From Catelliglobosispora koreensis DSM 44566 (GTDB lineage Bacteria > Actinomycetota > Actinomycetes > Mycobacteriales > Micromonosporaceae), in NCBI RefSeq assembly GCF_000379685.1, contig NZ_KB903251.1, positions 124,001 through 188,000 on the forward strand: a DNA stretch of 64,000 nt, in the 5' to 3' direction. Under the pieces are notes generated by a model that was given only the letters and a program-made list of their open reading frames with translations, was not told the origin of the DNA and made no database searches. The stretch's first letter is position 1, and each line of letters opens with the position of its first letter. A program made the position numbers and the translations under genes. Shown piece after piece: positions 1-64,000 of the stretch.

Positions 1-34
1 CAACTTCTGCGCTGGCATCGTCTCGGGTGAGCTG

Positions 35-742
35 TTACCCAAGTAACGTCCACATGCGAAGGGCGGCCTCGCGGGCACTGGGGCGGCCGGTGGCGTTCTT
101 AGCGAGGCATGCCCGGCACAGCTCGGCCACGGCCGAGGGCAGGCCGGGTAACGCTAGGACCGGTGCCGGGCCCATGGTGCGCGGTTCCCGCGACCGGCCG
201 GTCAGCATTTGGAACAACAGCGCCCCGAGGGCGTAAACGTCATCACACGCTTTCGTCGTGGGGCCAAGGAGTTCGGCGAGTCCAAAGTCGACGACCTTGG
301 TGCCGTGTGACGTGAGCATGACGTTGGCGGGGCTGAGGTCGCGATGGGCGACACCGCGGCGGTGTGCGACCGCGAGCACGTCTGCCGCCGTGCCCGCGAC
401 CTGCAGCGCTGTGCGCCAGGGGAGCGGGCCGTTGGTGAGCGTGTGCGTGAGTGAGGCGCCGCGAAGCAGTTCCAGCGCTAGGTATCCAGCCTTCTGGCCG
501 GTGCGGTTCAGTGACACGACACCGACGTCATAGACTCTCGGCACGTGCGGATGGTGCAGCAGCCGGGTCATCTCCGCTTCGTGACGGATCAGGCCTGCGT
601 AGTAGTCGTCAACAACCTTCACCGCCAGGCGCCGGGGTGACTGGACATCCACCGCTTTGTACACCGTGGAAACCCCTCCTCTGGCAAGGGTTTCCGTCAG
701 CACGTAGCGGCCGGCGAGGGTGGTGCCGAGCGCTATCTCCAC
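35..742 (-). CDS. Reduced serine/threonine protein kinase without activation segment
   Basis: This is a 235-residue cytosolic kinase-like protein that is almost only a kinase domain, with no membrane segment or sensor. I see a glycine-rich loop (ARGGVSTVYKA, 20-30), the ATP lysine in LAVKVV (K42), the helix-C glutamate (E55), a catalytic loop HRDLSPAN (133-140) and DFG (152-154). Only 12 residues separate DFG from the helix-F DVYALG block (168-173), so the activation loop and APE motif are missing. The catalytic-loop lysine of HRDLKPxN is serine. Family membership is clear. Activity is doubtful, and it may be a pseudokinase or an unusual minimal kinase. The start is GTG. The next gene on this strand starts 675 bases upstream (SNase). 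Confidence 0.85.
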   Translation of the reverse strand: MEIALGTTLAGRYVLTETLARGGVSTVYKAVDVQSPRRLAVKVVDDYYAGLIRHEAEMTRLLHHPHVPRVYDVGVVSLNRTGQKAGYLALELLRGASLTHTLTNGPLPWRTALQVAGTAADVLAVAHRRGVAHRDLSPANVMLTSHGTKVVDFGLAELLGPTTKACDDVYALGALLFQMLTGRSREPRTMGPAPVLALPGLPSAVAELCRACLAKNATGRPSAREAALRMWTLLG

Positions 743-796
743 GGCGACAGATTCTGCCCCAAGAACTAGCTTGAGGCCATATCCATCACATTAAAT

Positions 797-1417
797 TCAA
801 TTTATGCAAGCGCCCCAGAGGCCGCGTTTCTCTGTTCGCGCCTCGGCGATTTTGTTGTGGAGCTGCTGTTCATAGGCATAGTTCGGCGGGATGGACAGCT
901 CGCGGACGGCCCCGAGTGAGGCCAGTCTTTCGTTGACGAAGATTCCGGTCTTCGTCCAGGCGTAGACGAGATAGCGCCCGTAGACATCCTGCGGCTGGGT
1001 GTCACCGCGCAGCCAGAGTCTGCCGCCGGAGGGGGCGAGCTGGTTGAGTTCGGCCTTCGCGGTGTCCGCCCAGCACTGTGGCTGCCCGTTGTCGGTGTGC
1101 ATCTCAGGGGCGTCGATGCCGAGCAGGCGCAACTGGACCGGCTCGGTGACCCCGATGACCGGCCCGGCCGCGAGCGCGGTCACTTGGAGCGAGTCTCCGT
1201 CCTGGAGAAAGTTGACGATGACTTCCTGCGAGCCCTCAGGCGGACCGGTCATCTCCGGCGCGTCCTCGGGCGGCTGCTGCTTCCAGTACCACCACGCGCC
1301 GGCCACGAGCAACCCAATGATCAGCAGCCAGAACAGGGCCGCCGACCCTTCGCGGCGGGCAGCAGTGGACATAACACTCATAATGCCCGTCTCATATGTG
1401 AGACAAAGCACGATCAC
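797..1417 (-). CDS. Membrane-anchored SNase-like (thermonuclease family) nuclease
   Basis: This 206-residue protein has an N-terminal membrane helix (about 27-46, LFWLLIIGLLVAGAWWYW) followed by a staphylococcal-nuclease-like domain outside the membrane. Diagnostic blocks are RLLGIDAPE, DVYGRYLVY and the C-terminal EKRGLWG, which carry the Ca2+-binding acidic residues and catalytic arginines of the family. The GTG start at 1417 is chosen because AGGAG lies six bases upstream (1424-1428). The downstream ATGs at 1381 and 1372 have no such site. It is divergent from the Rieske gene, with 36 bases between them. The likely role is nucleic acid hydrolysis at the cell surface, but the substrate is not shown. 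Confidence 0.85.
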   Translation of the reverse strand: MIVLCLTYETGIMSVMSTAARREGSAALFWLLIIGLLVAGAWWYWKQQPPEDAPEMTGPPEGSQEVIVNFLQDGDSLQVTALAAGPVIGVTEPVQLRLLGIDAPEMHTDNGQPQCWADTAKAELNQLAPSGGRLWLRGDTQPQDVYGRYLVYAWTKTGIFVNERLASLGAVRELSIPPNYAYEQQLHNKIAEARTEKRGLWGACIN

Positions 1418-1453
1418 AGGGAACTCCTAGCCCGCACTGAGACTCTTCACGGC

Positions 1454-1864
1454 ATGCCGGAAACTGATCTGAGCCGCCGGGCCGTGTTCGCCGCTGGTGC
1501 GGGCTGCGTTGCCCTCGCCCTCCTCGGCGCTTGCGGAAGCGGAAGCGAGCAGACACCACAAGACCAGAGCACCGCTGGCACGGGGCTGCCCGTCAAGGCG
1601 TCTTCCGTGCCTGTAGGGAGCGGGATAGTCGCCGGAGATGTGGTCGTCTTACAGCTCACGGAAGGCAACTTCACCGCCTTCAGCGCTGTCTGCCCGCATC
1701 AGAACTTCAAGGTTCAGCCGCCGGACAGCACCGGGGTCATCACCTGCCTCGGGCATATGTCGCATTTCAAGGCCGCTGATGGCTCCAGGATCGACGGTCC
1801 GGCCATGAGCGGGCTGACGCCAGTAAGCGTCAAGAAAGACGGCGAGAACATCGTTCGGGCCTAG
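1454..1864 (+). CDS. Rieske [2Fe-2S] lipoprotein, Tat-type leader
   Basis: This 136-residue exported iron-sulphur protein begins MPETDLSRRAVF, a twin-arginine-like motif. A hydrophobic stretch follows, then a lipobox ending LGAC, so it is probably a Tat-exported lipoprotein. The cluster ligands are visible as CPH (in VCPHQNF) and CLGH (in CLGHMSHF), the C-x-H and C-x-x-H pattern of the Rieske fold. The size suits the small stand-alone Rieske lipoproteins common in actinomycetes, whose electron partners are mostly unknown. The pirin gene starts nine bases after its stop, so the two are probably co-transcribed. The ATG at 1454 is chosen because the signal sequence starts directly there. Confidence 0.9.
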   Translation: MPETDLSRRAVFAAGAGCVALALLGACGSGSEQTPQDQSTAGTGLPVKASSVPVGSGIVAGDVVVLQLTEGNFTAFSAVCPHQNFKVQPPDSTGVITCLGHMSHFKAADGSRIDGPAMSGLTPVSVKKDGENIVRA

Positions 1865-1873
1865 CATGGGTGC

Positions 1874-2815
1874 GTGAGCAACCTTGAGGCGAGCCCACAG
1901 GAGGCTCTGTGCGAGGGGACTCCGGCTGACGGTCCGGTGCGGGAACTGCTTTACCCACGAGACGTCGTGCTCGGCACCCGCGACGGAACCACGGTCAGCC
2001 GGACCCTGCCCAACAAGGACCGCCGGATGGTGGGCGCCTGGTGCTTCGCCGACCACTACGGCCCGACAGACGTCAGCGACAGCCCGGGGATGAGCGTGGC
2101 CCCGCACCCGCACGCCGGTCTGCAAACGGTGAGCTGGCTGGTGGCGGGGCAGGTGCTGCACCGCGACAGCCTCGGGCACGTCGCGACGGCCAGGCCGGGC
2201 ACGCTCAACCTCATGACCGCGGGGCGCGGCATCGCTCACTCGGAACACTCACCAATACCCCATGATGATGTTTTGCATGGGGTGCAACTTTGGGTGGCGC
2301 TGCCTGGCGAGCACCGCGACACCGAGCCCCATTTTGAGCACCATGCCGATCTGCCAGCGGCCGAAGGGCACGGATGGCGGGCCACTGTCGTGATGGGACA
2401 GTTCGCCGGTCAAACCTCAGCGGCGGCAACGTATTCGCCGCTCGTCCTAGCCGAGATCACCGCTGATGGCCAGTTCACGTTGCCGTTGCGGGAAGACTTT
2501 GAAAATGCCCTGCTGGTACTCGACGGGGAGGTCGACGGCGTCGAGCGCGGGCCGCTGCTCTACCTCGGGGCGGGCCGGGCGGAGATCGAACTGACCGGCC
2601 GGGCAAGGTTTCTGGTGCTCGGAGGCGTTCCGTTCCACGAGAAGATCGTCATGTGGTGGAACTTCATTGGCCGCACCCACGACGACATCGTCGCCATGCG
2701 AGAGTCGTGGATGGACGGTGACCGCTTCGGCGAAGTCCAGGGCAGCGGCCAAAGCCGGCTTGCGGCACCGCCGATGCCCGGGACTACCTTGATGCCGCGT
2801 GGCCGCAAACGCTAG
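1874..2815 (+). CDS. Pirin family protein
   Basis: This is a 313-residue bicupin of the pirin family. The N-terminal metal site is visible as HPHAGLQT together with GRGIAHSEHS, which supply the three histidines and the glutamate. Pirins bind iron or other metals. Some act as quercetin dioxygenases and others as regulators, so the activity here is open. The gene starts with GTG at 1874, nine bases after the Rieske stop, which suggests a two-gene transcript. Its stop is adjacent to the convergent zinc-finger gene, with no space for a separate terminator. Confidence 0.9.
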   Translation: MSNLEASPQEALCEGTPADGPVRELLYPRDVVLGTRDGTTVSRTLPNKDRRMVGAWCFADHYGPTDVSDSPGMSVAPHPHAGLQTVSWLVAGQVLHRDSLGHVATARPGTLNLMTAGRGIAHSEHSPIPHDDVLHGVQLWVALPGEHRDTEPHFEHHADLPAAEGHGWRATVVMGQFAGQTSAAATYSPLVLAEITADGQFTLPLREDFENALLVLDGEVDGVERGPLLYLGAGRAEIELTGRARFLVLGGVPFHEKIVMWWNFIGRTHDDIVAMRESWMDGDRFGEVQGSGQSRLAAPPMPGTTLMPRGRKR

Positions 2816-3073
2816 CTAGCCAATGGTTTCGTCGACGTAGCACCAGCGCCAGCTCTCGCCCGGCTCAAAAGAGCGGATAACAGGGTGGCTGGTTTCGTTG
2901 AAGTGCTTGGTCGCGTGCTGGTAGGGCGATGAATCGCAACAGCCCACATTGCCACAGGTCAGGCAAAGGCGCAGATGGACCCAATTGGTGTTGCCGATGG
3001 CCAGGCACTGAACGCAGCCCTCGGTGCTAGCGGGGTCGGGCTCGGTGGCCACCATGGTGTGCTGACAGGTCAT
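2816..3073 (-). CDS. UBP-type zinc-finger protein
   Basis: This small 85-residue protein is almost entirely a UBP (ubiquitin-protease type) zinc finger. Paired Cys and His ligands are seen in EGCVQCL, LCLTCGNVGCCDSS, HATKHF and TSHPV. In eukaryotes this fold binds the free C-terminus of ubiquitin. Bacterial members have no proven ligand. I start it at the ATG at 3073, with AGGAG at 3086-3090. A TTG at 3085 would touch that site and is unlikely. It follows the antiporter gene closely on the same strand, which suggests translational coupling and a role linked to the transporter. Confidence 0.85.
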   Translation of the reverse strand: MTCQHTMVATEPDPASTEGCVQCLAIGNTNWVHLRLCLTCGNVGCCDSSPYQHATKHFNETSHPVIRSFEPGESWRWCYVDETIG

Positions 3074-3081
3074 GTGCGTAC

Positions 3082-4590
3082 TCAACTCCTTTCCAGGAGC
3101 GACTCTTCCAGATCCATGTCCCGTTGTGCCCGAACTAGGACACGTTCTGTGATGCGTCCCTCATCGCGGGCGATCCGGAATACTTCACGCTCGGCTTCGA
3201 GCATCGCCCGCCGCAACCTTACATAGGCTTGAGAGGGAGTCTCGCGGTTGCCGCCAAGGCGCTCCCAGGCCATATTCGTGCGCTGCTGGGTCAGACTGCT
3301 CAAGCGTTCGACCACGTCCGCTGGCGCGGTCGCGGCGAGTTTTTCGAGCGCTTGCCGGGCGGCGGCGCTGGCCTGGTGCTGAACCGCCGCTTCGGCCAGC
3401 ACCTCCTGCATCGGGTCATCCATGGGCGGCTTCACGAGCCGGGCGAAGGCAGGCAGCGTCAGTCCTTGCCCGACAAAGGTTCCCACGATGACGGCGAAGG
3501 CAAGCCAGATAAAGAGCTCCCGGGGGTACTCCATCCCGCCCACGTCATTGGGTAAGGCAAGCGCGGTCGCCAGGGTGATCACTCCCCGCATGCCGGCCCA
3601 GGAAGCGACGGCGGCCACTCGTTTCTGCTTCCATGCGGTCACGAAGACCCAGATGAAGCGGGTCAGGATGACCGTCCCCAAGACCGCTGCCGTGAGGGTG
3701 ACGACCCTCCATATTGGAGTGTCCAGTTCTTTGATGACACTGCGCAGCTGAAGGCCGAGCACGAGGAAGATGACACCTTCGAGAAGGAACGTGGTCATCT
3801 TCCAGAACGCGCCCATTTGCAACCGGGAGGCCGCGGACATCAGCGTCGGCCACTTGTGCCCGAGGGCGAGTCCGGTGACCACAACGGCCACCAGGCCGGA
3901 GGCGTGCAGGCGTTCCGCGAACAGCATCACGGCGAACGGGGTCAGCAGGGAAATAGTGTTGTCCAGCAACGGATTCGTCGTCTTGCGGTGCAAGAACCCG
4001 AACACGATGGCGCCGAGCACGCCAATGGCTATACCGCCGCCAGCGGCCAAGGCCACCTCGGACACGATTTCGCCCGCGCTCACGGCTGATCCAGCCGCCG
4101 CCAAAAGCGCGACCCGGAAGATGACCAAGGCCGTGGCGTCGTTGACGAGACTCTCGCCTTCCAGCACGGTCACCAGGCGATTGGGTAAGCCGATGCGCCG
4201 GGCGATCGCGGTCGCCGCGACCGCGTCGGTGGGGGCGACCGCTGCTCCTAGGGCCAGGCAGATCGCGAGCGGCACGCCAGGCACCATCGCGGCCACGACA
4301 TAGCCGACGGCAACCGCTGTAAAGATCACGAGCCCGATGGCGAGGAAGAGGATGGGACGCAAGTTGAACCGGAAGTCCGGCACGGACGTCTCGATCGCCG
4401 CCACATAAAGCAGGGGCGGCAGCACACCGACGAGCACCAGATGCGGGTCAAGCGAAGGAACGGGGAACCCGGGGACCAGCGCCAGCACGATGCCAGCGAG
4501 CACCAGCAGGATCGGGCTAAGCAGCCGAAGCTTCCCGGCCACCGCCGAGACGGCCACGACGATCGCGATCAGTCCAACGAGCTGTTCCAT
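3082..4590 (-). CDS. CPA1-family Na+/H+ antiporter
   Basis: This 502-residue polytopic membrane protein starts MEQLVGLIAIVVAVSAVAG and has about 12 hydrophobic segments up to residue 400. The conserved antiporter core is seen in GAAVAPTDAVAATAIARR and EGESLVNDATALV, which hold the ion-translocating Asp and Asn-Asp residues of the NhaP/CPA1 type. A cytosolic tail rich in Arg and Glu follows. It probably exchanges Na+ (or K+) for protons to control pH and salt. The ATG at 4590 leaves 42 bases to the divergent alditol oxidase. An in-frame extension further upstream would run into that gene. Confidence 0.9.
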   Translation of the reverse strand: MEQLVGLIAIVVAVSAVAGKLRLLSPILLVLAGIVLALVPGFPVPSLDPHLVLVGVLPPLLYVAAIETSVPDFRFNLRPILFLAIGLVIFTAVAVGYVVAAMVPGVPLAICLALGAAVAPTDAVAATAIARRIGLPNRLVTVLEGESLVNDATALVIFRVALLAAAGSAVSAGEIVSEVALAAGGGIAIGVLGAIVFGFLHRKTTNPLLDNTISLLTPFAVMLFAERLHASGLVAVVVTGLALGHKWPTLMSAASRLQMGAFWKMTTFLLEGVIFLVLGLQLRSVIKELDTPIWRVVTLTAAVLGTVILTRFIWVFVTAWKQKRVAAVASWAGMRGVITLATALALPNDVGGMEYPRELFIWLAFAVIVGTFVGQGLTLPAFARLVKPPMDDPMQEVLAEAAVQHQASAAARQALEKLAATAPADVVERLSSLTQQRTNMAWERLGGNRETPSQAYVRLRRAMLEAEREVFRIARDEGRITERVLVRAQRDMDLEESLLERS

Positions 4591-4632
4591 GGCGATGAGC
4601 CTAGATCGCGGGCTTTCACTAGCCTTTACGGC

Positions 4633-5811
4633 GTGCGGAAAAACTGGGCTGGCAATGTCACCTACAGCGCTCGTGCGTTTCACGAGCCAACGACCGTGGC
4701 ACAGGTGCAATCGGTGCTGGCTAGCAGCGATCGGGCGCGGTTCCTTGGTACCCGCCATAGTTTCAATGGTCTTGCCGACACCGACGGCGACTTGATCTCG
4801 CTGGCCGGGCTGACGTCGGTGGTGGAAATCGACTCCGTGGCCATGGCGGCCAGGGTGCCGGGCGGCATGCGTTATGGCGAGCTGGCTGAACATTTGCACG
4901 GCGCGGGTTACGGGCTGCACAACTTGGGATCCTTGCCACATCTGTCGGTCGCAGGGGCGGTAGCGACCGCCACACACGGCTCCGGCACAGCCAATCTGGC
5001 CACCGCCGTGTCCAGTTTGGAGGTGGTCACAGCGCTCGGTGAAGTCATCGAGCTTTCCGGTGCTGGGGTGCCGGTGTCGCTGGGGCTCCTGGGCGCCGTT
5101 ACCGCGCTGACGCTAAAGCTCGAACCAGCCTATGAGGTGCGCCAGTTTGTCTATGACGATGTCGCCGGCCCGTGGCGCGACGTGCTCTCAGCCGCTTACA
5201 GCGTCAGCGTTTTCACCGCTTGGGATGGCCGTTACCAAGCGTGGGTGAAGGCCCGCGACGACTTTCAGGCTCCAGCGTCCTGGCGCCTGGCCGACGGTGA
5301 GCGGCATCCGATCCGGGGCGTATCCGCGCAGGCGTGCACAGCGCAGGCAGGCGTGCCCGGGCCGTGGCACGAGCGGCTGCCGCACTTCCGGCTCTCGCAT
5401 ACACCGAGCGCTGGAGCGGAGCTTCAGTCAGAGTTCTTCGTGCCGCTCGCGGACGCCGAGGCCGCGATCGAGGCGATGGCGAGCATCGGCGAGCGCCTCC
5501 GGCCGGTGCTGCTGATCTCCGAGTTGCGCACGGTTCTCGCCGACCGGCTGTGGCTGAGCCCGGCTTATGAACGCGACTGCCTCGCGATTCACTTCACCTG
5601 GACCCAGGACACAGCCGCGGTGCTGGAAGCGATCACGCTGGTGCAGGACGTGCTGCGGCCGTTCGCGCCACGCCCACACTGGGGCAAAGTGTTCACGATG
5701 CCGATTAGCGGGCTGTATCCCAAACTTGCCGATTTTGCGGCGCTCATCAGGGCATATGACCCTAAAGGCAAGCTGCGCAACACTTTTGTTAACACTATGC
5801 TTGCCGAATGA
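4633..5811 (+). CDS. xyoA: FAD-linked alditol (xylitol) oxidase
   Basis: This 392-residue flavoprotein closely matches the actinomycete AldO/XyoA type, which oxidises the terminal hydroxyl of xylitol, sorbitol and related polyols and makes H2O2. The N-terminal block NWAGNVTYSA, the covalent-FAD site GTRHSFN (His42), the LPHLSVAGAVATATHGSG signature and the C-terminal RPHWGKVFT are all present. The start is taken as GTG at 4633 because family similarity begins two codons later. There is no clear ribosome site, so the message may be leaderless. The stop overlaps the start of the acetyltransferase gene by four bases (ATGA). Confidence 0.9.
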   Translation: MRKNWAGNVTYSARAFHEPTTVAQVQSVLASSDRARFLGTRHSFNGLADTDGDLISLAGLTSVVEIDSVAMAARVPGGMRYGELAEHLHGAGYGLHNLGSLPHLSVAGAVATATHGSGTANLATAVSSLEVVTALGEVIELSGAGVPVSLGLLGAVTALTLKLEPAYEVRQFVYDDVAGPWRDVLSAAYSVSVFTAWDGRYQAWVKARDDFQAPASWRLADGERHPIRGVSAQACTAQAGVPGPWHERLPHFRLSHTPSAGAELQSEFFVPLADAEAAIEAMASIGERLRPVLLISELRTVLADRLWLSPAYERDCLAIHFTWTQDTAAVLEAITLVQDVLRPFAPRPHWGKVFTMPISGLYPKLADFAALIRAYDPKGKLRNTFVNTMLAE

Positions 5812-6317
5812 TCATCCTTGAGCCGTGGGCAGCCGGTGACTTCTGGCTGCTCGAGGCCACTAACTCGCCGGACATGACCCGGTTTCTCGGCGGGCCGGAA
5901 AGTGACGGGCAGCTGCGCCTGCGTCACGAACGTTACGTGCGGCTGACCCGCACCGGCCCCGGCTGCATGTACCGGGTCGTGCTCGAAGAAAGCGGCGAGA
6001 CCGCTGGCAGCGTTGGCTTCTGGGAGCGCGAGTGGCAGGACAACAAGGTCTACGAATGCGGCTGGGGCATCCTTCCCGCCTTTCAGGGCAAGGGAATCGG
6101 GGTCGCCGCGGCACTGGCGGTCGCCGAGCACGCCCGCCTCGCCGGTGCGCACCGCTATCTGCACGCGTTTCCTGACACCGAACATGCCGGCTCCAACGGG
6201 ATCTGCCGCAAGGCGGGCTTTGTCCACATGGGAGTGTCAGACTTCGAATACCCCAAGGGGCACTGGAAGAAGGCTCACGACTGGCGGCTCGACCTCAGTC
6301 CCAGCGAGCAGCGTTAG
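5808..6317 (+). CDS. GNAT family N-acetyltransferase
   Basis: This 169-residue protein resembles the RimJ/RimL branch of GNAT enzymes, which transfer acetyl groups from acetyl-CoA to amines. The acetyl-CoA loop corresponds to LPAFQGKGIGVAAALAVAEH (about 85-104). The C-terminal NGICRKAGF block is the usual substrate-side motif. It is translationally coupled to the alditol oxidase gene by an ATGA overlap. Its 3' end overlaps the convergent VOC gene by 23 bases. The substrate cannot be read from the sequence. Confidence 0.85.
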   Translation: MIILEPWAAGDFWLLEATNSPDMTRFLGGPESDGQLRLRHERYVRLTRTGPGCMYRVVLEESGETAGSVGFWEREWQDNKVYECGWGILPAFQGKGIGVAAALAVAEHARLAGAHRYLHAFPDTEHAGSNGICRKAGFVHMGVSDFEYPKGHWKKAHDWRLDLSPSEQR

Positions 6318-6675
6318 CGTCGTTGAGCGTGCCCTGCGGCACCGGGATGACACAGAACAACAGGCCCGCCGGGTCACGCATGATCTTCCAGTGACCCGCC
6401 TCCTGCGCCACTGTCGCGCCAAGGGCTTGCAGGCGTGCGACTTCGGCGTCGAGGTCGTCGGTGTGGATGTCTAGGTGCACCCGGCTTTGACCTTCGGTCA
6501 GCTCTTGCACCAGCACACCGAACTCTTTGTGGTGCAAATGGGCGCCGTGAAACTCCGGGTATTTAGCGAACTGTTCCATCGGCAGGCCAAGCGCGCCTTG
6601 CCAGAACTCCAGACCCTCGTCGTGCACGTCGGAGGGCAGGTCGATCACCACTTTGGAGAGGTGGCTGTAGTGCAT
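6295..6675 (-). CDS. VOC-superfamily (glyoxalase/bleomycin-resistance fold) protein
   Basis: This 126-residue single-domain protein starts MHYSHLSKVVIDLP. It shows two beta-alpha-beta-beta-beta units typical of vicinal-oxygen-chelate proteins, with possible metal ligands in the histidine-rich EFHGAHLHHKEFG and in RVHLDIHTDDLDAEV. The second half ends GHWKIMRDPAGLLFCVIP. The family includes lyases, dioxygenases and antibiotic-binding proteins, and the specific job is unknown. The ATG at 6675 has an AAGGGG sequence just upstream. It converges with the GNAT gene. Confidence 0.8.
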   Translation of the reverse strand: MHYSHLSKVVIDLPSDVHDEGLEFWQGALGLPMEQFAKYPEFHGAHLHHKEFGVLVQELTEGQSRVHLDIHTDDLDAEVARLQALGATVAQEAGHWKIMRDPAGLLFCVIPVPQGTLNDANAARWD

Positions 6676-6717
6676 GTTTCCCCTTTCACGGCGACGGCCC
6701 CAGGCTAGCCTGAGCCT

Positions 6718-6999
6718 ATGACACAGGCGGGATGGACGGGCGTGCTGCAGGCCGTGACCCCCGCAGGTGCGCTCGCTCGCCCTCGGCGCGCAGGAGCTGC
6801 TCGGCAGTGTGCTCAAGGACGCGTCGCAGGAAACCGATGTGACGGCGAAACTGCTCGCCTTCACCTACGCGCCGGAGACTGCACGGGTTTGCTCGAAGGA
6901 ACGGGAAAGAAGGCCCGGCACATCAAGATCAGCGCAACTGAGCAGCTCACGGACCCTCGCGTACGGCAGCTGATCGAGGCGGCGGCAGCACTGAGCTAG
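6718..6999 (+). pseudogene. DUF1801-type protein, double frameshift and internal deletion
   Basis: The conserved pieces lie in two frames. MTQAGWTGVLQAVTP is in frame 1, VRSLALGAQELLGSVLK and TAKLLAFTYAPETA in frame 2, and GLLEGTGKKARHIKIS back in frame 1. One extra C in the C5 run at 6758-6762 and one missing G in the GGG at 6885-6887 would explain both shifts. The repaired product would be 93 residues. Compared with DUF1801 proteins as I know them, the repaired product also seems to lack about 30 residues in the middle. So even without sequencing errors the gene is probably degenerate. Its function is unknown in any case. Confidence 0.6.
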
Positions 7000-7061
7000 C
7001 CCGTGTTTTCCCCTCGCGCCCTCCGGGTAATTGCAGGCGCCTGGGAGAAACGGAGCATGAG

Positions 7062-7394
7062 ATGGTTACCTTGGGATGGCTGCTACTACTTGGCACGGCT
7101 GGGATCTCGGCCGCGCTCATCTGGTCCAACCAGGAGGTGTTCCTGGCATCAGCCGGGACGATCGAGTTCCTGGGCTACACCGTTGAACCGTCAGCCGGTC
7201 AGGTCTTCGGAGCGGGAGCCATCGCTGGGGCGATGGTCATTCTGAGCTTCGCGTTGATCCTAAATGGACTGCGGCGGCGTTCGCGCCGGGCTTTCCGGCA
7301 GACACCAGCGCCCGCGAAGGCGACCGCGAGCGTTCCAGCACCCCCTCCACCCGCGCCGGTCAAGGTGGAGGAAAAGGAACTGGCGAAATCGTAG
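7062..7394 (+). CDS. Small two-helix membrane protein
   Basis: This 110-residue protein has two membrane segments (about 2-20 and 47-69) separated by a short outer loop. A basic, Pro/Ala-rich cytosolic tail (RRRSRRAF, then PAPPPPAPVKVEEKE) follows. The start at 7062 has GGAG six bases upstream (7052-7055). The layout loosely recalls LapA-like small membrane proteins, but I see no decisive motif and give no function. It stands 67 bases ahead of the polyprenyl synthetase on the same strand and could share its transcript. Confidence 0.75.
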   Translation: MVTLGWLLLLGTAGISAALIWSNQEVFLASAGTIEFLGYTVEPSAGQVFGAGAIAGAMVILSFALILNGLRRRSRRAFRQTPAPAKATASVPAPPPPAPVKVEEKELAKS

Positions 7395-7461
7395 GCTACG
7401 GGCTCTTACCTACGGGAGTTACCCGATCGCAGGGGTGGCGCGAGCACGCTTCAATGGTGAG

Positions 7462-9741
7462 ATGACCCGATTAGGTCAGGGCCCGTATCCGTTTCGCCAG
7501 CAAGACCTGCACATCTCGCGCCTGAACCCAGGCGTGGCACACACCCTGCGCGACTTCTGCCGGTGGCGCGACACCCATCCAGGCGTCATCGCTGATCACG
7601 TCAACCAATACACGGCACAAGCGCGCGGCATGAAACCCCGGCACCGGTTTAGCGGGTTCCTGCCGGGCCGGCGCCGTCGCGTCCAGGAGCGGCTGTCGCG
7701 AGAGCTCAACTACTTCGCCGTCTACAACCTCGCCGAGATCTTGCCGGGCCAGTCGCTGCAGCGGTTCGCTGAGCGCGGGCTAGGCCGCGTGCGCCGCATG
7801 CGGGAAGTCGACCGGAGCAAGAGCGTCGGCGGTGTCATCGCCACACTGCAAGCTCAGGTGCCGGCGTTGCGTCAGATGGACGAAATGCGGTGGCTCGCGG
7901 GACGGCTGGAGCGGCTTTACCGGATCCTGCCGGAGGCCGTGATTGTCAACGGCGGCATGGGAAAGGTGTGCCGGACCGTCGCCGGGATTCTCGCGATCGG
8001 GGCCTTTGACACGCTAGACGCGGGCCGGGCCGCGACCAGGGCGCATCTCGCGCGGATTCTTCCGGCCGCCTACGCCTACGGCGCTACCTACGCGATCATC
8101 GACGACACCTTGCACGACATGCCAAACTATCTGTCCGAAGCGGACAGACAGCGTTACCACGAGATGATTCAGCGCGGGCTGTCCACCGGTCAGCCGCTGG
8201 ACTCGGGGCACTTCCCGGATCATCCGCTCGCCGAGGAACTTTACGACCTCTACAACCTGGTGCTAGCGGCCTTTCCGTTCGGCACCTACCGGCATCTCTA
8301 CCACGCGGCCGAAGCCATGTACGCCGCCCAGCACCGCGACGCTTCAGGGCCGGCCGGGCAACTGTCAGCCATGTATCCCGACATCTTCGTCAAGTCGGGC
8401 ATGAGCCGGATCGTGGCTAACATCTTGGGCCGCAGGGAACTGCACGACGAGTTCTACGCCAAGTGCTTCAACACGATCTTCCTCAGCCAGCTCAAGGACG
8501 ACCTCGCTGACCGCGCGGAGGACGCTCAGGCCAATCGCCTGACACCGTTCACCTTTCCGGCCGCTGACGCTGATGTGAACCCGCTCTACGACACGTTCGC
8601 CTACGACGCCTACGTCGTGGAAGAAGTGTTCCGGGGCGACGAAGCGGCCCGCAACGCCTTCACCTACTTTGGCGCGCTCAAACTCGCCGTGCACCTGACC
8701 GCGGGCGAGCACAACGCCCGTGAGCTCAGGCAGCGCTACGAGACCACGAGCGAGATCGACAGTTTCCTCGACACCGCCTCCGGGCTGCCGCCGCGGGCTG
8801 TCCGCCGTCTAGACCCGGCTGACGTACGGTTTCAAAACGGGATCAGCAAAGCGTTGCGCTCACGGGACCGGTCCAAGATGGACGCCCGCACCTTCGTGTC
8901 CGACCGCCGTGTTTATCTCGATGACGTCATCAAGCGGCACTACCACCACAACGAACTGGGCGAGATCGTTCAGTACACGATGGACGGTGCCGGCAAGCGC
9001 TTGCGGCCAGCGCTGACGCTGATGCTCGCCGAGTCGCTGGGCACGCCATATGAGAAGACCGAGCCACTGCTGGCCGCTGTCGAGCTGTTCCACACGTCCA
9101 GCCTCGTCTTCGACGATCTGCCCGCTCAGGACAATGCGACGTTGCGGCGTGGGCGGCCGACAGCGCACACCGTCTTCGAAGAGAGCAGTGTCCAGCTCGC
9201 CGCCATCTCCATGATTTCGTCCGGGTTCGGTTTGCTTGGCGGGCTTGACTACCCACCGGCCCGGATCACCGAGGTGCTCAGCTACGTCGGCACGGTGCTC
9301 GGGCCGGAGCGGCTGTGCCGCGGGCAATACCTGGACTTGCAGCTTGGCCGCGACGGCGGGCAGGTCACCGCCCCGGCGATCCTGGAGATGTACAACCTCA
9401 AGACGTCCACCATGATCGAGGCGGCTCTAGTGCCGTTGATGGTGCTCGAAGGCCGCCCGCCGCCCGAGGTAGAGCTGATCAAGCGCTACGCCTATCACGC
9501 CGGTGTGGTGTTCCAGATCCGCGACGACATCCTCGACGCGACCGCGCATAGCCTGCGCACAGGCAAGGACAGCGATCTCGATGTCGGCAAGGTCAACCTG
9601 GTGCGCGTGTATGGCCTCGACCGGGCGAGCCAGCTCATGCAGACGCACCTCAGCGAGGCTTTAGCGAGCTGCCGTGAGCTGCCTTTCCCGACCGCGTTGC
9701 TCGAAGGCGTCGTGACCGCCTTCGCGACCCGGGCCGCCTAG
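7462..9741 (+). CDS. Double-domain class I isoprenoid synthase (polyprenyl synthetase with N-terminal isoprenoid-synthase-like domain)
   Basis: This is a 759-residue protein. The C-terminal half (about 470-759) is a standard trans-polyprenyl diphosphate synthase with the first Asp-rich motif DDLPAQD (551-557), the second DDILD (688-692) and the GKRLRPAL substrate site. The N-terminal half (1 to about 460) is all-helical. It has its own acidic motifs, DDTLHD (214-219) and DDLADRAED (346-354), in positions like the metal motifs of class I terpenoid enzymes. The C-terminal domain should elongate allylic diphosphates. The N-terminal domain might cyclise or modify the product. The ATG at 7462 is chosen because similarity starts soon after it. 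The gene ends four bases into mltG. Confidence 0.85.
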   Translation: MTRLGQGPYPFRQQDLHISRLNPGVAHTLRDFCRWRDTHPGVIADHVNQYTAQARGMKPRHRFSGFLPGRRRRVQERLSRELNYFAVYNLAEILPGQSLQRFAERGLGRVRRMREVDRSKSVGGVIATLQAQVPALRQMDEMRWLAGRLERLYRILPEAVIVNGGMGKVCRTVAGILAIGAFDTLDAGRAATRAHLARILPAAYAYGATYAIIDDTLHDMPNYLSEADRQRYHEMIQRGLSTGQPLDSGHFPDHPLAEELYDLYNLVLAAFPFGTYRHLYHAAEAMYAAQHRDASGPAGQLSAMYPDIFVKSGMSRIVANILGRRELHDEFYAKCFNTIFLSQLKDDLADRAEDAQANRLTPFTFPAADADVNPLYDTFAYDAYVVEEVFRGDEAARNAFTYFGALKLAVHLTAGEHNARELRQRYETTSEIDSFLDTASGLPPRAVRRLDPADVRFQNGISKALRSRDRSKMDARTFVSDRRVYLDDVIKRHYHHNELGEIVQYTMDGAGKRLRPALTLMLAESLGTPYEKTEPLLAAVELFHTSSLVFDDLPAQDNATLRRGRPTAHTVFEESSVQLAAISMISSGFGLLGGLDYPPARITEVLSYVGTVLGPERLCRGQYLDLQLGRDGGQVTAPAILEMYNLKTSTMIEAALVPLMVLEGRPPPEVELIKRYAYHAGVVFQIRDDILDATAHSLRTGKDSDLDVGKVNLVRVYGLDRASQLMQTHLSEALASCRELPFPTALLEGVVTAFATRAA

Positions 9742-11201
9742 CAGGGCCTGACCGGAACGTTGGCTTTGATCGCCTTCTGCACGTTGGAACAGTGCGATGA
9801 CAAACTCGAGGCGAACGCCGCGGTGCCCTTGTCGTCGACGATCACCCAGTATTGGAAGCTCGAACTCGACGGGCTCATCGCCGCGCTCAGGGCGACTTTG
9901 CCGGGGTTTCCGATCGGGGTCGGTGGCATGCCCGCGTTGACGTAGGTGTTGTACGGGTTGTTCTTGTCCGCGAGCTCAGCGGCGGTGATGTCCTTGGACG
10001 GCTTGGCCGGCGCCCCGTTGAGCTTGAAGTAGTAGTTCAGTGCGCTATCGGCCTTGAGGCAGTTGCATGGGAACTTCTTCGAATAGGCGCGGAAGTAAAG
10101 GGCCTGCGTTCCCTTGGACATGTCCTCGTCTTTGCGCAGTTCGTTTTGCGCGATCGACGCCGCGATAAGCGCTTCGTAGGCGGAATAGGTCTTATTAGAG
10201 GCGAGCGTCTCGACGAACTTGATTTCCTTGGCGACCTCGTTGAAGCGGGACACCATCGCCTTGAGTGCCTGCTCGGGAGTGGTGCTGGGGGTGAACTCGT
10301 AGGTCGCCGGGAAGAGGAAGCCTTCGATCGACTTGGTGACGGGCTTGCCGTCTTTGCGGGTGAACCAGGTCTCGGCGACGCCGAGCGCGACCGGATCCTT
10401 GGCGGCGTTGGTGAACTCTTCCACCGGGCGCCCCAACTCGGTCGACAGCTTCTTATAAATCTCAGGCGTCGCCATGCCCTCGGTGACGAGCACGGTCTTG
10501 ACGTAACGATTCTTCTTGTCCAGCAACGCTATGATCGCGGCTTCCGCGCTCATTTCCTTTTGGAGCTTATAGAACCCGGCCTGAATGGTTTTGGAGTCAG
10601 GATTCTTCAGCGAAGCTTCCAGGAAAGCCGCCGCGCTCTTGATGACTCCTGCGGAGACCAGGGTTTCGGCTATCTCGCCGCCGGACTGGCCTTTCTTGAC
10701 CTCGACAATGGCCTCCTGGCCGTTGCCGGAACCGCTGTAGTCGGAGGGGCCTAGGAAACCAAACTCACTAAGGCCGTAATAACCGCCGAAACCAATGCCA
10801 GTCAGGATAAGTAGGGTAACCAGCGCGGCGAGGAAGGGATTGCGCTTCTTCTTGCGCTTTTTCTTCTTCGGCGCGGTCTTGCCAACGGGCCGTTGCGGTT
10901 GCTGGCCATATTGTGGCTGCGGGGCGAACTGCTCGTATTGCTGCGGGTCATAGCCTTGGTGCCCGTAATAGGTGCCGTAGTCCTGGCCGTATTGTTGCTG
11001 GCCATAGGTTTGCTGACCGTATTGCGGCTGTTGCCCATATTGCGGCTGACCATATTGCGGTTGCTGCTGCCACTGATCCGGTTGCTGCTGACCATATTGC
11101 CCGTATTGCGGTTGCTGCTGTTGCGGCCACTGCTGCTGGCCACCCTGCTGCGGGTAGCGTCCATCGTCGTAGTAGCCGCCGTAATCCTGGCCGTAGCTCA
11201 C
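9738..11201 (-). CDS. mltG: MltG-like endolytic transglycosylase with Tyr/Gln/Gly-rich cytosolic tail
   Basis: This 487-residue protein belongs to the YceG/MltG family, which cuts nascent glycan strands at the membrane. Residues 1-104 are a low-complexity YGQ-rich tail, 109-120 a basic stretch (KKKKRKKKR) and 121-143 a membrane helix. The extracellular YceG domain follows. The candidate catalytic glutamate is in ASIAQNE. PYNTYVNAGMPPTPIGNPG matches the conserved C-terminal block, but the usual VxxNRL motif is altered to LYFRAY. The GTG start at 11201 is preceded by GGAGGCGAGG. It is not in the usual alaS-ruvX-aroE context and is probably a divergent paralogue. It is divergent from the carboxypeptidase gene. 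Confidence 0.85.
   Translation of the reverse strand: MSYGQDYGGYYDDGRYPQQGGQQQWPQQQQPQYGQYGQQQPDQWQQQPQYGQPQYGQQPQYGQQTYGQQQYGQDYGTYYGHQGYDPQQYEQFAPQPQYGQQPQRPVGKTAPKKKKRKKKRNPFLAALVTLLILTGIGFGGYYGLSEFGFLGPSDYSGSGNGQEAIVEVKKGQSGGEIAETLVSAGVIKSAAAFLEASLKNPDSKTIQAGFYKLQKEMSAEAAIIALLDKKNRYVKTVLVTEGMATPEIYKKLSTELGRPVEEFTNAAKDPVALGVAETWFTRKDGKPVTKSIEGFLFPATYEFTPSTTPEQALKAMVSRFNEVAKEIKFVETLASNKTYSAYEALIAASIAQNELRKDEDMSKGTQALYFRAYSKKFPCNCLKADSALNYYFKLNGAPAKPSKDITAAELADKNNPYNTYVNAGMPPTPIGNPGKVALSAAMSPSSSSFQYWVIVDDKGTAAFASSLSSHCSNVQKAIKANVPVRPC
10890..11201 (-). repeat. YGQ-rich low-complexity coding repeat in mltG
   Basis: This stretch codes for the first 104 residues of the MltG-like protein. Tyr, Gln, Gly and Pro dominate, in short irregular repeats such as PQYGQ, QQPQYG and QQTYGQ. 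At the DNA level the same short units (for example CCATATTGCGG on the plus strand) recur. This is the kind of tract that expands and shrinks by slippage. Confidence 0.85.
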
Positions 11202-11411
11202 TACGCCTCGCCTCCGCTTCTTAGTGCCTCTGTCGTGCGAGCCTACGACCGTAGCGCAAAATGTTGAAGGGCTCTGTATCTGTTGCGACGGTATTTCCCC
11301 ATGTGGCATGCCCAAACAATCGATCCACTTTGGATATTCGAGCCCTTTCGCGTGATTAATTTCCGGACGTGGCATCTAGAGGGAAACAAATTTTCGTGAC
11401 AGCATGCAGCC

Positions 11412-13001
11412 ATGCATCGACGTCACGTTGCCCGCCTTGCCGCGGCGGGCCTGCTCACCGTGGCCGCGTTCGCGGCTGGCGCTCCCACCAGCGGAATCGC
11501 CCAAGCACAAGATCCAGCCATCGTGCAGCTGACTCAAACGCTCGACAACATTCTGGCCGACGCCCGGCTCAACGGCGCGGCTCCGGCCGTGGTCGTTCGT
11601 GACGCGGCCACCGGCGAAAAGCTGTATGACCGCAACGGAAACCAGCGGCTGATCCCCGCTTCCAACACGAAGCTGCTCACCTCGGCCGCCGCCATGGAGA
11701 TCCTTGGCAGTGGGTACCGGTTCAGCACTGACGTGAAAACAGCGGTTGCCCAGCGCGGGCCGGTCATCACCGGTGACCTCTATATCAAGGGCACCGGCGA
11801 CCCGACCATGCTGGAAGCCGACTACGACAAGCTGGCGCAAGCCGTCGCGGCTAAGGGGATCCGGCTCGTGACCGGAAACCTGGTCGCCGACGACACGTGG
11901 TTCGACAATGTGCGCCTGGGCCCGGAGTGGGGCTGGGACGATGAGTCCTTCTACTACGCGGCACAGATTTCGGCTCTGAGCGTCGGGCCGGACACCGACT
12001 ACGACGCCGGAAACGTGATCGTCTCGGTCGGTCCTGGCACGGCCGCGGGAGCCAAGCCGGTGGTCACGATGACTCCGGCCAATGGTTATGTCACGTTCGA
12101 CAACCGCGCCACCACGGTCGCGGCCGGTGAGAGCGACACGCTCACCTTCGAGCGCGAGCACGGAACGAACCGCATCGTCATCACCGGGCAGATTCCCGTG
12201 GGGGCGAACCCGACCGTCGACTGGATGTCGGTGTGGGAGCCAGCCGGTTACGCGGCTGACGTGTTCCGCCGCGCGCTGCAAAGGCACGGGGTGCACGTTC
12301 TCGGTGGCAACAAGATCAGTGTGGCTACGCCCGATGGCGCGGCGACGGTCGCCTCACACGAGTCGATGCCGCTGGAGCAACTGCTCGTCCCGTTCATGAA
12401 GCTGTCCAACAACGGCCACGCCGAAGTGCTCACGAAAGCCATTGGCCGCAAGGTTTCCGGCCAGGGCACGTGGTCGGCTGGACTGGCCGCCATCAAGAAC
12501 TTCGTTGGTAACGCTGGCATGGACACCGCCGGGCAGCGTCAGTCAGACGGGTCTGGCCTGTCGCGCTGGAACATGATTCCAGCGGGCGAGTTCACGGATC
12601 TCCTGCTCGCGATCAAGGGCAAGCCCTGGTTCGCCGCCTGGTACAACTCGCTGCCGGTCGCTGGCAACGCTGACCGGTTCACCGGCGGCACGTTGCGCAG
12701 CCGGATGCGCAACACCCCGGCCGCCAACAACGTGCGGGCCAAGACCGGCTCACTGACCTCGGTGTCCGCGCTTTCGGGCTACGTCACCGACGCTGACGGT
12801 CATGAACTCGTGTTCTCGATTCTGCTCAACAACTACCTGGCGTCGAGTGTCAAGAACATCGAGGACCGCATCGCCGTCGCGCTGGCGAGCTTTACCCGCA
12901 ACCCGGGGGCCAGCGCACGGATGGCTCCGCCCGCTGTTCCTGAGGTGGCTGGACCGCCAGCCAATATCGAATGCAGCTGGGTCAAGCCGATCGCCTGCTA
13001 G
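11412..13001 (+). CDS. dacB: D-alanyl-D-alanine carboxypeptidase/endopeptidase (PBP4, peptidase S13)
   Basis: This 529-residue exported penicillin-binding protein has a signal peptide (cleavage near AQAQD, about residue 36). The three catalytic motifs are visible: SNTK (SxxK, in PASNTKLLTS), SNN (in KLSNNGHAE) and KTG (in RAKTGSLTS). The long insert between the first two motifs is typical of the S13 class. It trims the terminal D-Ala of peptidoglycan stems or cuts cross-links. The divergent MltG-like gene suggests a shared role in wall maturation. It ends with two cysteines (ECSWVKPIAC) that may form a disulphide. Confidence 0.9.
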   Translation: MHRRHVARLAAAGLLTVAAFAAGAPTSGIAQAQDPAIVQLTQTLDNILADARLNGAAPAVVVRDAATGEKLYDRNGNQRLIPASNTKLLTSAAAMEILGSGYRFSTDVKTAVAQRGPVITGDLYIKGTGDPTMLEADYDKLAQAVAAKGIRLVTGNLVADDTWFDNVRLGPEWGWDDESFYYAAQISALSVGPDTDYDAGNVIVSVGPGTAAGAKPVVTMTPANGYVTFDNRATTVAAGESDTLTFEREHGTNRIVITGQIPVGANPTVDWMSVWEPAGYAADVFRRALQRHGVHVLGGNKISVATPDGAATVASHESMPLEQLLVPFMKLSNNGHAEVLTKAIGRKVSGQGTWSAGLAAIKNFVGNAGMDTAGQRQSDGSGLSRWNMIPAGEFTDLLLAIKGKPWFAAWYNSLPVAGNADRFTGGTLRSRMRNTPAANNVRAKTGSLTSVSALSGYVTDADGHELVFSILLNNYLASSVKNIEDRIAVALASFTRNPGASARMAPPAVPEVAGPPANIECSWVKPIAC

Positions 13002-13696
13002 AGCGACTGTCCGATCACGACGGCTGACCCGTCGCGGTGCGAGACCTTTACGGTCAAGCCGTGGCGGGTCAGCTCGTCCCGGGCGGCGCAAGCCTGATCA
13101 CGGGACGTCTCGGTGAGTAGGAAGCCTTGCGGCGCAAGCCATCGCGGCGCGCCCTCGGCGACGCGGCGCAGCACGTCAAGCCCGTCAGGACCGCCGTCGA
13201 GCGCGACCCGGTTCTCATGCAAACGGGCTTCGGCCGGCATCAGCTCGATCGCTTCTGTTGGCACATAAGGAATGTTGGCCACGATGAGGTCAGCTTTCAG
13301 CCCTTTGGGCAACGGGTCGTAGAGATCGCCAAGGTAGACGCCATCACCGAGGTTGCGCCGGGCGCAGGCCACCGCCGCGGGATCGATGTCGACGGCGAAC
13401 AACTGGATCGCGTGAGCCGCCCTCAGCACCGCACCCACGGCACCGGAACCGCAGCCAAGGTCGAAGACAGTCGTGTTGGGGCGCAGCCGCTTCAGGGCTT
13501 CGCGCGCGAGCGCTTCGGTGCGCCGGCGCGGTATGAACACTCCGGGGTCGACAGCGATCCGCAGCCCGCAAAACTCGGCCCAGCCAACGATGTGCTCCAG
13601 CGGCAGCCCGCTCACGCGGCGCGCGACCATGTCGTCGAGTTCGGCTGGCGTGCGCGCGGCTTCCAGAATCAGCTGTGCTTCATCCTCCGCGAACAC
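12998..13696 (-). CDS. PrmC/HemK-related putative glutamine methyltransferase
   Basis: This 232-residue SAM-dependent methyltransferase has a glycine-rich SAM loop VFDLGCGSGAVG and a catalytic NIPY (a variant of NPPY) in IVANIPYVP. An acidic SAM contact lies at LFAVDID. It resembles the putative protein-N5-glutamine methyltransferases that sit beside true PrmC. Family similarity seems to begin before the GTG at 13696 (in-frame residues LRTAGC). The upstream frame offers only ATC or GTT codons before a TAA, so the start is uncertain. The 3' end overlaps the dacB stop by four bases. Confidence 0.8.
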   Translation of the reverse strand: MFAEDEAQLILEAARTPAELDDMVARRVSGLPLEHIVGWAEFCGLRIAVDPGVFIPRRRTEALAREALKRLRPNTTVFDLGCGSGAVGAVLRAAHAIQLFAVDIDPAAVACARRNLGDGVYLGDLYDPLPKGLKADLIVANIPYVPTEAIELMPAEARLHENRVALDGGPDGLDVLRRVAEGAPRWLAPQGFLLTETSRDQACAARDELTRHGLTVKVSHRDGSAVVIGQSL

Positions 13697-13838
13697 ACAG
13701 CCCGCGGTGCGAAGTGTCTTAACGATCTCTTCCGTTTCCGTAACGCAGTGATCTTAGCCGAGGGGTAAACGCAAGTATTTTTCACGCCTGGCGGGTTTGC
13801 TCTTGTGTCCGCTTTGGACACGCGACCAGGCTGGGCGA

Positions 13839-15080
13839 ATGCGTAAACTCCGTCCCTTGCTCGCCGCGGCGCTGCTGGTCACCACCTTCGGTGCGCTGGC
13901 CGTCAGCACTCCCGCGGCAGCCAGCCTCCCGACCGCGGCGGTCGCCCTCGGCGACAGCTTCATCAGCGGTGAAGGTGCTGGCGCCTATCAGCCCGTTCCC
14001 GACCTCAACGGGGTGGCCCAAGGCTTCCCCGGCTGGTCGGCCCCTAACAGCAATCCGTTCTTCTGCCACCGCTCAGGGAACGCCTCGATCAACCAGGCCA
14101 GCCTGCCCGGCATCTCGGCCCGGTTCAACTTGGCGTGTTCCGGCGGCCAGCCGTTCGACATCGCGAGTGCCTCAGCTAGCCGTGCCAAAGGCCGCCAGGT
14201 GAAGTCGCAGCTCGACCAGTTGCGTGCCGTGGCCCAGACGCACGACATCGATCTCGTCCTGATCGGGCTGGGTTCCAACAACAGTTCGTTCACCTTTGGT
14301 GATGTCGCCGCCGAGTGCGCCAACCGGTTCATCGCCGACGCGTGGACCGGCTGGTGGGAGTTCTGGGCCTACATCAACGGCCCGATCAACCAGAACCCAT
14401 GCACCGCCAACGATTTGGCCACTCCGGCCGAGGTGACCGCGGCCACCGCCGAGACCGCCAGCGCGGTCAGGCAGATCCTCACCACCCTGGCTCAGATCGA
14501 TGTGGACGGACAGCACCGCGTCGTGTTCCAGGATTACACCAACCCACTGCCGTTTGACGTGCTCGCGTCACTCATCAGTGAGGATGGCCGGGAGGACGAC
14601 CGCGACAAGTTCCGCGATCTCGGCGCCGAGCGATATGCCGCTGGCTGCCCGATCCACCGCGCGAGCCTGAGCCCTGGACACGGCTTCTCCACCAACCTCG
14701 GCACGCTCGTGCGTTCCGTGCACACGACGATGTCGGCTGAGTTCCCCGGCCGGGATCTGGTTTACCTCAACGTGCAGCAGGCCTTCAATGGCGCCCGTCT
14801 GTGCGAGGTCTCGGCCAATCCGGCCACCGCGCTGGCGACGCCGGTGCGCGTGATGGACGGACCGTCCGGGGTGCACCTCACCAGCCTGGCGGGCAAGGAC
14901 AAAATCGCGATCAAGCGGTACGCCGACACCTGCATCACGTATTTCCAGACGTGCCAGGAGTCGTGGCACCCCAACGCCTCCGGCCATGCCGTGCTCGGTC
15001 AGTGTCTGGCAGGCGCGGCGGCCACGGTGAACCGGACCGTCGCTTGTGTCCGGTCCAACGGGATAATCACGGTCAGCTAA
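13839..15080 (+). CDS. Secreted SGNH/GDSL hydrolase
   Basis: This 413-residue exported esterase or lipase-like enzyme has a signal peptide (1 to about 28, ending PAAAS). The SGNH blocks are present: GDSFISGEGAG with the nucleophilic Ser (block I), GLGSNNSSF (block III) and SWHPNASGH with the catalytic His and a preceding acidic region (block V). Several cysteines suggest disulphides. The substrate could be a lipid, glycan acetyl group or other ester. The ATG at 13839 starts the signal peptide directly. A small inverted repeat (GTGTCC/GGACAC, 13805-13821) lies just upstream and may be regulatory. Confidence 0.85.
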   Translation: MRKLRPLLAAALLVTTFGALAVSTPAAASLPTAAVALGDSFISGEGAGAYQPVPDLNGVAQGFPGWSAPNSNPFFCHRSGNASINQASLPGISARFNLACSGGQPFDIASASASRAKGRQVKSQLDQLRAVAQTHDIDLVLIGLGSNNSSFTFGDVAAECANRFIADAWTGWWEFWAYINGPINQNPCTANDLATPAEVTAATAETASAVRQILTTLAQIDVDGQHRVVFQDYTNPLPFDVLASLISEDGREDDRDKFRDLGAERYAAGCPIHRASLSPGHGFSTNLGTLVRSVHTTMSAEFPGRDLVYLNVQQAFNGARLCEVSANPATALATPVRVMDGPSGVHLTSLAGKDKIAIKRYADTCITYFQTCQESWHPNASGHAVLGQCLAGAAATVNRTVACVRSNGIITVS

Positions 15081-16539
15081 AAGCTGGGCGCTGCAGCAAG
15101 CTGACGAACTCGATGAGCATCCGCTCACGCAACCGGGGTGGCGCGGCCGCCAGGATGGTGTTGACCTCAGCCATCCGGCCGCCCGCCCCGGCCTCGCCCG
15201 TCAAGCCAAACGTCTCGGCCAGGCCGGCGACCAGATCTGGCGTGAGCTGGTCCGGCGTCAGGGCTGCTGCCATCGCGAGCAGCTCATCAGGCAACCGCAC
15301 CGGGCCGTGGGCACGGGCGGCCTCCACCGCTTCGGCAAGCGCCGGCCCGAACGCCGGGACCTGTGGCGCGACAGCCGCCGTGACGGTCAGGTGGATGCTC
15401 GCTGGCATTGCGGCATAAGGCAACTGGGGCTGTGTGTGCCAGCCCCGGCTGGACAGCTCGTCTGCGAGCACGAACAGGTCAAGCCGCGGATCGTCTGAGG
15501 TGAAGCACACGACGGTCGTCTCGGCTGGCGCGAGCAGCCGCAGACCGTCCACATCGGACACCGCCTTGGCCAAACCCTGCACCGCGTCACGCGTTTGCCC
15601 GGCCAGCTTTAGATATCCCTCGTCCCCGATATGGCGCAATGTCGCGAACGCCGCCGCGATCGGCCCGCCGGAACGCGTCGAGGAAATCACGGGATTAATC
15701 ATCGTGTAGCCGGGCCAGTCAGCGAACGCGAAGAACTGCGGCTTCCTCAACTCCGCATCGCGGTGCAGCAACACGGAAACGCCCTTGGGGCAATACGCGT
15801 ATTTGTGCAGATCGACCGACATGCTCGTCACGCCAGGCACACTGAAATCGAACGCGGGCAGGTCAACGCCTAGCCGCTTGAGGAACGGCAGCGCCCAGCC
15901 GCCAAAACACGCGTCCACATGACAGCGAATGTTGTGCCGCAACGCGATCGCCGCGATCTCAGTGACCGGATCGACCACGCCATGCGCGTAGGAGGGGGCC
16001 GAACAAACCACAAGCACGGTGTCCGGGGTGATCGCCCTGGCGATAGCTTCGGGGTCTGCCTGAAAAGTTTGACCATCGACTGGTACGCCATCAGCCTGAA
16101 CTTGAAGATAATGCGCGGCCTTGAAGAAAGCCGGATGCGCTGTCACCGGCAGGACCATGCGCGGGTGCTCGATGCCGGGCCGGGCATCCCGGGCCGCCTT
16201 GACCGCCAGGATGAGCGACTCCGTGCCGCCGCTCGTCACGCTGCCCACGACCTCCGGGGCGGAAGTTCGCGGGCCGGCGCCCAGCACGCGGGCGGCAGCG
16301 GCCACCAAGGCGTTCTCGGTCGCGAGAAGAGAGGGGAAGGCCGTCGGATCGAGTCCATTCACGTGAGCTGACAACGCATATGCCGACATCGCCAGATCGT
16401 CGAGCCCGGCGACCGCCGGGTCGTAGACGTAAGCGAACAACCGCCCACCATGCGTCGGCAGGTCCTTGTCCCGCAGCGCTTTTAGTTCCGTGAGCACCTG
16501 TTCGGCGGGCACACCCCGGCTCGGCAACGCCTCGATCAT
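15073..16539 (-). CDS. PLP-dependent lyase/decarboxylase, sphingosine-1-phosphate-lyase-like
   Basis: This 488-residue type-I-fold PLP enzyme has the cofactor lysine in SVDLHKYAYCPKG, matching the DTHKYGYAPKG block of sphingosine-1-phosphate lyases. A PLP phosphate and ring region is seen at VTSGGTESL. The aspartate in HVDACFGGW contacts the pyridine nitrogen. Sphingosine phosphate is not expected in most actinomycetes, so the true substrate may be another amino-acid-like or phosphorylated amine compound. It overlaps the convergent SGNH gene by eight bases. Confidence 0.8.
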   Translation of the reverse strand: MIEALPSRGVPAEQVLTELKALRDKDLPTHGGRLFAYVYDPAVAGLDDLAMSAYALSAHVNGLDPTAFPSLLATENALVAAAARVLGAGPRTSAPEVVGSVTSGGTESLILAVKAARDARPGIEHPRMVLPVTAHPAFFKAAHYLQVQADGVPVDGQTFQADPEAIARAITPDTVLVVCSAPSYAHGVVDPVTEIAAIALRHNIRCHVDACFGGWALPFLKRLGVDLPAFDFSVPGVTSMSVDLHKYAYCPKGVSVLLHRDAELRKPQFFAFADWPGYTMINPVISSTRSGGPIAAAFATLRHIGDEGYLKLAGQTRDAVQGLAKAVSDVDGLRLLAPAETTVVCFTSDDPRLDLFVLADELSSRGWHTQPQLPYAAMPASIHLTVTAAVAPQVPAFGPALAEAVEAARAHGPVRLPDELLAMAAALTPDQLTPDLVAGLAETFGLTGEAGAGGRMAEVNTILAAAPPRLRERMLIEFVSLLQRPAFS

Positions 16540-16673
16540 GCCTCCAACCTACCGGAGCCGAGGCGGGTGTCAGGAGGTTGACTGTGGGCTTTGAGATTTC
16601 TTTGATCCCACCTTGAACCTCGTGACCAAGATGTTTCCCGCTGCCGGCGAAAGGCGCACCTTCCCGGACAGCA

Positions 16674-16711
16674 GAGAGCGGGTGCCCCGCGCACCTAGGG
16701 CACCCGCTCTC
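16674..16711 (-). terminator. Hairpin terminator of the LPRTG surface protein gene
   Basis: A perfect 14-bp inverted repeat (16674-16687 and 16698-16711, arms GAGAGCGGGTGCCC and its complement) encloses a 10-base loop. It lies 12 bases past the stop of the surface protein. There is no U-tract, as is usual for terminators in actinomycetes. Confidence 0.75.
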
Positions 16712-16723
16712 GCTTCGCTGGGG

Positions 16724-17410
16724 TTATACGGACTCGGTCAGGTCCCGGCGGCGGCGCAGCGCGAGCAGCGCGGCACCGGCGGCGATGAGACCAGCGCCCA
16801 CCGCCAGGATCGCGCCGATGGACGCGCCCGTCCTCGGCAAGGTGCCACCCGGTGGCGTTGAGGCCGAAGCCGACGCCGAGGTGGACGCAGATGCCGAAGC
16901 TGACGGCGACGGCGAGGGCGACGTGCCCGGGTCGTCGCTGGCACAGGTGTGGCTCAGGTTGAAGAAGGCGCCCGTCTGCACATTGAGGAGGAACGCGGCA
17001 GCCGCGTCCAGGGTCCAGCCCTCGTCGGTGATGACGTAGGCGTGCTTCTTCTTGCCACCAGCCTCGGCGAACCAGCCGGACCAGCCCGCTCCGTTGTGGA
17101 CGGTGCCAGCCGGGCTATCGGGTAGCACGACGGTCACCTTGGTGTCGTCGCTCTTTTCGTAAATGACCGTGAGCGAGACGAAACCTTCGCCCGCGGAGTC
17201 GGGCACGATGAAGTGCCAGCCATCCTTGCCGTCGGGCAGATTCGCGAACGGCCCACTGCAGTCCTGACTGCCGAAACCGGCGGCGGTGGCGCCCAGGTGG
17301 GCGTCGTTGATGTCGATCGGCAAAGCGGGGTCGGCCTGCGCCGGGGTGGCGAGCACAGCCACGAGCACGGCCACCGCGGCGGCGCTCAGGCCAAACCGTT
17401 TGGTGCGCAT
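16724..17410 (-). CDS. LPxTG sortase-anchored surface protein
   Basis: This 228-residue protein has a signal peptide (1-26, ending AQA) and a globular domain of about 130 residues with two cysteines. A Ser/Ala/Pro spacer follows, then the sorting signal LPRTG, a hydrophobic helix and RRRR. A sortase would link it covalently to the cell wall. The globular domain resembles a family of small actinomycete wall proteins, but I do not recognise a function. A GGAGGAAC ribosome site precedes the ATG. The upstream 157 bases contain the divergent ferric reductase's leader. Confidence 0.85.
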   Translation of the reverse strand: MRTKRFGLSAAAVAVLVAVLATPAQADPALPIDINDAHLGATAAGFGSQDCSGPFANLPDGKDGWHFIVPDSAGEGFVSLTVIYEKSDDTKVTVVLPDSPAGTVHNGAGWSGWFAEAGGKKKHAYVITDEGWTLDAAAAFLLNVQTGAFFNLSHTCASDDPGTSPSPSPSASASASTSASASASTPPGGTLPRTGASIGAILAVGAGLIAAGAALLALRRRRDLTESV

Positions 17411-17567
17411 TACGTTGTTCCTCCAGAGAAAAGGGGACTGGAAGGCAACATCATGCAGGTGGCGCCGCGTTTGCGATGTCTAGTTGCTGACAGCAGGCTC
17501 CACCAGACACAGCTGGTTCATAGCCAAAGCAAAGGAACCGCCAACGCTGGCTGTGAATCGTTAGGGC

Positions 17568-18980
17568 ATGACCATGACGGCAGAGCCACTCCGCACTTTT
17601 CTGAGCTCGGCTCCGGTGGCGGGCAGACGTGCCGCCCCGCGCTGGTGGGGGCGGGCAGCGATCGCCGGTGCCCTGTTCAGCCTGCTTGCTGCGGTAGCAC
17701 TTTGGGCGAGCAACGGCGGGATCGGCGAGCTGGCCAGTGGTGGCGCGCAAGCCATCGTCGCGGGCGGACGGCTCGGTGGCCTCATCGCCTCAAACCTCTT
17801 GCTGCTGCAGGTCCTGCTGATGGCCCGGATTCCGTTCGTGGAGCGGTCCTTCGGGCAGGACCGGCTCGCGCGCTGGCACCGGTGGACCGGGTTCACGTCA
17901 TTTCACTTGATGCTGGCACATCTCGTGCTCATCACCGTTGGCTACGCCCTTCCCTTTCGCACCAACGCTTTTAGCACCTTTTTCGACCTCGTGCTCACCT
18001 ATCCGGGCATGCTTCTGGCGGCGGCTGGCAGTGCACTGCTCGTGATGGTGGTGGTCATCTCGATCCGGGCCGCTCGACGGCGGCTGCGTTACGAGTCGTG
18101 GCATCTGCTGCACCTTTACGCCTATCTCGGCGTTGGCCTGGCCTTGCCGCATCAGCTCTGGAACGGCGCTGACTTCCTTCACTCGCCGGCCGCGACGGTC
18201 TACTGGTGGGGGCTCTACGCAACCGCTGTCACAGCGGTGATCGTGTTCCGGGTGCTGCTGCCGTTGTGGCGCAATGCCAAGCACCGCTTGGAGATCGCCG
18301 ACGTGGTGAGCGAAGGTCCCGGCCTCACTTCGGTTTACCTTCGCGGGCGTCAGCTGGGACGGCTTCCGGCCCGCGCCGGCCAGTTCTTCCTGTGGCGCTT
18401 CCGTGACGGCCCGGGCTGGTCACGCGCACATCCCTTTTCGCTATCCGCGTCGCCTCGTGAGGACATGTTGCGGATCACGGTCAAGGCACAGGGCGATGGC
18501 AGCGACCGGGTCGCCTCGCTGCGGCCGGGCACACGGGTCCTGGCCGAAGGCCCGTTCGGCAAGCTCACCGGCGAGACCTACACGGGCGGGCCGGTCACGA
18601 TGTTCGCCTGTGGCATTGGCATCACGCCTCTACTGGCGCTGCTGTGGGAGTTGCCCTACCAAGAGGGTGAGGCCACGCTGGTTTACCGGATCCGCTACTC
18701 GCAGGACCTGGCTTTCCGCTCCGAATTGGACTATCTCGCCGAGCAGCGCGGCCTGCGGCTGATCGTCCTGGCGGGGCGCCGGGCCGACCGTGCGTCGTGG
18801 CTGCCCGCGGGTTTTGCCGAGGTGACCGATGTGGAAGCGCTAAGGCAGATCGCGCCAGACATCGCCGAGCATCACATTTACGTTTGCGGGCCAGAGCTGT
18901 GGACACAGCTAGTCCAGAAGGCGGCCAAGGAAGCCGGAGTCCCCGGCAAACGGCTGCGTACCGAACGATTCGCCTGGTAA
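17568..18980 (+). CDS. Membrane ferric-reductase-like flavocytochrome
   Basis: This 470-residue protein has about six membrane helices (40 to 225). Paired histidines suited to haem ligation are visible in RWHRWTGFTSFH, LAHLVL, SWHLLH and LPHQLW. The cytosolic FAD/NAD(P)H half shows the flavin site RAHPFSLSASP and the pyridine-nucleotide loop CGIGITPL, and it ends IYVCGPE. It should move electrons from NAD(P)H through FAD and haem across the membrane. The following FMN-binding protein and ApbE genes are 19 bases and then 4 bases (overlap) away, so the three form one operon. Confidence 0.88.
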   Translation: MTMTAEPLRTFLSSAPVAGRRAAPRWWGRAAIAGALFSLLAAVALWASNGGIGELASGGAQAIVAGGRLGGLIASNLLLLQVLLMARIPFVERSFGQDRLARWHRWTGFTSFHLMLAHLVLITVGYALPFRTNAFSTFFDLVLTYPGMLLAAAGSALLVMVVVISIRAARRRLRYESWHLLHLYAYLGVGLALPHQLWNGADFLHSPAATVYWWGLYATAVTAVIVFRVLLPLWRNAKHRLEIADVVSEGPGLTSVYLRGRQLGRLPARAGQFFLWRFRDGPGWSRAHPFSLSASPREDMLRITVKAQGDGSDRVASLRPGTRVLAEGPFGKLTGETYTGGPVTMFACGIGITPLLALLWELPYQEGEATLVYRIRYSQDLAFRSELDYLAEQRGLRLIVLAGRRADRASWLPAGFAEVTDVEALRQIAPDIAEHHIYVCGPELWTQLVQKAAKEAGVPGKRLRTERFAW

Positions 18981-18999
18981 GAGGAAGGGACTAGTTCGC

Positions 19000-19437
19000 A
19001 TGCGACGTATCGCGTTGTGGCTCGTGTCCACGGTGGCCGGTCTGGTGCTGCTGTTTAGCTACCGTCCGCCGGCCACTACGGTCACGGCGCCCAGTCCGCC
19101 ACCGGCGATCGTGGCCACGGCACCGGCTCCTACGACAAGTCAGGGCACCACTCTGGACAACGGGACGTTTGACGGGACGCTGGTGCAGACGACTCAAGGG
19201 CCCGTTCAGGTGCGGATCACTGTCGCCAATGGACGCATCGTTGACGTGAACGCGATCGTGTTCCCTAACGACAGCGTCCGCCATCAGCAGGTCAGCAGTT
19301 ATGCCTTGCCCAGCCTGCGGGAAGCCGTGCTAAACGCGCAAAGTGCTGAGATCGACACGGTTTCCGGCGCTACGGACACCAGCTTTGGCTACCTTGAGTC
19401 GCTGCAAGCTGCCATCGACGCGGCGCACCGGGCATGA
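19000..19437 (+). CDS. Exported FMN-binding domain protein
   Basis: This 145-residue protein has an N-terminal membrane anchor or signal (5-22), a Pro/Thr linker and one FMN-binding domain. The motif VSGATDTSFGY carries the threonine to which ApbE attaches FMN covalently through phosphate. It should be the extracytosolic electron acceptor for the ferric-reductase-like protein upstream. Its TGA overlaps the ATG of apbE by four bases, which fits the modifying enzyme acting on this protein. An AAGGGA sequence precedes the start. Confidence 0.88.
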   Translation: MRRIALWLVSTVAGLVLLFSYRPPATTVTAPSPPPAIVATAPAPTTSQGTTLDNGTFDGTLVQTTQGPVQVRITVANGRIVDVNAIVFPNDSVRHQQVSSYALPSLREAVLNAQSAEIDTVSGATDTSFGYLESLQAAIDAAHRA

Positions 19438-20252
19438 CCACGATTCCCCGGCGAGCGTGGACGCGGCAGATCATGGGCATGCCCATCAGCTTGCACGTGC
19501 GTGGCGCGGAACTATCCATCGAGCACCAAGTGGAGCAGGTGTTCGCGAGTCTGTGTGACGCCGATGCCTTGTTCAGCACCTATCGCGAGGACAGTCAGCT
19601 CAGTCGATGGGAGCGTGGTGAGCTAGCCCTCGCCGATGCCGATCCAGCTCTGGCGGAAGTGTTTGAGCTGTGCGAAGAGGCGCGACACCGCACCGGGGGC
19701 TACTTCGACGCGCGCTCGCTGCCGCGCGTGTCCGGCGCGGGACGGCACTACGACCCGTCCGGACTGGTGAAGGGCTGGGCCGTCGAGCGCGCTGCCGGGC
19801 ACCTCGCTGAGCTGACCGCGCACAGCTGGTGTCTCAACGCGGGTGGCGATGTGCTGGTGCGCACGGCTGACGGGCACCCGGCCTGGCGCGTGGGCATCGA
19901 GGACCCGTTCGACCGGGCCAGGATCGCGCGTGTCTTCAGCGTCGCCGATGGTGCGGTCGCCACGTCGGGAACAGCGCGCCGCGGCGCGCACATCGTCAAC
20001 CCGCATGACGGCCAGCCGGCGATGGCTGTGTGTTCGGTCACTGTCATCGGGCCATCGCCGTTGTGGGCCGATGTCTACGCCACGGCCGCCGTCGCCCGGG
20101 GCGAGGGTGCCGCATCATGGCTGAGCAGCATCAATGAGTACCAGGGGATGATCGTTAAGGCCGATGGACGGCCGAGCTGGTCTGGCCCGGCGAGGGTGGT
20201 TAAGCAAGATCCGGACAGCTTCTTCATAGGTTCTTCATCGGCGTTTGGGTAG
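19434..20252 (+). CDS. apbE: FAD:protein FMN transferase (ApbE)
   Basis: This 272-residue protein has the ApbE signatures: IMGMPISLHV at the N-terminus, a Ser/Thr-rich FSTYREDSQLSRW block, LVKGWAVERA and the NAGGDVLVRT loop that binds FAD. The Mg-binding part is near GTARRGAHIVNPHDG. It transfers FMN from FAD to Thr in the S-G-A-T motif of flavoproteins, here almost certainly the FMN-binding protein encoded just upstream. No signal peptide is obvious, so export or a cytosolic site of action is open. Confidence 0.9.
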   Translation: MTTIPRRAWTRQIMGMPISLHVRGAELSIEHQVEQVFASLCDADALFSTYREDSQLSRWERGELALADADPALAEVFELCEEARHRTGGYFDARSLPRVSGAGRHYDPSGLVKGWAVERAAGHLAELTAHSWCLNAGGDVLVRTADGHPAWRVGIEDPFDRARIARVFSVADGAVATSGTARRGAHIVNPHDGQPAMAVCSVTVIGPSPLWADVYATAAVARGEGAASWLSSINEYQGMIVKADGRPSWSGPARVVKQDPDSFFIGSSSAFG

Positions 20253-20261
20253 CTTCTCGAC

Positions 20262-21029
20262 GTGCGTTGGTGGATCGGGATCCTGGCAGGCGGGTTAGCA
20301 CTCGTGATCGCGGGCGTGGTGTGGCGGGTGGGCAGCGGTGAACCGCAAGCTCAGCCCAGCACGCCGGCCAGTGTGAGCCCGCCGGTGAAGCCGTCTCCTA
20401 GCGTCTCGCCCTCGCCGGTGTTGCAGAAGCCCGGTGACCTTCCCGCTTCAGGGCCAGAAACGTTCGTCTACGGCAGCATTAGCGGGCCTGTGCTCGGCAA
20501 CAGCGGTGTCGTCAAGCGATTCCGCGTGGCGGTCGAGTCCAACCTGGCCAGTGAACTTACCGAGTTTGGCGCCACCCTCGAGCAGGTGCTCGGTGACCCG
20601 CGCAGCTGGACAGCCAGTGGGCAGCACCGGTTCCAGCGCGTCGCGGAGGGCGAGCCCTACGACTTCACGGCCTATCTCGTGACCCGCGATACGGCGTACA
20701 AGATGTGCAAGGTCAACGGTGTCGACATCCGGCAAAATGGGGTGCCCTACACCTCGTGCCGGCAGTGGAAGAAAGTCATCATCAACCTGGATCGATGGCG
20801 GCTGTCCGTCCCGGATTATGTCAACGGTGGTACACCGCTGCAGACCTATCGCGAGTACGTCATCAATCACGAGACCGGACACGAACTTGGCCGTGGGCAC
20901 GAGCAGTGCCTGGGCCCGGGGAAACCAGCGCCCGTGATGCAGACGCAAACGCTGGGGCTCAAGGGCTGCACCGCCTATCCGTGGCCTTACCTTGACGGCA
21001 AACGCTACGAGGGACGGTGGATCCGCTGA
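20262..21029 (+). CDS. DUF3152 putative secreted zinc metalloprotease
   Basis: This 255-residue protein has an N-terminal membrane segment, a Pro/Ser linker and a DUF3152 domain. The motif NHETGHELGRGHEQC holds HExxH with a downstream His, the pattern of zincin proteases. Several cysteines may form disulphides. No substrate is known for the family. The GTG at 20262 is nine bases after the apbE stop, so it may belong to the same transcript. Its 3' end overlaps the sensor-kinase gene by 25 bases on the opposite strand. Confidence 0.8.
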   Translation: MRWWIGILAGGLALVIAGVVWRVGSGEPQAQPSTPASVSPPVKPSPSVSPSPVLQKPGDLPASGPETFVYGSISGPVLGNSGVVKRFRVAVESNLASELTEFGATLEQVLGDPRSWTASGQHRFQRVAEGEPYDFTAYLVTRDTAYKMCKVNGVDIRQNGVPYTSCRQWKKVIINLDRWRLSVPDYVNGGTPLQTYREYVINHETGHELGRGHEQCLGPGKPAPVMQTQTLGLKGCTAYPWPYLDGKRYEGRWIR

Positions 21030-22660
21030 CGCGACGGCAGCCGCAATCTAAACGTCGTGCCCTGGCCCAGCGCACTGGAGACGTCAACCGTGCCACCGTG
21101 ATCGGACACGATCTGGCGCACGATCGCGAGCCCCAGCCCGGAGCCTGACCCGCGGGGCCGGGCGCGGTTGGCCCGCCAGAACCGGTCGAAGACGTGAGGC
21201 AGGTCAGCTTCGGCGATGCCGGAACCCGTGTCAGAAACCGTTAACTCGACGCCATCGCCCCGGTTGCTGACCGTCAAGACGATCCGCCCTCTGGCGCCGC
21301 ACGCCGCGACAGCGTTGCGCACGAGGTTGCCGATCGCTTGCCGCAGCCGGTCGAGGTCACCGTCCACATAGGCCGGTCCGTTGCTCCTGGCCACGATGCT
21401 GATTCCGGGCGCGAAGTGTTGTGGCGGATAGGTTTCGGCGAGCTCAGCGAGGTCGATGCGCTCGTGGCGGTAGCGCAACTGTCCCGCTTCGGCGAGCGCC
21501 AGGTCCTGCAGATCGTCGATAATGCGTTGCTGCAGCAGGGCTTCTTCGCGCAGGGACAGGAACAGCTCCTTGCTAGGGGCGGCTGTGCCGTCGGTGAGCG
21601 CTTCGAGGTAGCCGCGCAGATTCGTCAGCGGGGTGCGCAGTTCGTGAGCGATGTCGGCGGTCATTCGCCGTTGCCGCTCTTCGCTGTCCTGCAAGGCTTG
21701 TGCCATCCGGTTGAAGGCCTGGCTCAGCTGCGCTAATTCGTCTCGTCCGTTGACCGGAACGCGGTCGCCCAGGCGTCCCTGCCCGAGCTGGTTGGCCGCG
21801 CTCGTGAGGGCCCTGACGGGCTGCAGCACCCGGCGGCTCAGCAACAGCATGCCCAGCAAGGCGATGAGAGCGACACCGGAGGCAGCGGCCGCGATCGGTG
21901 CCACGGGAACAGCGGCCGGGCGATCCTCCGAAGCACCAATGTAGACCCGTAATGGCTCCGGCGTCACGGTCGCGATCTGCGTTAGGAACGCCTGCTGAAG
22001 ACAGTCCCGCAAAGCCTTGTCGGCCAAGGTTTCGCAGGGCGTGGCGGCGGTGATGTAGGCCGAAAAGTCGCCGGCCGAGGTTTCGGTGTTCCGGTCGCAC
22101 ATTCTTGACGCCACCGACGGGACCGAAGCCTGCACCACCTCCATGCCATAGGGCCCAGACGCGGTCGTCATGGCTGCCCCGGCATTGAGGAGGCATTGCT
22201 TGAGCCGGTGGTTTTGCAGAAAGCTGGAGATGGCCGACGCGGTGATTTTGATGCCACTGCGCGGGTGCATGCTCGCGACGCCGCCGGGCTCGAGCACCGC
22301 GGGCAGTTGCAGCACCGGCCGTGGATCGATGACCAAAGGCGCTCCGGTGACCGCCCTCGCGGGCCGTCCAGCTAGCTCATCGGAATCAGCGATCGTGCTG
22401 CCCGACTCGGTGACGAGCCGGATGCGCTGGCCGGTCTGGGTGGCCAGATCGCTGACCACCGGCTCGATGCCTTGCCACGTCTCGTGATCACGGCCGTGCT
22501 GCACGAGCGAGGTGGCGATGTGCTGAATGTCCTGGGCACCGGCCGTCACGGTCCGCTGCACCTGCTGCGTAGCGGTGCGCCAAGTGAGCCAGGCGGTCGC
22601 TCCGGTCGCGAGTACGGTCACGAGCATGATCAGGGCGAGCACCCGTACGCGGAAACTCAT
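21005..22660 (-). CDS. Sensor histidine kinase with cysteine-bearing outer domain
   Basis: This 551-residue protein has a first membrane helix (about 7-28), an outer sensor region to about 265, a second helix (VAPIAAAASGVALIALLGML), a HAMP domain, a HisKA domain with the H-box ADIAHELRTPLTNL and an HATPase domain (DTGSGIAEADLPHVF, GSGSGLGLAIV). The sensor region has four cysteines (KQCLL, RMCDR, TPCET, RDCLQ). It phosphorylates the response regulator encoded upstream, with which it shares an ATGA overlap. The signal is unknown, and a redox or metal input is possible. Confidence 0.9.
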   Translation of the reverse strand: MSFRVRVLALIMLVTVLATGATAWLTWRTATQQVQRTVTAGAQDIQHIATSLVQHGRDHETWQGIEPVVSDLATQTGQRIRLVTESGSTIADSDELAGRPARAVTGAPLVIDPRPVLQLPAVLEPGGVASMHPRSGIKITASAISSFLQNHRLKQCLLNAGAAMTTASGPYGMEVVQASVPSVASRMCDRNTETSAGDFSAYITAATPCETLADKALRDCLQQAFLTQIATVTPEPLRVYIGASEDRPAAVPVAPIAAAASGVALIALLGMLLLSRRVLQPVRALTSAANQLGQGRLGDRVPVNGRDELAQLSQAFNRMAQALQDSEERQRRMTADIAHELRTPLTNLRGYLEALTDGTAAPSKELFLSLREEALLQQRIIDDLQDLALAEAGQLRYRHERIDLAELAETYPPQHFAPGISIVARSNGPAYVDGDLDRLRQAIGNLVRNAVAACGARGRIVLTVSNRGDGVELTVSDTGSGIAEADLPHVFDRFWRANRARPRGSGSGLGLAIVRQIVSDHGGTVDVSSALGQGTTFRLRLPSRQRIHRPS

Positions 22661-23331
22661 GACACCGCCAAGCGGTAGCCCCGGCCGTAGACCGTTTGCA
22701 CGTAAACCGGTTCGGCGGGATTGACCTCGATTTTGCGCCGGATATTCATGATGTGCGCGTCGACGGTCCGTTCCTCGACGAAGCGGTCGAAGCCGAATGC
22801 CCGCTCGATCAGCTGGGCTCGCGTGAGCACGTGCCCGGGCGGGCTCGCCAGTGCCCGCAGGATGTCGAACTCCTTGGCGGTCAAGACAACCGGCTCACCA
22901 GCGACGCGCACTTCGAAGCGGGCCGTGTCGAGCTCTAGCTGGCCGGCGCTGATGAGCGACGGCGGCACAGCCTTGCCGCGCCTGAGCAAGACGCGCACGC
23001 GAGCGGCCAGTTCCCGTGGGTTGTAAGGCTTGGTCATGTAGTCGTCAGCACCGATGTCCAAGCCGAGCAGCATGTCGTTGGTCGTGGTGCGCGCGGTCAG
23101 CAGCAGAATCGGGATCTCGGACTCGGCTCGCAGGATGCGGCACACGTCGAGCCCGTCGACCTCGGGCAACATGATGTCCAAGATGGCCAGATCGGGGCGG
23201 TATGCCCGGCAGCGGTCCAGCGCCGAACGCCCATCGCCGACGATCTGCAGGCTGTGACCCTCACGTTCGAGGTACATCCGGATGAGGCCGGCCTGCTTCG
23301 GGTCATCTTCGGCGACAAGGATGCGAGGCAT
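22657..23331 (-). CDS. OmpR-family response regulator
   Basis: This 224-residue regulator has a receiver domain (VAEDDPKQ acidic pocket, phospho-acceptor Asp in LAILDIMLPE, Lys in MTKPYNP) and a C-terminal winged helix (VLTAKEFDILRAL, RTVDAHIMNIRRKIE). It is the partner of the sensor kinase whose start it overlaps. It begins 10 bases after the MFS transporter stop, so transporter, regulator and kinase are probably one transcript. The transported compound may therefore relate to the signal. Confidence 0.93.
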   Translation of the reverse strand: MPRILVAEDDPKQAGLIRMYLEREGHSLQIVGDGRSALDRCRAYRPDLAILDIMLPEVDGLDVCRILRAESEIPILLLTARTTTNDMLLGLDIGADDYMTKPYNPRELAARVRVLLRRGKAVPPSLISAGQLELDTARFEVRVAGEPVVLTAKEFDILRALASPPGHVLTRAQLIERAFGFDRFVEERTVDAHIMNIRRKIEVNPAEPVYVQTVYGRGYRLAVS

Positions 23332-23340
23332 GCGCCAAGA

Positions 23341-24669
23341 CTATTGAGCCAAGTCGGCTTCCGTCAGGGTGTAGCGGCTCAGAAGAAGCGTCGCGATCCC
23401 CACGAGCAGGGCCGGCACCACCGTGAAGGCGAGCAGAATGCCCAGGCGTGCCCCGGAAGACTGAGCCACGGCAACACCGGTGTCGGAGGACCGGTAGCCG
23501 GCGACCGCGATGATGAGGCCGAAAATGCCTGGGCCCAAAGCCAATCCGAGCGTTTCGCCCGCCGTCCACAGTCCCGTGAACACACCGGCCTGCCGTTTGC
23601 CGGTACGCCGTTCGTCCCACGCGATGCAGTCAGGCAGCATGGCGAGCGCGAAGACTTGCTGACCGGCATAACCACAGCCGATCAGCGCGGTGATGGCGTA
23701 GGTGACCGCGGGCGGAACAGCACCCGAACTCGTCAGCGCCAAAGCACCGCCAGCGAACAGGAGCGAGGACACGATCAGGGAACGCTTCTTGCCCCAGCGT
23801 GCTCCCGCCTTGAGCCACAACGGCATCACGAGCAGAGCGGGAGCCACGAAGGCGGCGAACAGCAGGGTCGGGCCGTCATCAGGACGTTTCAATACGTGAT
23901 CGGCCATGTACTTGACCCCGGCCAGCATCGTGGCGATGCCGACGGACTGAATCACGAACACGATCAGCAAGGCCACGAACGGTTTGTTGCGCCGCGCGAC
24001 GCTGAACTGGGCGCGTAGCGTCGGCTCACTCTCGGTGGCGTGACCGGTGGGGGCTTTTCTGGTACCAGCGAAGGCTCCTAAAGCCCCGATGAGAATGAGG
24101 GCCCCGACGAACAGGCCCATCGCGCGGTGGCCGGGAATGCCATTGCCGGCGGCCTTGACCACGAGGGGTGCCACCGCGCCGGAGACCAGAATCGCGATCG
24201 CGAGGACGGCTATGCGCCACGTCATCAAGCGAGTGCGCTCTTCATAGCCGTCGGTCATTTCCGCGGGCATCGCGACGTAGGGCACCTGGAAGAACGCGAA
24301 CGCGGTCGCGGTGAGCAGGAACATGAGGGCGACGTAGAGCGCACCGTCAGAACCCGGGCCAAAGGGCGCGGCGAACATGCCCGCGAACAGGACGGCCATC
24401 GCGATCCCGCCAGCGAGCAGGTAGGGGCGGCGGGCACCCCAGCGCGTCACGGTCTTGTCGGACAAGCGCCCGGCCAGCGGGTTGATCAGGACGTCCCAGG
24501 CTTTGGGCAGGAGCACGAGCAATCCCGCGAGACCCGCCACGATGCCCAAAGAATCGGTCAAATAGGGCAGCAAGAGCAGGCCCGGTACCGTGCCAAAAGC
24601 GCCCGTGGCCAGCGAGCCCAGGGCATAACCCGCCTTGGTGCCGGTCGTCAGCCGCGCGGAGTTGCTCAT
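23341..24669 (-). CDS. MFS transporter, GPH (melibiose-symporter-like) type
   Basis: This 442-residue membrane protein has 12 predicted helices. It shows the family blocks YLTDSLGIVAGLAGLLVLLPKAWDVLINPLAGRLSDKT (29-66) and RRPYLLAGGIAMAV, which resemble glycoside-pentoside-hexuronide:cation symporters. It probably takes up a sugar-like compound or an organic ion with a cation. The substrate is not evident. It lies ahead of the two-component genes and 70 bases after the BTAD regulator, all on the same strand. Confidence 0.85.
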   Translation of the reverse strand: MSNSARLTTGTKAGYALGSLATGAFGTVPGLLLLPYLTDSLGIVAGLAGLLVLLPKAWDVLINPLAGRLSDKTVTRWGARRPYLLAGGIAMAVLFAGMFAAPFGPGSDGALYVALMFLLTATAFAFFQVPYVAMPAEMTDGYEERTRLMTWRIAVLAIAILVSGAVAPLVVKAAGNGIPGHRAMGLFVGALILIGALGAFAGTRKAPTGHATESEPTLRAQFSVARRNKPFVALLIVFVIQSVGIATMLAGVKYMADHVLKRPDDGPTLLFAAFVAPALLVMPLWLKAGARWGKKRSLIVSSLLFAGGALALTSSGAVPPAVTYAITALIGCGYAGQQVFALAMLPDCIAWDERRTGKRQAGVFTGLWTAGETLGLALGPGIFGLIIAVAGYRSSDTGVAVAQSSGARLGILLAFTVVPALLVGIATLLLSRYTLTEADLAQ

Positions 24670-24739
24670 GGGAGCGCATGTTACGCGGCAGCCGACCCTG
24701 GGCAGCAGTGCACAAAAGGAGGAGATGCCCGCTAGCGAC

Positions 24740-27700
24740 TCAGCTTAGGGTGCCCATCGCCTCGCGGTAGCGGGCTTGCGCTCGCTGAGCTTCTCCGTGC
24801 CAGCCGTGCCCGGACAGCAAGTCGATCAGTGTCTTGTGCGCGCTCTCGTCATAGGGGTCGAGCTGAAGGATTTGGTACAGGTAACCGATGGCTTCAGCGG
24901 TCTCGCCCGCGTCCTGGCACAGCTCGGCGAGCGTGCGCACAACACGCAAGTAGACAGACCGTGCCTCTTCCCGCGCTGGGACGGCCCAGTCGTCATAGGG
25001 CTCGTCGCCGAGGAATTCGCCGCCGTAGAGCCGTTGCGCGTCACCGAGCACGGACCGCGCCTGGCTGTGCTCACCTTCGCGCACGAGACGCAAACCGTGC
25101 TCGGCGGCAAGGAGAAAGTCTTCCAGGTCAATGTCTATGCGCACGTTATCGAGGCTGACACTGCCCTGGCCCGGCTGGATGAAGTGATCGGCGGGCATAC
25201 GCTTGTCCGGGTCGAGCGCACCGCGCACGGTCGACAGCGCGACCGACAGCCGGTGCGGGACTTTGGCCGGGTCTTCTTCAGGCCAAAGGAGTTCGCCGAG
25301 TTCCTCGCGGGGGACGGGACGTCCACGGCGCGCGATGAGAATCCGCAACAGGTCGCGGGCTTTGCGCGATTGCCACGTCACGGGTTCGCCCGCTTTGACG
25401 ATGACTTCGAACCGGCCGAACGTGCGCACCGACACCCGGTAGGGCGGTGCCCCGGCCGGAGCCCAGTCCACGCCAGCGGCGGCAAGCCTTGCGGCGGCTA
25501 GCTTTCCGGCGATGCGGTCGTCGGCCGGGGCGCCCGGCAGGGCACCGAGGCCGACAGCGAGCCGGTCGGCGTCGAGCACGGCGCCAGCCGCCAGCCAAAG
25601 TTCCAGGGCTTCCCGCCATGCCTTGCGCGCCAACGACGGGCTGTCCGCCGCGTCGCCCATGAGTTCCAGTGCCTCGGGCAGCAAAGCCCGTTCCTGCAAC
25701 CGCCGCGCCGCCTGAGCGGACTGCGCCGCGATCTCAGCGGCCGCTTTGGACTCGCCCGCCGCGAGCTTCGCCCAGCCGACCGCCAAGCGGGCCACAGTTG
25801 ACTCCGGGTCGGCTGCCACGGCACGCTCCGCATAGGACAGTGCCGCTTGCGGGTCGGTGCCTGACATGACGCGGGCGAGCCCAGCGAGCGCGGGCACGAG
25901 TCCTTGCCGGTCACCGGCCGCCTCGGTGATCTCGATCGTTTCGGAGTAGGCCGTAATCGCTTGCGTCACCTGCCCTTGGCGCCGGTGGATCCCAGCGACA
26001 CCGAGCAGGGGATAGGCGACCATCCGCGAGCCCGTACGCCGATACAGCCAAACAGATTTCTCAAACGCCGCCAGTGCTTCGTCCAGGCGGCCCAGTCCGG
26101 TGAGGGCTTCGCCTTCGTTCACAAGCGCGAGGGCGTGCATGGGCACGTGCCCGATCTCCTCAGCGAGCCGGACGGCCGGCTTAACCTCCGCCAGCGCCTC
26201 AGCGAACCTGGCGTCGTCAATCAAACGCGAAGCCCTGTTCGACCGGATCCTGGTGACCTGAACCGTGTCGCGTGCTTGTTCGGCGAACGCCAGCGCCCGC
26301 TCATAATGCTCGCCGTTGCCCTGCGGGTCACCGGCGAGCTTCGCGTGCAACGCTCTGGCGACGTGAGCCGCGGCCATCGGCCCGGGTTCACCACTGTCCA
26401 AAGCGGACTCCATCGCCTTCTCAGCGTGCCCCGCACAGTCGCCGAGGTTGCCCAGCAGCCAGTGCACCGTGGCGCTCCACGAGTGCAGCCGCGCCCGGTC
26501 GAACGCTGTGCCCCCGCCGTCTGCCTGCTCCAAAACGGACAGTGCCGCTCGCGGGTCGCCGGCCAGATAAAGCAAACTGCCCAGGCGCCAGGAGACCGCA
26601 GGGTCTTTCGCGTCCATCGCCTTCAGCAACCGCAGCGCGGCCGGGGCTTCACCGGTCGTGTAAAGCGCTTGGGCGTGCAGCATTTCCAGCCGCGCTGGCC
26701 GCTCTTTCAGCTCGCCCGCGAGCCGGATGATGGCCGGAGCCCCGCCGCTGGCCAGGATTTGTTCCCCTTGGGCCACAACGAGTTCGGCGGCATCGCCGAG
26801 CAACCCGGCGTCGTGGTAGGTGCGCACTCCCGCCACCGGCAGCGCGTTGCTGGCATACCACCGCGCCGCCCGGACGCGCATGTCCCTAACCCCGCTGCTG
26901 TCCGGCGCTTCCTGCCCGCCGGCGACCGTTGAGGCAGCGCTGGCCTTCGCCTTGGCGCTGCCTTGCGGGTCGTCGGCAGCCAAGGCGGCCAACGGTGGCA
27001 CAGCGGCGAAGGGTGAGGAAGGCGAGGTGACTGGGGAGCGGAGGTAAGCCGAGATGAGGGGCACGATGCGGTAATGACCGGGCTGGCCCGCCGGGCGGAG
27101 CAAACCGGTGCGGCGCAACGTGTCCACGGCCGCACCCGCGTCGGGAAAGCCGAGGTCGCTAGCGAGGCCGGTCGTGATGACGTCGATATAGGCCGAAGCG
27201 GTCAGCAAGGCGAGCGCCGACGGGTCGAGGCTGTCGAAGACCTCGTGCGCCAGGAAGTCGGCCACGGGACTGTCGCTCGACGTGAGCCACGTTTGCACCG
27301 CGGCCGGCGAACCGGGACGGTCTGGTTGCGACAGTGCCTGCCCGAGTAGGTGCACGAGCGCGGGCCAGCCGCCCGTGAGCTGCCAGACCAGCTCGCCGTC
27401 GGTCACGCCATATTCGCCCCGCAACAGCGCGTCAGCCTGCGGCTGCGTTAGCGCCAGGTCAACGGGGCCGAGCTCGGCTAGCAGGCCGCGGGCACGCCAC
27501 TTGGCAAGAGACGCCGAGTGTGGCGTGCGTCCTATCAAGACCAGGCGCGAGTCGTCGGGCAGGGCCGCCGCGTGCTCCATGACGGATTCGATTTCGGGGG
27601 CGGCGAGACTGCGTACGCCATCGAAGACAAGCACCGTGCCCGGTGCTGGCGTCGCGGCCTTGAGCTGCTCTTCGAGGTTCTTTCCGTCAGCCCAGCGGAC

Positions 27701-27805
27701 CTTGACGCCACGCAGCCGTGTGCGCACGGTGGTGCTCTTGCCGAACCCCGCCGCGGCCGTCACGACCGTGCACCTGCGTGAGAACACCTGTCCGCTCCTC
27801 AACAC
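24740..27805 (-). CDS. Large STAND-like ATPase/TPR regulator with C-terminal winged helix and BTAD
   Basis: This 1021-residue protein has an N-terminal P-loop (TAAAGFGKSTT), a nucleotide domain (LVLIGRTPHSA and LTGGWPALVHLL, as in MalT-like proteins) and a long TPR region (about 300-770). A C-terminal OmpR-type winged helix (about 790-880, FGRFEVIVK and SRKARDLLRILI) and a bacterial transcriptional activation domain complete it. The order is the reverse of AfsR/SARP. The start is taken as GTG at 27805, because the ATG at 27844 would leave only 15 bases before the divergent enzyme gene and would absorb a repeat array that looks like an operator. It probably controls that enzyme gene and itself. 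Confidence 0.85.
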   Translation of the reverse strand: MLRSGQVFSRRCTVVTAAAGFGKSTTVRTRLRGVKVRWADGKNLEEQLKAATPAPGTVLVFDGVRSLAAPEIESVMEHAAALPDDSRLVLIGRTPHSASLAKWRARGLLAELGPVDLALTQPQADALLRGEYGVTDGELVWQLTGGWPALVHLLGQALSQPDRPGSPAAVQTWLTSSDSPVADFLAHEVFDSLDPSALALLTASAYIDVITTGLASDLGFPDAGAAVDTLRRTGLLRPAGQPGHYRIVPLISAYLRSPVTSPSSPFAAVPPLAALAADDPQGSAKAKASAASTVAGGQEAPDSSGVRDMRVRAARWYASNALPVAGVRTYHDAGLLGDAAELVVAQGEQILASGGAPAIIRLAGELKERPARLEMLHAQALYTTGEAPAALRLLKAMDAKDPAVSWRLGSLLYLAGDPRAALSVLEQADGGGTAFDRARLHSWSATVHWLLGNLGDCAGHAEKAMESALDSGEPGPMAAAHVARALHAKLAGDPQGNGEHYERALAFAEQARDTVQVTRIRSNRASRLIDDARFAEALAEVKPAVRLAEEIGHVPMHALALVNEGEALTGLGRLDEALAAFEKSVWLYRRTGSRMVAYPLLGVAGIHRRQGQVTQAITAYSETIEITEAAGDRQGLVPALAGLARVMSGTDPQAALSYAERAVAADPESTVARLAVGWAKLAAGESKAAAEIAAQSAQAARRLQERALLPEALELMGDAADSPSLARKAWREALELWLAAGAVLDADRLAVGLGALPGAPADDRIAGKLAAARLAAAGVDWAPAGAPPYRVSVRTFGRFEVIVKAGEPVTWQSRKARDLLRILIARRGRPVPREELGELLWPEEDPAKVPHRLSVALSTVRGALDPDKRMPADHFIQPGQGSVSLDNVRIDIDLEDFLLAAEHGLRLVREGEHSQARSVLGDAQRLYGGEFLGDEPYDDWAVPAREEARSVYLRVVRTLAELCQDAGETAEAIGYLYQILQLDPYDESAHKTLIDLLSGHGWHGEAQRAQARYREAMGTLS

Positions 27806-27810
27806 CCGAC

Positions 27811-27843
27811 TTTGAGAACAGTTTGAGGCACCTTGAGGGTTCA
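27811..27843 (+). promoter_or_regulatory. Tandem TTTGAG repeats, candidate BTAD-protein operator
   Basis: Three direct repeats, TTTGAG (27811), TTTGAG (27822) and CTTGAG (27832), are spaced 11 and 10 nt in the 54 bases between the BTAD regulator and the polyglycine-hydrolase-like gene. A small inverted repeat (GGTTC/GAACC, 27838-27852) follows. Heptamers at 11-nt spacing are the known target form of SARP-type winged helices. Binding here is inferred. Confidence 0.5.
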
Positions 27844-27859
27844 TCGCGAACCTTGTCCC

Positions 27860-29713
27860 ATGCGATTGAACAAACTCATCAACGCGGGCCTGACCCTGGC
27901 CCTCACCGCCGGCATCGTTGCCGGTACAGCCACCTCGGCTTCGGCCGCGACGGTTACCGACCCGGAGCGTTACTCGGCGACCCCGACGGGCTTCGGCTGG
28001 TATTTCTCCGCCTCCAAGGCGACGATCAACAGCTGGGCGAACCAGTACAACATGCGCATCACCAACATAGAGGTCAACGGCCCGGACAACTTCACGGCCA
28101 CGCTCGTGCACAACTCCGGCGTCTACCAGCGCGGGCTTAGCGGATCGTCCTCCTGGACCACCGATGAGACCGTGGACACGATGCTGGCCAAGCTCGCTGG
28201 CAAGCGCCTGCTCGACCTGGAGCGGTATGTCGTGAACGGACAGACCCGCTTCGCCGCCGCCTGGGTCGACAACCCGGCGGGGAACTGGCACGACTACCGC
28301 TGGTACATCAACAGCACCGAAAGCTTCATCAACCAGAAGCAGGCCGACTTCAACGGCCGGATCATCGACATCGACCATGTCTCGGCGGACCGCTATGACG
28401 TGGTGATGGTGCCCAACACCGGGGTGGATTACAAGGACTCCAAGGTGGTCTTCGGCAAGACGATGGTGGAGATCGGCAACATCATCGCGCTGGACTACCG
28501 CGTCGTCGACATCGAACGCCACGCTGACGGCAAGTGGTCGGCCGTGCTCGTCAAGAACGACCAGGCCTACTGGTCCTGGCACCCGAACCTCAGCGGGCAG
28601 CAGGTGCTCGATATGCAGGCTGACAAGGGCCTGCGCCCGATCCACCTCAAGTCGTTCGTCCAAAATGGAGAGACGCGCTATTCGGTCATCTTTGTCGACA
28701 ACCTGGACACCGTGTCCATCAAGGCGCGTGACGCCATCGAAGACGGCGTCGGCCACAGCAGCGCGACGCGGGGCTTCTACCTCAAGGCCGTCGATGGTGG
28801 CGTCTACAACTGGCTCGGTGGCGACACCAAATTCGAGCCGGCCAGCATGCTCAAGGCGCTGCACCACATCCACGCGATGCGTCAGGTCTACCTGGGCAAT
28901 GACTCCCTCGCCGACGGCGTGACCTGGTACAAGAACCCGGCCGGGCCGAACAACGGTGGCTGGTGCGCTTACGAGGACGACGGCGACCCCATCACCACGC
29001 TGCCGGTCAACGACACGCTGGAGAACACGCTCAAAGGCATGATGGAGCAGTCGGACAACCGCAAGACCGACGCCATCTACAACCTTTACGGCCCCAACGC
29101 TTTGAACACGACCGCGGACGCGCTGGGCATGACCAACACGCAACTCAACCACCGCATCGGCTGCACGTGGGAGGCGGCCGGTCAGGTCAAGGCCAGCAAC
29201 GAACTCACCCTCGTTGACGCCGGCAAGCTTTACGAGTCGGTCTACCGGGCCTCAAACCCTTACCTTGGTACAGGAGAAGCGCGCACCAAATTTACCGAGC
29301 TGGCCAGCGACGGCACCTCGATCTTCTCCGCCGTCATGAAGGAGGAAGCGGCGGCGCTCGGTCTAACCATCGCGCAGCGCGACGAATTCGCGACACAGAT
29401 GTGGGGCGCGTTCAAGCCCGGGGGCTACGCCAACGGCACCCCGACCGCGGTGTGCGACGCCACCGGCTGCACCGAACTGCTGATGCGCAGCACCGGTGGT
29501 GGCATGCTCTCGATCCCGGTCAAGGGCATCACGGGCCGGATCTCGGAGAAGAAGTTCGTCTACGGCGCCTTCATCGACGGGGTCTTCGACTGCGGCACGG
29601 GTGCCGACAAGGACTGCTCGCAGGAGTCGGCGGCCATGTGGCCGGCGGTTCAGGCCAGCATGGCTGAGATGATGCGCCCGCACTTGAAGGCCGCGCTGGC
29701 GACGTTCAAGTAA
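27860..29713 (+). CDS. Secreted serine hydrolase with tandem beta repeats, polyglycine-hydrolase-like
   Basis: This 617-residue exported protein has a signal peptide (ending ASAAT, about 30). Residues 40-290 hold about five repeats of the type R(I/L)xD(I/L)E, each near 47 residues (for example GKRLLDLERYVVNG and DYRVVDIERHADG). These match the bacterial tandem repeat found in polyglycine hydrolases. The C-terminal half resembles class A beta-lactamases: SMLK (SxxK), SDN in EQSDNRKTD, and VKGITG in place of KTG. It likely cuts a peptide or an amide, and the target is unknown. It is divergent from the BTAD regulator. A hairpin terminator follows. Confidence 0.8.
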   Translation: MRLNKLINAGLTLALTAGIVAGTATSASAATVTDPERYSATPTGFGWYFSASKATINSWANQYNMRITNIEVNGPDNFTATLVHNSGVYQRGLSGSSSWTTDETVDTMLAKLAGKRLLDLERYVVNGQTRFAAAWVDNPAGNWHDYRWYINSTESFINQKQADFNGRIIDIDHVSADRYDVVMVPNTGVDYKDSKVVFGKTMVEIGNIIALDYRVVDIERHADGKWSAVLVKNDQAYWSWHPNLSGQQVLDMQADKGLRPIHLKSFVQNGETRYSVIFVDNLDTVSIKARDAIEDGVGHSSATRGFYLKAVDGGVYNWLGGDTKFEPASMLKALHHIHAMRQVYLGNDSLADGVTWYKNPAGPNNGGWCAYEDDGDPITTLPVNDTLENTLKGMMEQSDNRKTDAIYNLYGPNALNTTADALGMTNTQLNHRIGCTWEAAGQVKASNELTLVDAGKLYESVYRASNPYLGTGEARTKFTELASDGTSIFSAVMKEEAAALGLTIAQRDEFATQMWGAFKPGGYANGTPTAVCDATGCTELLMRSTGGGMLSIPVKGITGRISEKKFVYGAFIDGVFDCGTGADKDCSQESAAMWPAVQASMAEMMRPHLKAALATFK

Positions 29714-29730
29714 CACCAGCCCAACCACGA

Positions 29731-29758
29731 GTAGCCGCTCCCACCCGGGGGCGGCTAC
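29731..29758 (+). terminator. Hairpin terminator after the polyglycine-hydrolase-like gene
   Basis: A stem of 8 bp (GTAGCCGC/GCGGCTAC) extends by four more pairs, including one G-U, to a four-base loop (ACCC). It lies 17 bases past the stop and 11 bases ahead of the mug start. Confidence 0.65.
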
Positions 29759-29768
29759 CGTCCGTTAG

Positions 29769-30332
29769 GTGCTGCCAGATGTGATCGGGACCGGGCTGGA
29801 CGTGTTGTTCTGTGGGATCAACCCAGGGCTCATGTCGGAGGCGACCGGGCATCATTTCGCCCGGCCGGGTAACCGGTTCTGGCCAGCGCTGCACCAGAGT
29901 GGGTTCACGCCGGTGCGGTTGCACCCAACGGATCAGGGGCGGCTCACGGAGTACCAGCTGGGAATCACGAATGTGGTGGCGCGGGCCAGTGCGCGAGCCG
30001 ATGAGCTTTCGCGCGATGAGCTGGTTGAGGGCGGGAAGATCCTGGTGCGCAAGGTGAAGCGGTATCAGCCCGCCTGGCTCGCGATTCTGGGAATTGTCGC
30101 GTTCCGGGGTGCGTTCGGGCAGCCGAAAGCGGTTGTGGGGGAACAAGATTTGCGCATTGGCCAGACCCGGGTATGGGTGCTGCCGAATCCGAGCGGGCTT
30201 AACGCCCACTACACGCTTTCACGGCTCAGTGCGGAATTCGCCGCCTTGCGGCGCCAGGCGCGGATGACTTCGACGACGACGGTGATGGACAAGGCCAAAC
30301 CGAGGCCGAAGAGCAAGCCCTTGACCGGGTGA
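29769..30332 (+). CDS. mug: G/U mismatch-specific DNA glycosylase
   Basis: This 187-residue protein of the Mug/TDG family removes uracil or ethenocytosine opposite guanine. The catalytic-loop motif GINPG (in LFCGINPGLMSE) and the wedge motif NPSGLNAHY are both present, together with the FARPGNRFW block. The start is GTG at 29769. The last 40 or so residues overlap dedA on the other strand by 124 bases. The final 23 residues (basic, TTTVMDKAKPRPKSK) go beyond the usual family end and may be a result of that overlap. The fold itself looks complete. Confidence 0.85.
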   Translation: MLPDVIGTGLDVLFCGINPGLMSEATGHHFARPGNRFWPALHQSGFTPVRLHPTDQGRLTEYQLGITNVVARASARADELSRDELVEGGKILVRKVKRYQPAWLAILGIVAFRGAFGQPKAVVGEQDLRIGQTRVWVLPNPSGLNAHYTLSRLSAEFAALRRQARMTSTTTVMDKAKPRPKSKPLTG

Positions 30333-30817
30333 TGGTCGAAGGCGACGCCCCCGAAATAGCCGATGAGGGCTGAGTAGAGCGCCCAGGACACCGCCGCGAT
30401 CGTGGTGAAGAAGCTAAATTTCTTTAGCGGGTACGCCATCGAGCCGAGCGTGAGCGTGACCGCTGTGCGGCCACCGGGAATGTAGCGGGCCACGACGAGG
30501 ATGAGTCCACCCCGGACAGTGATGGCGTCACGGGCCCAGGCGACCGCCTTCTGATTGAACCGGGCGAGGATGCGGGCGCCGAACTTGCGGCCAAGGAAGT
30601 AGGAAATGTGGTCGCCGATCCAGGCACCGGCGGCGGCGACCGCGATGACGCCGAAGATATTGGGCCGGCCTGAGGCCGCGAAGACGCCCGCGGTGATGAC
30701 TGAGGTCTCGCTCGGAACGATAGGGAAGAAGCCGTCGATGACAGAAACCGCGAACAGCGCAAGGTATCCCCAGGGGGATCCGAGGGCGTCTTGCAGCCAG
30801 GCGGTGATCTCGTGCAT
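30209..30817 (-). CDS. DedA-family membrane protein
   Basis: This 202-residue protein has the DedA core: FFPIVPSETSVITAG near the N-terminus, FLGRKFGARIL, and the amphipathic RYIPGGRTAVTLTLG. DedA proteins have been linked to lipid carrier (undecaprenyl phosphate or phospholipid) flipping and proton balance. I take the ATG at 30817, where family similarity begins. The 3' end lies antisense to the end of mug. The substrate is inferred from the family only. Confidence 0.85.
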   Translation of the reverse strand: MHEITAWLQDALGSPWGYLALFAVSVIDGFFPIVPSETSVITAGVFAASGRPNIFGVIAVAAAGAWIGDHISYFLGRKFGARILARFNQKAVAWARDAITVRGGLILVVARYIPGGRTAVTLTLGSMAYPLKKFSFFTTIAAVSWALYSALIGYFGGVAFDHHPVKGLLFGLGLALSITVVVEVIRAWRRKAANSALSRESV

Positions 30818-30902
30818 GAACGCCAGCCTGCCGCTGGCCTCACCCCAGAAACATCGGTGGCGGCCACCCAAGTCCCGCTAGGGGCATTCCCTTAGGTCAT
30901 AC

Positions 30903-30940
30903 TGTTAACAATATGGCCTATTCAGTAGTACCTTGTTAAC
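30903..30940 (+). promoter_or_regulatory. AT-rich leader with two GTTAAC palindromes
   Basis: The 60 bases before the S1 protease gene are much richer in A and T than the surroundings. They contain two GTTAAC palindromes (30904-30909, inside TGTTAACA, and 30935-30940) 31 bases apart, about three helical turns. This is where the protease promoter should lie, and the paired sites may bind a dimeric regulator. Confidence 0.4.
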
Positions 30941-30963
30941 TGTTATCTCCTTAGATTCCATGA

Positions 30964-32325
30964 ATGGCTAACAGATCTACATGGATCGCTACAGCACTCA
31001 CCACGGTAGCTGTCGCGGCTGCCATGGCGATAACCCCCTTTGCCGGTGCGCAACCCGCACCCGCACCTCTTGAGGTCACCGGGCTCGACCAGGGCATGGT
31101 GACCGAACTGGCTCGCACGCTGAAGATCACCCCAAGTGAGGCACTCGCTCGCGTCGGACGTGAAGCAGCCTTCGCCAAGGCCGAAGACCGGCTGCGGTCC
31201 TCCCTCGGCAGCGAGTTCGGCGGCGCCTATCTCAATGGCGACGCGACCACCCTTACCGTCGCGGTCACGAGCGTGTCTCAGCAGACGCGAGTGAAGGCAG
31301 CCGGTGCCACGCCGGTTGTGGTGCGGCACAGCGAAGCCCAGCTCTTGCGGGCCTCATTGCTGCTTGACCGTGTCGCCGCCCAGGCGCCCAAACAGGTGCC
31401 TGGTTGGTACACCGACGTGCGCACCAACGCGGTAGTCGTGCTTCACCGCGCTGAGGCGCTCGCCGCGGCTCAGTCGTGGGTCAAGTCGAGCGGTGCGTCG
31501 ACGGAGGCCGTCCGCTATGAGGCGACCGCTGAAGACCCACGTCCACTGATCGACATCGTCGGCGGCAACGCCTACTACATCGGCAGCGGCACGCGCTGTT
31601 CCGTGGGCTTCGCCGTCACCGGCGGTTTCGTGACAGCCGGGCACTGCGGCAACACCGGCGCTTCGACGACGCAGCCGAGCGGAAGCTTTGCCGGGTCTAG
31701 CTTCCCGGGCAACGACTACGCCTGGGTGCGGGCCGCCGCTGGAAACACCCCACAACCGACGGTCAACCGCTACCCCGGCTCCGTCTCCGTCGCGGGCTCA
31801 CAGGCCGCTGGCGTGGGCGCGTCGGTCTGCCGCTCCGGCTCGACCACAGGCTGGCACTGCGGCACCATCAACGCCCTCAACAGCTCAGTGACCTATCCAC
31901 AAGGGACGGTCAGCGGTCTCATCCGCACCAACGTTTGCGCCGAGCCCGGCGACTCCGGTGGCTCGCTGCTCGCCGGCAACCAAGCCCAGGGCGTCACCTC
32001 CGGCGGATCGGGCAACTGCAGTTCCGGTGGTACGACGTACTTCCAGCCGGTCAACGAGATCCTGCAAACCTACGGCCTCACGCTGACCGTCAGCGGGGGA
32101 ACGCCACCTACGACAACGCCTCCAACGTCGACGCCGACTTCTACGCCAACCACGCAGCCCCCAGGTTGCGGCGGGTTGCAGGCGTGGAGTTCGACGACCG
32201 CTTATGTGCCGGGGAACCTCGTGTCCCACAACGCCCGGCGCTATGAGTCGACCTGGTGGTCCACCGGTGCCGTGCCTGGAGCACCCGGTTCCTGGGCGGT
32301 CTGGGCTGACCGCGGTTCCTGCTAA
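30964..32325 (+). CDS. Secreted S1 serine protease (alpha-lytic/streptogrisin type) with C-terminal CBM5/12 module
   Basis: This 453-residue preproenzyme has a signal peptide (to about 30), an alpha-lytic-type propeptide (to about 195) and a chymotrypsin-fold domain. The triad is visible as His in TAGHCG, Asp in GNDYAWV and Ser in GDSGGS. A Thr/Pro linker leads to a carbohydrate-binding module (about 400-453) with aromatic residues in LQAWSSTTAY and GAPGSWAVW. The module probably holds the protease on chitin or similar polymers. A hairpin terminator and the M4 protease gene follow. Confidence 0.9.
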   Translation: MANRSTWIATALTTVAVAAAMAITPFAGAQPAPAPLEVTGLDQGMVTELARTLKITPSEALARVGREAAFAKAEDRLRSSLGSEFGGAYLNGDATTLTVAVTSVSQQTRVKAAGATPVVVRHSEAQLLRASLLLDRVAAQAPKQVPGWYTDVRTNAVVVLHRAEALAAAQSWVKSSGASTEAVRYEATAEDPRPLIDIVGGNAYYIGSGTRCSVGFAVTGGFVTAGHCGNTGASTTQPSGSFAGSSFPGNDYAWVRAAAGNTPQPTVNRYPGSVSVAGSQAAGVGASVCRSGSTTGWHCGTINALNSSVTYPQGTVSGLIRTNVCAEPGDSGGSLLAGNQAQGVTSGGSGNCSSGGTTYFQPVNEILQTYGLTLTVSGGTPPTTTPPTSTPTSTPTTQPPGCGGLQAWSSTTAYVPGNLVSHNARRYESTWWSTGAVPGAPGSWAVWADRGSC

Positions 32326-32344
32326 GCATTCCTCCCCTGCAGGT

Positions 32345-32388
32345 GTGGCCTGGGCGCGTGTCTAGAAGGGGGCCGTCGCCCAGGCCAC
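32345..32388 (+). terminator. Hairpin terminator after the S1 protease
   Basis: A perfect 12-bp stem (GTGGCCTGGGCG at 32345-32356 with its complement at 32377-32388) has a 20-base loop. It begins 20 bases past the protease stop. Confidence 0.7.
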
Positions 32389-32414
32389 CCACCCCTATCC
32401 CTTAAGGAGCAACG

Positions 32415-34748
32415 GTGAAGTCAGCCGTTATGAGAGCCATGGTCGCGGTCACCGCCGCGGCCGTGGGACTGGCCCTGTTACCCGGTGCGGTCACGGCACG
32501 ACCAGTGACGCCCCTGCGGCCGGTGAACATCGTGGCAGCAGCCGACCGCGCTGCCGACAGCGGATTTGACGCCCTGGCCAAAGGTCCGGGCGAATCGTTC
32601 GTGCGCCGCGACGCGGTCGCGGGTTCCGGCGGGTTCCACTACGTTTCCTACGACCGGACGTTCCGTGGCCTGCCAGTGATTGGCGGCGACGCCGTGGTCA
32701 CGACGGACAGTCGCGGGGCGATTCGGGGCACCGCGTCGGCGATCGGCCGGCCGGTCCGTCTGGGTTCGGTGAGTCCGCGGCTGTCTGCTCTGCAGGCAGA
32801 CGCCTTGGCGCGCAAGCAAATGAGCCAGGTGACCGAAGCGTCGGCACCGAGTTTGGCGGTTCACGCCAGCGAAACCGGCGACAAGCTCGTTTACACACAG
32901 GTGCTCGCCGGCACGCGGGAAGGCCTCCCCAGCCGGCTGCACGTTTACGTCGATGCTCAAACCGGCTCCATCGTGGACACTCGCGATGACGTGCGCTTCG
33001 GCACCGGCAGCGGCTTCTACAACGGTCAGGTCAGCATCGCCACCAGCGGTTCGGGCACGTCGTGGTCGATGACCGACACCTCGCGTCCGGGGATCCGGTG
33101 TGGCGGGCAGAACGGCTCGGCCTTCACCGGCACGGATGACACATGGGGCAACGGCCAGGGGACCAACCTCGAAACCGCTTGCGTGGACGTGCTTTATGGC
33201 GTGCAGAAGCAGTGGGACATGCTCAGCTCGTGGCTGGGCCGCAACGGCATCAACGGCAACGGCGGCGGCTTCCCCGCACGGGTCGGGTTAAACGAAGCCA
33301 ACGCCTACTGGAACGGCAGCTTCACCAACTTTGGCCGGAACTCGGCCGGCACGCAGCAGGCCACGCCGATTGACGTGGTGGCACACGAGTATGGGCACGC
33401 CATCTTCCAGACCACGCCGGGCGGCGCGGGCTCGGGCAACGAAAACGGTGGCATCAACGAATCCACCGGCGACATCTTCGGTGCGCTCACGGAGTTTTTC
33501 GCCAATAACCCCAACGATCCGCCGGACTACCTCGTCGGTGAAGAGGTCAACCTCGCGGGATCGGGCCCGATCCGCAACATGGCCAACCCTTCGGAAAAGG
33601 GCCACCCGAACTGCTGGTCGACCAGTTTGCCCTCCTCGGTGCACGCCTCGGCCGGGCCGGGCAACCACGCGTTCTATCTAACCGCTGTCGGCTCTGCCGG
33701 TGGTGGCGGGCAGCCGTCGTCACCGACGTGCAACGGCTCGACGGTCAGCGGTATCGGTATCCAGAAAGCCGGCCAGATCTATATGGCCGCGCTCAACCTG
33801 AAGACCTCAACGTGGCGTTATCCCAATGTGCGCACGGCCGCGCTGCGGGCAGCCGTGAACCTGTTCGGCGCCTCGTCGGCGGAATGCCGCACGGTCAAGG
33901 CGGCGTGGGATGCCGTTAGCGTTCCGGCGCAAAGCGGTGAGGCACAGTGCACCACCGGGCCGGGCAACGACTTCTCCCTCGCGGTCAGCCCCACAAGCGG
34001 ATCTGTCCAAAGAGGATCGTCGGTTTCGGCGACCATCTCCACCGCGACAACGTCTGGTACCGCACAAAACGTGGCCCTAACGGCCAGCGGCCTGCCCTCG
34101 GGTGTGACCGCTGCCTTCAGCCCGTCCTCGGTGACCTCAGGTGGCTCAAGCACGCTGACTCTCACCGCGTCGGCTGGCGCGGCGACCGGCTCGTCAGCGG
34201 TCACCATCACCGGCACGGGGACCAGTGCCACCCACACGGCGACCTACACGGTGACCGTGACCACGGCGCCCGGGGGAGACGACTTCTCGGTCTCGCTGTC
34301 GCCTGCCTCGGCGACTGTCGCGGCCGGATCGTCCACATCGGCCGCCGTCAACACCGCGACAACCTCAGGCAGCCCGCAAACGGTTGGCCTGACGGTTAGT
34401 GGCGCGCCCACAGGAGTCACCGCGTCGGTCACCCCGGCCTCGGTAACTTCCGGTGGCAGCGCGACACTTTCGATAGCGGTCGCCGCCACCGCGGCGGCCG
34501 GGACATACACCCTGACGGTCACCGGGGCCGGCCCCTCGGCGACCCACACCGCCACCTTCACGCTGACCGTCACGAGCAGCGGCGGAGGCTGCGGTGGGCT
34601 CCCGGCTTGGAGTGCTTCCACGGCATACGCACCCAACGATCTGGTGACACATAGCAGCCGCAAGTGGAAGTCCACTTGGTGGTCAACGGGCGCCGAGCCC
34701 GGTGCTCCCGGATCGTGGGCCGTCTGGTCTGACCAGGGGGCATGCTGA
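32415..34748 (+). CDS. Secreted M4 (thermolysin-like) metalloprotease with two beta-sandwich repeats and CBM5/12 module
   Basis: This 777-residue preproenzyme has a signal peptide, a propeptide to about 195 and an M4 catalytic domain. The zinc site is VVAHEYGHAIF with the third ligand in GGINESTGDIFGA. Two tandem repeats of about 100 residues (starting near 518 and 622, each with SPxS and SGGS...TLT motifs) resemble Ig-like spacers. The last 50 residues are a CBM5/12-like module nearly identical in layout to that of the S1 protease (GAPGSWAVW). The start is GTG at 32415, with AAGGAG five bases upstream. A strong hairpin overlaps the next gene's start. Confidence 0.9.
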   Translation: MKSAVMRAMVAVTAAAVGLALLPGAVTARPVTPLRPVNIVAAADRAADSGFDALAKGPGESFVRRDAVAGSGGFHYVSYDRTFRGLPVIGGDAVVTTDSRGAIRGTASAIGRPVRLGSVSPRLSALQADALARKQMSQVTEASAPSLAVHASETGDKLVYTQVLAGTREGLPSRLHVYVDAQTGSIVDTRDDVRFGTGSGFYNGQVSIATSGSGTSWSMTDTSRPGIRCGGQNGSAFTGTDDTWGNGQGTNLETACVDVLYGVQKQWDMLSSWLGRNGINGNGGGFPARVGLNEANAYWNGSFTNFGRNSAGTQQATPIDVVAHEYGHAIFQTTPGGAGSGNENGGINESTGDIFGALTEFFANNPNDPPDYLVGEEVNLAGSGPIRNMANPSEKGHPNCWSTSLPSSVHASAGPGNHAFYLTAVGSAGGGGQPSSPTCNGSTVSGIGIQKAGQIYMAALNLKTSTWRYPNVRTAALRAAVNLFGASSAECRTVKAAWDAVSVPAQSGEAQCTTGPGNDFSLAVSPTSGSVQRGSSVSATISTATTSGTAQNVALTASGLPSGVTAAFSPSSVTSGGSSTLTLTASAGAATGSSAVTITGTGTSATHTATYTVTVTTAPGGDDFSVSLSPASATVAAGSSTSAAVNTATTSGSPQTVGLTVSGAPTGVTASVTPASVTSGGSATLSIAVAATAAAGTYTLTVTGAGPSATHTATFTLTVTSSGGGCGGLPAWSASTAYAPNDLVTHSSRKWKSTWWSTGAEPGAPGSWAVWSDQGAC

Positions 34749-35653
34749 AACCGGAGAGCGTGGAGCGGCCCGGTCACACCGGGCCGCTCCCTCTGCATAA
34801 CCTCGAAGCTGACCTGCCCTTCGCGATCGGCAGCTTTGACGGGATCGGGCCGTTGTCGCGCGCGGATTTCCCACACCGGCACACGTTCTACGAAATCGTC
34901 TACGTGACTTCAGGAGCGGGCGGTCACGTCATCGACCTGTCCGCACGGCCGCTGCAGCCGCCGCAAATGCATGTCGTCTTTCCCGGGCAGGTGCACTTCT
35001 GGCAACGGACAGCTGGGCTCGACGGCTATGTCATCCTGTTTACCGGCGAGTTTCTTTCCGCCTATCCCGGCGACCGGGAAGTGTTACGGCGCTTGGCTGA
35101 CCGTCCACTGGGCCAGTTGTCCCCAGGCGACGATGACGACCTGTCAGCTGTCGTGACGGCGATGCGGCAGGAGTATGAGCAGCGGTCGGCTGATTTCGTG
35201 CCGGTTCTTCAGGCCTATCTGCACATCCTGATTCTGCGGGCGGCCCGGTTGCCCGCGTGCCCGATGGCCTACATCCCGCCACACCGCGCCGCTTTGGTGG
35301 CACGCGAATTCTCCGTCCTGCTAACGGAATGGACCGGCACCCGGCTGACCGTCCAGCGGTGTGCCCGGCACTTGCGGGTCTCCCAGACGTATCTCAACGA
35401 GGTGGTGCGTGCCGTTACCGGGCACACGCCAGCCCAGATGATCCGTCAGGCGGAAGTGCTTGAGGCCAAACGACTGCTCACACGCACAGGGCTGACGGTC
35501 GCGCAGATCGCCAGGGAACTTGGCTTTCCCGATCCGGCTTACTTCTGCCGGTTCTTCCGGCGGGAAACGGAACAGTCGCCGGGGGAGTTCCGGCGTACCG
35601 CTGATGGAATTCACCATCTTCACCCGCCGCACTCCATCGACGGTCAGCATTGA
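34742..35653 (+). CDS. AraC-family transcriptional regulator
   Basis: This protein has up to 303 residues. An N-terminal cupin sensor (FPHRHTFYEIVYVTSG) and a C-terminal AraC DNA-binding domain with two helix-turn-helix units (LTVQRCARHLRVSQTYLNEVV and LTVAQIARELGFPDPAYFCRFF) are clear. The start is uncertain: ATG at 34742 overlaps the M4 protease stop, and GTG at 34760 is the other option. Either way, a 13-bp hairpin covers the first codons. It may regulate the neighbouring secreted enzymes. The dioxygenase gene begins 20 bases downstream. Confidence 0.85.
   Translation: MLKPESVERPGHTGPLPLHNLEADLPFAIGSFDGIGPLSRADFPHRHTFYEIVYVTSGAGGHVIDLSARPLQPPQMHVVFPGQVHFWQRTAGLDGYVILFTGEFLSAYPGDREVLRRLADRPLGQLSPGDDDDLSAVVTAMRQEYEQRSADFVPVLQAYLHILILRAARLPACPMAYIPPHRAALVAREFSVLLTEWTGTRLTVQRCARHLRVSQTYLNEVVRAVTGHTPAQMIRQAEVLEAKRLLTRTGLTVAQIARELGFPDPAYFCRFFRRETEQSPGEFRRTADGIHHLHPPHSIDGQH
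34762..34790 (+). terminator. Hairpin terminator inside the start region of the AraC gene
   Basis: A perfect 13-bp stem (34762-34774 with 34778-34790, arms GGAGCGGCCCGGT and its complement) closes on a three-base loop (CAC). It lies 13 bases after the M4 protease stop and inside the first codons of the AraC gene. It should terminate or attenuate transcription entering from the protease gene. Confidence 0.7.
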
Positions 35654-35673
35654 ACCTCTTTAGTTTCAAAGAC

Positions 35674-36477
35674 ATGACCACAGAACCCACCGGCATCAGC
35701 CGCAAGAATCTGCTGAAAGCCGCTGCGGCAGCTGCGATTCCGTCAGCCCTGCTCGCGGGAACCGTTCCCGCTCTTGCCAATACCGAGCCGCTCACGCCGA
35801 CCCCGTTCTGCGACGACGGGGACGATCCGACGCCACCACAGATGGAAGGACCGTATTTCAAGCCGAACTCGCCGCGCCGCACGTCCATGCTGGACGGTGC
35901 CGGAACCCGCCTCACCGTGAGCGGATACGTCTTCGGGCTCGCCTGCCAGCCGATCGCCAACGCGCTGCTCGACTTCTGGCAAGCTGACAACGCCGGTGCC
36001 TATGACAACTCGGGCTACCGGTTCCGTGGGCACCAGTTCACCAACGCGCAGGGTGCTTTCTCGCTTACGACGATCGTGCCCGGGCTCTATCCGGGACGGA
36101 CCCGACACATTCACGTCAAGGTGCAGGCGCCGGGACGCCCGATCCTGACCACGCAGCTCTACTTCCCGAACGAGCCGCGCAACGCGACCGATTCGCTCTT
36201 CAATCCTGTGCTCCTGATGACGGTCCGAACCGTACCGAGTGGGCGCGAAGGCACGTTCGACTTCGTGTTGAACGTTGCGGGCACGTCGAGCCCGTCACCG
36301 ACAACGACGCCTACCTCGACACCAACGCAGCCCGGCGGAACCTGGCAGGCCGGCCAGTACTACGCCGTCGGCGCCCAGGTGACCTATGGCGGCTTGCGCT
36401 ACCAGTGCCAGATCGCGCACACCGCGCAGCCCGGCTGGGAACCGCCGAACACCCCGGCGTTGTGGCGACGGCTTTAA
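35674..36477 (+). CDS. Secreted intradiol dioxygenase fused to a CBM5/12 module
   Basis: This 267-residue exported enzyme has an N-terminal signal (SRKNLLKAAAAAAIPSALLAG) and an intradiol ring-cleavage domain. Iron ligands are visible as Tyr in NAGAYDN, Tyr in PGLYPGR and the two His in RHIHVKV. A Thr/Pro linker and a CBM5/12 module (WQAGQYYAVGAQVTYGG) follow. Fusions of this type are known in a cellulolytic Streptomyces, where the module binds lignin and the enzyme opens catechol-type rings. The same role is likely here. The ATG at 35674 is the start of the signal. Confidence 0.88.
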   Translation: MTTEPTGISRKNLLKAAAAAAIPSALLAGTVPALANTEPLTPTPFCDDGDDPTPPQMEGPYFKPNSPRRTSMLDGAGTRLTVSGYVFGLACQPIANALLDFWQADNAGAYDNSGYRFRGHQFTNAQGAFSLTTIVPGLYPGRTRHIHVKVQAPGRPILTTQLYFPNEPRNATDSLFNPVLLMTVRTVPSGREGTFDFVLNVAGTSSPSPTTTPTSTPTQPGGTWQAGQYYAVGAQVTYGGLRYQCQIAHTAQPGWEPPNTPALWRRL

Positions 36478-36507
36478 ATTCTCCGATGCGGGGGTAACAA
36501 TCCGCCC

Positions 36508-36813
36508 ATGAGTCGTGAGGGCTGGATCGTCGTTGGCGTCATCGTCGCCGTCATCGGCATAGTCACGTTAATTGGAGCGATTCGCTTGGTGCGTAAGCTT
36601 TTCCGCACCAAGCGAATGCTCGGTGAGCTGGGCACGGGCGGCAAGGTCGCGTTCTACGGCGCGCTGATCTACACGTTCTTCCCGCTGGACCTGCTGCCCG
36701 ATCCCATCTATTTGGACGATATGGGAGTTCTTGCGGCTGCTTTGGCGGTCCTCACCGGTTTGCTGCGTAAGCGGCGTAAGCCTCAGGAGCTGCGCTCGCC
36801 GTCACGCAAGTGA
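36508..36813 (+). CDS. DUF1232 (YkvA-like) membrane protein
   Basis: This 101-residue protein has an N-terminal membrane helix (7-28), a basic segment (RKLFRTKRM) and the DUF1232 motif FFPLDLLPDPIYLDDMGVL. It ends in a basic tail (RKRRKPQELRS). The family has no proven function. Its 3' end overlaps the convergent YihY gene by 31 bases. Confidence 0.8.
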   Translation: MSREGWIVVGVIVAVIGIVTLIGAIRLVRKLFRTKRMLGELGTGGKVAFYGALIYTFFPLDLLPDPIYLDDMGVLAAALAVLTGLLRKRRKPQELRSPSRK

Positions 36814-37628
36814 AGATGACGGTCGAATTCCGCCCCGAGCAACACGGCAAGATTGCTCAGCCAAAGCCAGATCAGAAAGACGATCACCCCGGCGAGGGTG
36901 CCGTAGGTCTTGTTGTAGGAGCCAAAGTTCGCCGCGTAGACAGCGAACCCAAACGACACGACGATCCACAGCAGCACCGCGAGCAGCCCGCCGGGGGTAA
37001 TCCAGCGAAACCCGCCTTGACGCGAACTCGGTGACGCCCAATAGAGCAGGGCGAACATCAAGCTGACGAGAAGGATCAGCACTGGCCACTTGGCGATGTT
37101 CCAGACAGTTACCGTGGCCGACGTGATGCCGAGCCAGGCGCCCACGCGCTCGGCCAGCCCTCCACTGAGGACGACGATAAGAATGCTTGCCACGAGCAGG
37201 ACGCCGGTGACCAGCGTGACTCCTAGCCGCAGGGGCAGCGTCTTCCACAAGGGACGGTCCTCGGGTACGCCGTGGATCATGTTTGCCGCTTGGATGAACC
37301 CTCCGACGTAGCCGGAAGCGGACCAAAACGCGACGGCGAGGCCGATGAGGGCGGCCAGCCCGGCCCCGCTTCCGCTCTCCTGCACGCTGCCGATCGCGGT
37401 GGCCAGGATCTCCCGCACGGGCTCAGGCATCACCGGAGCCAGAGCGTCCAATAGCGACTGGGTCAGGGAGTCATCGATAAGCCCGAGCACCGCCACGAGC
37501 ACGAGGAGCCCGGGGAACACCGAAAGCACGCTGTAGTAGGTGAGTGCCGCCGCCCAAACGGTGAGCTTGTCCCGCTTGAATTCCTTGACGGTGCTCACGA
37601 TCGCGGATTTGACGCCTGACCTGGTCAC
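36783..37628 (-). CDS. YihY/BrkB-family inner membrane protein
   Basis: This 281-residue membrane protein of the YihY/virulence factor BrkB family has six hydrophobic segments. Family blocks are visible in LTVWAAALTYYSVLSVFPGLL near the N-terminus and in GGLLAVLLWIVVSFGFAVYAANFGSYNKTYGTLAGVIVFLIWLW near the C-terminus. The latter is about positions 205-250, with the GSYNKTYG signature. No transport activity is firmly shown for the family. It converges with the DUF1232 gene. The VOC/ArsR operon lies upstream on the same strand. Confidence 0.85.
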   Translation of the reverse strand: MTRSGVKSAIVSTVKEFKRDKLTVWAAALTYYSVLSVFPGLLVLVAVLGLIDDSLTQSLLDALAPVMPEPVREILATAIGSVQESGSGAGLAALIGLAVAFWSASGYVGGFIQAANMIHGVPEDRPLWKTLPLRLGVTLVTGVLLVASILIVVLSGGLAERVGAWLGITSATVTVWNIAKWPVLILLVSLMFALLYWASPSSRQGGFRWITPGGLLAVLLWIVVSFGFAVYAANFGSYNKTYGTLAGVIVFLIWLWLSNLAVLLGAEFDRHLHLRDGERSS

Positions 37629-37658
37629 AGCGCCAACTTACCCACCGTGAGCTGCGGT

Positions 37659-38048
37659 TTAACCCATCTGAACGATCTGGATGAGGTTGCCGCACGTGTC
37701 GTCGAAAACGGCGGTGATGACCGGCCCCATCGGCGTCGGCGGTTGCGTGAACGTCACGCCCAGCTTTGTCAGCCGCTCGTATTCGTCCTGCGCGTTGTCC
37801 ACCTGGAACTGGGTGAACGGAATGCCATCGGCGACCAGGGCTTCCTTGTATACCTTCGCGGCCGGGTGTCCCGTGGGCTCCAGCAGCAGCTCGACACCGT
37901 CGGGGTGCTCGGGTGACACGACGGTGAGCCAGCTGGCCCCGTTGCCCACCGGCACGTCGGTCTTCTTCACGAAGCCGAGCACGTCGGTGTAGAAACGCAG
38001 CGCTTTGGCCTGGTCGTCGACGTAAACACTGCACACGTTGATAATCAC
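37659..38048 (-). CDS. VOC-superfamily protein in an ArsR operon
   Basis: This 129-residue glyoxalase-fold protein begins with INVCSVYVDDQAKALRFYTDVLGF, the usual first unit of the fold, and a second unit starts at DGIPFTQFQVDN. Catalytic or ligand residues are not conserved enough to name a substrate. Its start overlaps the stop of the ArsR-type regulator by four bases (ATGA), so the two are co-expressed. A detoxification role is possible. Confidence 0.85.
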   Translation of the reverse strand: MIINVCSVYVDDQAKALRFYTDVLGFVKKTDVPVGNGASWLTVVSPEHPDGVELLLEPTGHPAAKVYKEALVADGIPFTQFQVDNAQDEYERLTKLGVTFTQPPTPMGPVITAVFDDTCGNLIQIVQMG

Positions 38049-38332
38049 GATGTCTCCTCATCTGTGCGCCGCCGCCAGCGATCGGCGATGCGCTCTAGCG
38101 GCTCAGCGTTGATGTAGTGGAATTTGAACCGCCCCTCGCGGCGCGTCTCGATCAGCCCGGCCCCTTCAAGCAGGTCAAGGTGTTGCGAGATCGCCTGGCG
38201 AGAGGAGGCCAGCTGGTGCTTCATGGCCAGCCGCGAGCAGATTTCAAACAGCGTCTGCCCGTTGCGGTCGGTCAGCTCGTCAAGGATCTTGCGGCGAGTT
38301 GGATCCGCCAGAGCCTTGAAGATGTCTCCCAC
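38045..38332 (-). CDS. ArsR-family winged-helix repressor
   Basis: This 95-residue DNA-binding protein has an N-terminal LADPTRRKILDELTDRNGQTLFE block and a recognition helix around SRQAISQHLDLLEGAGLIETRREGR. It lacks the cysteine pairs of metal-sensing ArsR proteins (one Cys only, in FEICSRL). It is the first gene of a two-gene operon with the VOC gene. A near-perfect palindrome of 26 bases begins nine bases upstream of the start and should be its operator, so self-repression is likely. Confidence 0.9.
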   Translation of the reverse strand: MGDIFKALADPTRRKILDELTDRNGQTLFEICSRLAMKHQLASSRQAISQHLDLLEGAGLIETRREGRFKFHYINAEPLERIADRWRRRTDEETS

Positions 38333-38340
38333 GGCTCCAT

Positions 38341-38366
38341 CATAGGCAAGTAACTACTTGCCTATG
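38341..38366 (-). promoter_or_regulatory. Palindromic operator upstream of the ArsR-type gene
   Basis: Two 12-bp arms (CATAGGCAAGTA at 38341-38352 and TACTTGCCTATG at 38355-38366) are separated by two bases. The dyad lies eight bases in front of the arsR-type start and overlaps the stop codon of the mechanosensitive channel gene. Winged-helix ArsR dimers bind such dyads. Confidence 0.65.
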
Positions 38367-39555
38367 CAATGGTTGGACCATGAAAAGTTTGCGCACGAGC
38401 ATCCGCGTCGTCGCTGCCGCTGTATAGGCGGGAGTTTTCTTCCGAGCCGGGCGTGGGGCGCACTGGCCGTTTGGGGCGTTCGTCGTCGGGGCCGGAAAGC
38501 TCGGCCCTCGTGCGGGGGATCGCGAGTGGCTGCTGATCGCGGATCCACGCGACGAGGTGTTCGCGCACCAGACAGCGCAAGTCCCACAGGGAGGGTCCGT
38601 CGGCGGCACTGACGAGCGCGCGGAGGCGGACCGTGCCCCGAACCGCGTCGGTAACCTGCAGCACGCAGACGCGGCCATCCCACAGGTCGCTGCTTTCGGT
38701 CACTTTCCTTAGCTCGTCGCGCAACCGGGGCACCTGGACTGTCCAATCCAGATCGAACTCGACCGTCCCGAGCACCCTCGATTGCGTACGCGTCCAGTTC
38801 TGAAACGGCTTGGTGACGAAGTAAGCCGTCGGAAGGATGAGCCGGCGTTCGTCCCAGATGTGCAGCACGACATGGGTCAGCGTGATTTCCTCGACCCGCG
38901 CCCACTCGCCTTCCATCACCACGACATCGTCGATGCGGATCGCGTCGCTGAACGCCAATTGCATGCCGGCGAACACATTGCTCAGCGTGCTCTGCGCGGC
39001 GACGGCCGCCACGATGCCGATCACACCGGCTGAGGCGAGCAGGCTCGCGCCGAGCGCCCGCACTTGCGGAAACGTCATGAGGCTCAGCCCGAGCGCCAGC
39101 ACGACAACGGCGGCGATGGTGACCCGGCGCATCATGGCGACCTGCGTGCGGACCCGCCGTGCCCGGCGGTTATCGGGCACATCGATGCGAAAACGGGACT
39201 CAGCCGCGTCTTCCATCGCGATGAGCATGGTCGCCAGGAGCCACGCGCCCACGCCGATCAGCGCGATAGCCGACAGGTGCAAAACGCCGGCGCGCCAATC
39301 GAAGCGCAGAGGCGACAGGGCAAGGACAGTGCGCATGGCGAACAGCGCGCTGAAAATCTGGAAGGGACGGTGGGAGTGCGCGGCCAGCTCGCTAAAGGCC
39401 GCTGAGCGCCGGGCCATCCGGACGATCGCGCGATGCACGATCTCGACCAGGCCAAGCGCGAAAGCCGCGGCCAGCAGCATTCCCAGGATTGTCCAAACCA
39501 TCTGCGGGTACGCCATAAGCACTGCCCTTACCCCCACCGCCCGGGAGTGAATCAT
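38362..39555 (-). CDS. MscS-family mechanosensitive ion channel
   Basis: This 397-residue membrane protein has about four hydrophobic segments. The pore-lining helix corresponds to GASLLASAGVIGIVAAVAAQSTLSNVFAGMQLAFSD (about residues 169-204), followed by the beta domain IRIDDVVVMEGEWARVEEITL. It should open under membrane tension and release solutes. The start at 39555 overlaps the stop of the oxidoreductase gene by four bases. An internal ATG at 39516 is an alternative with a weak GGTAAGGG site. The final codon lies within the ArsR operator. Confidence 0.85.
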   Translation of the reverse strand: MIHSRAVGVRAVLMAYPQMVWTILGMLLAAAFALGLVEIVHRAIVRMARRSAAFSELAAHSHRPFQIFSALFAMRTVLALSPLRFDWRAGVLHLSAIALIGVGAWLLATMLIAMEDAAESRFRIDVPDNRRARRVRTQVAMMRRVTIAAVVVLALGLSLMTFPQVRALGASLLASAGVIGIVAAVAAQSTLSNVFAGMQLAFSDAIRIDDVVVMEGEWARVEEITLTHVVLHIWDERRLILPTAYFVTKPFQNWTRTQSRVLGTVEFDLDWTVQVPRLRDELRKVTESSDLWDGRVCVLQVTDAVRGTVRLRALVSAADGPSLWDLRCLVREHLVAWIRDQQPLAIPRTRAELSGPDDERPKRPVRPTPGSEENSRLYSGSDDADARAQTFHGPTIA

Positions 39556-40484
39556 TCCTCGCGGTGGGCGGCGACAGCGAGGCGCGTGTCTTCGGTCACT
39601 AGGTCAAAGTTGATGGCGGCGGCGGCGTTGAGGCCTGCGCCCGCGGCCACGATGACCTGGGCCGCGAGGTTGGTCACGTTGCCCGCGACCCAGACCCCGG
39701 GCACGGAAGTGGCGCCCATCGGGTCAGACGGCACATAGGTTCCGATCACGTGATCGCCGAACATCTGTTCGGCGGTCTGCAACCCAAGGCCCGCAAGCAC
39801 TTGCGAGCGTGCCGTCATGCGGGTCGCGACAACGACCGCTTGCCGCTCAACGAAGTCGCCAGACACGAGCCGAACGCCCTTGTCCTCAACCGCGGCGACC
39901 TCACCGGTGACGACTCTAATCCCGCGGGCGGCCAGTTCTTCAAGCTGCGCCGCGGTAATCTCGCTCACGGTGTGCTGGAACACGATGACGTCGTCGCTGA
40001 GCTGGCGGAACAGCAACGCTTGGTGCATAGCGCCTTCCGGGCTGGCCGCGATGACGCCGATGGCCTGGTCCCTGACTTCCCAGCCGTGGCAATACGGGCA
40101 GTGGATGACGGTGCCGCCAAAGCGTTCCGCGACACCGGGAATCTCCGGCAGTTCGTCCACGAGACCGGTGGTGACGAGAAGACGGCGTGCGCGTACGGTC
40201 CGGCCGTCGCTTAGCTCGATGACGAATCCGGGCTGGGCTGAAACGACCGTGCCGTCGACGATGTCCACGCCGTAGGATGCCACTTCCGCGCGGGCGAGGG
40301 CGAGCAGCTCCGCTGGCGGGGTGCCATCGCGGGTGAGGAAGTTGTGCACGTGGCTGGCGGGCTTGTTGCGTGGCGCGCCCGAGTCAATGACGAGGACGGA
40401 CCACCGGGCACGGGCGAGGGTTAACGCTCCGCTGAGCCCGGCGGCACCGCCGCCGATGATGATGACGTCGTACCTTTCATTCAT
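39552..40484 (-). CDS. Thioredoxin-reductase-like NAD(P)/FAD oxidoreductase
   Basis: This 310-residue flavoprotein has an FAD Rossmann motif (VIIIGGGAAGLSGALTLAR), a redox-active CPYC (HCPYCHGWEV) and the C-terminal FAD block VPGVWVAGNVTNLAAQ. The CPYC dithiol and the HGWE context are typical of a TrxR-like group common in actinomycetes. The partner protein is unknown, and it need not be thioredoxin. It is translationally coupled to the MscS gene. The 169 bases upstream contain one hairpin and the lipoprotein terminator. Confidence 0.85.
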   Translation of the reverse strand: MNERYDVIIIGGGAAGLSGALTLARARWSVLVIDSGAPRNKPASHVHNFLTRDGTPPAELLALARAEVASYGVDIVDGTVVSAQPGFVIELSDGRTVRARRLLVTTGLVDELPEIPGVAERFGGTVIHCPYCHGWEVRDQAIGVIAASPEGAMHQALLFRQLSDDVIVFQHTVSEITAAQLEELAARGIRVVTGEVAAVEDKGVRLVSGDFVERQAVVVATRMTARSQVLAGLGLQTAEQMFGDHVIGTYVPSDPMGATSVPGVWVAGNVTNLAAQVIVAAGAGLNAAAAINFDLVTEDTRLAVAAHREE

Positions 40485-40512
40485 GCCATAACGGTGCGCT
40501 GGGGGACCCCGC

Positions 40513-40534
40513 AACGGCAATGGTTGTTGCCGTT
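40513..40534. promoter_or_regulatory. Small inverted repeat upstream of the TrxR-like gene
   Basis: Arms AACGGCAA (40513-40520) and TTGCCGTT (40527-40534) are separated by six bases. They lie 29 bases upstream of the oxidoreductase start, in the region where its promoter should be, so this is a possible operator. Confidence 0.35.
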
Positions 40535-40620
40535 TTGGCAAGTTCGCTGAGCCATCAGCCGGGCGACAAGGTCACGCCGGGCGTAGCCGTCGTAAAGGCA
40601 GGAAGCCTGGCACGAAACAA

Positions 40621-40644
40621 GGGGCCAGCCCCGTGACTGGCCCC
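40621..40644 (-). terminator. Hairpin terminator after the lipoprotein gene
   Basis: An 8-bp stem (GGGGCCAG/CTGGCCCC) with an 8-base loop lies 9 bases past the lipoprotein stop on the minus strand. Confidence 0.55.
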
Positions 40645-40653
40645 TCACCCCCG

Positions 40654-41139
40654 TCAGGCGCACATCGCCATCGCTGTTTTCTCAGCCGCGTCCATCTCGG
40701 GAATCTCCGTCGCGGCTTCTAGCTTCGAGCGATCCGTGCCCGCCGCCTGAACGTTGGCCACGGCTTTGGCCGCGCCGTCGGAATAGGCCTTGAGACTTTC
40801 CTTGAGCTTGGCCGTTTCCGCCTGGCTAGAAGCCTTGGCCATCTCGTCCTTGAGCTTGGTGAAGGCGGTCTTCAGATCCGTTGCGGCTTCGGTGATTTCG
40901 GTGGTTGTCGAGCTGGCGTCGGTGACCGTCATCGCGGCCATCAGCACGTCGTTGACCGCCGCCAAACGCGCTGCCTTGAACGTGGCGCAGGCCGCTTTGT
41001 CGTCGCCCTTCGGCGCCGCTTGGGAACTGGCCGCGGGGGCGGAGCTTTGCGGTGCCGTGGGAGTGTCGCTGGAATTGCAGGCCGTCAATGCCGTGGCGAG
41101 GGTCAGCCCGGCGAAAAGGGGCAGCATGAAGCGTCGCAT
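40654..41139 (-). CDS. Alanine-rich lipoprotein
   Basis: This 161-residue protein has a lipoprotein signal (MRRFMLPLFAGLTLATALTAC). A Ser/Ala/Pro linker and a helical domain (about 50-160) rich in Ala, Lys, Thr and Glu follow. Two cysteines (AACATF and the C-terminal MCA) may form a disulphide. I do not recognise a family. It begins 38 bases after the sigma-factor gene on the same strand, so the two are probably co-transcribed and the lipoprotein may act in the same stress response. Confidence 0.7.
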   Translation of the reverse strand: MRRFMLPLFAGLTLATALTACNSSDTPTAPQSSAPAASSQAAPKGDDKAACATFKAARLAAVNDVLMAAMTVTDASSTTTEITEAATDLKTAFTKLKDEMAKASSQAETAKLKESLKAYSDGAAKAVANVQAAGTDRSKLEAATEIPEMDAAEKTAMAMCA

Positions 41140-41177
41140 GTCGTTACCTCGAAAAAGTGTGGTGAACGGGGGTGATG

Positions 41178-41876
41178 TCAGCGGCGGCCAGCCCGGCGCC
41201 AGGTGGCGACGGTGCGATGTGCCGCAAGCGATCCAGGCATCGTGATCGGCGGCGGGATCCACGCCTCGAACAGCTCGGCCAGCGGATCGGTGAGCGAGAT
41301 GCCGAGATCGAGGTGCGCTGATCCCGGCCAGGACTCGATGCCAGTAAAGGACTCCACGTCGCCGCCGCGAGTGCGCCCTCCCGTGCCAGCGAGCTGAATC
41401 GTGTCCGAAACAGACAGTTGAGCGGAAAGCACGGTGCGTGCCCGCGACATCCACGACTTGACCGTTCCGGCTGGCACCTGTGACAGCTCGGCGATTTCAC
41501 TCACCGAGAGGTCGCCCAGGTAATGCATCACGACCACTTGCCGTTGCCGGGCAGGCAGTTTCGCCAGCGCGGAAACGAGGTCGACCCGGTCTGGCGTGGG
41601 GCCAGAAGTTGACCCTTCCGCGTCTTCCGGAGTCCAAGCCGACAGCCGCCGCGAACGGCGCCACTGGCTTGTCGCCAAGTTCCACGCGACGCGGCGCACC
41701 CAGCCCGCCGGATCGTCGTATTGCGACAGTTTCGGCCACCGTGCCAGCGCCCGGCAGCAAGCCTCCTGCACGACATCTTGCGCGTCGGTCAGGTTGCCGC
41801 AATAGGCGTAGAGCTGCATGGTGAGCACGCGGAAGTTCTCGGCATAGAACGCCTCGAAATCTCTCGCCTGTGTCAT
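41178..41876 (-). CDS. SigE-family ECF sigma factor with C-terminal tail
   Basis: This 232-residue ECF sigma factor has a region 2 helix (GNLTDAQDVVQEACCRALARW) and region 4 (LPARQRQVVVMHYLGDLSVSEIAELSQVPAGTVKSWMSRAR, about residues 110-150). About 75 further residues follow, with no membrane helix. This resembles the SigE-like families of Streptomyces and their relatives. The ATG at 41876 has AGGG just upstream. No anti-sigma gene is adjacent. The following lipoprotein or the C-terminal tail may take part in control, but this is a guess. Confidence 0.88.
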   Translation of the reverse strand: MTQARDFEAFYAENFRVLTMQLYAYCGNLTDAQDVVQEACCRALARWPKLSQYDDPAGWVRRVAWNLATSQWRRSRRLSAWTPEDAEGSTSGPTPDRVDLVSALAKLPARQRQVVVMHYLGDLSVSEIAELSQVPAGTVKSWMSRARTVLSAQLSVSDTIQLAGTGGRTRGGDVESFTGIESWPGSAHLDLGISLTDPLAELFEAWIPPPITMPGSLAAHRTVATWRRAGRR

Positions 41877-41951
41877 AAAGCCCTCCGCCCGGTCGTGAAG
41901 CGCACAAGACACGCAGCCTCAGGGCCACCGGTTGCACACTTTTCAAGATTT

Positions 41952-43826
41952 TTATGTGTACGCCTTGAGCAGCCCAGTTAGTGCGTCGGCGCTGTCGTCG
42001 GTCAGCCTGTCACCGGTGATCGCTTCCCGCAGGACGATCTGCTTGCCGTCATAAAGCGTGAGCTCGACGTGAAACGGGCTCGGCCACTTCACGACCGCCT
42101 GGCTGACCTCGGCGAACGGGGTGAACGGATAGCTGACCATCAGCTCGCTTAGCGTCATGCGGCCAAGGACCTCACGCAGGCGTTTGTTGCCCTCGTTGGT
42201 GTCACGGCTGGTCTGCATGAGCACGAGACCGGTGTTGAGCACGATCAGATCGGCTTGCGGGCAGGACCAGACGGATCCAGTACCCACGTTGACGTTGCCG
42301 AAGCCAGCGACCAAGCGTGGGCTAAGGTCTGGCGCTTTGAGCTCGTCCAGCGCGGCCGGATCGAGCGTGATGCCCAGCCGCCGCAACCGTCGCGTTAGGA
42401 GAGCGTCGCCGTCGGGCTTGAGCGCCGCGCGCGCCATATCTGCCAAGGGCAGCGGTTGCCCGTCGGGGTCCACGAGCATCGCCGGGCCGCTCCAGGACGG
42501 ACGCCAGTCGGCCGATCCACTGCGCAAAATGGCCAGCGCCAACACCAACGGCAACTTCGCCGCGAGATCGCCCGCAGCTTCCCCCGCGGAATCCTTCGCA
42601 CCCTGCTTCCCGTCGCCTGACTCCGCAGCGGTGTGGCCTGACCCTTGCGCGGTGTCTCGCCGCGCTAGCTCCAAGATTTGTGCCAGCGTGACCGTGCGCG
42701 TTCCGAGGATCCGGCGTGCTTCGCGCAGGACGGCGTCGGCCTCGGCTTCCAGTCGTGCCGAAGATGCCGCGGCGACGAACTCGTCCCAGGGCAGGAACTG
42801 GCAATCGGCGCGTGGCAGCACGTGCGGGATCATCACAGCGGCCAATTCCTCAAGCCCGCCAACGAGTCGCGCCGGAGCTTCAGTGAGCACCGCTGGCTCG
42901 GGCAGTCGCTCGATCGCATGGATCCGTTCACGGACCGGCGGATGCGTGTCCCAGACACTCGCCGGACTGTCCAAAACAGACTGCCGCAACTGGCCTAGCT
43001 CGTCTTGCCGTTCGCTAAGGAAGAGGGCGAAGCCGTCGTAAAGATCGGCGGGCAGATAGCCATATTCGGCGCGCGGAGCGATTTGAGTGTTCACGAAATG
43101 GGTGAAGGCCGACGCCAGCGTGTGAATCTCGACCAGTGAGCTGACCGTCGCGGCCCGCCCAGAACTGCGCACCGCCTGCGCGTCAGCTTGCAGTTCCTGC
43201 ACGCGTGAGGCAGCCCGGTCAACGAAGAGATAAAGGCGGTAGTAGGCCCGGAATCCAGCCCCAAGCGGGTTCCTCGGGTGGATGCGCCCGACCGTGCCCG
43301 AGATGGCCGCACGGCCGCGGTACACGATCGCGCCGAGCCGGGTGTGCGCGTGCGAGTAGTGGCCCAATTCGTGCGAGATGATCGCCTGAAGCTGTGGCCC
43401 AGTAAGCACTCGCAGCAAGGGCAGCCCGAGGTAGAGATAACGCCTGCCGCGCCATAGCCCGAGTAAACGGCTGGCCTCCGAGACGGCGGCGTTGACCTCA
43501 GCGACGATCCGGATCTCGTCAGGCGGCCGGGTCTGGGCGCGGCGAGCCAGTTCGTCGACCATCGTCCACAGAGGAGCGGCCTGAGCCCGCGAGACGGTGA
43601 CTCCCGGCATGGGAAGGTGCCGTGCCCGGATCGCCGCCCACCAGGCGCTGAGCACCGAGCCAGCGGCGACGGCATATAGCGGCAAGGAAAGGATGAGGCC
43701 AAGTGGACCCGGAAGCCACTTGGACAAGAACCAGTTGATGGTCACGACGATGGCGAACTGTACGAACGCGACGAAATAGAAGCCGGTCAGCATGACCAAG
43801 CTGAGAAACGCGCGGGCCGTCGCCAT
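41952..43826 (-). CDS. M48-family membrane metalloprotease
   Basis: This 624-residue protein has two N-terminal membrane helices and the zinc motif ISHELGHYSHAHT (HExxH) about residue 155, followed by ELQADAQAV, which supplies the third ligand. The remaining 400 residues form a large cytosolic or exported domain with no clear match. M48 enzymes (HtpX-like) degrade damaged membrane proteins. The long C-terminal part is unlike HtpX and may bind a partner. The ATG at 43826 starts the first helix. It is divergent from the chitinase gene. Confidence 0.85.
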   Translation of the reverse strand: MATARAFLSLVMLTGFYFVAFVQFAIVVTINWFLSKWLPGPLGLILSLPLYAVAAGSVLSAWWAAIRARHLPMPGVTVSRAQAAPLWTMVDELARRAQTRPPDEIRIVAEVNAAVSEASRLLGLWRGRRYLYLGLPLLRVLTGPQLQAIISHELGHYSHAHTRLGAIVYRGRAAISGTVGRIHPRNPLGAGFRAYYRLYLFVDRAASRVQELQADAQAVRSSGRAATVSSLVEIHTLASAFTHFVNTQIAPRAEYGYLPADLYDGFALFLSERQDELGQLRQSVLDSPASVWDTHPPVRERIHAIERLPEPAVLTEAPARLVGGLEELAAVMIPHVLPRADCQFLPWDEFVAAASSARLEAEADAVLREARRILGTRTVTLAQILELARRDTAQGSGHTAAESGDGKQGAKDSAGEAAGDLAAKLPLVLALAILRSGSADWRPSWSGPAMLVDPDGQPLPLADMARAALKPDGDALLTRRLRRLGITLDPAALDELKAPDLSPRLVAGFGNVNVGTGSVWSCPQADLIVLNTGLVLMQTSRDTNEGNKRLREVLGRMTLSELMVSYPFTPFAEVSQAVVKWPSPFHVELTLYDGKQIVLREAITGDRLTDDSADALTGLLKAYT

Positions 43827-43882
43827 CACGCGCCACACGATAGCGGCTGTGGCGTTATTAAGGTTTTGCTAATCCTTTGGCA

Positions 43883-43912
43883 TAGACATTGACAATAAGC
43901 TTTCCTAATAAT
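43883..43912 (+). promoter_or_regulatory. Predicted chitinase promoter, possibly leaderless
   Basis: A -35-like TAGACA (43883-43888) and a -10-like AATAAT (43907-43912) are 18 bases apart in an AT-rich stretch. Transcription would begin at or next to the chitinase ATG at 43919, giving a leaderless message. This is based on similarity to consensus only. Confidence 0.35.
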
Positions 43913-43918
43913 TACGGC

Positions 43919-45328
43919 ATGCTGAACATACCGATTCCAGCAAGATCCCGGCGGATGGCAGCGGCCCTGGCCACCGCCACCGTCACGATGACGGTCCTAA
44001 CCGGACTGGTTCTGGTGCCCAGCGGCCAGGCCGCTAACGGTTCGGCAAACGCGGTCATCATGGTGGTCTGCAACGCCCCGGCCTGGGCCGAAGGCAGAAC
44101 CTACACAGCAGGCACCCAAGTGACCTACAACGGCCGGCTCTACCAGGCGCTCGTGACCCACACGGCGCATGTTGGCGCAGGCTGGAACCCCGCCGCGACG
44201 CCATCGCTGTGGCGGGACCTGGGCGCGTGCACCGGCACGCCGACCTCGTCGCCCACTACCTCTCCCACCACGTCACCCACTAGTTCACCCACTTCGTCGC
44301 CCACCGCCTCGCCAACGACGTCTCCGACGGCATCTCCGACCTCCTCGCCGACGCCCACTCCCACGGGCTCGCCGACGTGTGCGGTGAAGTCGCGTCCGTC
44401 AGGCAAGGTGCTGCACGGCTACTGGGAGAACTGGGACGGTTCGTCCAACGGCGTGCATCCGCCCTTTGGCTGGACGCCGATCACGGACTCGCGCATTCGC
44501 CAGCACGGTTACAACGTCATTAACGCGGCTTTCCCGGTCATCCTGTCTGACGGCACAGTCCTTTGGCAGGACGGCATGGACGCCACGGTAAAGGTCGCCA
44601 CTCCGGCCGAAATGTGTGCTGCCAAGGCGGCCGGCCTGACGATCTTGCTGTCGATCGGCGGTGCTACGGCCGGGATCGACCTGAGCTCAAGCGCTGTCGC
44701 GGACCGGTTCATCGCCACGGTCGTGCCGATTCTCAAGAAGTACAACTTCGACGGCATCGACATTGACATCGAAACCGGCCTCACCGGCAGTGGCAACATC
44801 AACCAGCTCTCCGCTTCTCAAGCCAACCTGATCAGGATCATTGATGGGGTACTAGCGCAGATGCCCTCCAACTTCGGTCTCACGATGGCTCCGGAAACCG
44901 CTTATGTCACCGGCGGCAGTGTCGTCTATGGATCGATCTGGGGCGCGTATCTCCCGATCATCAAGAAGTACGCCGATAACGGGCGTCTGTGGTGGCTGAA
45001 CATGCAGTACTACAACGGCAGCATGTACGGCTGCGCGGGTGACTCTTATTCGGCCGGCACCGTGCAGGGTTTCGTGGCCCAGACCAATTGTCTCAACACG
45101 GGTCTGGTCATCCAGGGCGTCACCATTCGCGTGCCGTTCGACAAGCAGGTCCCGGGGCTTCCGGCCCAGCCGGGCGCCGGTGGCGGCTACATGTCACCGT
45201 CACTGGTCGCGCAGGCATGGAACACGTACAACGGTCAGCTCAAGGGACTTATGACCTGGTCGATCAACTGGGACGGGTCGAAGAACTGGACGTTTGGTGA
45301 CAACGTGAAGGCGCTGCAAGGAAGGTAA
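43919..45328 (+). CDS. Secreted GH18 chitinase with N-terminal CBM5/12 module
   Basis: This 469-residue exported enzyme has a signal peptide (to about 38), a CBM5/12 chitin-binding module (about 50-104, WAEGRTYTAGTQVTYNG), a long Ser/Pro/Thr linker and a GH18 barrel. The catalytic motif DGIDIDIE (DxxDxDxE) is complete and LSIGGAT is the usual strand-3 motif. It cuts chitin by retention through the substrate acetamido group. There is no DasR-type site upstream that I can see. A 17-bp hairpin follows the stop and reaches into the next gene. Confidence 0.92.
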   Translation: MLNIPIPARSRRMAAALATATVTMTVLTGLVLVPSGQAANGSANAVIMVVCNAPAWAEGRTYTAGTQVTYNGRLYQALVTHTAHVGAGWNPAATPSLWRDLGACTGTPTSSPTTSPTTSPTSSPTSSPTASPTTSPTASPTSSPTPTPTGSPTCAVKSRPSGKVLHGYWENWDGSSNGVHPPFGWTPITDSRIRQHGYNVINAAFPVILSDGTVLWQDGMDATVKVATPAEMCAAKAAGLTILLSIGGATAGIDLSSSAVADRFIATVVPILKKYNFDGIDIDIETGLTGSGNINQLSASQANLIRIIDGVLAQMPSNFGLTMAPETAYVTGGSVVYGSIWGAYLPIIKKYADNGRLWWLNMQYYNGSMYGCAGDSYSAGTVQGFVAQTNCLNTGLVIQGVTIRVPFDKQVPGLPAQPGAGGGYMSPSLVAQAWNTYNGQLKGLMTWSINWDGSKNWTFGDNVKALQGR

Positions 45329-45334
45329 GTCACG

Positions 45335-45371
45335 GCTCACGCCACCATGATGCGATCATGGTGGCGTGAGC
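45335..45371 (+). terminator. Perfect 17-bp hairpin after the chitinase, covering the next start codon
   Basis: Two 17-base arms (45335-45351 and 45355-45371) are perfect complements around a three-base loop (GCG). The stem begins 6 bases past the chitinase stop. The right arm contains the GTG start codon (45366-45368) of the acetyltransferase gene. Confidence 0.75.
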
Positions 45372-45899
45372 GTTTCCACCCGTCTTGTCAGCCTTGACGA
45401 TGCCCCTGTTCTCGCGGAGTTGCACCGCACGCACCGCGCCTTCCTCGCCCCGTGGGAGCCGACCCGGCCAGAGGAGTACTTCACCGTTCAAGGGCAGCGA
45501 GCGGTCATTGAAGGGGTGCTTGAGCAACATGTTCAGGGACATACGCTGCCCCATCTCATCCTCAACGACGAGCGGGTCGTCGGCCGGATCACGCTAAGCG
45601 AGATCGTGCGCGGCGCGTTCTTGTCCTGCCGCCTGGGCTATTGGGTCGCCCCGACCGACAACGGCCGCGGAGTCGCGACGGCCGCCGTGGGGCTCATGGC
45701 GCGCGTCGCCTTCCGTGATCTGGGCCTGCACCGGATCGAAGCCAACACCCTCTTGCACAACGAGGCATCGCAGAAAGTGCTGCTGCGCAACGGGTTCACT
45801 CGCTTCGGGATGTCACCGGGTTACCTGAAAATCGCGGGACAGTGGCAAGACCACGCGATGCATCAGCTGCTGTCCACCGATCTGCCCGGCTCGCAGTAG
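45366..45899 (+). CDS. RimJ/RimL-type GNAT acetyltransferase
   Basis: This 177-residue protein has RimJ/RimL blocks: THRAFLAPWEPTRP, RLGYWVAPTDNGRGVATAAVGLM (acetyl-CoA loop) and NTLLHNEASQKVLLRNGF. It likely acetylates an N-terminal amine of a protein or a small amine. The start must be GTG at 45366, since the frame has a stop 16 bases upstream and the family pattern begins a few residues later. That start sits in the arm of the chitinase terminator, so expression may be weak or conditional. Confidence 0.85.
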   Translation: MSVSTRLVSLDDAPVLAELHRTHRAFLAPWEPTRPEEYFTVQGQRAVIEGVLEQHVQGHTLPHLILNDERVVGRITLSEIVRGAFLSCRLGYWVAPTDNGRGVATAAVGLMARVAFRDLGLHRIEANTLLHNEASQKVLLRNGFTRFGMSPGYLKIAGQWQDHAMHQLLSTDLPGSQ

Positions 45900-45962
45900 C
45901 AGAAAGTTGCCGCTGTCGGCTTGCCGCCAGCGGCCAGCGGGCACTGCTCTTATGGTGGGGCG

Positions 45963-48900
45963 GTGCCTTCGCGAAGTGAGTTCGGCATCCTTGGATGTGT
46001 CGAAGTCGCTGGGCCGCAAGGCCCCGCAGACCCGCTCGGTGCCCGGCACCGGGCTCTGATCGCCGCCTTCGCCTTGCGGCCAGGGCAGACCGTGCCCCGC
46101 CGGCGTCTCGTCGAGGCGCTGTGGGGCGAGGACCCGCCACGGACTGCCGTGAAATCATTACACAGCCACGTCGCCAGGCTTCGCATTGTGCTGGAGAAGT
46201 GTGGCGCTGGCGGTGTCCTGCAAACGCGTGGGCAGGACTATGCCCTGTGCGTTGACCCGGTTTCGGTTGACGCCGGCCGCTTCGAGCAGCAGCTGCAGTC
46301 TATCCGAAAAGGACTGTCCAAAGGCGAGGTGGAAGAAGCGCTTGACGCCCTGGCGCACGCGCTGGGGCTGTGGCGTGGAGAGGCGCTCGCCGACGCCGAG
46401 CCGACCGGGTGGATGGCGGCTGAGGCGGCACGGCTGGACGGGCTGCGGTCGGCGGCATTGGCCGACCGGTGTGAGGCGATGCTTAGCCTCGGGCATTACG
46501 GTCCCGCCCTGAGCGAGGTCGAGCGGTTGCTGGCGACCGACCCGTTGCGGGAACGCCTCACCGGGCTGCACATGATCGCGCTGTGGGGCTGTGGCCGGCC
46601 CGCTGAGGCGCTGGACGCCTATCAGCGGCTGCGCCAGGACTTGGCCGAGGAACTCGGCGTTGATCCCTCACAGGAGCTTCAGGGCTTGCACACGTCCATG
46701 TTGCGCGGTGTCGCGGCCGGCGAGCTGCGGGCACCGGGAAGTGTCGTGGGTGCACGCCGGCCGCCGGTGCAAGTGGCTCCCGCGCTGCGCCCGGCGCAAC
46801 TGCCCGCGCCGGTGGGCTACTTCACGGGACGGGCACGGGAGCTGGGTGCCCTGGAAGAAGTCCTGACTAGCGATTCCCCTGTGGTCGCGCTGATTTGCGG
46901 GCCGGGCGGGTTTGGCAAGACCGCGCTGGCGGTGCAGTGGGCGCATCGCGTCGCGGCAAGGTTCCCTGACGGACAGTTGTTCGTGGACGCTCGCGGGCAC
47001 GATAAGGCCAGCGCCATGACGGCTGTGCAGTTAACCGGCGTGCTGCTGCGCTGCCTGGGAGTCGCCGAAGACCGCCTGCCGCCGGACTTGAGTGAACGCG
47101 TAGGTCTCTACCGCAGTTTGCTCGCGGGTAAGCGAATGCTGATCGTCATCGACAACGCCTGCAACACCGAGCAGATCGCCCCACTGATTCCCGGATCGGC
47201 GGCCAGCCAGCTCGTGGTCACGAGCCGGGCTAGTCTTGCCGCGCTCGTCACGCACGCGGAAGTGCGGTACGTCGCGCTGGAAGCCATGTCAGCGGCAGAG
47301 GCCGGAAACCTGCTGGCCAAGGTGATCGGCCCGGAGCGCATCGCTCATGAAGTGCTTGCGTCGCAACACCTCGCCGAGCTGTGCTCACGGATGCCCTTGG
47401 CCCTGCGGATCGCCGCGGCCAAACTCGCGGCTCAGCCGGCCCGCGCGATCAGTGCCTTCGTCGCTGAGCTGTCGGCCGGGGACCGGCTCGCGCAGCTGGG
47501 GATCGAAAACGGAACCCGTTCGGTAGAAGCCGTATTCGCGAGTGCCTACAGCGCGTTGTCGCCGACGGGACAGCGCCTGTTTCGCCGGCTGGGGTTGCAC
47601 CCTGGCCCCCACCTAAGCCTCGGCCTGGCGGCCGCTTTAACGGCGACCCCATCGGCTATGGAAGAACTGGTGGCCGCCCATCTGATCGCCGAAGTCCAGC
47701 CCGGGCAGTTTCGCTTTCACGACCTCATCCGGATCTTCGCCTACGAGTGTGCGCTGCGAGACGAGGCACCGGCCGCCCGTGACGAGGCCATTCAGCGCGG
47801 CTTGGAGTGGTATCTCACCGCCGCACAGGCGGGCAGTCAGCTGCTGGACAACAGTCACGACTTGATCGTGCCGACATTGCGTTTCGCGCCCGCACCGCGT
47901 CCTTTCGCACCAGCCCGGGAAGCGGCTCTGTCCTTTCTGGACACTGAGCGTGACAATCTTCAGGCCGTGGCGTCGTTCGCTTCCGCTAACGGCCACTTCC
48001 GCATGGTCTGTGAGCTGACCTATCTGCTGGCGAGCTACTTCGACGCACGCGGAAGCTGGCTCGACCGCATCGAGATGTGCCAGCTCGCGGTCGCCGCGGC
48101 GCAAGAACTCGCGGATGTCAGGGTCGAAGCGGAGATGCACCGTGCGCTCGGGGCCGCTTATCGCTTCACCTATCAGCTGCGGCCGGCCTTAGACAGCCAC
48201 CTGCGGGCTTTGGAGTTGATGCGAGACACCGGTGACGACAAGGGCTTGGCCTACGTATACAACAACATTGGCGGGGCACGGGTCGAGTTGCGCCAGTTCG
48301 ACGAAGCGGTCGCGGCGTACCAGTTGTCATCTCGGCTGCATCTGAAAGCCGGCAACCAGCACGGGGCCGCGGTGGCGCGGCGCAACCTCGGCTACACCTA
48401 TATCCGGATGGAGCGGGCCGACCTGGCTTTGAGCTGCCTGGCCGAGGTGCTCGACACGAGTCGTGCCATCGGCCATCAGCGGGTGGAAGCCGGCACCCTC
48501 GACAGTCTGGGCGAGGCCTACCTGCAGCTGGAGCAGTTTGGCAACGCCCTGGAGTGCTTTCAGCAGGCCCTCTCGGTCAGCCGTGCGATCGGCAACCGCC
48601 GGTACGAGATGGACGCCCTGGCCAACATCGGCCTAGCTCACCTGGGCAGTGGTGCCATCAGCTGTGCGCTCGAATCGTTCGCCGCTGCGCTGGCGTTAAG
48701 CCGCGAGCTGGGTCACAGACACGCGGAGGCCCGCATCCTGCACGACATCGCCGAAGCTCACGTGCGTCACCACGAGCCTGGCATAGCGCGGAGGTTTCTT
48801 TCCGCCAGCGCGGTCCTGCGTCAGTCCATTCCGGACAGTTATGAGCAGGCGCGGTGGCACCGGACCTTCGGTGAAGTTTGCCTGCTGGAAGGCTCTGTTA

Positions 48901-49052
48901 GCCATGCGCGCGAACATTGGGAAAAGGCGGCCGGCCTGTTTCGCGCGGCCGGAGCCGGGAAACAGGCCGATCAGCTTGTGTCGCAACGGGTTCAGCTTGC
49001 GGGAATGACCGCTTTGGTGACCGCTTTGGTGATAACACCAGCGGATGGCTGA
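45963..49052 (+). CDS. AfsR/SARP-type regulator (winged helix, BTAD, NB-ARC, TPR)
   Basis: This 1029-residue regulator has an N-terminal OmpR-like winged helix (about 5-95, with the RRRLVEALWGEDPP block), a BTAD (about 100-250), an NB-ARC ATPase with P-loop GPGGFGKTA (about 313-321) and Walker B LIVIDNA, and a TPR array (about 690-1000). This is the layout of AfsR, a global activator of secondary metabolism and development. ATP and partner binding should control DNA binding. The start is taken as GTG at 45963 after GGTGGGG. The 3' end overlaps the convergent Calx-beta gene by 61 bases. It probably acts on the 11-nt arrays nearby. Confidence 0.9.
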   Translation: MPSRSEFGILGCVEVAGPQGPADPLGARHRALIAAFALRPGQTVPRRRLVEALWGEDPPRTAVKSLHSHVARLRIVLEKCGAGGVLQTRGQDYALCVDPVSVDAGRFEQQLQSIRKGLSKGEVEEALDALAHALGLWRGEALADAEPTGWMAAEAARLDGLRSAALADRCEAMLSLGHYGPALSEVERLLATDPLRERLTGLHMIALWGCGRPAEALDAYQRLRQDLAEELGVDPSQELQGLHTSMLRGVAAGELRAPGSVVGARRPPVQVAPALRPAQLPAPVGYFTGRARELGALEEVLTSDSPVVALICGPGGFGKTALAVQWAHRVAARFPDGQLFVDARGHDKASAMTAVQLTGVLLRCLGVAEDRLPPDLSERVGLYRSLLAGKRMLIVIDNACNTEQIAPLIPGSAASQLVVTSRASLAALVTHAEVRYVALEAMSAAEAGNLLAKVIGPERIAHEVLASQHLAELCSRMPLALRIAAAKLAAQPARAISAFVAELSAGDRLAQLGIENGTRSVEAVFASAYSALSPTGQRLFRRLGLHPGPHLSLGLAAALTATPSAMEELVAAHLIAEVQPGQFRFHDLIRIFAYECALRDEAPAARDEAIQRGLEWYLTAAQAGSQLLDNSHDLIVPTLRFAPAPRPFAPAREAALSFLDTERDNLQAVASFASANGHFRMVCELTYLLASYFDARGSWLDRIEMCQLAVAAAQELADVRVEAEMHRALGAAYRFTYQLRPALDSHLRALELMRDTGDDKGLAYVYNNIGGARVELRQFDEAVAAYQLSSRLHLKAGNQHGAAVARRNLGYTYIRMERADLALSCLAEVLDTSRAIGHQRVEAGTLDSLGEAYLQLEQFGNALECFQQALSVSRAIGNRRYEMDALANIGLAHLGSGAISCALESFAAALALSRELGHRHAEARILHDIAEAHVRHHEPGIARRFLSASAVLRQSIPDSYEQARWHRTFGEVCLLEGSVSHAREHWEKAAGLFRAAGAGKQADQLVSQRVQLAGMTALVTALVITPADG

Positions 49053-49792
49053 GAGATCCTGATGCCGAAGTAGCGTGAGACCCCGAAGTCGCGGTCCGTG
49101 CGCAGCAGCACCTTCACCTTCGCGACGGTCGTCCCTGCGGGGAAGGTCACCTGACCGGCGATGACCGGATGGTATTCGGCGACGCTCGTGCCTGTCCCGT
49201 CGAACGTCTCAAAGGTGAGCGTCACACCCTTGACCGAGGGCGGCGACATAATGACCACAGCCTCGCAGACCTGGCCCAGCTGCCCGAGGCAATCGGGCTC
49301 GCTGTCGATGGTGTAGTTGCCACCGTCATCATTGCGAATCCACCCTGTGGCGGACGTGTCCCTGGCACTTAGGCCAGAGAGGTTAAATAGCTCAAGGACA
49401 AGCGCTTCGTCGCTTTCGATGTCCACGTCGCTTCTGATCTCGACGTAAACGGTCTTGAGAGCCGCCTCATTGATCTGCCAGGACAGGGTTGACGTGGTGG
49501 TCACATAGTCATCGGTCGTGGCCGACGCTGGGCCTGGTGTCCCCGGGACGGTGCGGTAGGACAGCGATCCTGCCGCACAGCCATTGGCTGTGATCTGGAA
49601 CGCCAATCGCAAGCCGAACGTGTCGCCTTCGGCCCGCGAAGCCTCCGTGACAGTGACCTCTCGTGCGCGACAGGCGTCTTCAACGGCAGCCGAGGGGGCG
49701 CCCGAAGCGAATACGGCGAGGGGAACCAGTATCGCCGGGAGAAGGATCCGGCCGATGACCCAGCGCTTCCTCTGTTTTGCCCGCGTAGTCAT
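48992..49792 (-). CDS. Secreted Calx-beta domain protein
   Basis: This 266-residue exported protein has a basic start (MTTRAKQRKRW), a signal peptide ending about APSAA, and two Calx-beta-like units. The first has LSWQINEAALKTVYVEIRSDVDIESDEALVLELFN (about 93-127), with the acidic SDEALVLEL motif. The second has VTFPAGTTVAKVKVLLRTDRDFG. These are calcium-binding or adhesive beta folds. No enzyme domain is seen. It overlaps the end of the AfsR-type gene and starts 130 bases from the divergent secreted protein, with a repeat array between. Confidence 0.8.
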   Translation of the reverse strand: MTTRAKQRKRWVIGRILLPAILVPLAVFASGAPSAAVEDACRAREVTVTEASRAEGDTFGLRLAFQITANGCAAGSLSYRTVPGTPGPASATTDDYVTTTSTLSWQINEAALKTVYVEIRSDVDIESDEALVLELFNLSGLSARDTSATGWIRNDDGGNYTIDSEPDCLGQLGQVCEAVVIMSPPSVKGVTLTFETFDGTGTSVAEYHPVIAGQVTFPAGTTVAKVKVLLRTDRDFGVSRYFGIRISQPSAGVITKAVTKAVIPAS

Positions 49793-49814
49793 GCCTACCT
49801 GTGTAGAGCACGCC

Positions 49815-49874
49815 GGTTGCAGCTCGGTTGTGGACAGTGCCGCAACCGCGTGGCAACCGTGGCACAACCCTAGC
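49815..49874. promoter_or_regulatory. Two opposed arrays of 11-nt repeats, candidate SARP/AfsR operator
   Basis: On one side GGTTGC (49815) and GGTTGT (49826) are 11 nt apart. On the other, GCAACCG (49842), GCAACCG (49853) and ACAACCC (49864) are each 11 nt apart and have the opposite orientation. They lie in the divergent spacer between the Calx-beta and secreted protein genes, next to the AfsR-type gene. Exact 11-nt phasing is the form of SARP and PhoP sites. The bound protein is inferred. Confidence 0.55.
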
Positions 49875-49922
49875 CCTCTTTGCTGGCCTTGCCACTAGGG
49901 CACTCACCAGAGGGAGTAAGAA

Positions 49923-50381
49923 ATGATCACAATGCGAAAGGGACTGCGGGCAGCGGTCGCGACGCTCGGGTTGCTGGGCTCGCTGATCGCCGTGCAGGCG
50001 ATTCCGTCGGCGGCACAGGCCCGCTGTAACGGCGCAACGTCGGAGACGCTCTATCTGACCGTCAACGGCACCACCTATGCCGAAGCGATTCCGGTGGCAG
50101 GCACCTGTAACGCCAACGGGTTGTTCCGGGTCAACTTCCACGCGACCCAGCCCGGCTTCCGGGCGACCTACCGGTGGCAGAACAACGGGATCTGGAGCGC
50201 CGCCAGCGGGCCCTACAGCATGGCGTGGTCCTACGTTGAGTTCTACGACGCCAACTCGAACTCGCTAGAGAACATGTGCGTCAACAACAGCATCGGCACC
50301 TACATCTGCGGCATCGACGGCTGGGCCACGATTACGGCCGCGCCTACGAACACCTACAGCTGGCTCAATAGCGGCTTCTAG
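49923..50381 (+). CDS. Small secreted protein of unknown function
   Basis: This 152-residue protein has a signal peptide (1 to about 33, ending AAQA) and a compact domain with four cysteines (ARCNG, GTCNA, NMCVN, YICGI) that could form two disulphides. It is rich in aromatic and Asn residues (TYRWQNNGIWSA). I do not recognise the family. The start at 49923 has GAGGGAG upstream. The 11-nt repeat array lies between it and the divergent Calx-beta gene. A strong terminator follows. Confidence 0.75.
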   Translation: MITMRKGLRAAVATLGLLGSLIAVQAIPSAAQARCNGATSETLYLTVNGTTYAEAIPVAGTCNANGLFRVNFHATQPGFRATYRWQNNGIWSAASGPYSMAWSYVEFYDANSNSLENMCVNNSIGTYICGIDGWATITAAPTNTYSWLNSGF

Positions 50382-50393
50382 TCCCCGTCACAA

Positions 50394-50423
50394 ACGAACG
50401 GCCCGCACGCGCGGGCCGTTCGT
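50394..50423. terminator. Bidirectional hairpin terminator
   Basis: A perfect 13-bp stem (ACGAACGGCCCGC at 50394-50406 with 50411-50423) and a four-base loop are followed by GCTTTCT. It lies between two convergent genes and can serve both. Confidence 0.75.
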
Positions 50424-50428
50424 GCTTT

Positions 50429-51176
50429 CTACCGCTTCATCAGCGCGAAAAGGCCCCAGCCCAGCAACGGGCGCTGGAACATGGTGTAGCGCAACGGTTC
50501 CCGATCCAGCTCGGCCCGCATCTCGGGCGCGAGTTCATCATCGGGGTTGGCGTCGAGCCAGGTTCTGACGTTCAGCCATTGCGCGGCCACGTAGCGATCC
50601 CAGCTGTCCTCGTCGGCCAGCACCATTTCGACGACGTCGTAATTCAGCTCCTGGAAGTGGGAGATGAGGCCCGGCAAAGCCCGAAAGTCGCTGGGGGGAC
50701 TGGGCGAAGCAGCCTTCCACCGCCTCCTGGCTGGGAGGCTCGGCCCGCCAGAACGGTTCGCCGATGAGCATCAGGCCACCCGGGCGCAGGCTGCGTTCAA
50801 GCAGGCCAACGGTTCCGGTGACACCGCCACCGATCCAGGTCGCCCCGACGCAGGCGGCGACGTCCACGGGACTGTCGGCTATATAGGACGAAGCGTCGCC
50901 ATGCACGAACGAGACTTGAGCGGCGACGTCGAGGGCGGCGGCGCGTTCGCGAGCGGCGGCTAGGAACACCGTGCTGATGTCCACCCCGGTTCCCGTGATG
51001 GCATGCTCACGTGCCCACGTGCTGAGCATTTCGCCTTTGCCACAGCATAGGTCCAGCATGATGTCGCCGGGCCGCAGCCGTAAGGCGGCGCCAAGGGTCG
51101 TCAGCTTCTCTGGGGTGTAAGGGTTGAGAATCCGGTGATGACTCTCCCGGATGGTGTGTTGCCGCGCTAGATCCAC
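50429..51176 (-). pseudogene. SAM-dependent methyltransferase, single frameshift
   Basis: Residues 1-137 read MDLARQHTIRESHHRILNPY through the SAM motif LDLCCGKGEML and EPFWRAEP in one frame. The C-terminal 82 residues (ISHFQELNYDVVEMV, then a basic end) read in another frame from 50677. Removing one G of the six at 50693-50698 joins them to a 248-residue protein of normal length. So this is either a sequencing error, a recent mutation, or possibly a phase-variable gene. The enzyme class (UbiE-like fold) is clear and the substrate is not. Confidence 0.75.
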
Positions 51177-51219
51177 TGCGGCAAGCTAGCGCCCAGGCCG
51201 GTGACGTGGCAACAGGTTT

Positions 51220-51252
51220 TGTGACCTGCCTTTGAGTCGGCTTTGAAGCCAC
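51220..51252 (+). promoter_or_regulatory. 11-nt repeats upstream of a small secreted protein
   Basis: TGTGACC (51220), TTTGAGT (51231) and TTTGAAG (51242) are exactly 11 nt apart. A -10-like CATAGG (51266-51271) follows, so transcription would start close to the ATG at 51281. The sequence of the repeats resembles that of the array at 27811. Confidence 0.45.
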
Positions 51253-51280
51253 CATGAAGCGCATCCATAGGTTTGCCCGT

Positions 51281-51760
51281 ATGAAACGTCTCGCGTTACT
51301 AGCCACTGTCCTAACCGCGACAGCAGCCGCGGTTCTCGTTGGTGCGGCGCCCGCGGCGGCCGCGGTCGAGCTGAACTGCACCACCAGCACCTACACCATC
51401 CCCGACCCGTTCAACGGCACCCACACGGCCAGCTACGTTGGCAGCTACTGGACCCTTGGCGGGACGTGGCGCGTCTGGCACTTCACGTCCAACTACGGCT
51501 CCGGGAATATCTACAACGGAGCTGGCGCGGCCCGGTGCGACGCGTCTGGCCACCAGCTCAGCTGGACTGACCTGACCCGCGAAACGCTGACGGCCAGCGA
51601 CCATCCCAAATGCGGCACGACGAGCTACACCGTCGGCGACGACAGCTATACCTACCTCGGCAGCCGGTACAACAACGGCGACAGGTTCCGCTATTGGGGG
51701 CAGACGATCCAGTCGGGAATGATTCTGTTCCGTGGCGTCGCCGCGGCGCGCTGCGACTGA
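51281..51760 (+). CDS. Small secreted protein with an internal duplication
   Basis: This 159-residue protein has a signal peptide (MKRLALLATV to about 28, ending AAAA). The mature part consists of two similar halves, each ending in AARCD (GAGAARCD and GVAAARCD) and each with a GS(Y/R)-aromatic motif (GSYWTLGG and GSRYNNGD) and a Cys near its start. The four cysteines suggest two disulphides. I see no known family. The ATG at 51281 is chosen for the signal peptide and promoter spacing. An earlier ATG at 51254 touches the repeat array. Confidence 0.75.
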   Translation: MKRLALLATVLTATAAAVLVGAAPAAAAVELNCTTSTYTIPDPFNGTHTASYVGSYWTLGGTWRVWHFTSNYGSGNIYNGAGAARCDASGHQLSWTDLTRETLTASDHPKCGTTSYTVGDDSYTYLGSRYNNGDRFRYWGQTIQSGMILFRGVAAARCD

Positions 51761-51777
51761 CCTGTCCAGATAGGACT

Positions 51778-51811
51778 AAGCGGGCCATGCCGTCACCGGC
51801 ATGGCCCGCTT
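51778..51811. terminator. Hairpin terminator between convergent genes
   Basis: A perfect 15-bp stem (AAGCGGGCCATGCCG and its complement, 51778-51792 and 51797-51811) has a four-base loop (TCAC) and flanking T residues. It lies between the ends of two secreted protein genes. Confidence 0.75.
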
Positions 51812-51825
51812 TAGTTCCGCTGGGA

Positions 51826-52422
51826 TTACAGTGCTCGCTTGGCGGCTATTTCGGCGTACGCCTTGGTGAACTCGCGCAGCGCGGCGGCACGCCAAGGGTG
51901 GGGGTCAGGCTCGGCGAAGGAGCGCTGCAAAAGGGTGAGCCCATCGGACAGATCCTGGTCCGCGGCCGCCAGCCACGCCCGGTGCGCGGGAACGGTGGTC
52001 TGCTTGAGCTCGTCGTAGTAGCCAACGACACCGGGGCGGACACTAGCCGACCCGAGACTGCGCGCGGCGGAGCTGAACGCGCTCATGGCTTCCTGCTGCA
52101 GCTTCGCGGCGGCTGCCGGATCGCGCTGGATGTGCGCGTCACTCATCTTGGCCAGCCCGGCCGTGAGCTGCTCGTGGAACGCCTTGTCCACGGCCGCGGG
52201 CAGCGACACCGACGTGCCGAGGTCGATCTCCCAGAAGCACCGCTCACAGCCGATGATGCCGTCGATCTGGTCGATCCAGAACCACTTCTGCAGTTTGTCG
52301 CCAACCTGACTGATGACGTAGTACTTCTCGAGCCTCGGCACGGCCTGGGCCGGAGCCTGAACGAGCGTGGTAGCCACGACCGCTGCCAGGATCGTCGCAG
52401 CGAAGCCGGTGAATCGCTTCAT
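51826..52422 (-). CDS. Secreted helical protein of unknown function
   Basis: This 198-residue protein has a signal peptide (1 to about 27, ending APAQA). A mature domain follows with one CERC motif (IIGCERCFWEID) and long helices rich in Ala, Gln and Leu (LPAAVDKAFHEQLTAGL, KLQQEAMSAF). I do not recognise the family. The CxxC pair could be a disulphide or a metal site. The start at 52422 has AGG upstream. It is divergent from the second BTAD regulator, and a strong 11-nt repeat array lies in the 98-base spacer. Confidence 0.72.
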   Translation of the reverse strand: MKRFTGFAATILAAVVATTLVQAPAQAVPRLEKYYVISQVGDKLQKWFWIDQIDGIIGCERCFWEIDLGTSVSLPAAVDKAFHEQLTAGLAKMSDAHIQRDPAAAAKLQQEAMSAFSSAARSLGSASVRPGVVGYYDELKQTTVPAHRAWLAAADQDLSDGLTLLQRSFAEPDPHPWRAAALREFTKAYAEIAAKRAL

Positions 52423-52463
52423 CACATCACCTTTCCTATCGGAGGCCACCAGCGTCTCTGTCG

Positions 52464-52507
52464 GGATCACGGCTGCTTCAAGGCCTGTTCTGGGCCGGTT
52501 CACGGTG
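52464..52507. promoter_or_regulatory. Four tandem 11-bp units, SARP- or PHO-box-like operator
   Basis: Four contiguous 11-bp units read GGATCACGGCT (52464), GCTTCAAGGCC (52475), TGTTCTGGGCC (52486) and GGTTCACGGTG (52497). Each matches the shared pattern GGTTCACGGCC at 8 or 9 of 11 positions. They lie between the BTAD regulator and a divergent secreted protein gene. The pattern resembles both the PHO box (11-nt direct repeats with GTTCA) and AfsR sites of Streptomyces. Confidence 0.65.
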
Positions 52508-52520
52508 GCAAGGTGGGCGA

Positions 52521-54449
52521 ATGAGGGTGTTGGAGTCCAAACCCGATTTCAGTACCATTGACGCTTTGCTGCTATCGGGCGATATCGATGGTCTGCTTGA
52601 CGAGTTCGCTGACCTCGGCGACCGGCTACCGGCCGGGATGGCGTGGAGAGTCGGGCTCACGCACTACCTGCTTCGTGGTTCCCCGCGAGACGCGCTACGT
52701 GAACTGTCCAAAGGGGACGTCGGTGCGGAGAAGACCGCCGATGAGGCGATTCTCCTGGGCTGGCTGGCCTCGGTGCACTGGGCGCTGGGTGATCTCGAGG
52801 CATGCACGCGTGATGCCGAGCGGGCTTTCCTTGCCGCGCAAGCGTCTGGCTCGTGTCAGGCCAAGGCCGCCGCGCAGGTGAGCCTCGGATTGCGGGCGAT
52901 GCTCGCGGGCGACCGGGTGGGCAACGCGGCCCACTATGCCAAAGCCCTTCGTTATGCCTCCGCCGCCGCGGACAGCCTTCAGATCATCCGGGTACGCATG
53001 AACCGTGCCGCGCACTTCGGAGATGAAGGCAACTATCGCGAAGCGCTGGACGACTTGGCCGAAGCGGTCAAGCTCGCGACCGAGATCGGAAACCCGGTGC
53101 TGCTGGGCGTGGCTCTCACCAACGAAGGTGACACGTTCAGCGCCATGGGCCAGCTCGGTGAAGCCGTTAGCCGTTTTCACCAGGCGACACAGCTGTTTCA
53201 GCAAGCGGGCTCGGGCAAGGTGTCCTTCTCCCTGCTCAGTTTGGGTGACGTTCAGCGCCGTCGCGGGCAGCTCGCGTTGGCGCAAGCCGCTTATGAGGAA
53301 ACGATTCCGCTAGCGGAGGCGCACGGCCATACCCAGGTGCTCGTCGCGGCGCTTGCGGGACTTGCCGAGACTGTCTGCGAAGCCGACCCGGAAACGGGAC
53401 TACAGCTTGCCTCCCGGGCGCACAAGGAGGCGGTAGGTCCTTTCACGACAGTCGCGCTTTTGGCTCTGGCCAAGGCCACACTGGCGAGCGGAGATGTGGA
53501 ACGTGCCGGGCAGTTGGCCATCGAGGCCCAGCGGTCGGCGCGGGCCCACCGCGACCGGGCTTCCATCGCTCGCGCGCTGGAGCTTCAGGCACAGGTGTGC
53601 GCTGACTGGGAACGAGCCGGCCGTTATCTGGCCGAGGCCCGGGGAATTTGGATCGACCTTGGCTCAGCGTTTGACGCCGAGCGCGTCACTGTCGTTTTAG
53701 GAGACCACAGTCCGCTAGCTGTCGGACCGGTCGCTATCAGAACGCTGGGGCGATTTGAGGTTAGCGTTGGCGGTAAGCCGCTGCCGCCCTCGGCGTGGCA
53801 ATCACGCAAAGCCCGGGATCTGTTGCGGTTGCTTGTCGGGCGGCGAGGCCGGCCGATCGCCCGGGAGGAACTCGTCGACCTGCTGTGGGCCGACGAGCAA
53901 GGCGTGAGCACGGAAAAGCGCCTGCACCGGCTCGCTGTGGCACTTTCCATCGTGCGCGGTGTCGTGGATGGCCCGCGACAGTCCTCATCGGACAGTGTGG
54001 TGCTCGCCGACGGCTCAAGCATCGCCCTGGACACCAGCCGGATGAACATCGACCTGGAAACCTTTATCCGGCAAGCAGAACACGGGCTGCGATTGCATCG
54101 CGCGGGCAAGACCGACGATGGCCTGGCCGTGCTCATCGGGGCAGAACGCCGGTATACCGGGGATTTCATGGAGGACGAACCCTACGAGGCGTGGACGAGG
54201 GTTCCGCGCGAACTCGCTCGCGCGACCTATCTCAGGGTCGGGCGGGTGCTCGCCGAAGCCGCATTGCGCCGGTGCGACACCGACGAGGCGATCCACTATC
54301 TGCTGCGCATCCTGGCCGTCGACGGTTATGACGAGCAAACGCATCTCGACCTCATTGAGTCCTATGCCAAAGCGGGCCGCCACGGTGAGGTCCGGCGGGC
54401 GAGGGAACGCTACGCCGGGGCGATGGCTGAACTCGGCGTCACCGTTTAG
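52521..54449 (+). CDS. TPR regulator with C-terminal winged helix and BTAD, no ATPase
   Basis: This 642-residue protein has TPR-like helices (about 1-390). An OmpR-type winged helix (about 400-490, TLGRFEVSVG, SRKARDLLRLLV and REELVDLLWADE) and a BTAD at the C-terminus follow. The C-terminal third closely matches that of the regulator at 24740-27805, so they are paralogues. The ATPase part is missing here, and the protein is about 380 residues shorter. It is divergent from a secreted protein gene with an 11-nt operator array between them, which suggests control of that gene and itself. Confidence 0.85.
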   Translation: MRVLESKPDFSTIDALLLSGDIDGLLDEFADLGDRLPAGMAWRVGLTHYLLRGSPRDALRELSKGDVGAEKTADEAILLGWLASVHWALGDLEACTRDAERAFLAAQASGSCQAKAAAQVSLGLRAMLAGDRVGNAAHYAKALRYASAAADSLQIIRVRMNRAAHFGDEGNYREALDDLAEAVKLATEIGNPVLLGVALTNEGDTFSAMGQLGEAVSRFHQATQLFQQAGSGKVSFSLLSLGDVQRRRGQLALAQAAYEETIPLAEAHGHTQVLVAALAGLAETVCEADPETGLQLASRAHKEAVGPFTTVALLALAKATLASGDVERAGQLAIEAQRSARAHRDRASIARALELQAQVCADWERAGRYLAEARGIWIDLGSAFDAERVTVVLGDHSPLAVGPVAIRTLGRFEVSVGGKPLPPSAWQSRKARDLLRLLVGRRGRPIAREELVDLLWADEQGVSTEKRLHRLAVALSIVRGVVDGPRQSSSDSVVLADGSSIALDTSRMNIDLETFIRQAEHGLRLHRAGKTDDGLAVLIGAERRYTGDFMEDEPYEAWTRVPRELARATYLRVGRVLAEAALRRCDTDEAIHYLLRILAVDGYDEQTHLDLIESYAKAGRHGEVRRARERYAGAMAELGVTV

Positions 54450-54461
54450 TAGTTTGGCTCT

Positions 54462-55043
54462 ATGCGGGTCTACCTGGAAACTGACCGCCTTGTCCTGCGC
54501 TACCTGACGGCTGATGACGCGGACAACCTCATCGAGCTGGACAGCGACCCTGAGGTGATGCGCTACCTGAGCGGTGGCGAGCCCACATCACCTCAGCGGA
54601 TTCGCGAGGTGGTGCTGCCTTACATGCTTGAGTACTACGAGCAGGGTGACGCGTTCGGTTACTGGGCCGTGATCGAAAAGAGCACAGGTGAGTTCCTCGG
54701 CTGGTTTCACTTCAGGGAGCACCCCAGCGAAGGTGGCCCCGCTGGAGCGCCCGAGCGTGAGGGAATCGAGGTTGGTTATCGCCTGCTCAAGAAGGCCTGG
54801 GGCAAGGGCTACGGAACCGAAGGCACGAGAGCCCTGATCGAAAAGGGCTTCCGCGAGCTTGGCGTGCGGCGGGTCTACGCCGAAACCATGGCCGTGAACA
54901 CGGCCTCACGGCGTGTGATGGAGAAGTCCGGCCTGAGTTACGTGCGCACGTTCAAGCAGGACTGGCCGGAGCAGATAGAAGGCTCTGAGCAGGGCGAAGT
55001 CGAATACGCCGTCACCCGCGAAGAATGGCTGAAAAAATCTTGA
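54462..55043 (+). CDS. GNAT family N-acetyltransferase
   Basis: This 193-residue RimJ-like acetyltransferase has a RLVLRYLTADDADNL start, EVGYRLLKKAWGKGYGTEG (acetyl-CoA loop) and NTASRRVMEKSGL. The substrate is unknown. It starts 12 bases after the BTAD regulator stop, so it may be co-transcribed with it. The YCII and sigma genes follow 80 bases downstream. Confidence 0.85.
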   Translation: MRVYLETDRLVLRYLTADDADNLIELDSDPEVMRYLSGGEPTSPQRIREVVLPYMLEYYEQGDAFGYWAVIEKSTGEFLGWFHFREHPSEGGPAGAPEREGIEVGYRLLKKAWGKGYGTEGTRALIEKGFRELGVRRVYAETMAVNTASRRVMEKSGLSYVRTFKQDWPEQIEGSEQGEVEYAVTREEWLKKS

Positions 55044-55123
55044 GCCGGTAACGTAGTGGAGCGCCGCAGCCGTTCGTCATCCAGGTGAGCAGGTAAAGGC
55101 CGACGAGCGAGCAGGAGCGCAAA

Positions 55124-55471
55124 GTGAAGTATCTGATGCAGGTGTGCACCGACCCGGGCTACGAAGTCAGCGAGGCGGACGCCGCCAACATTCCCGATAT
55201 CGAGGCATGGGTGTCCGAAATGGACAGTCGCGGCGTGCGTCTCATGGGCAACCGGACCCGTCCCGCGAGCGAGGCGACGACGATCCGGGTGCGCGGGGGA
55301 GAGGTGCTGCTGACGGACGGTCCGTTCGCTGAGACCAAGGAACAGATGGCAGGCTTCGACATCCTTGAGTGCCGGGACCTCGACGAGGCGATCGAAGTCG
55401 CGTCCAAGCATCCGATGGCGTGGGCGGGAATGATCGAGATCCGTCCGTTCTGGCCGGACGACGAGGAGTAG
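55124..55471 (+). CDS. YCII-related (YciI-like) protein
   Basis: This 115-residue protein of the YCII family begins MKYLMQVCTDPGYEVS and contains the family block VLLTDGPFAETKEQMAGFDILECRDLDEA. In actinomycetes such proteins are commonly encoded directly before an ECF sigma factor of the SigI-like or DUF6596 type, as here. They may bind or modulate it. The start is GTG at 55124, with AGGAG upstream. Confidence 0.88.
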   Translation: MKYLMQVCTDPGYEVSEADAANIPDIEAWVSEMDSRGVRLMGNRTRPASEATTIRVRGGEVLLTDGPFAETKEQMAGFDILECRDLDEAIEVASKHPMAWAGMIEIRPFWPDDEE

Positions 55472-56654
55472 TCACGGACGCGGAACGTTTCGCGCGGATC
55501 TACGCCGATGGCTGGAGCCGGATCGTGGCCACCATGATCCGGCTGACCGGCGACTGGGATCTCGCCGAAGAGTGTGCTCAGGACGCGTACACCCAGGCAT
55601 GGCAAAAATGGGATGCCACCGGCATTCCCGGCCAGCCACTGGCCTGGCTGACGACGACTGCCCGCAACAAGGCGATCGACCGGATGCGCCGTGCCTCGCG
55701 TGAGGCGCAGAAGATGCAGGAGGTGGCGCAGATGGAACCCCCGCCCGCGCCGCAGCACGACTCCGAGATCCCCGATGAGCGCCTGGAACTGATGTTCACG
55801 TGCTGCCATCCGTCGCTGAACCTTCAGGCACAGGTCGCTTTGACGTTGCGCAGCCTCGCGGGCATGACGACGGCCGAGATCGCCCGGGCGTTTCTCGTTT
55901 CCGAGCGCACTATGGGGCAACGACTGTTCCGGGCGAAGGAAAAGATTGTCCACGCGGGCATCCCGTTTCGGGTGCCGCCGGCACACCTGTTGCCAGAACG
56001 GCTTCCGGCCGTGCTGCACGTCATCTACTTGCTCTTCAACGAGGGCTATGGCGACGCGTCCAAGCGGCGGCTGACCGATGAGGCGATCCGCCTGGGCCGG
56101 GTGCTGGTGGCTTTGATGCCTGACGAGCCGGAAGCCAACGGCATGCTCGCCCTCATGTTGCTGCACGACTCCCGGCGGACCGCCCGTGTCGGCCCCGATG
56201 GCGATCTCGTGCCGCTGGACGAGCAGGACCGTACCAAGTGGAATCAGGCCGATATCGCGGAAGGCTTGGCCCTGTTGCGTTCTGCGGCGGGACCGTTTCA
56301 GCTTCAGGCGGCGATCGCGGCGTGCCACACGTCAGCGGTCACCGACTGGGCCCGCATCGCTGACCTTTACGGACAGCTGGAAAGTTCGTTCCCAGTGCGG
56401 TGGTGCGCCTCAACCGTGCCGTCGCCGTCGGCTTCGCGCAGGGACCCGCACAAGCGTTGCCCTTGCTCGATGAGCTTGACAGCGAGCTCAACGGTTACTA
56501 CTTGCTGCCAGCCACGCGAGCCGACATGCTCCGCCGCGCGGGCCGGGCGGAGGAAGCGGCCGAGAGCTATCGGGCAGCCATCGCTTTGGCCCCAACAGAT
56601 CCCGAGCGCCGCTTCCTCCAGCACCGTCTCGACTCGTTGTCAGCGAGCCCCTGA
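55420..56654 (+). pseudogene. ECF sigma factor (DUF6596 type), frameshifted and with an unclear start
   Basis: The sigma-2 part (TGDWDLAEECAQDAYTQAWQKW), sigma-4 (LRSLAGMTTAEIARAFLVSERTMGQRLFRAKEK, about residues 145-180) and the extended C-terminal domain are all present, but in two frames. One missing C in the run at 56391-56393 explains the break, and the repaired length is 411 residues. No ATG, GTG or TTG exists at the expected start. The codons there are GTA and GTC (55468-55473), and the nearest in-frame GTG is 55420, inside the YCII gene. Sequencing error and decay are both possible. Confidence 0.75.
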
Positions 56655-57494
56655 GACCACCAGCATTTCGCAGGGCCCGGAAAACCCTTGTGGCCCTTCG
56701 AATTCTGAGAGCGCTGTCGCGATCTCGTCCCACGCCGCTTCGCGTTCGTGAGCGGGCAGCCCTGAAAGCATTTGGTGCAGCGCCCCAAACGATTCACGTT
56801 CGAACCGCACGCACTCGGCAGCTGACGGCAACCGCACCGGTGACGGCACGGTGTCCACCGTGATGTCCCGGAATCCGGCGCGGGCCAAGGTTTCCTCGGC
56901 GACGCCTGGGTTGCCGAGGCTGAACGGGCCAGGCTGTCCCGGGGCCGGCGGCGGAAGCTCTGCCCGGCGGCGGATGATGCCCACCGGCGTGGAGAAGAAC
57001 TTATTGCGGTCAGCCGTCGAGTAGACCACGGCGGCGAACCGCCCACCTGGCCGCAGCGCGTCACGAATGCAGCCGAGCGCCGCTTGCTGGTCGGGGAAGT
57101 AGATCAGCCCGACCCGTGAGATCGCCGCGTCGAAACTCTCCTCTGGCACCTGTAGCGCCTCGCCATCGGCCTCCTGAACGGCGAGGTTCCGTACGCCCGC
57201 GTTAGCCGCGGCAGCCATCGCGTAGTGGAGGATCTCCGGCGAGATGTCGGTCGCCAGGACGTGACCTGACGGGCCGGCCCGGTGAGCCGCCGCGATGGAC
57301 TGCCCACCCGCGCCCGCCGCGACATCGAGCACCCGGCTGCCCGCCCCGATCTTCGCCGCGTCGAGCATCTGGCTGGTCGCCGCGCCGAGCCAGTCTTCGA
57401 TAGTTGGCCCCCAGCGGTGCCACGCTTCGGCGGCGTCTTGCCACTGCTGCCGCGTGGTGCTCTTGTAGACCGCTGGGTCGAATGTCGTCGTCAT
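56640..57494 (-). CDS. Class I SAM-dependent methyltransferase (UbiE-like)
   Basis: This 284-residue methyltransferase has the SAM loop VLDVAAGAGGQSIAAAHRAG. Motif II is ATDISPEIL and a downstream LRPGGRFAAVVYS follows. The full set of motifs is intact. The substrate is unknown (quinone, lipid or small metabolite). Its 3' end overlaps the sigma gene by 15 bases on the opposite strand. The ATPase gene begins 61 bases away in divergent orientation. Confidence 0.85.
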   Translation of the reverse strand: MTTTFDPAVYKSTTRQQWQDAAEAWHRWGPTIEDWLGAATSQMLDAAKIGAGSRVLDVAAGAGGQSIAAAHRAGPSGHVLATDISPEILHYAMAAAANAGVRNLAVQEADGEALQVPEESFDAAISRVGLIYFPDQQAALGCIRDALRPGGRFAAVVYSTADRNKFFSTPVGIIRRRAELPPPAPGQPGPFSLGNPGVAEETLARAGFRDITVDTVPSPVRLPSAAECVRFERESFGALHQMLSGLPAHEREAAWDEIATALSEFEGPQGFSGPCEMLVVSGAR

Positions 57495-57555
57495 ACCCTG
57501 TACGCGCTAGAAGCACCGCGCGTTCCGCCAGATCCGGTCTAGCGATAATGGACGG

Positions 57556-60375
57556 GTGCCATTCGTTGGGCGCCCCGAGGCGCTCGCCGCCTTGCACGAG
57601 GCGGCAGGTCCAGGCAGAAACCTCGTCCTGGTGACGGGTCCCGCCGGCATGGGCAAGACCGCCTTGCTCACCCGGTTCGCTCAAGATCATGATGCGCTCT
57701 GGGGCACCTGCTGGGCGCCCGACGCCCCAGCGCTGTGGCCTTGGACGCAAGCCTTGCCCGAGATTCGCGAACTGGCCCAGATCGAAGATCAGCTGGAACT
57801 CTTCGAGGCGATCAGTCACCGCATCACCAAGCCCATCGTGATTCTTGACGATCTCCAGTGGAGCGACCCGTCAAGCCTTGCCCTGGTGCGGTTTCTGCTC
57901 GGTGCCGCACATATTGACCGGTTGCTTATCGTGGGCGCCTATCGTGATGACGAGGCCCATCCCGGCCTCGCCGCGCTCAGCTCCGCGGCCCTTCGCCTTC
58001 CGCTGCGGGGGCTGAGCCGCTCGGAGGCAGCGGAACTCATCGATGCCAGTGCCCAGTCGTGGGCGGATTCCATCTACGAGCGCAGCGGCGGCAATCCGTT
58101 CTTCCTGCGGGAGCTGAGTCAGGTCGTCTCGTCCGGCGGAGCGGTCGCCGGGGTGCCGCACGCGATCAGGGAAGTGGTCTCCCGGCGGCTCGCCCGGCTT
58201 TCCGATGGTTGTGTGCGGCTGCTGGAGGCGGCCGCGGTCGCCGGTCCCTCGCCGTCGCCGGATGTGCTGGCCGGCATGCTCGGCGTCTCCGCGACACAGG
58301 TCGCCGAGCTGCTCGATGAGGCCGTGGGAGTGCTTGGCGCGGGCGGTTTCACGCATGACCTCTATCGCGAATCCATCTACAGCTCGCTATCGGCCAGCCA
58401 GCGCGCCGAGCTGCATCACCGCGCCGCGCAAGCGCTGGTGCGCCGGCACGAGCGCGGTGCTCAGGTGCACGCCGCCGAAGTGGCCCGCCATTTCACCCTC
58501 GCCGTAACGCTTTGCGGTCCGGATCCGGTGGCGCGGTGGGCCATAGCGGCCGCGTCCGCTGACCGCGCCCGGTTCGCCTTCGCCGAGTCCGCCGCGCACT
58601 TGGCCCGGGCGCGTGAAGCCATTGCCACCGCTGGTTTCGCGCTGTCCAAACCGGACCTTGTCGACCTGCTCACCGCCGAGTCGGGAGACCGGCTGCGGGC
58701 CGGAGATCCCACGGCCGCACAGGATTTGCTCACGCAAGCGTGGTCGCTGGCCGCGGATCCGCAACGGCAAGGGGCGGTCGCGCTAGGTTTCGCGCAAATC
58801 GGTGCGCGGTTCGCTATGCCAAGGCAAAACCTCTTGGGGGTACTAGGTAAAGCGCACGAATCCCTGAAGGGCACCGCGACGGCCACCGAAGCTCAGGTCA
58901 CCGCGGAGCTGTCGCGCCAACTGCAGCACTCCGTCCCGTCAGACCGGCCGCGAGCGCATCCGCTGGCGCGGCAAGCGGTAGCGATCGCCCGCTCCCTCGG
59001 CGACCCACGCACCCTGGCCGACTGTCTGCTCGCGGAACACGACAGCTTGTGGCGCCCTGGTCTAGCTGCGCAACGGTTGCCCATCGCCCGCGAGATCGCC
59101 GCCCTGGCACAGCAAGCCGGCGACACGGAACGTCACGTCCAGGCTCTGCTGCTCATCGCTAACGCTTTACTGGAGAGCGGTTCACCAGCCTTCAGGCCCG
59201 CGCTGGCCGACTACTTCCATCACGCCCGCCAATCACGTCAGCCGCGCAACCAATATGTGTTGCGCACACGTGAGGCGGCACTGGCCATTTTGGACGGAGA
59301 TGCCGTCGCCGGCGAGCGGCTGAGCCGGGAAGCCGAAGTCATGGGCGAGGCTATCGGCGACCCCGACGCGGGCAACGTCAGGATGTCGCAACGGCTGGAA
59401 CTGGCGCGCCTTAGCGAAGACCCGGTGCTGTTGCGCCAGTTCGCGGAACAGGCCATCCAGTGGTGGGTCGGTGTTCCCGCCCACGCGCACGCTGTCGCCG
59501 CCGGATTCCTCGCCCGTGCAGGCGATCTCGACGCCGCCAAACGCGAGCTGGACCTAGCCCGTTCCCTCGATGACTGGAAACTCGACCGGTCTTATCTGTG
59601 GTCTGTGTTCATCGGTGAGATGACCGAAGCCGCGGTCCGGCTTGAGGACCGTCCATTTTGCACAGAGCTGCTCGCTGAGCTGTTGCCAGCGGCGGACAGT
59701 TGCGCGGTCAACGGCGCGCTCGTGGCCTTCGCTGGAGCACAGGCGCACCGGGCCGGGCAGCTCTACGCCGTCCTCGGCAAGCCGGAGGACGCACGCAAGT
59801 GGTGGGAGAAGGCGCTCGCGACACATCACGCGCTCGGTGCCCGCGCGTGGGAGGCCGTCTCCGACAGCGTCCTCAACAACGCGCGTCCCCAATTCGTACG
59901 CGACGGATCGTTGTGGCACTTGACGTTCCAGGGACGGACCGCGATTGTGCGTGACACCAAGGGATTGCGCGATCTCGCGACGCTGGTCAGCCGTCCCGGC
60001 GTGGACATCTCCGCCCTGGATCTCGCGGGCGCGGGCGTCGTCGACTCAACGGAACCAGCTCTCGACCGCCAAGCACTCGCCGCCTACCGGCAACGGTTGC
60101 GTGACCTCGACGAGGAGCTGGCGTCGGCTGACGTTGTCCATCGTGACCGGGCGGCAGCCGAGCGCGAGGCTCTGCTCGCGGAACTGCGCCGTGCCACCAA
60201 GCCAGACGGATCGTCACGCGACCTCGCCGTTACCGTCGCGGAACGTTCCCGCAAAGCCGTGACCGCTCGCATCCGTGATGCCATCACCCGCATCGGCGAA
60301 TCGTTCCCCGAGTTAGCCACCCACCTATCGCGGACCGTCCGAACCGGACTTTCCTGCCGCTACGACCCGCAATAG
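57556..60375 (+). CDS. STAND-type ATPase with TPR-like region and C-terminal regulatory domain
   Basis: This 939-residue protein has an N-terminal P-loop (GPAGMGKTALL, about 32-42), Walker B (IVILDDLQWSD) and a MalT/AAA_16-like ATPase domain. A helical repeat region (about 330-760) and a C-terminal domain of about 190 residues follow, with a GRTAIVRDTKGLRDLATL block and a closing coiled helix. This layout is common among large actinomycete regulators, but there is no LuxR helix-turn-helix at the C-terminus. It may regulate gene expression or act as an ATP-driven switch. The start is GTG at 57556. It converges with the TIR-TPR gene eight bases later. Confidence 0.8.
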   Translation: MPFVGRPEALAALHEAAGPGRNLVLVTGPAGMGKTALLTRFAQDHDALWGTCWAPDAPALWPWTQALPEIRELAQIEDQLELFEAISHRITKPIVILDDLQWSDPSSLALVRFLLGAAHIDRLLIVGAYRDDEAHPGLAALSSAALRLPLRGLSRSEAAELIDASAQSWADSIYERSGGNPFFLRELSQVVSSGGAVAGVPHAIREVVSRRLARLSDGCVRLLEAAAVAGPSPSPDVLAGMLGVSATQVAELLDEAVGVLGAGGFTHDLYRESIYSSLSASQRAELHHRAAQALVRRHERGAQVHAAEVARHFTLAVTLCGPDPVARWAIAAASADRARFAFAESAAHLARAREAIATAGFALSKPDLVDLLTAESGDRLRAGDPTAAQDLLTQAWSLAADPQRQGAVALGFAQIGARFAMPRQNLLGVLGKAHESLKGTATATEAQVTAELSRQLQHSVPSDRPRAHPLARQAVAIARSLGDPRTLADCLLAEHDSLWRPGLAAQRLPIAREIAALAQQAGDTERHVQALLLIANALLESGSPAFRPALADYFHHARQSRQPRNQYVLRTREAALAILDGDAVAGERLSREAEVMGEAIGDPDAGNVRMSQRLELARLSEDPVLLRQFAEQAIQWWVGVPAHAHAVAAGFLARAGDLDAAKRELDLARSLDDWKLDRSYLWSVFIGEMTEAAVRLEDRPFCTELLAELLPAADSCAVNGALVAFAGAQAHRAGQLYAVLGKPEDARKWWEKALATHHALGARAWEAVSDSVLNNARPQFVRDGSLWHLTFQGRTAIVRDTKGLRDLATLVSRPGVDISALDLAGAGVVDSTEPALDRQALAAYRQRLRDLDEELASADVVHRDRAAAEREALLAELRRATKPDGSSRDLAVTVAERSRKAVTARIRDAITRIGESFPELATHLSRTVRTGLSCRYDPQ

Positions 60376-60382
60376 ACTGGCG

Positions 60383-62647
60383 TCACTTGAAGGTGTTCAT
60401 GAGGCGGATGGATTCCTTGGTGTCCGGGTGATCCGGGCCGAGGATGCGTGTGCGGTCCTCGACGAGCTGCTGGAACAACTCCACCGCCTGCTGCCGGTCG
60501 CCTGATTCCCCGACGTTGTAAGCCAGGCGGTGCCGGGCCTTCAAGGTGTCGAGGTGATCGGGGCCGAGCACGCGCGTGCGGTCGAGCACGAGATCGCGGA
60601 ACATCTTCGCCGAGCCCGCCCGGTCACCGGTCTCACCGAGGTTGTAGGCGACCTGGTGCCGCGTCCACAACGTGTCGGGGTGATCGAGCCCGAGGAACCT
60701 GACGTAGTCAGGAAGCAGCTCCTGGAACAAGCGCAGTGCTTGCGGCCGGTCTCCGGTTTCACCGATGTTGAACGCCAGCTGGTGCCGCGCCCACAGCGTG
60801 TCGGTGTGATACGGGCCGATGATGCGCGTGCGGTCAGCGACCAAGTCCCGGAAGAGCATCACCGCTTGCGCGCGGTTGCCGGACTCACTGATGTTGTAGG
60901 CCAGCTGGTAACGGGTCCACAGCGTGTCCGCGTGCTCTTCGCCGAGGATGCGGATGTTGTCTTTGAGCAGGTCCTGGTACAGGCGGACGGCCTGCTGCCG
61001 GTCGCCGGTCTCGCCGACGTTGAAGGCGAGCTGGTGCCGCGTCCAGAGCGTGTCGGTGTGATCTGGCCCGATGACGCGGATGCGGTCGGTGATCAGCTCG
61101 CGGTAGAGCCGGATGGCTTGCTGGCGGTCTCCAGACTCACCGAGGTAGTAAGCCCACCGGTAGCGGGTCTTGAGCGTGTCCACATGGTCGGGCCCAAGGA
61201 CCCGTGCGCGGTCGTCGGCCAGTTCCTTGAACAGTTCCGCGCCCTTTTTCTTGTTGCCTGTCTCGCCGGTGTTGTAGGCGACTTGGTGCCGTGTCCACAA
61301 CGTGTCGTTGTGATCGGGGCCGGCGTAGCGGATGTGATCGGGCTCCAACTCCACGAACAGCCGGAGCGCTTCCCTGCGGTCGCCGGTCTCGCCGATGTTG
61401 AACGCGAGCTGGTGCCGGGTCCAGAGGGTGTCGATGTGGTTCGGGCCGATCGCGCGAATGCGGTCGGTGAGTAGTTCCCGCAAGAGCGTCACCGCTTGCG
61501 CGCGGTTGCCGGACTCACCCGTGTTGTAGGCGAGCTGGTAACGAGTCCAGAGCGTGTCGGCATTGTCAGCGCCGAGCACCCTGGCGCGATCCTTGGACAG
61601 CTCCCGGAAGATTTCGATCGCTTCTGGGCGGTTGCCGCTCTCACCGAGGTTGAAAGCCAAGTGGTGTCGCGTTAGGAGGGTGTCAGTGTGATCGGCGCCC
61701 AGGATGCGGACGCGGTCGTCGAGCAGCTCGCGGAACATGACGGCGGCCTGGCGGCGGTCACCGGTTTCGCCGGTGTAATAGGCCGCGCGGTACCGCGTCT
61801 TGAGGGTGTCGGAATGCTCCGGGCCGAGGATGCGGCTGCGGTCGTTGACGAGATCCTGGAACAGCTTTACAGCCTCGGCCGGCTCGCCGGTCTCACCGAG
61901 GTTGAAGGCGAGCTGGTGGCGGGTCCACATCGTGTCGCCATGGTCAGAACCAAGGAACAGCACGTCGTCTGGCAGCAGCTCCCGGAAGATCAGAACCGCT
62001 TGGCGGCGGTCGCCTGATTCGCCGAGGTTGAAGCCAAGCTGATAACGCGTCCACAGAGTGTCGGGGTGCTCGGCACCAATGACGTGCGCACGGTCGACGG
62101 CCACGTGCCGCAGCAACTGAACGGCACCGTTGTAGTCGCCACGGCCAGCCAGCGTTAGGGCGTCGTTGTATTGACGGGTCAACGTCGCGGCATCGGGCAG
62201 CGGACTGGTCGGCGGGATGGACAACAGCGTGCTCACCGGCTTTGGTGGCGGTGGTGCCACCGGCGCCGCGGCCTTCGAGCCCCGCAAGCGGTCAACAAAC
62301 CGTGACGGTGGCATCCGGCCGCCGGTCACATCCTCGAACTGAACATCACTGAGCCGGAAGAACCTCCGGCCGGAAATCAGCAGCGGGTAGATCGGCTTGC
62401 CCATCTCCTCCGCCTGGTTGATTTCCCGGTTCACCCACACGGATTCTTCGGCGGCTGGACTCATCACGACGATAAAGGCCACGCATGAATCAAGCTGTTT
62501 TCGGATCACAGCCGCCCACCGATCACCACTGATGATGTCGCGGTCGAACCAGACAGGTATGCCTTGCTGGCTCAGGTGTTCTGCCAGTTGCTCAACATAA
62601 TCCGAGTCGCTGGCATGGCTGTAGCTGATAAACACGTGGCCCGTCAC
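60383..62647 (-). CDS. TIR-domain protein with 13 TPR-like repeats
   Basis: This 754-residue protein has an N-terminal TIR domain (2 to about 120, HVFISYSHASDSDYVEQ) with the putative NAD+-cleaving glutamate in VWVNREI (E75). A Pro-rich linker (127-150) and 13 complete 42-residue TPR-like repeats (192-737) follow, each with (D/A)TLWTRxQLAxN and GE(S/T)GDRxQA. TIR domains of this kind may cleave NAD+ as a defence or a signalling step, and the repeats likely bind a partner. The start is GTG at 62647, as the TIR fold begins three codons later. No known defence gene is adjacent. Confidence 0.85.
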   Translation of the reverse strand: MTGHVFISYSHASDSDYVEQLAEHLSQQGIPVWFDRDIISGDRWAAVIRKQLDSCVAFIVVMSPAAEESVWVNREINQAEEMGKPIYPLLISGRRFFRLSDVQFEDVTGGRMPPSRFVDRLRGSKAAAPVAPPPPKPVSTLLSIPPTSPLPDAATLTRQYNDALTLAGRGDYNGAVQLLRHVAVDRAHVIGAEHPDTLWTRYQLGFNLGESGDRRQAVLIFRELLPDDVLFLGSDHGDTMWTRHQLAFNLGETGEPAEAVKLFQDLVNDRSRILGPEHSDTLKTRYRAAYYTGETGDRRQAAVMFRELLDDRVRILGADHTDTLLTRHHLAFNLGESGNRPEAIEIFRELSKDRARVLGADNADTLWTRYQLAYNTGESGNRAQAVTLLRELLTDRIRAIGPNHIDTLWTRHQLAFNIGETGDRREALRLFVELEPDHIRYAGPDHNDTLWTRHQVAYNTGETGNKKKGAELFKELADDRARVLGPDHVDTLKTRYRWAYYLGESGDRQQAIRLYRELITDRIRVIGPDHTDTLWTRHQLAFNVGETGDRQQAVRLYQDLLKDNIRILGEEHADTLWTRYQLAYNISESGNRAQAVMLFRDLVADRTRIIGPYHTDTLWARHQLAFNIGETGDRPQALRLFQELLPDYVRFLGLDHPDTLWTRHQVAYNLGETGDRAGSAKMFRDLVLDRTRVLGPDHLDTLKARHRLAYNVGESGDRQQAVELFQQLVEDRTRILGPDHPDTKESIRLMNTFK
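60437..62074 (-). repeat. Thirteen 126-bp coding repeats arranged in a 630-bp super-repeat
   Basis: Unit boundaries are every 126 bases from 62074 downward. Units 1, 6 and 11, units 2, 7 and 12, units 3, 8 and 13, and units 5 and 10 are more alike within each group than to their neighbours. For example, units 3, 8 and 13 all start with DTLK and units 5 and 10 share SGNRAQAV. So a five-unit block appears to have been duplicated about two and a half times. Confidence 0.75.
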
Positions 62648-62744
62648 GAACAGAAAACTACCGATTGCCACACGTCCCTGACAAACCCAGTACGCCAATC
62701 TTTATCCGAAATGCTTAGTCCTATGTGGAGAGAGATCAGTTAGC

Positions 62745-63656
62745 TCAGCTAACCAGGTTGATAGCCTTGGCGCGGCTGGCGTACTTCCGCCGGGCCTTGA
62801 TGGCGAGGTCAATGAGGATTCCAGCGACGGTGAGCACCAGCACAAACTTGACGAGACGGTCCGACGGGGGACTCTGGTAAACCGGGCCGGCGAACACCAC
62901 CCACGTCATCACCGCGCCCATCGCGAGGTCCAAGACAAGCTCCAATTTGCGTGTGAAGGGCGACCATCGCCCCTGGACGGTGACCATGGCGAAGTGCACT
63001 ATCGCGAGCACCATGAGCGCGAGCACCAAGGGGCCCCGCAGGCGCAGGAACTCCTCGTCGAAGGAGAACGCCGCGATCGCGTCAGGTGCCGAGGTCACCT
63101 TCTTGATGAGCCAGCTGGCGTTGACCAGCACCAGCGTCCCGGCGACGAAGAACACTATCGCCGCGATCCGGCCGGCCCTGTTCACGTGATCGGTCCGTGA
63201 CGGCTTGGGTTTCCAGGCCGCACTGCTAGGCCAGCGCCTGCGCACCCAGCCCGCGATGCCAAAGCACACGACGAGAAGGCCGGGCCACCAGAAGGACTGC
63301 AGGACATATTTGAAGTACCACACCTGAAGCACCATCATCGCGCCGCTGCCCGCCTCGATGGCCTCGATCAGCCCCAGCGACCAGATGACGATGACGCCGA
63401 CAACGCTGAGCCTGAGGAACGGGCGCGTGTCACCCTGATCGATCACTGTCAGCGGTTTTCCGTACCGTGCGGCCACTTCCGCGGGACGGCCGAAGCCCCG
63501 CAACAGTTCGAGCGCCTCGTCAGCCGAGCCGTCCCCAAGCTCGTCGCGCAACAGCTCGCGCAGCTCCATCGAAACGTCGGCCCGATCCTTGCGTGGCAGC
63601 AATCTGGCCACATCGGCCACGTAGGCGTCAATTAGTTCAGGCGCGGTCATCATCAT
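62745..63656 (-). CDS. HAAS-domain membrane protein (DUF1700-like)
   Basis: This 303-residue protein has an N-terminal HAAS-type domain (LIDAYVADVARLLPRKDRADVSMELRELLRDEL, about residues 8-40) and about five to six membrane segments afterwards. HAAS domains link membrane proteins to PadR-type regulators. It starts with overlapping ATG codons, and four bases overlap the PadR stop. The pair is probably a membrane-sensing unit with its repressor. Confidence 0.85.
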   Translation of the reverse strand: MMMTAPELIDAYVADVARLLPRKDRADVSMELRELLRDELGDGSADEALELLRGFGRPAEVAARYGKPLTVIDQGDTRPFLRLSVVGVIVIWSLGLIEAIEAGSGAMMVLQVWYFKYVLQSFWWPGLLVVCFGIAGWVRRRWPSSAAWKPKPSRTDHVNRAGRIAAIVFFVAGTLVLVNASWLIKKVTSAPDAIAAFSFDEEFLRLRGPLVLALMVLAIVHFAMVTVQGRWSPFTRKLELVLDLAMGAVMTWVVFAGPVYQSPPSDRLVKFVLVLTVAGILIDLAIKARRKYASRAKAINLVS

Positions 63657-63982
63657 CCTTCATCACCTTCCAGGAGCCGGTCCATAACCTCGTTCAGCCC
63701 GCGCCATGAGGCCGTCAGCTGCTCGCAGAGCTTCACCCCGGTGTCGCTGAGCTGGTAATAGCGCCGCGGTGACCCTTCATTGGCCCGCCACTCGCTGGTG
63801 AGCACGCCCTGCGACTCCAGCCGCCGCAACAGCGGATAGAGCGTGCCCTCTTCGATGGGGAGCCCTTTGCTGGACAGCGACTGCCGCAGCTCGTAGCCGT
63901 AGCGGTAGGACCGCAACTGCGACAGGACAGCCAGCACGACCACCCCTCGCCGCAGTTCAAGCTCCAGCTTCTCGCTTACCAT
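63653..63982 (-). CDS. PadR-family transcriptional regulator
   Basis: This 109-residue winged-helix protein has the PadR pattern: a DNA-binding helix pair LAVLSQLRSYRYGYELRQ and LPIEEGTLYPLLRRLESQGVLTSEW, then YYQLSDTGVKL. It is the first gene of the pair with the HAAS membrane protein, coupled by a four-base overlap. The ATG at 63982 is chosen. A GTG at 63991 is the alternative. It probably represses its own operon. Confidence 0.88.
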   Translation of the reverse strand: MVSEKLELELRRGVVVLAVLSQLRSYRYGYELRQSLSSKGLPIEEGTLYPLLRRLESQGVLTSEWRANEGSPRRYYQLSDTGVKLCEQLTASWRGLNEVMDRLLEGDEG

Positions 63983-64000
63983 GCGCCACACAGTACTGTG

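What the first reader, a model, noticed from the sequence alone, without database searches (positions are those of the whole stretch)
52464..52507. Four tandem 11-bp units upstream of a TPR/BTAD regulator
Direct reading gives four contiguous units, each matching GGTTCACGGCC at 8-9 of 11 positions, between the BTAD regulator (52521) and a divergent secreted protein. Such phasing fits an OmpR-type winged helix binding head-to-tail. It may be an autoregulatory site of the BTAD protein, an AfsR site, or a PHO box. If the first, it would describe the operator of a regulator type without known sites.
Basis: partly seen in the sequence, partly recalled or inferred. Interest (0 to 1): 0.72.

Follow-up and report, generated by a model that had tools for sequence, protein, structure and literature searches.

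The report
Repeat-array switch for secreted-protein gene
Four head-to-tail 11-base repeats sit in front of a gene for a small exported protein; the same arrangement recurs beside many related regulators in this bacterial family, so it is probably the landing site through which that little-studied regulator type switches on exported proteins.

Summary
The array at 52464-52507 is real: it is the best 4x11-bp tandem in the 64-kb window, 0 of 2000 shuffles of its intergenic region reach its score, and it is conserved in two other genera in the same divergent gene pair. A PHO box is unlikely: the genome's own Pho promoters carry GTTCACC units and score far higher. Read toward the divergent secreted-protein gene the array becomes a promoter: CNNTGA units every 11 bp, 10 bp, then a -10 hexamer. 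A second secreted gene in the window has the same (array 51219-51257), as do others elsewhere. A 4-unit pattern fitted to seven such sites hit, among 354 family genomes, only the four with a close ortholog of the 52521 regulator, plus one site near another C-terminal-BTAD gene. Around 60 C-terminal-BTAD genes, 11-bp-phased CNNTGA triplets are enriched over other periods, with a -10 at gap 10 or 11 in 38 of 41; 20 further loci agree. Best reading: a SARP-type activator box for secreted proteins, bound by C-terminal-BTAD regulators. Binding is inferred, not shown.

The parts
52464..52507 (-). Operator array: four 11-bp units; read toward the secreted gene CCGTGA-N5-CCCAGA-N5-CCTTGA-N5-CCGTGA (unit cores 52467-52505)
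   Evidence: conserved in G009 and G222 (37 and 33 of 44 bases identical, 32 of 44 identical in all three)
52451..52456 (-). Putative -10 hexamer GACGCT of the secreted gene, 10 bp after the last unit; GATCCT in G009, GATGCT in G222
51826..52422 (-). Secreted protein P0002 (198 aa, signal peptide by inspection, no Pfam family), probable target
52521..54449 (+). Regulator P0001: TPR, C-terminal winged helix, BTAD; 642 aa, shorter than its roughly 1000-aa relatives; probable binder of the array
52509..52514 (+). CAAGGT (CAGAGT in G009 and G222): possible -10 of the BTAD gene itself, 1 bp after the array; speculative
   Evidence: inspection
51219..51257 (+). Second array of the same type, TTGTGA-N5-CTTTGA-N5-CTTTGA-N5-CCATGA
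51268..51273 (+). Putative -10 hexamer TAGGTT, 10 bp after the second array; the ATG follows 7 bp later (leaderless mRNA likely)
51281..51760 (+). Second secreted protein P5 (159 aa), probable target; at E 1e-8 its family is found in 3 of 354 genomes: this one, Rhizocola (G041, two copies) and G018 (partial match)
16589..16616 (+). Third CNNTGA triplet of the window (exact, CAAGAT at gap 10), without a secreted gene downstream; status unclear

Best explanation
The array is a SARP-type activator box. The C-terminal winged helices of the divergently encoded TPR/BTAD protein (52521) bind the four 11-bp units side by side, one protomer per unit on one face of the DNA. The two promoter-proximal units fall at about -39 to -23 of the secreted gene's promoter, where RNA polymerase would otherwise need a -35 element, and BTAD recruits polymerase to a poor -10 (GACGCT). 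This switches on the secreted protein 51826-52422 and, through the second array, the secreted protein 51281-51760, plus a few others in the genome. The N-terminal TPR domain presumably senses the signal. Shown by sequence: array, conservation, promoter geometry, recurrence beside the regulator family, co-occurrence with the regulator. Inferred: that this protein binds, that it activates rather than represses, and what the signal is.
For: (1) The 4-unit TCA pattern occurs without mismatch once per genome in G000, G009 and G222, each time between P0001 and P0002 orthologs. (2) A 4-unit pattern with -10, allowing 1 mismatch, gave 8 matches in 354 genomes: 7 in the four genomes with a close P0001 ortholog (at least 798 bits; next best 627) and 1 in G410, 1.9 kb upstream of the matched part of another C-terminal-BTAD gene; the reversed-pattern control gave 2. 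(3) Two trans sites, G041:C8 (upstream of a P5 paralog) and G000:C1 (upstream of secreted P0004), were found by patterns without the -10; with the P5 site found by inspection they show the same N10 and xAnnnT geometry. (4) In 60 C-terminal-BTAD loci CNNTGA x3 at period 11 gives 18 exact and 44 one-mismatch hits, against 0 exact and 1-13 one-mismatch hits at periods 9, 10, 12 and 13; xAnnnT follows at gap 10 or 11 in 38 of 41 merged arrays, 31 of 34 after removing near-identical ones, and no other gap from 0 to 39 exceeds 4. 37 of 41 pass a crude secreted-start filter that 670 of 4000 random positions pass. (5) Twenty further loci: 16 hits at period 11 (5 exact) against at most 6 (0 exact) at other periods. 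(6) The model of P0001's C-terminal 248 residues has AfsR-SARP and EmbR as its top five Foldseek matches, aligned over nearly its full length, though weakly.
Against: No binding or expression data. The pattern was fitted to the seven sites, so only its rarity elsewhere is independent. 23 of 60 and 11 of 20 C-terminal-BTAD loci show no array at the threshold used, including the five group-B loci where a P0002 homolog does face such a regulator. Loci are related (many from one genus), so arrays are not independent, and some of the 20 further loci carry arrays identical to ones in the first set. Control loci (59, 194 kb) have 0 exact and 4 one-mismatch hits at period 11, but 3 exact and 12 one-mismatch at period 12. 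At least three of the 37 secreted-like starts (L222, L224, L252) look like wrong reading frames. The G222 ortholog of P0001 has no BTAD although its array is intact. In Rhizocola (G041) the sequence directly upstream of the regulator is degenerate. Other C-terminal-BTAD paralogs of G000 could share the sites. The structure model's winged helix is low confidence; Foldseek gives no match at E 0.001, TM 0.34-0.36 by query, rmsd about 15; the Trans_reg_C score is below its cut-off.
Confidence: 0.7

Rival explanations
1. The array is mainly an autoregulatory operator of the BTAD gene 52521, repressing or activating its own promoter (+ strand -10 CAAGGT).
For: Its last unit ends 13 bp before the 52521 ATG; CAAGGT/CAGAGT is conserved next to the array in three genomes.
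Against: The geometry toward secreted genes recurs at trans sites with no BTAD gene recognised next to them (G000:C1, G041:C8), and in G041 the array lies before the neighbouring secreted gene rather than directly before the regulator. Both functions may coexist.
Confidence: 0.3
2. It is a PHO box bound by PhoP (11-bp direct repeats with a TCA core).
For: Period 11 and the TCA core; only 57 of 127,958 22-mers of the window score as high or higher with a PHO matrix.
Against: pstS and phoU of the same genome score 31.3 and 25.5 against 2.7; pstS promoters of six genomes carry tandem units matching GTTCACC at 12-14 of 14 positions; the pattern is missing from 349 of the 350 family genomes without a close P0001 ortholog, although pstS and phoU were present in 6 of 6 genomes checked (phoP itself was not searched).
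Confidence: 0.03
3. It is a site of AfsR or of the neighbouring N-terminal SARP (45921-49052).
For: AfsR boxes are 11-bp direct repeats at the same promoter position (PMC10936776, passages); the 45921 gene is 3.4 kb away.
Against: No P0003 homolog in the fetched loci of G009, G222 and G041; the motif differs from the CGTT(T/C)ATCGNN given for AfsR (PMC10972967, passages). G000 has 34 BTAD matches, so other SARPs cannot be excluded one by one.
Confidence: 0.1
4. The array is a chance or compositional periodicity.
For: TRF is blind to it; single consensus matches are common.
Confidence: 0.01

Closest known systems
SARP-activated promoters, in particular the AfsR afs box at afsS (S. coelicolor)
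   Same: Head-to-tail 11-bp direct repeats bound by a winged helix plus BTAD protein; box overlapping the -35 and spacer region (AfsR box -40 to -19; here the two proximal units about -39 to -23); 3' repeat about 8 bp from a suboptimal -10 (PMC10936776, passages).
   Different: Three or four units rather than two; motif CNNTGA read toward the gene; regulator with winged helix and BTAD at the C-terminus; targets are small secreted proteins rather than antibiotic genes.
PHO box (PhoP, actinobacteria)
   Same: 11-bp direct repeat units, TCA core, winged-helix binder (PMC4415409, passages).
   Different: GTTCACC core absent; matrix score far below the genome's own Pho promoters.
SARP-LAL and large SARPs (PimR, AfsR type)
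   Same: BTAD plus TPR or ATPase modules; PimR sites have three heptamers with 4-bp spacers (PMC10972967, passages).
   Different: The classes described in the passages seen of PMC10972967 have an N-terminal SARP domain.

Membership tests
SARP binding box | direct repeats with 11-bp (or 22-bp) spacing | tested here: met
SARP binding box | 3' repeat about 8 bp upstream of the -10 element, overlapping the -35 region | tested here: met
   predicted -10 hexamer 10 or 11 bp after the CNNTGA hexamer, i.e. 8-9 bp after an 8-bp unit, in 38 of 41 arrays and at the window's two arrays; transcription starts not mapped
SARP binding box | bound by a SARP/BTAD protein that activates transcription | not testable with these tools
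   needs footprint and transcription assay
SARP family regulator (P0001) | winged-helix DNA-binding domain followed by BTAD | tested here: met
   BTAD 35.2 bits over the 22.1 cut-off; Trans_reg_C 20.4 bits, below its 26.2 cut-off; top Foldseek hits AfsR SARP and EmbR, weak
SARP family regulator (P0001) | SARP domain at the N-terminus | tested here: not met
   domain order TPR, winged helix, BTAD
PHO box | GTTCACC-like units matching the organism's own Pho promoters | tested here: not met
AfsR site | CGTT(T/C)ATCGNN direct repeats | tested here: not met
   sequence against the consensus quoted in PMC10972967

The most novel reading that the evidence does not exclude
Across Micromonosporaceae a class of C-terminal-BTAD regulators (sensor modules first, SARP domain last) works through a standard promoter module: three or four CNNTGA units every 11 bp, 10 or 11 bp, then xAnnnT. 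Each controls one or a few adjacent, often divergent, genes for small secreted proteins, some on leaderless mRNAs, so that these SARP-like proteins govern the secretome rather than antibiotics.
Probability: 0.6. Interest if true: 0.7.

Novelty: new variant of a known kind. Interest (0 to 1): 0.62.

Why it matters
It gives a predicted operator, promoter and target set to a regulator type that did not appear in the listings of the searches I ran in the held paper library. It links SARP-like activation to secreted proteins of unknown function. The module is simple enough to predict targets of such regulators in other genomes and to test by swapping arrays between regulators.

Tried and rejected
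PHO box: matrix and direct comparison speak against it. The per-unit PHO scores are one base out of register and were not used; only the best score over all offsets was. Group-B divergent pairs (G056, G222-C11, G218, G090, G407) have conserved intergenic TCAAA/TCCGG elements, but period 11 is not convincing there (4x11 p 0.009 to 0.11) and none of the five has an array. The divergent pairs with N-terminal SARPs (G009 C2:1066822, G060; domains) carry other 11-bp repeats; they support the general principle but are not the same motif. Upstream regions of 29 BTAD genes of G000: a few show 3x11 repeats of their own (L136, L140, L130), but period 11 is not generally enriched. Outside the family, 6 of 394 class genomes had relatives at E 1e-70; a scan of their loci for triplets with up to two mismatches gave one hit each in two loci and no -10 at the expected gap, so the module is not shown outside the family. 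Of the 10 matches, six are the sites discussed, one is G222:C6 upstream of ftsE, which does not fit the promoter geometry and is unexplained, and three two-mismatch matches (G009:C2:4446159, G222:C24, G041:C19) have no secreted gene at the right place. Of the 20 sites, five (G000:C2:608767, G018:C124, G222:C7, G009:C2:4071380, window 16581) have no secreted-like start within 75 nt. Four more matches (G000:C23:197042, G041:C110, G018:C454, G018:C458) were not read. A sequence-profile search of solved structures gave mainly TPR proteins and no SARP. In one search the script put P0004 in the wrong register, so it shows 6 of 7 for the -10 test; the pattern match and the table place CATCCT at gap 10 for P0004. 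Paper PMC4393881, the one hit, was not opened.

Full report
Observation. The four 11-bp units are at 52464-52507 as described. Their mutual similarity is the highest for any 4x11 tandem in the window; 0 of 2000 dinucleotide shuffles of the 98-bp intergenic region match it. TRF misses it; the units are only 6-7 of 11 identical to their neighbours.

Surroundings. To the right lies P0001 (52521-54449): TPR repeats, then a weak winged-helix match, then BTAD. The order is the reverse of ordinary SARPs. An AlphaFold model of the last 248 residues, from two sequences, is confident for BTAD and poor for the winged helix. Its best five Foldseek matches are AfsR SARP and EmbR over nearly the full length, but weak: E from 1.7e-3, TM by query 0.34-0.36, rmsd about 15. 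To the left, on the minus strand, is P0002 (51826-52422), with a signal peptide by inspection and no Pfam family. Convergent to it is a second secreted protein, P5 (51281-51760), also without Pfam family.

Conservation. Close P0001 relatives exist in three other genomes: G009, G222 and G041 (798-1330 bits; the next best relative has 627). In G009 and G222 the P0002 ortholog is divergent as here and the array is conserved, 37 and 33 of 44 bases; the pattern TCACGG-N5-TCAAGG-N5-TCYNGG-N5-TCACGG is found without mismatch once in each of G000, G009 and G222. In G041 no P0002 homolog was found at E 1e-8, the sequence before the regulator is degenerate, and good arrays instead precede the P5 homolog next to the regulator and a second P5 copy on another contig.

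Direction. Read toward the secreted genes, the units are CNNTGA (one unit at P0002 departs from it: CCCAGA or CCCGGA) every 11 bp. Ten bases after the last TGA comes a hexamer with A at position 2 and T at position 6: GACGCT, GATCCT, GATGCT at P0002 of three genomes, TAGGTT at P5, TACGGT at both Rhizocola P5 genes, CATCCT at P0004 (itself shows 6 of 7 because P0004 was misregistered). At P5, P0004, G000:C3:321855, G000:C40 and G018:C28 an ATG lies 6-8 bases after this hexamer, as in leaderless mRNAs.

Specificity. A 4-unit pattern with the -10, fitted to these seven sites, was run on 354 family genomes with one mismatch allowed. It gave 8 matches: 3 in G000, 1 each in G009 and G222, 2 in G041, and 1 in G410, where the site lies 1.9 kb upstream of the matched part of a C-terminal-BTAD gene; the reversed pattern gave 2. 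The first four are exactly the genomes with a close P0001 ortholog. With three mismatches in five genomes, further sites appear beside C-terminal-BTAD paralogs (G000:C40, G041:C9, G009:C2:969584) or before secreted genes (G000:C3:321855 and 321994, G018:C28, G041:C50), with 0 reversed matches. Of the 20 sites tabulated, 15 have a secreted-like start within 75 nt by inspection and 5 do not; four more matches were not read.

Generality. Eighty of the just under 100 C-terminal-BTAD places listed were fetched, mostly as 11-kb regions: 60 first, then 20 more after the rule was fixed. In the 60, CNNTGA x3 gives 18 exact hits at period 11 and none at periods 9, 10, 12, 13; with one mismatch 44 against 10, 3, 13, 1. 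In 59 control loci (194 kb) period 11 has 0 exact and 4 one-mismatch hits, while period 12 has 3 and 12. The 41 merged arrays lie in 37 of 60 loci; 37 of 41 pass a crude secreted-start filter, though at least three of these (L222, L224, L252) look like wrong frames. Of 4000 random positions 670 pass nearly the same filter (ATG and GTG only). Found without regard to the -10, 13 arrays have xAnnnT at gap 10 and 25 at gap 11 (12 and 19 of 34 after removing near-identical ones), while no other gap from 0 to 39 exceeds 4. In the further 20 loci: period 11 has 16 hits (5 exact), other periods from 7 to 16 at most 6 (0 exact); 9 of 20 loci carry 14 arrays, 10 with the -10 at gap 10 or 11 and 12 before a secreted-like start. 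These loci are not fully independent: many come from the same genera and some arrays repeat. Over all 80 loci, 29 of 55 arrays read divergently from the regulator on its 5' side, 12 lie on the same strand on its 3' side, and 14 are placed otherwise. Against the reading: 23 of 60 and 11 of 20 loci lack an array at this threshold, and the G222 P0001 ortholog has no BTAD match. No module was found at relatives outside the family.

Linked gene family. Among P0002 homologs in 354 genomes the ten best (E below 1e-17) all stand divergent to a BTAD-protein gene: eight to C-terminal-BTAD proteins or, in G222, to the BTAD-less ortholog of P0001 (positions, sequences), and two (G009 C2:1066822, G060) to N-terminal SARPs with NB-ARC. 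At five weaker homologs (L107-L111) no BTAD gene was recognised by inspection; the rest were not read. The two N-terminal-SARP pairs have their own 11-bp repeats, CTGTTGTG three times in G009 (0 of 2000 shuffles for 3x11) and a weaker form in G060. So the motif differs with the regulator while the 11-bp phasing stays, which is what an operator evolving with its own regulator would show. The five group-B pairs are not resolved.

What binds. PhoP: unlikely, given the genome's own Pho promoters. The 45921 SARP: no homolog in the orthologous loci fetched. AfsR: its consensus as quoted in PMC10972967 differs. P0001 or a C-terminal-BTAD paralog is the best candidate. The position, two proximal units at about -39 to -23 over a poor -10, matches AfsR's box at -40 to -19 (PMC10936776, passages read), which argues for activation by the SARP mechanism. 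This last step is inference.

Novelty. SARP boxes with 11-bp repeats are known; a C-terminal SARP class with three- or four-unit CNNTGA arrays before secreted-protein genes did not appear in the listings, or in the passages read of PMC10972967 and PMC10936776. Most subscription papers are not held. Hence a new variant of a known kind.

Noticed in passing
window 16589-16632: Third CNNTGA triplet of the window (exact, with CAAGAT 10 bp on), upstream of a lyase-like gene on the other strand and facing the 3' end of an LPRTG-type surface protein gene; no secreted gene downstream, only a strong hairpin.
   Followed up: partly
G222:C6:121315-121353 (L105 about 2016-2054): A one-mismatch copy of the four-unit TCACGG array lies between genes that look like prfB and ftsE in G222, and was not matched in the other three genomes searched; it does not fit the promoter geometry.
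   Followed up: partly
L066 (G222) 5169-6794: The P0001 ortholog of G222 ends after the winged helix and has no BTAD match, while its operator is intact.
   Followed up: partly
L103 2149-2238 and L104 2420-2490: P0002-family secreted genes divergent to N-terminal SARPs, with CTGTTGTG-type 11-bp repeats ending close to the SARP start codon.
   Followed up: partly
L205 about 3515-3600 (G000:C40): Two divergent secreted genes with back-to-back arrays, each with a -10 at gap 10 and ATG 7 bp later, next to a C-terminal-BTAD gene.
   Followed up: partly
L136, L140, L130 (upstream of BTAD genes of G000): CTTGCC, GTATAG and CTGT triplets at 11-bp spacing upstream of other BTAD genes: candidate operators of other regulators.
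   Followed up: no
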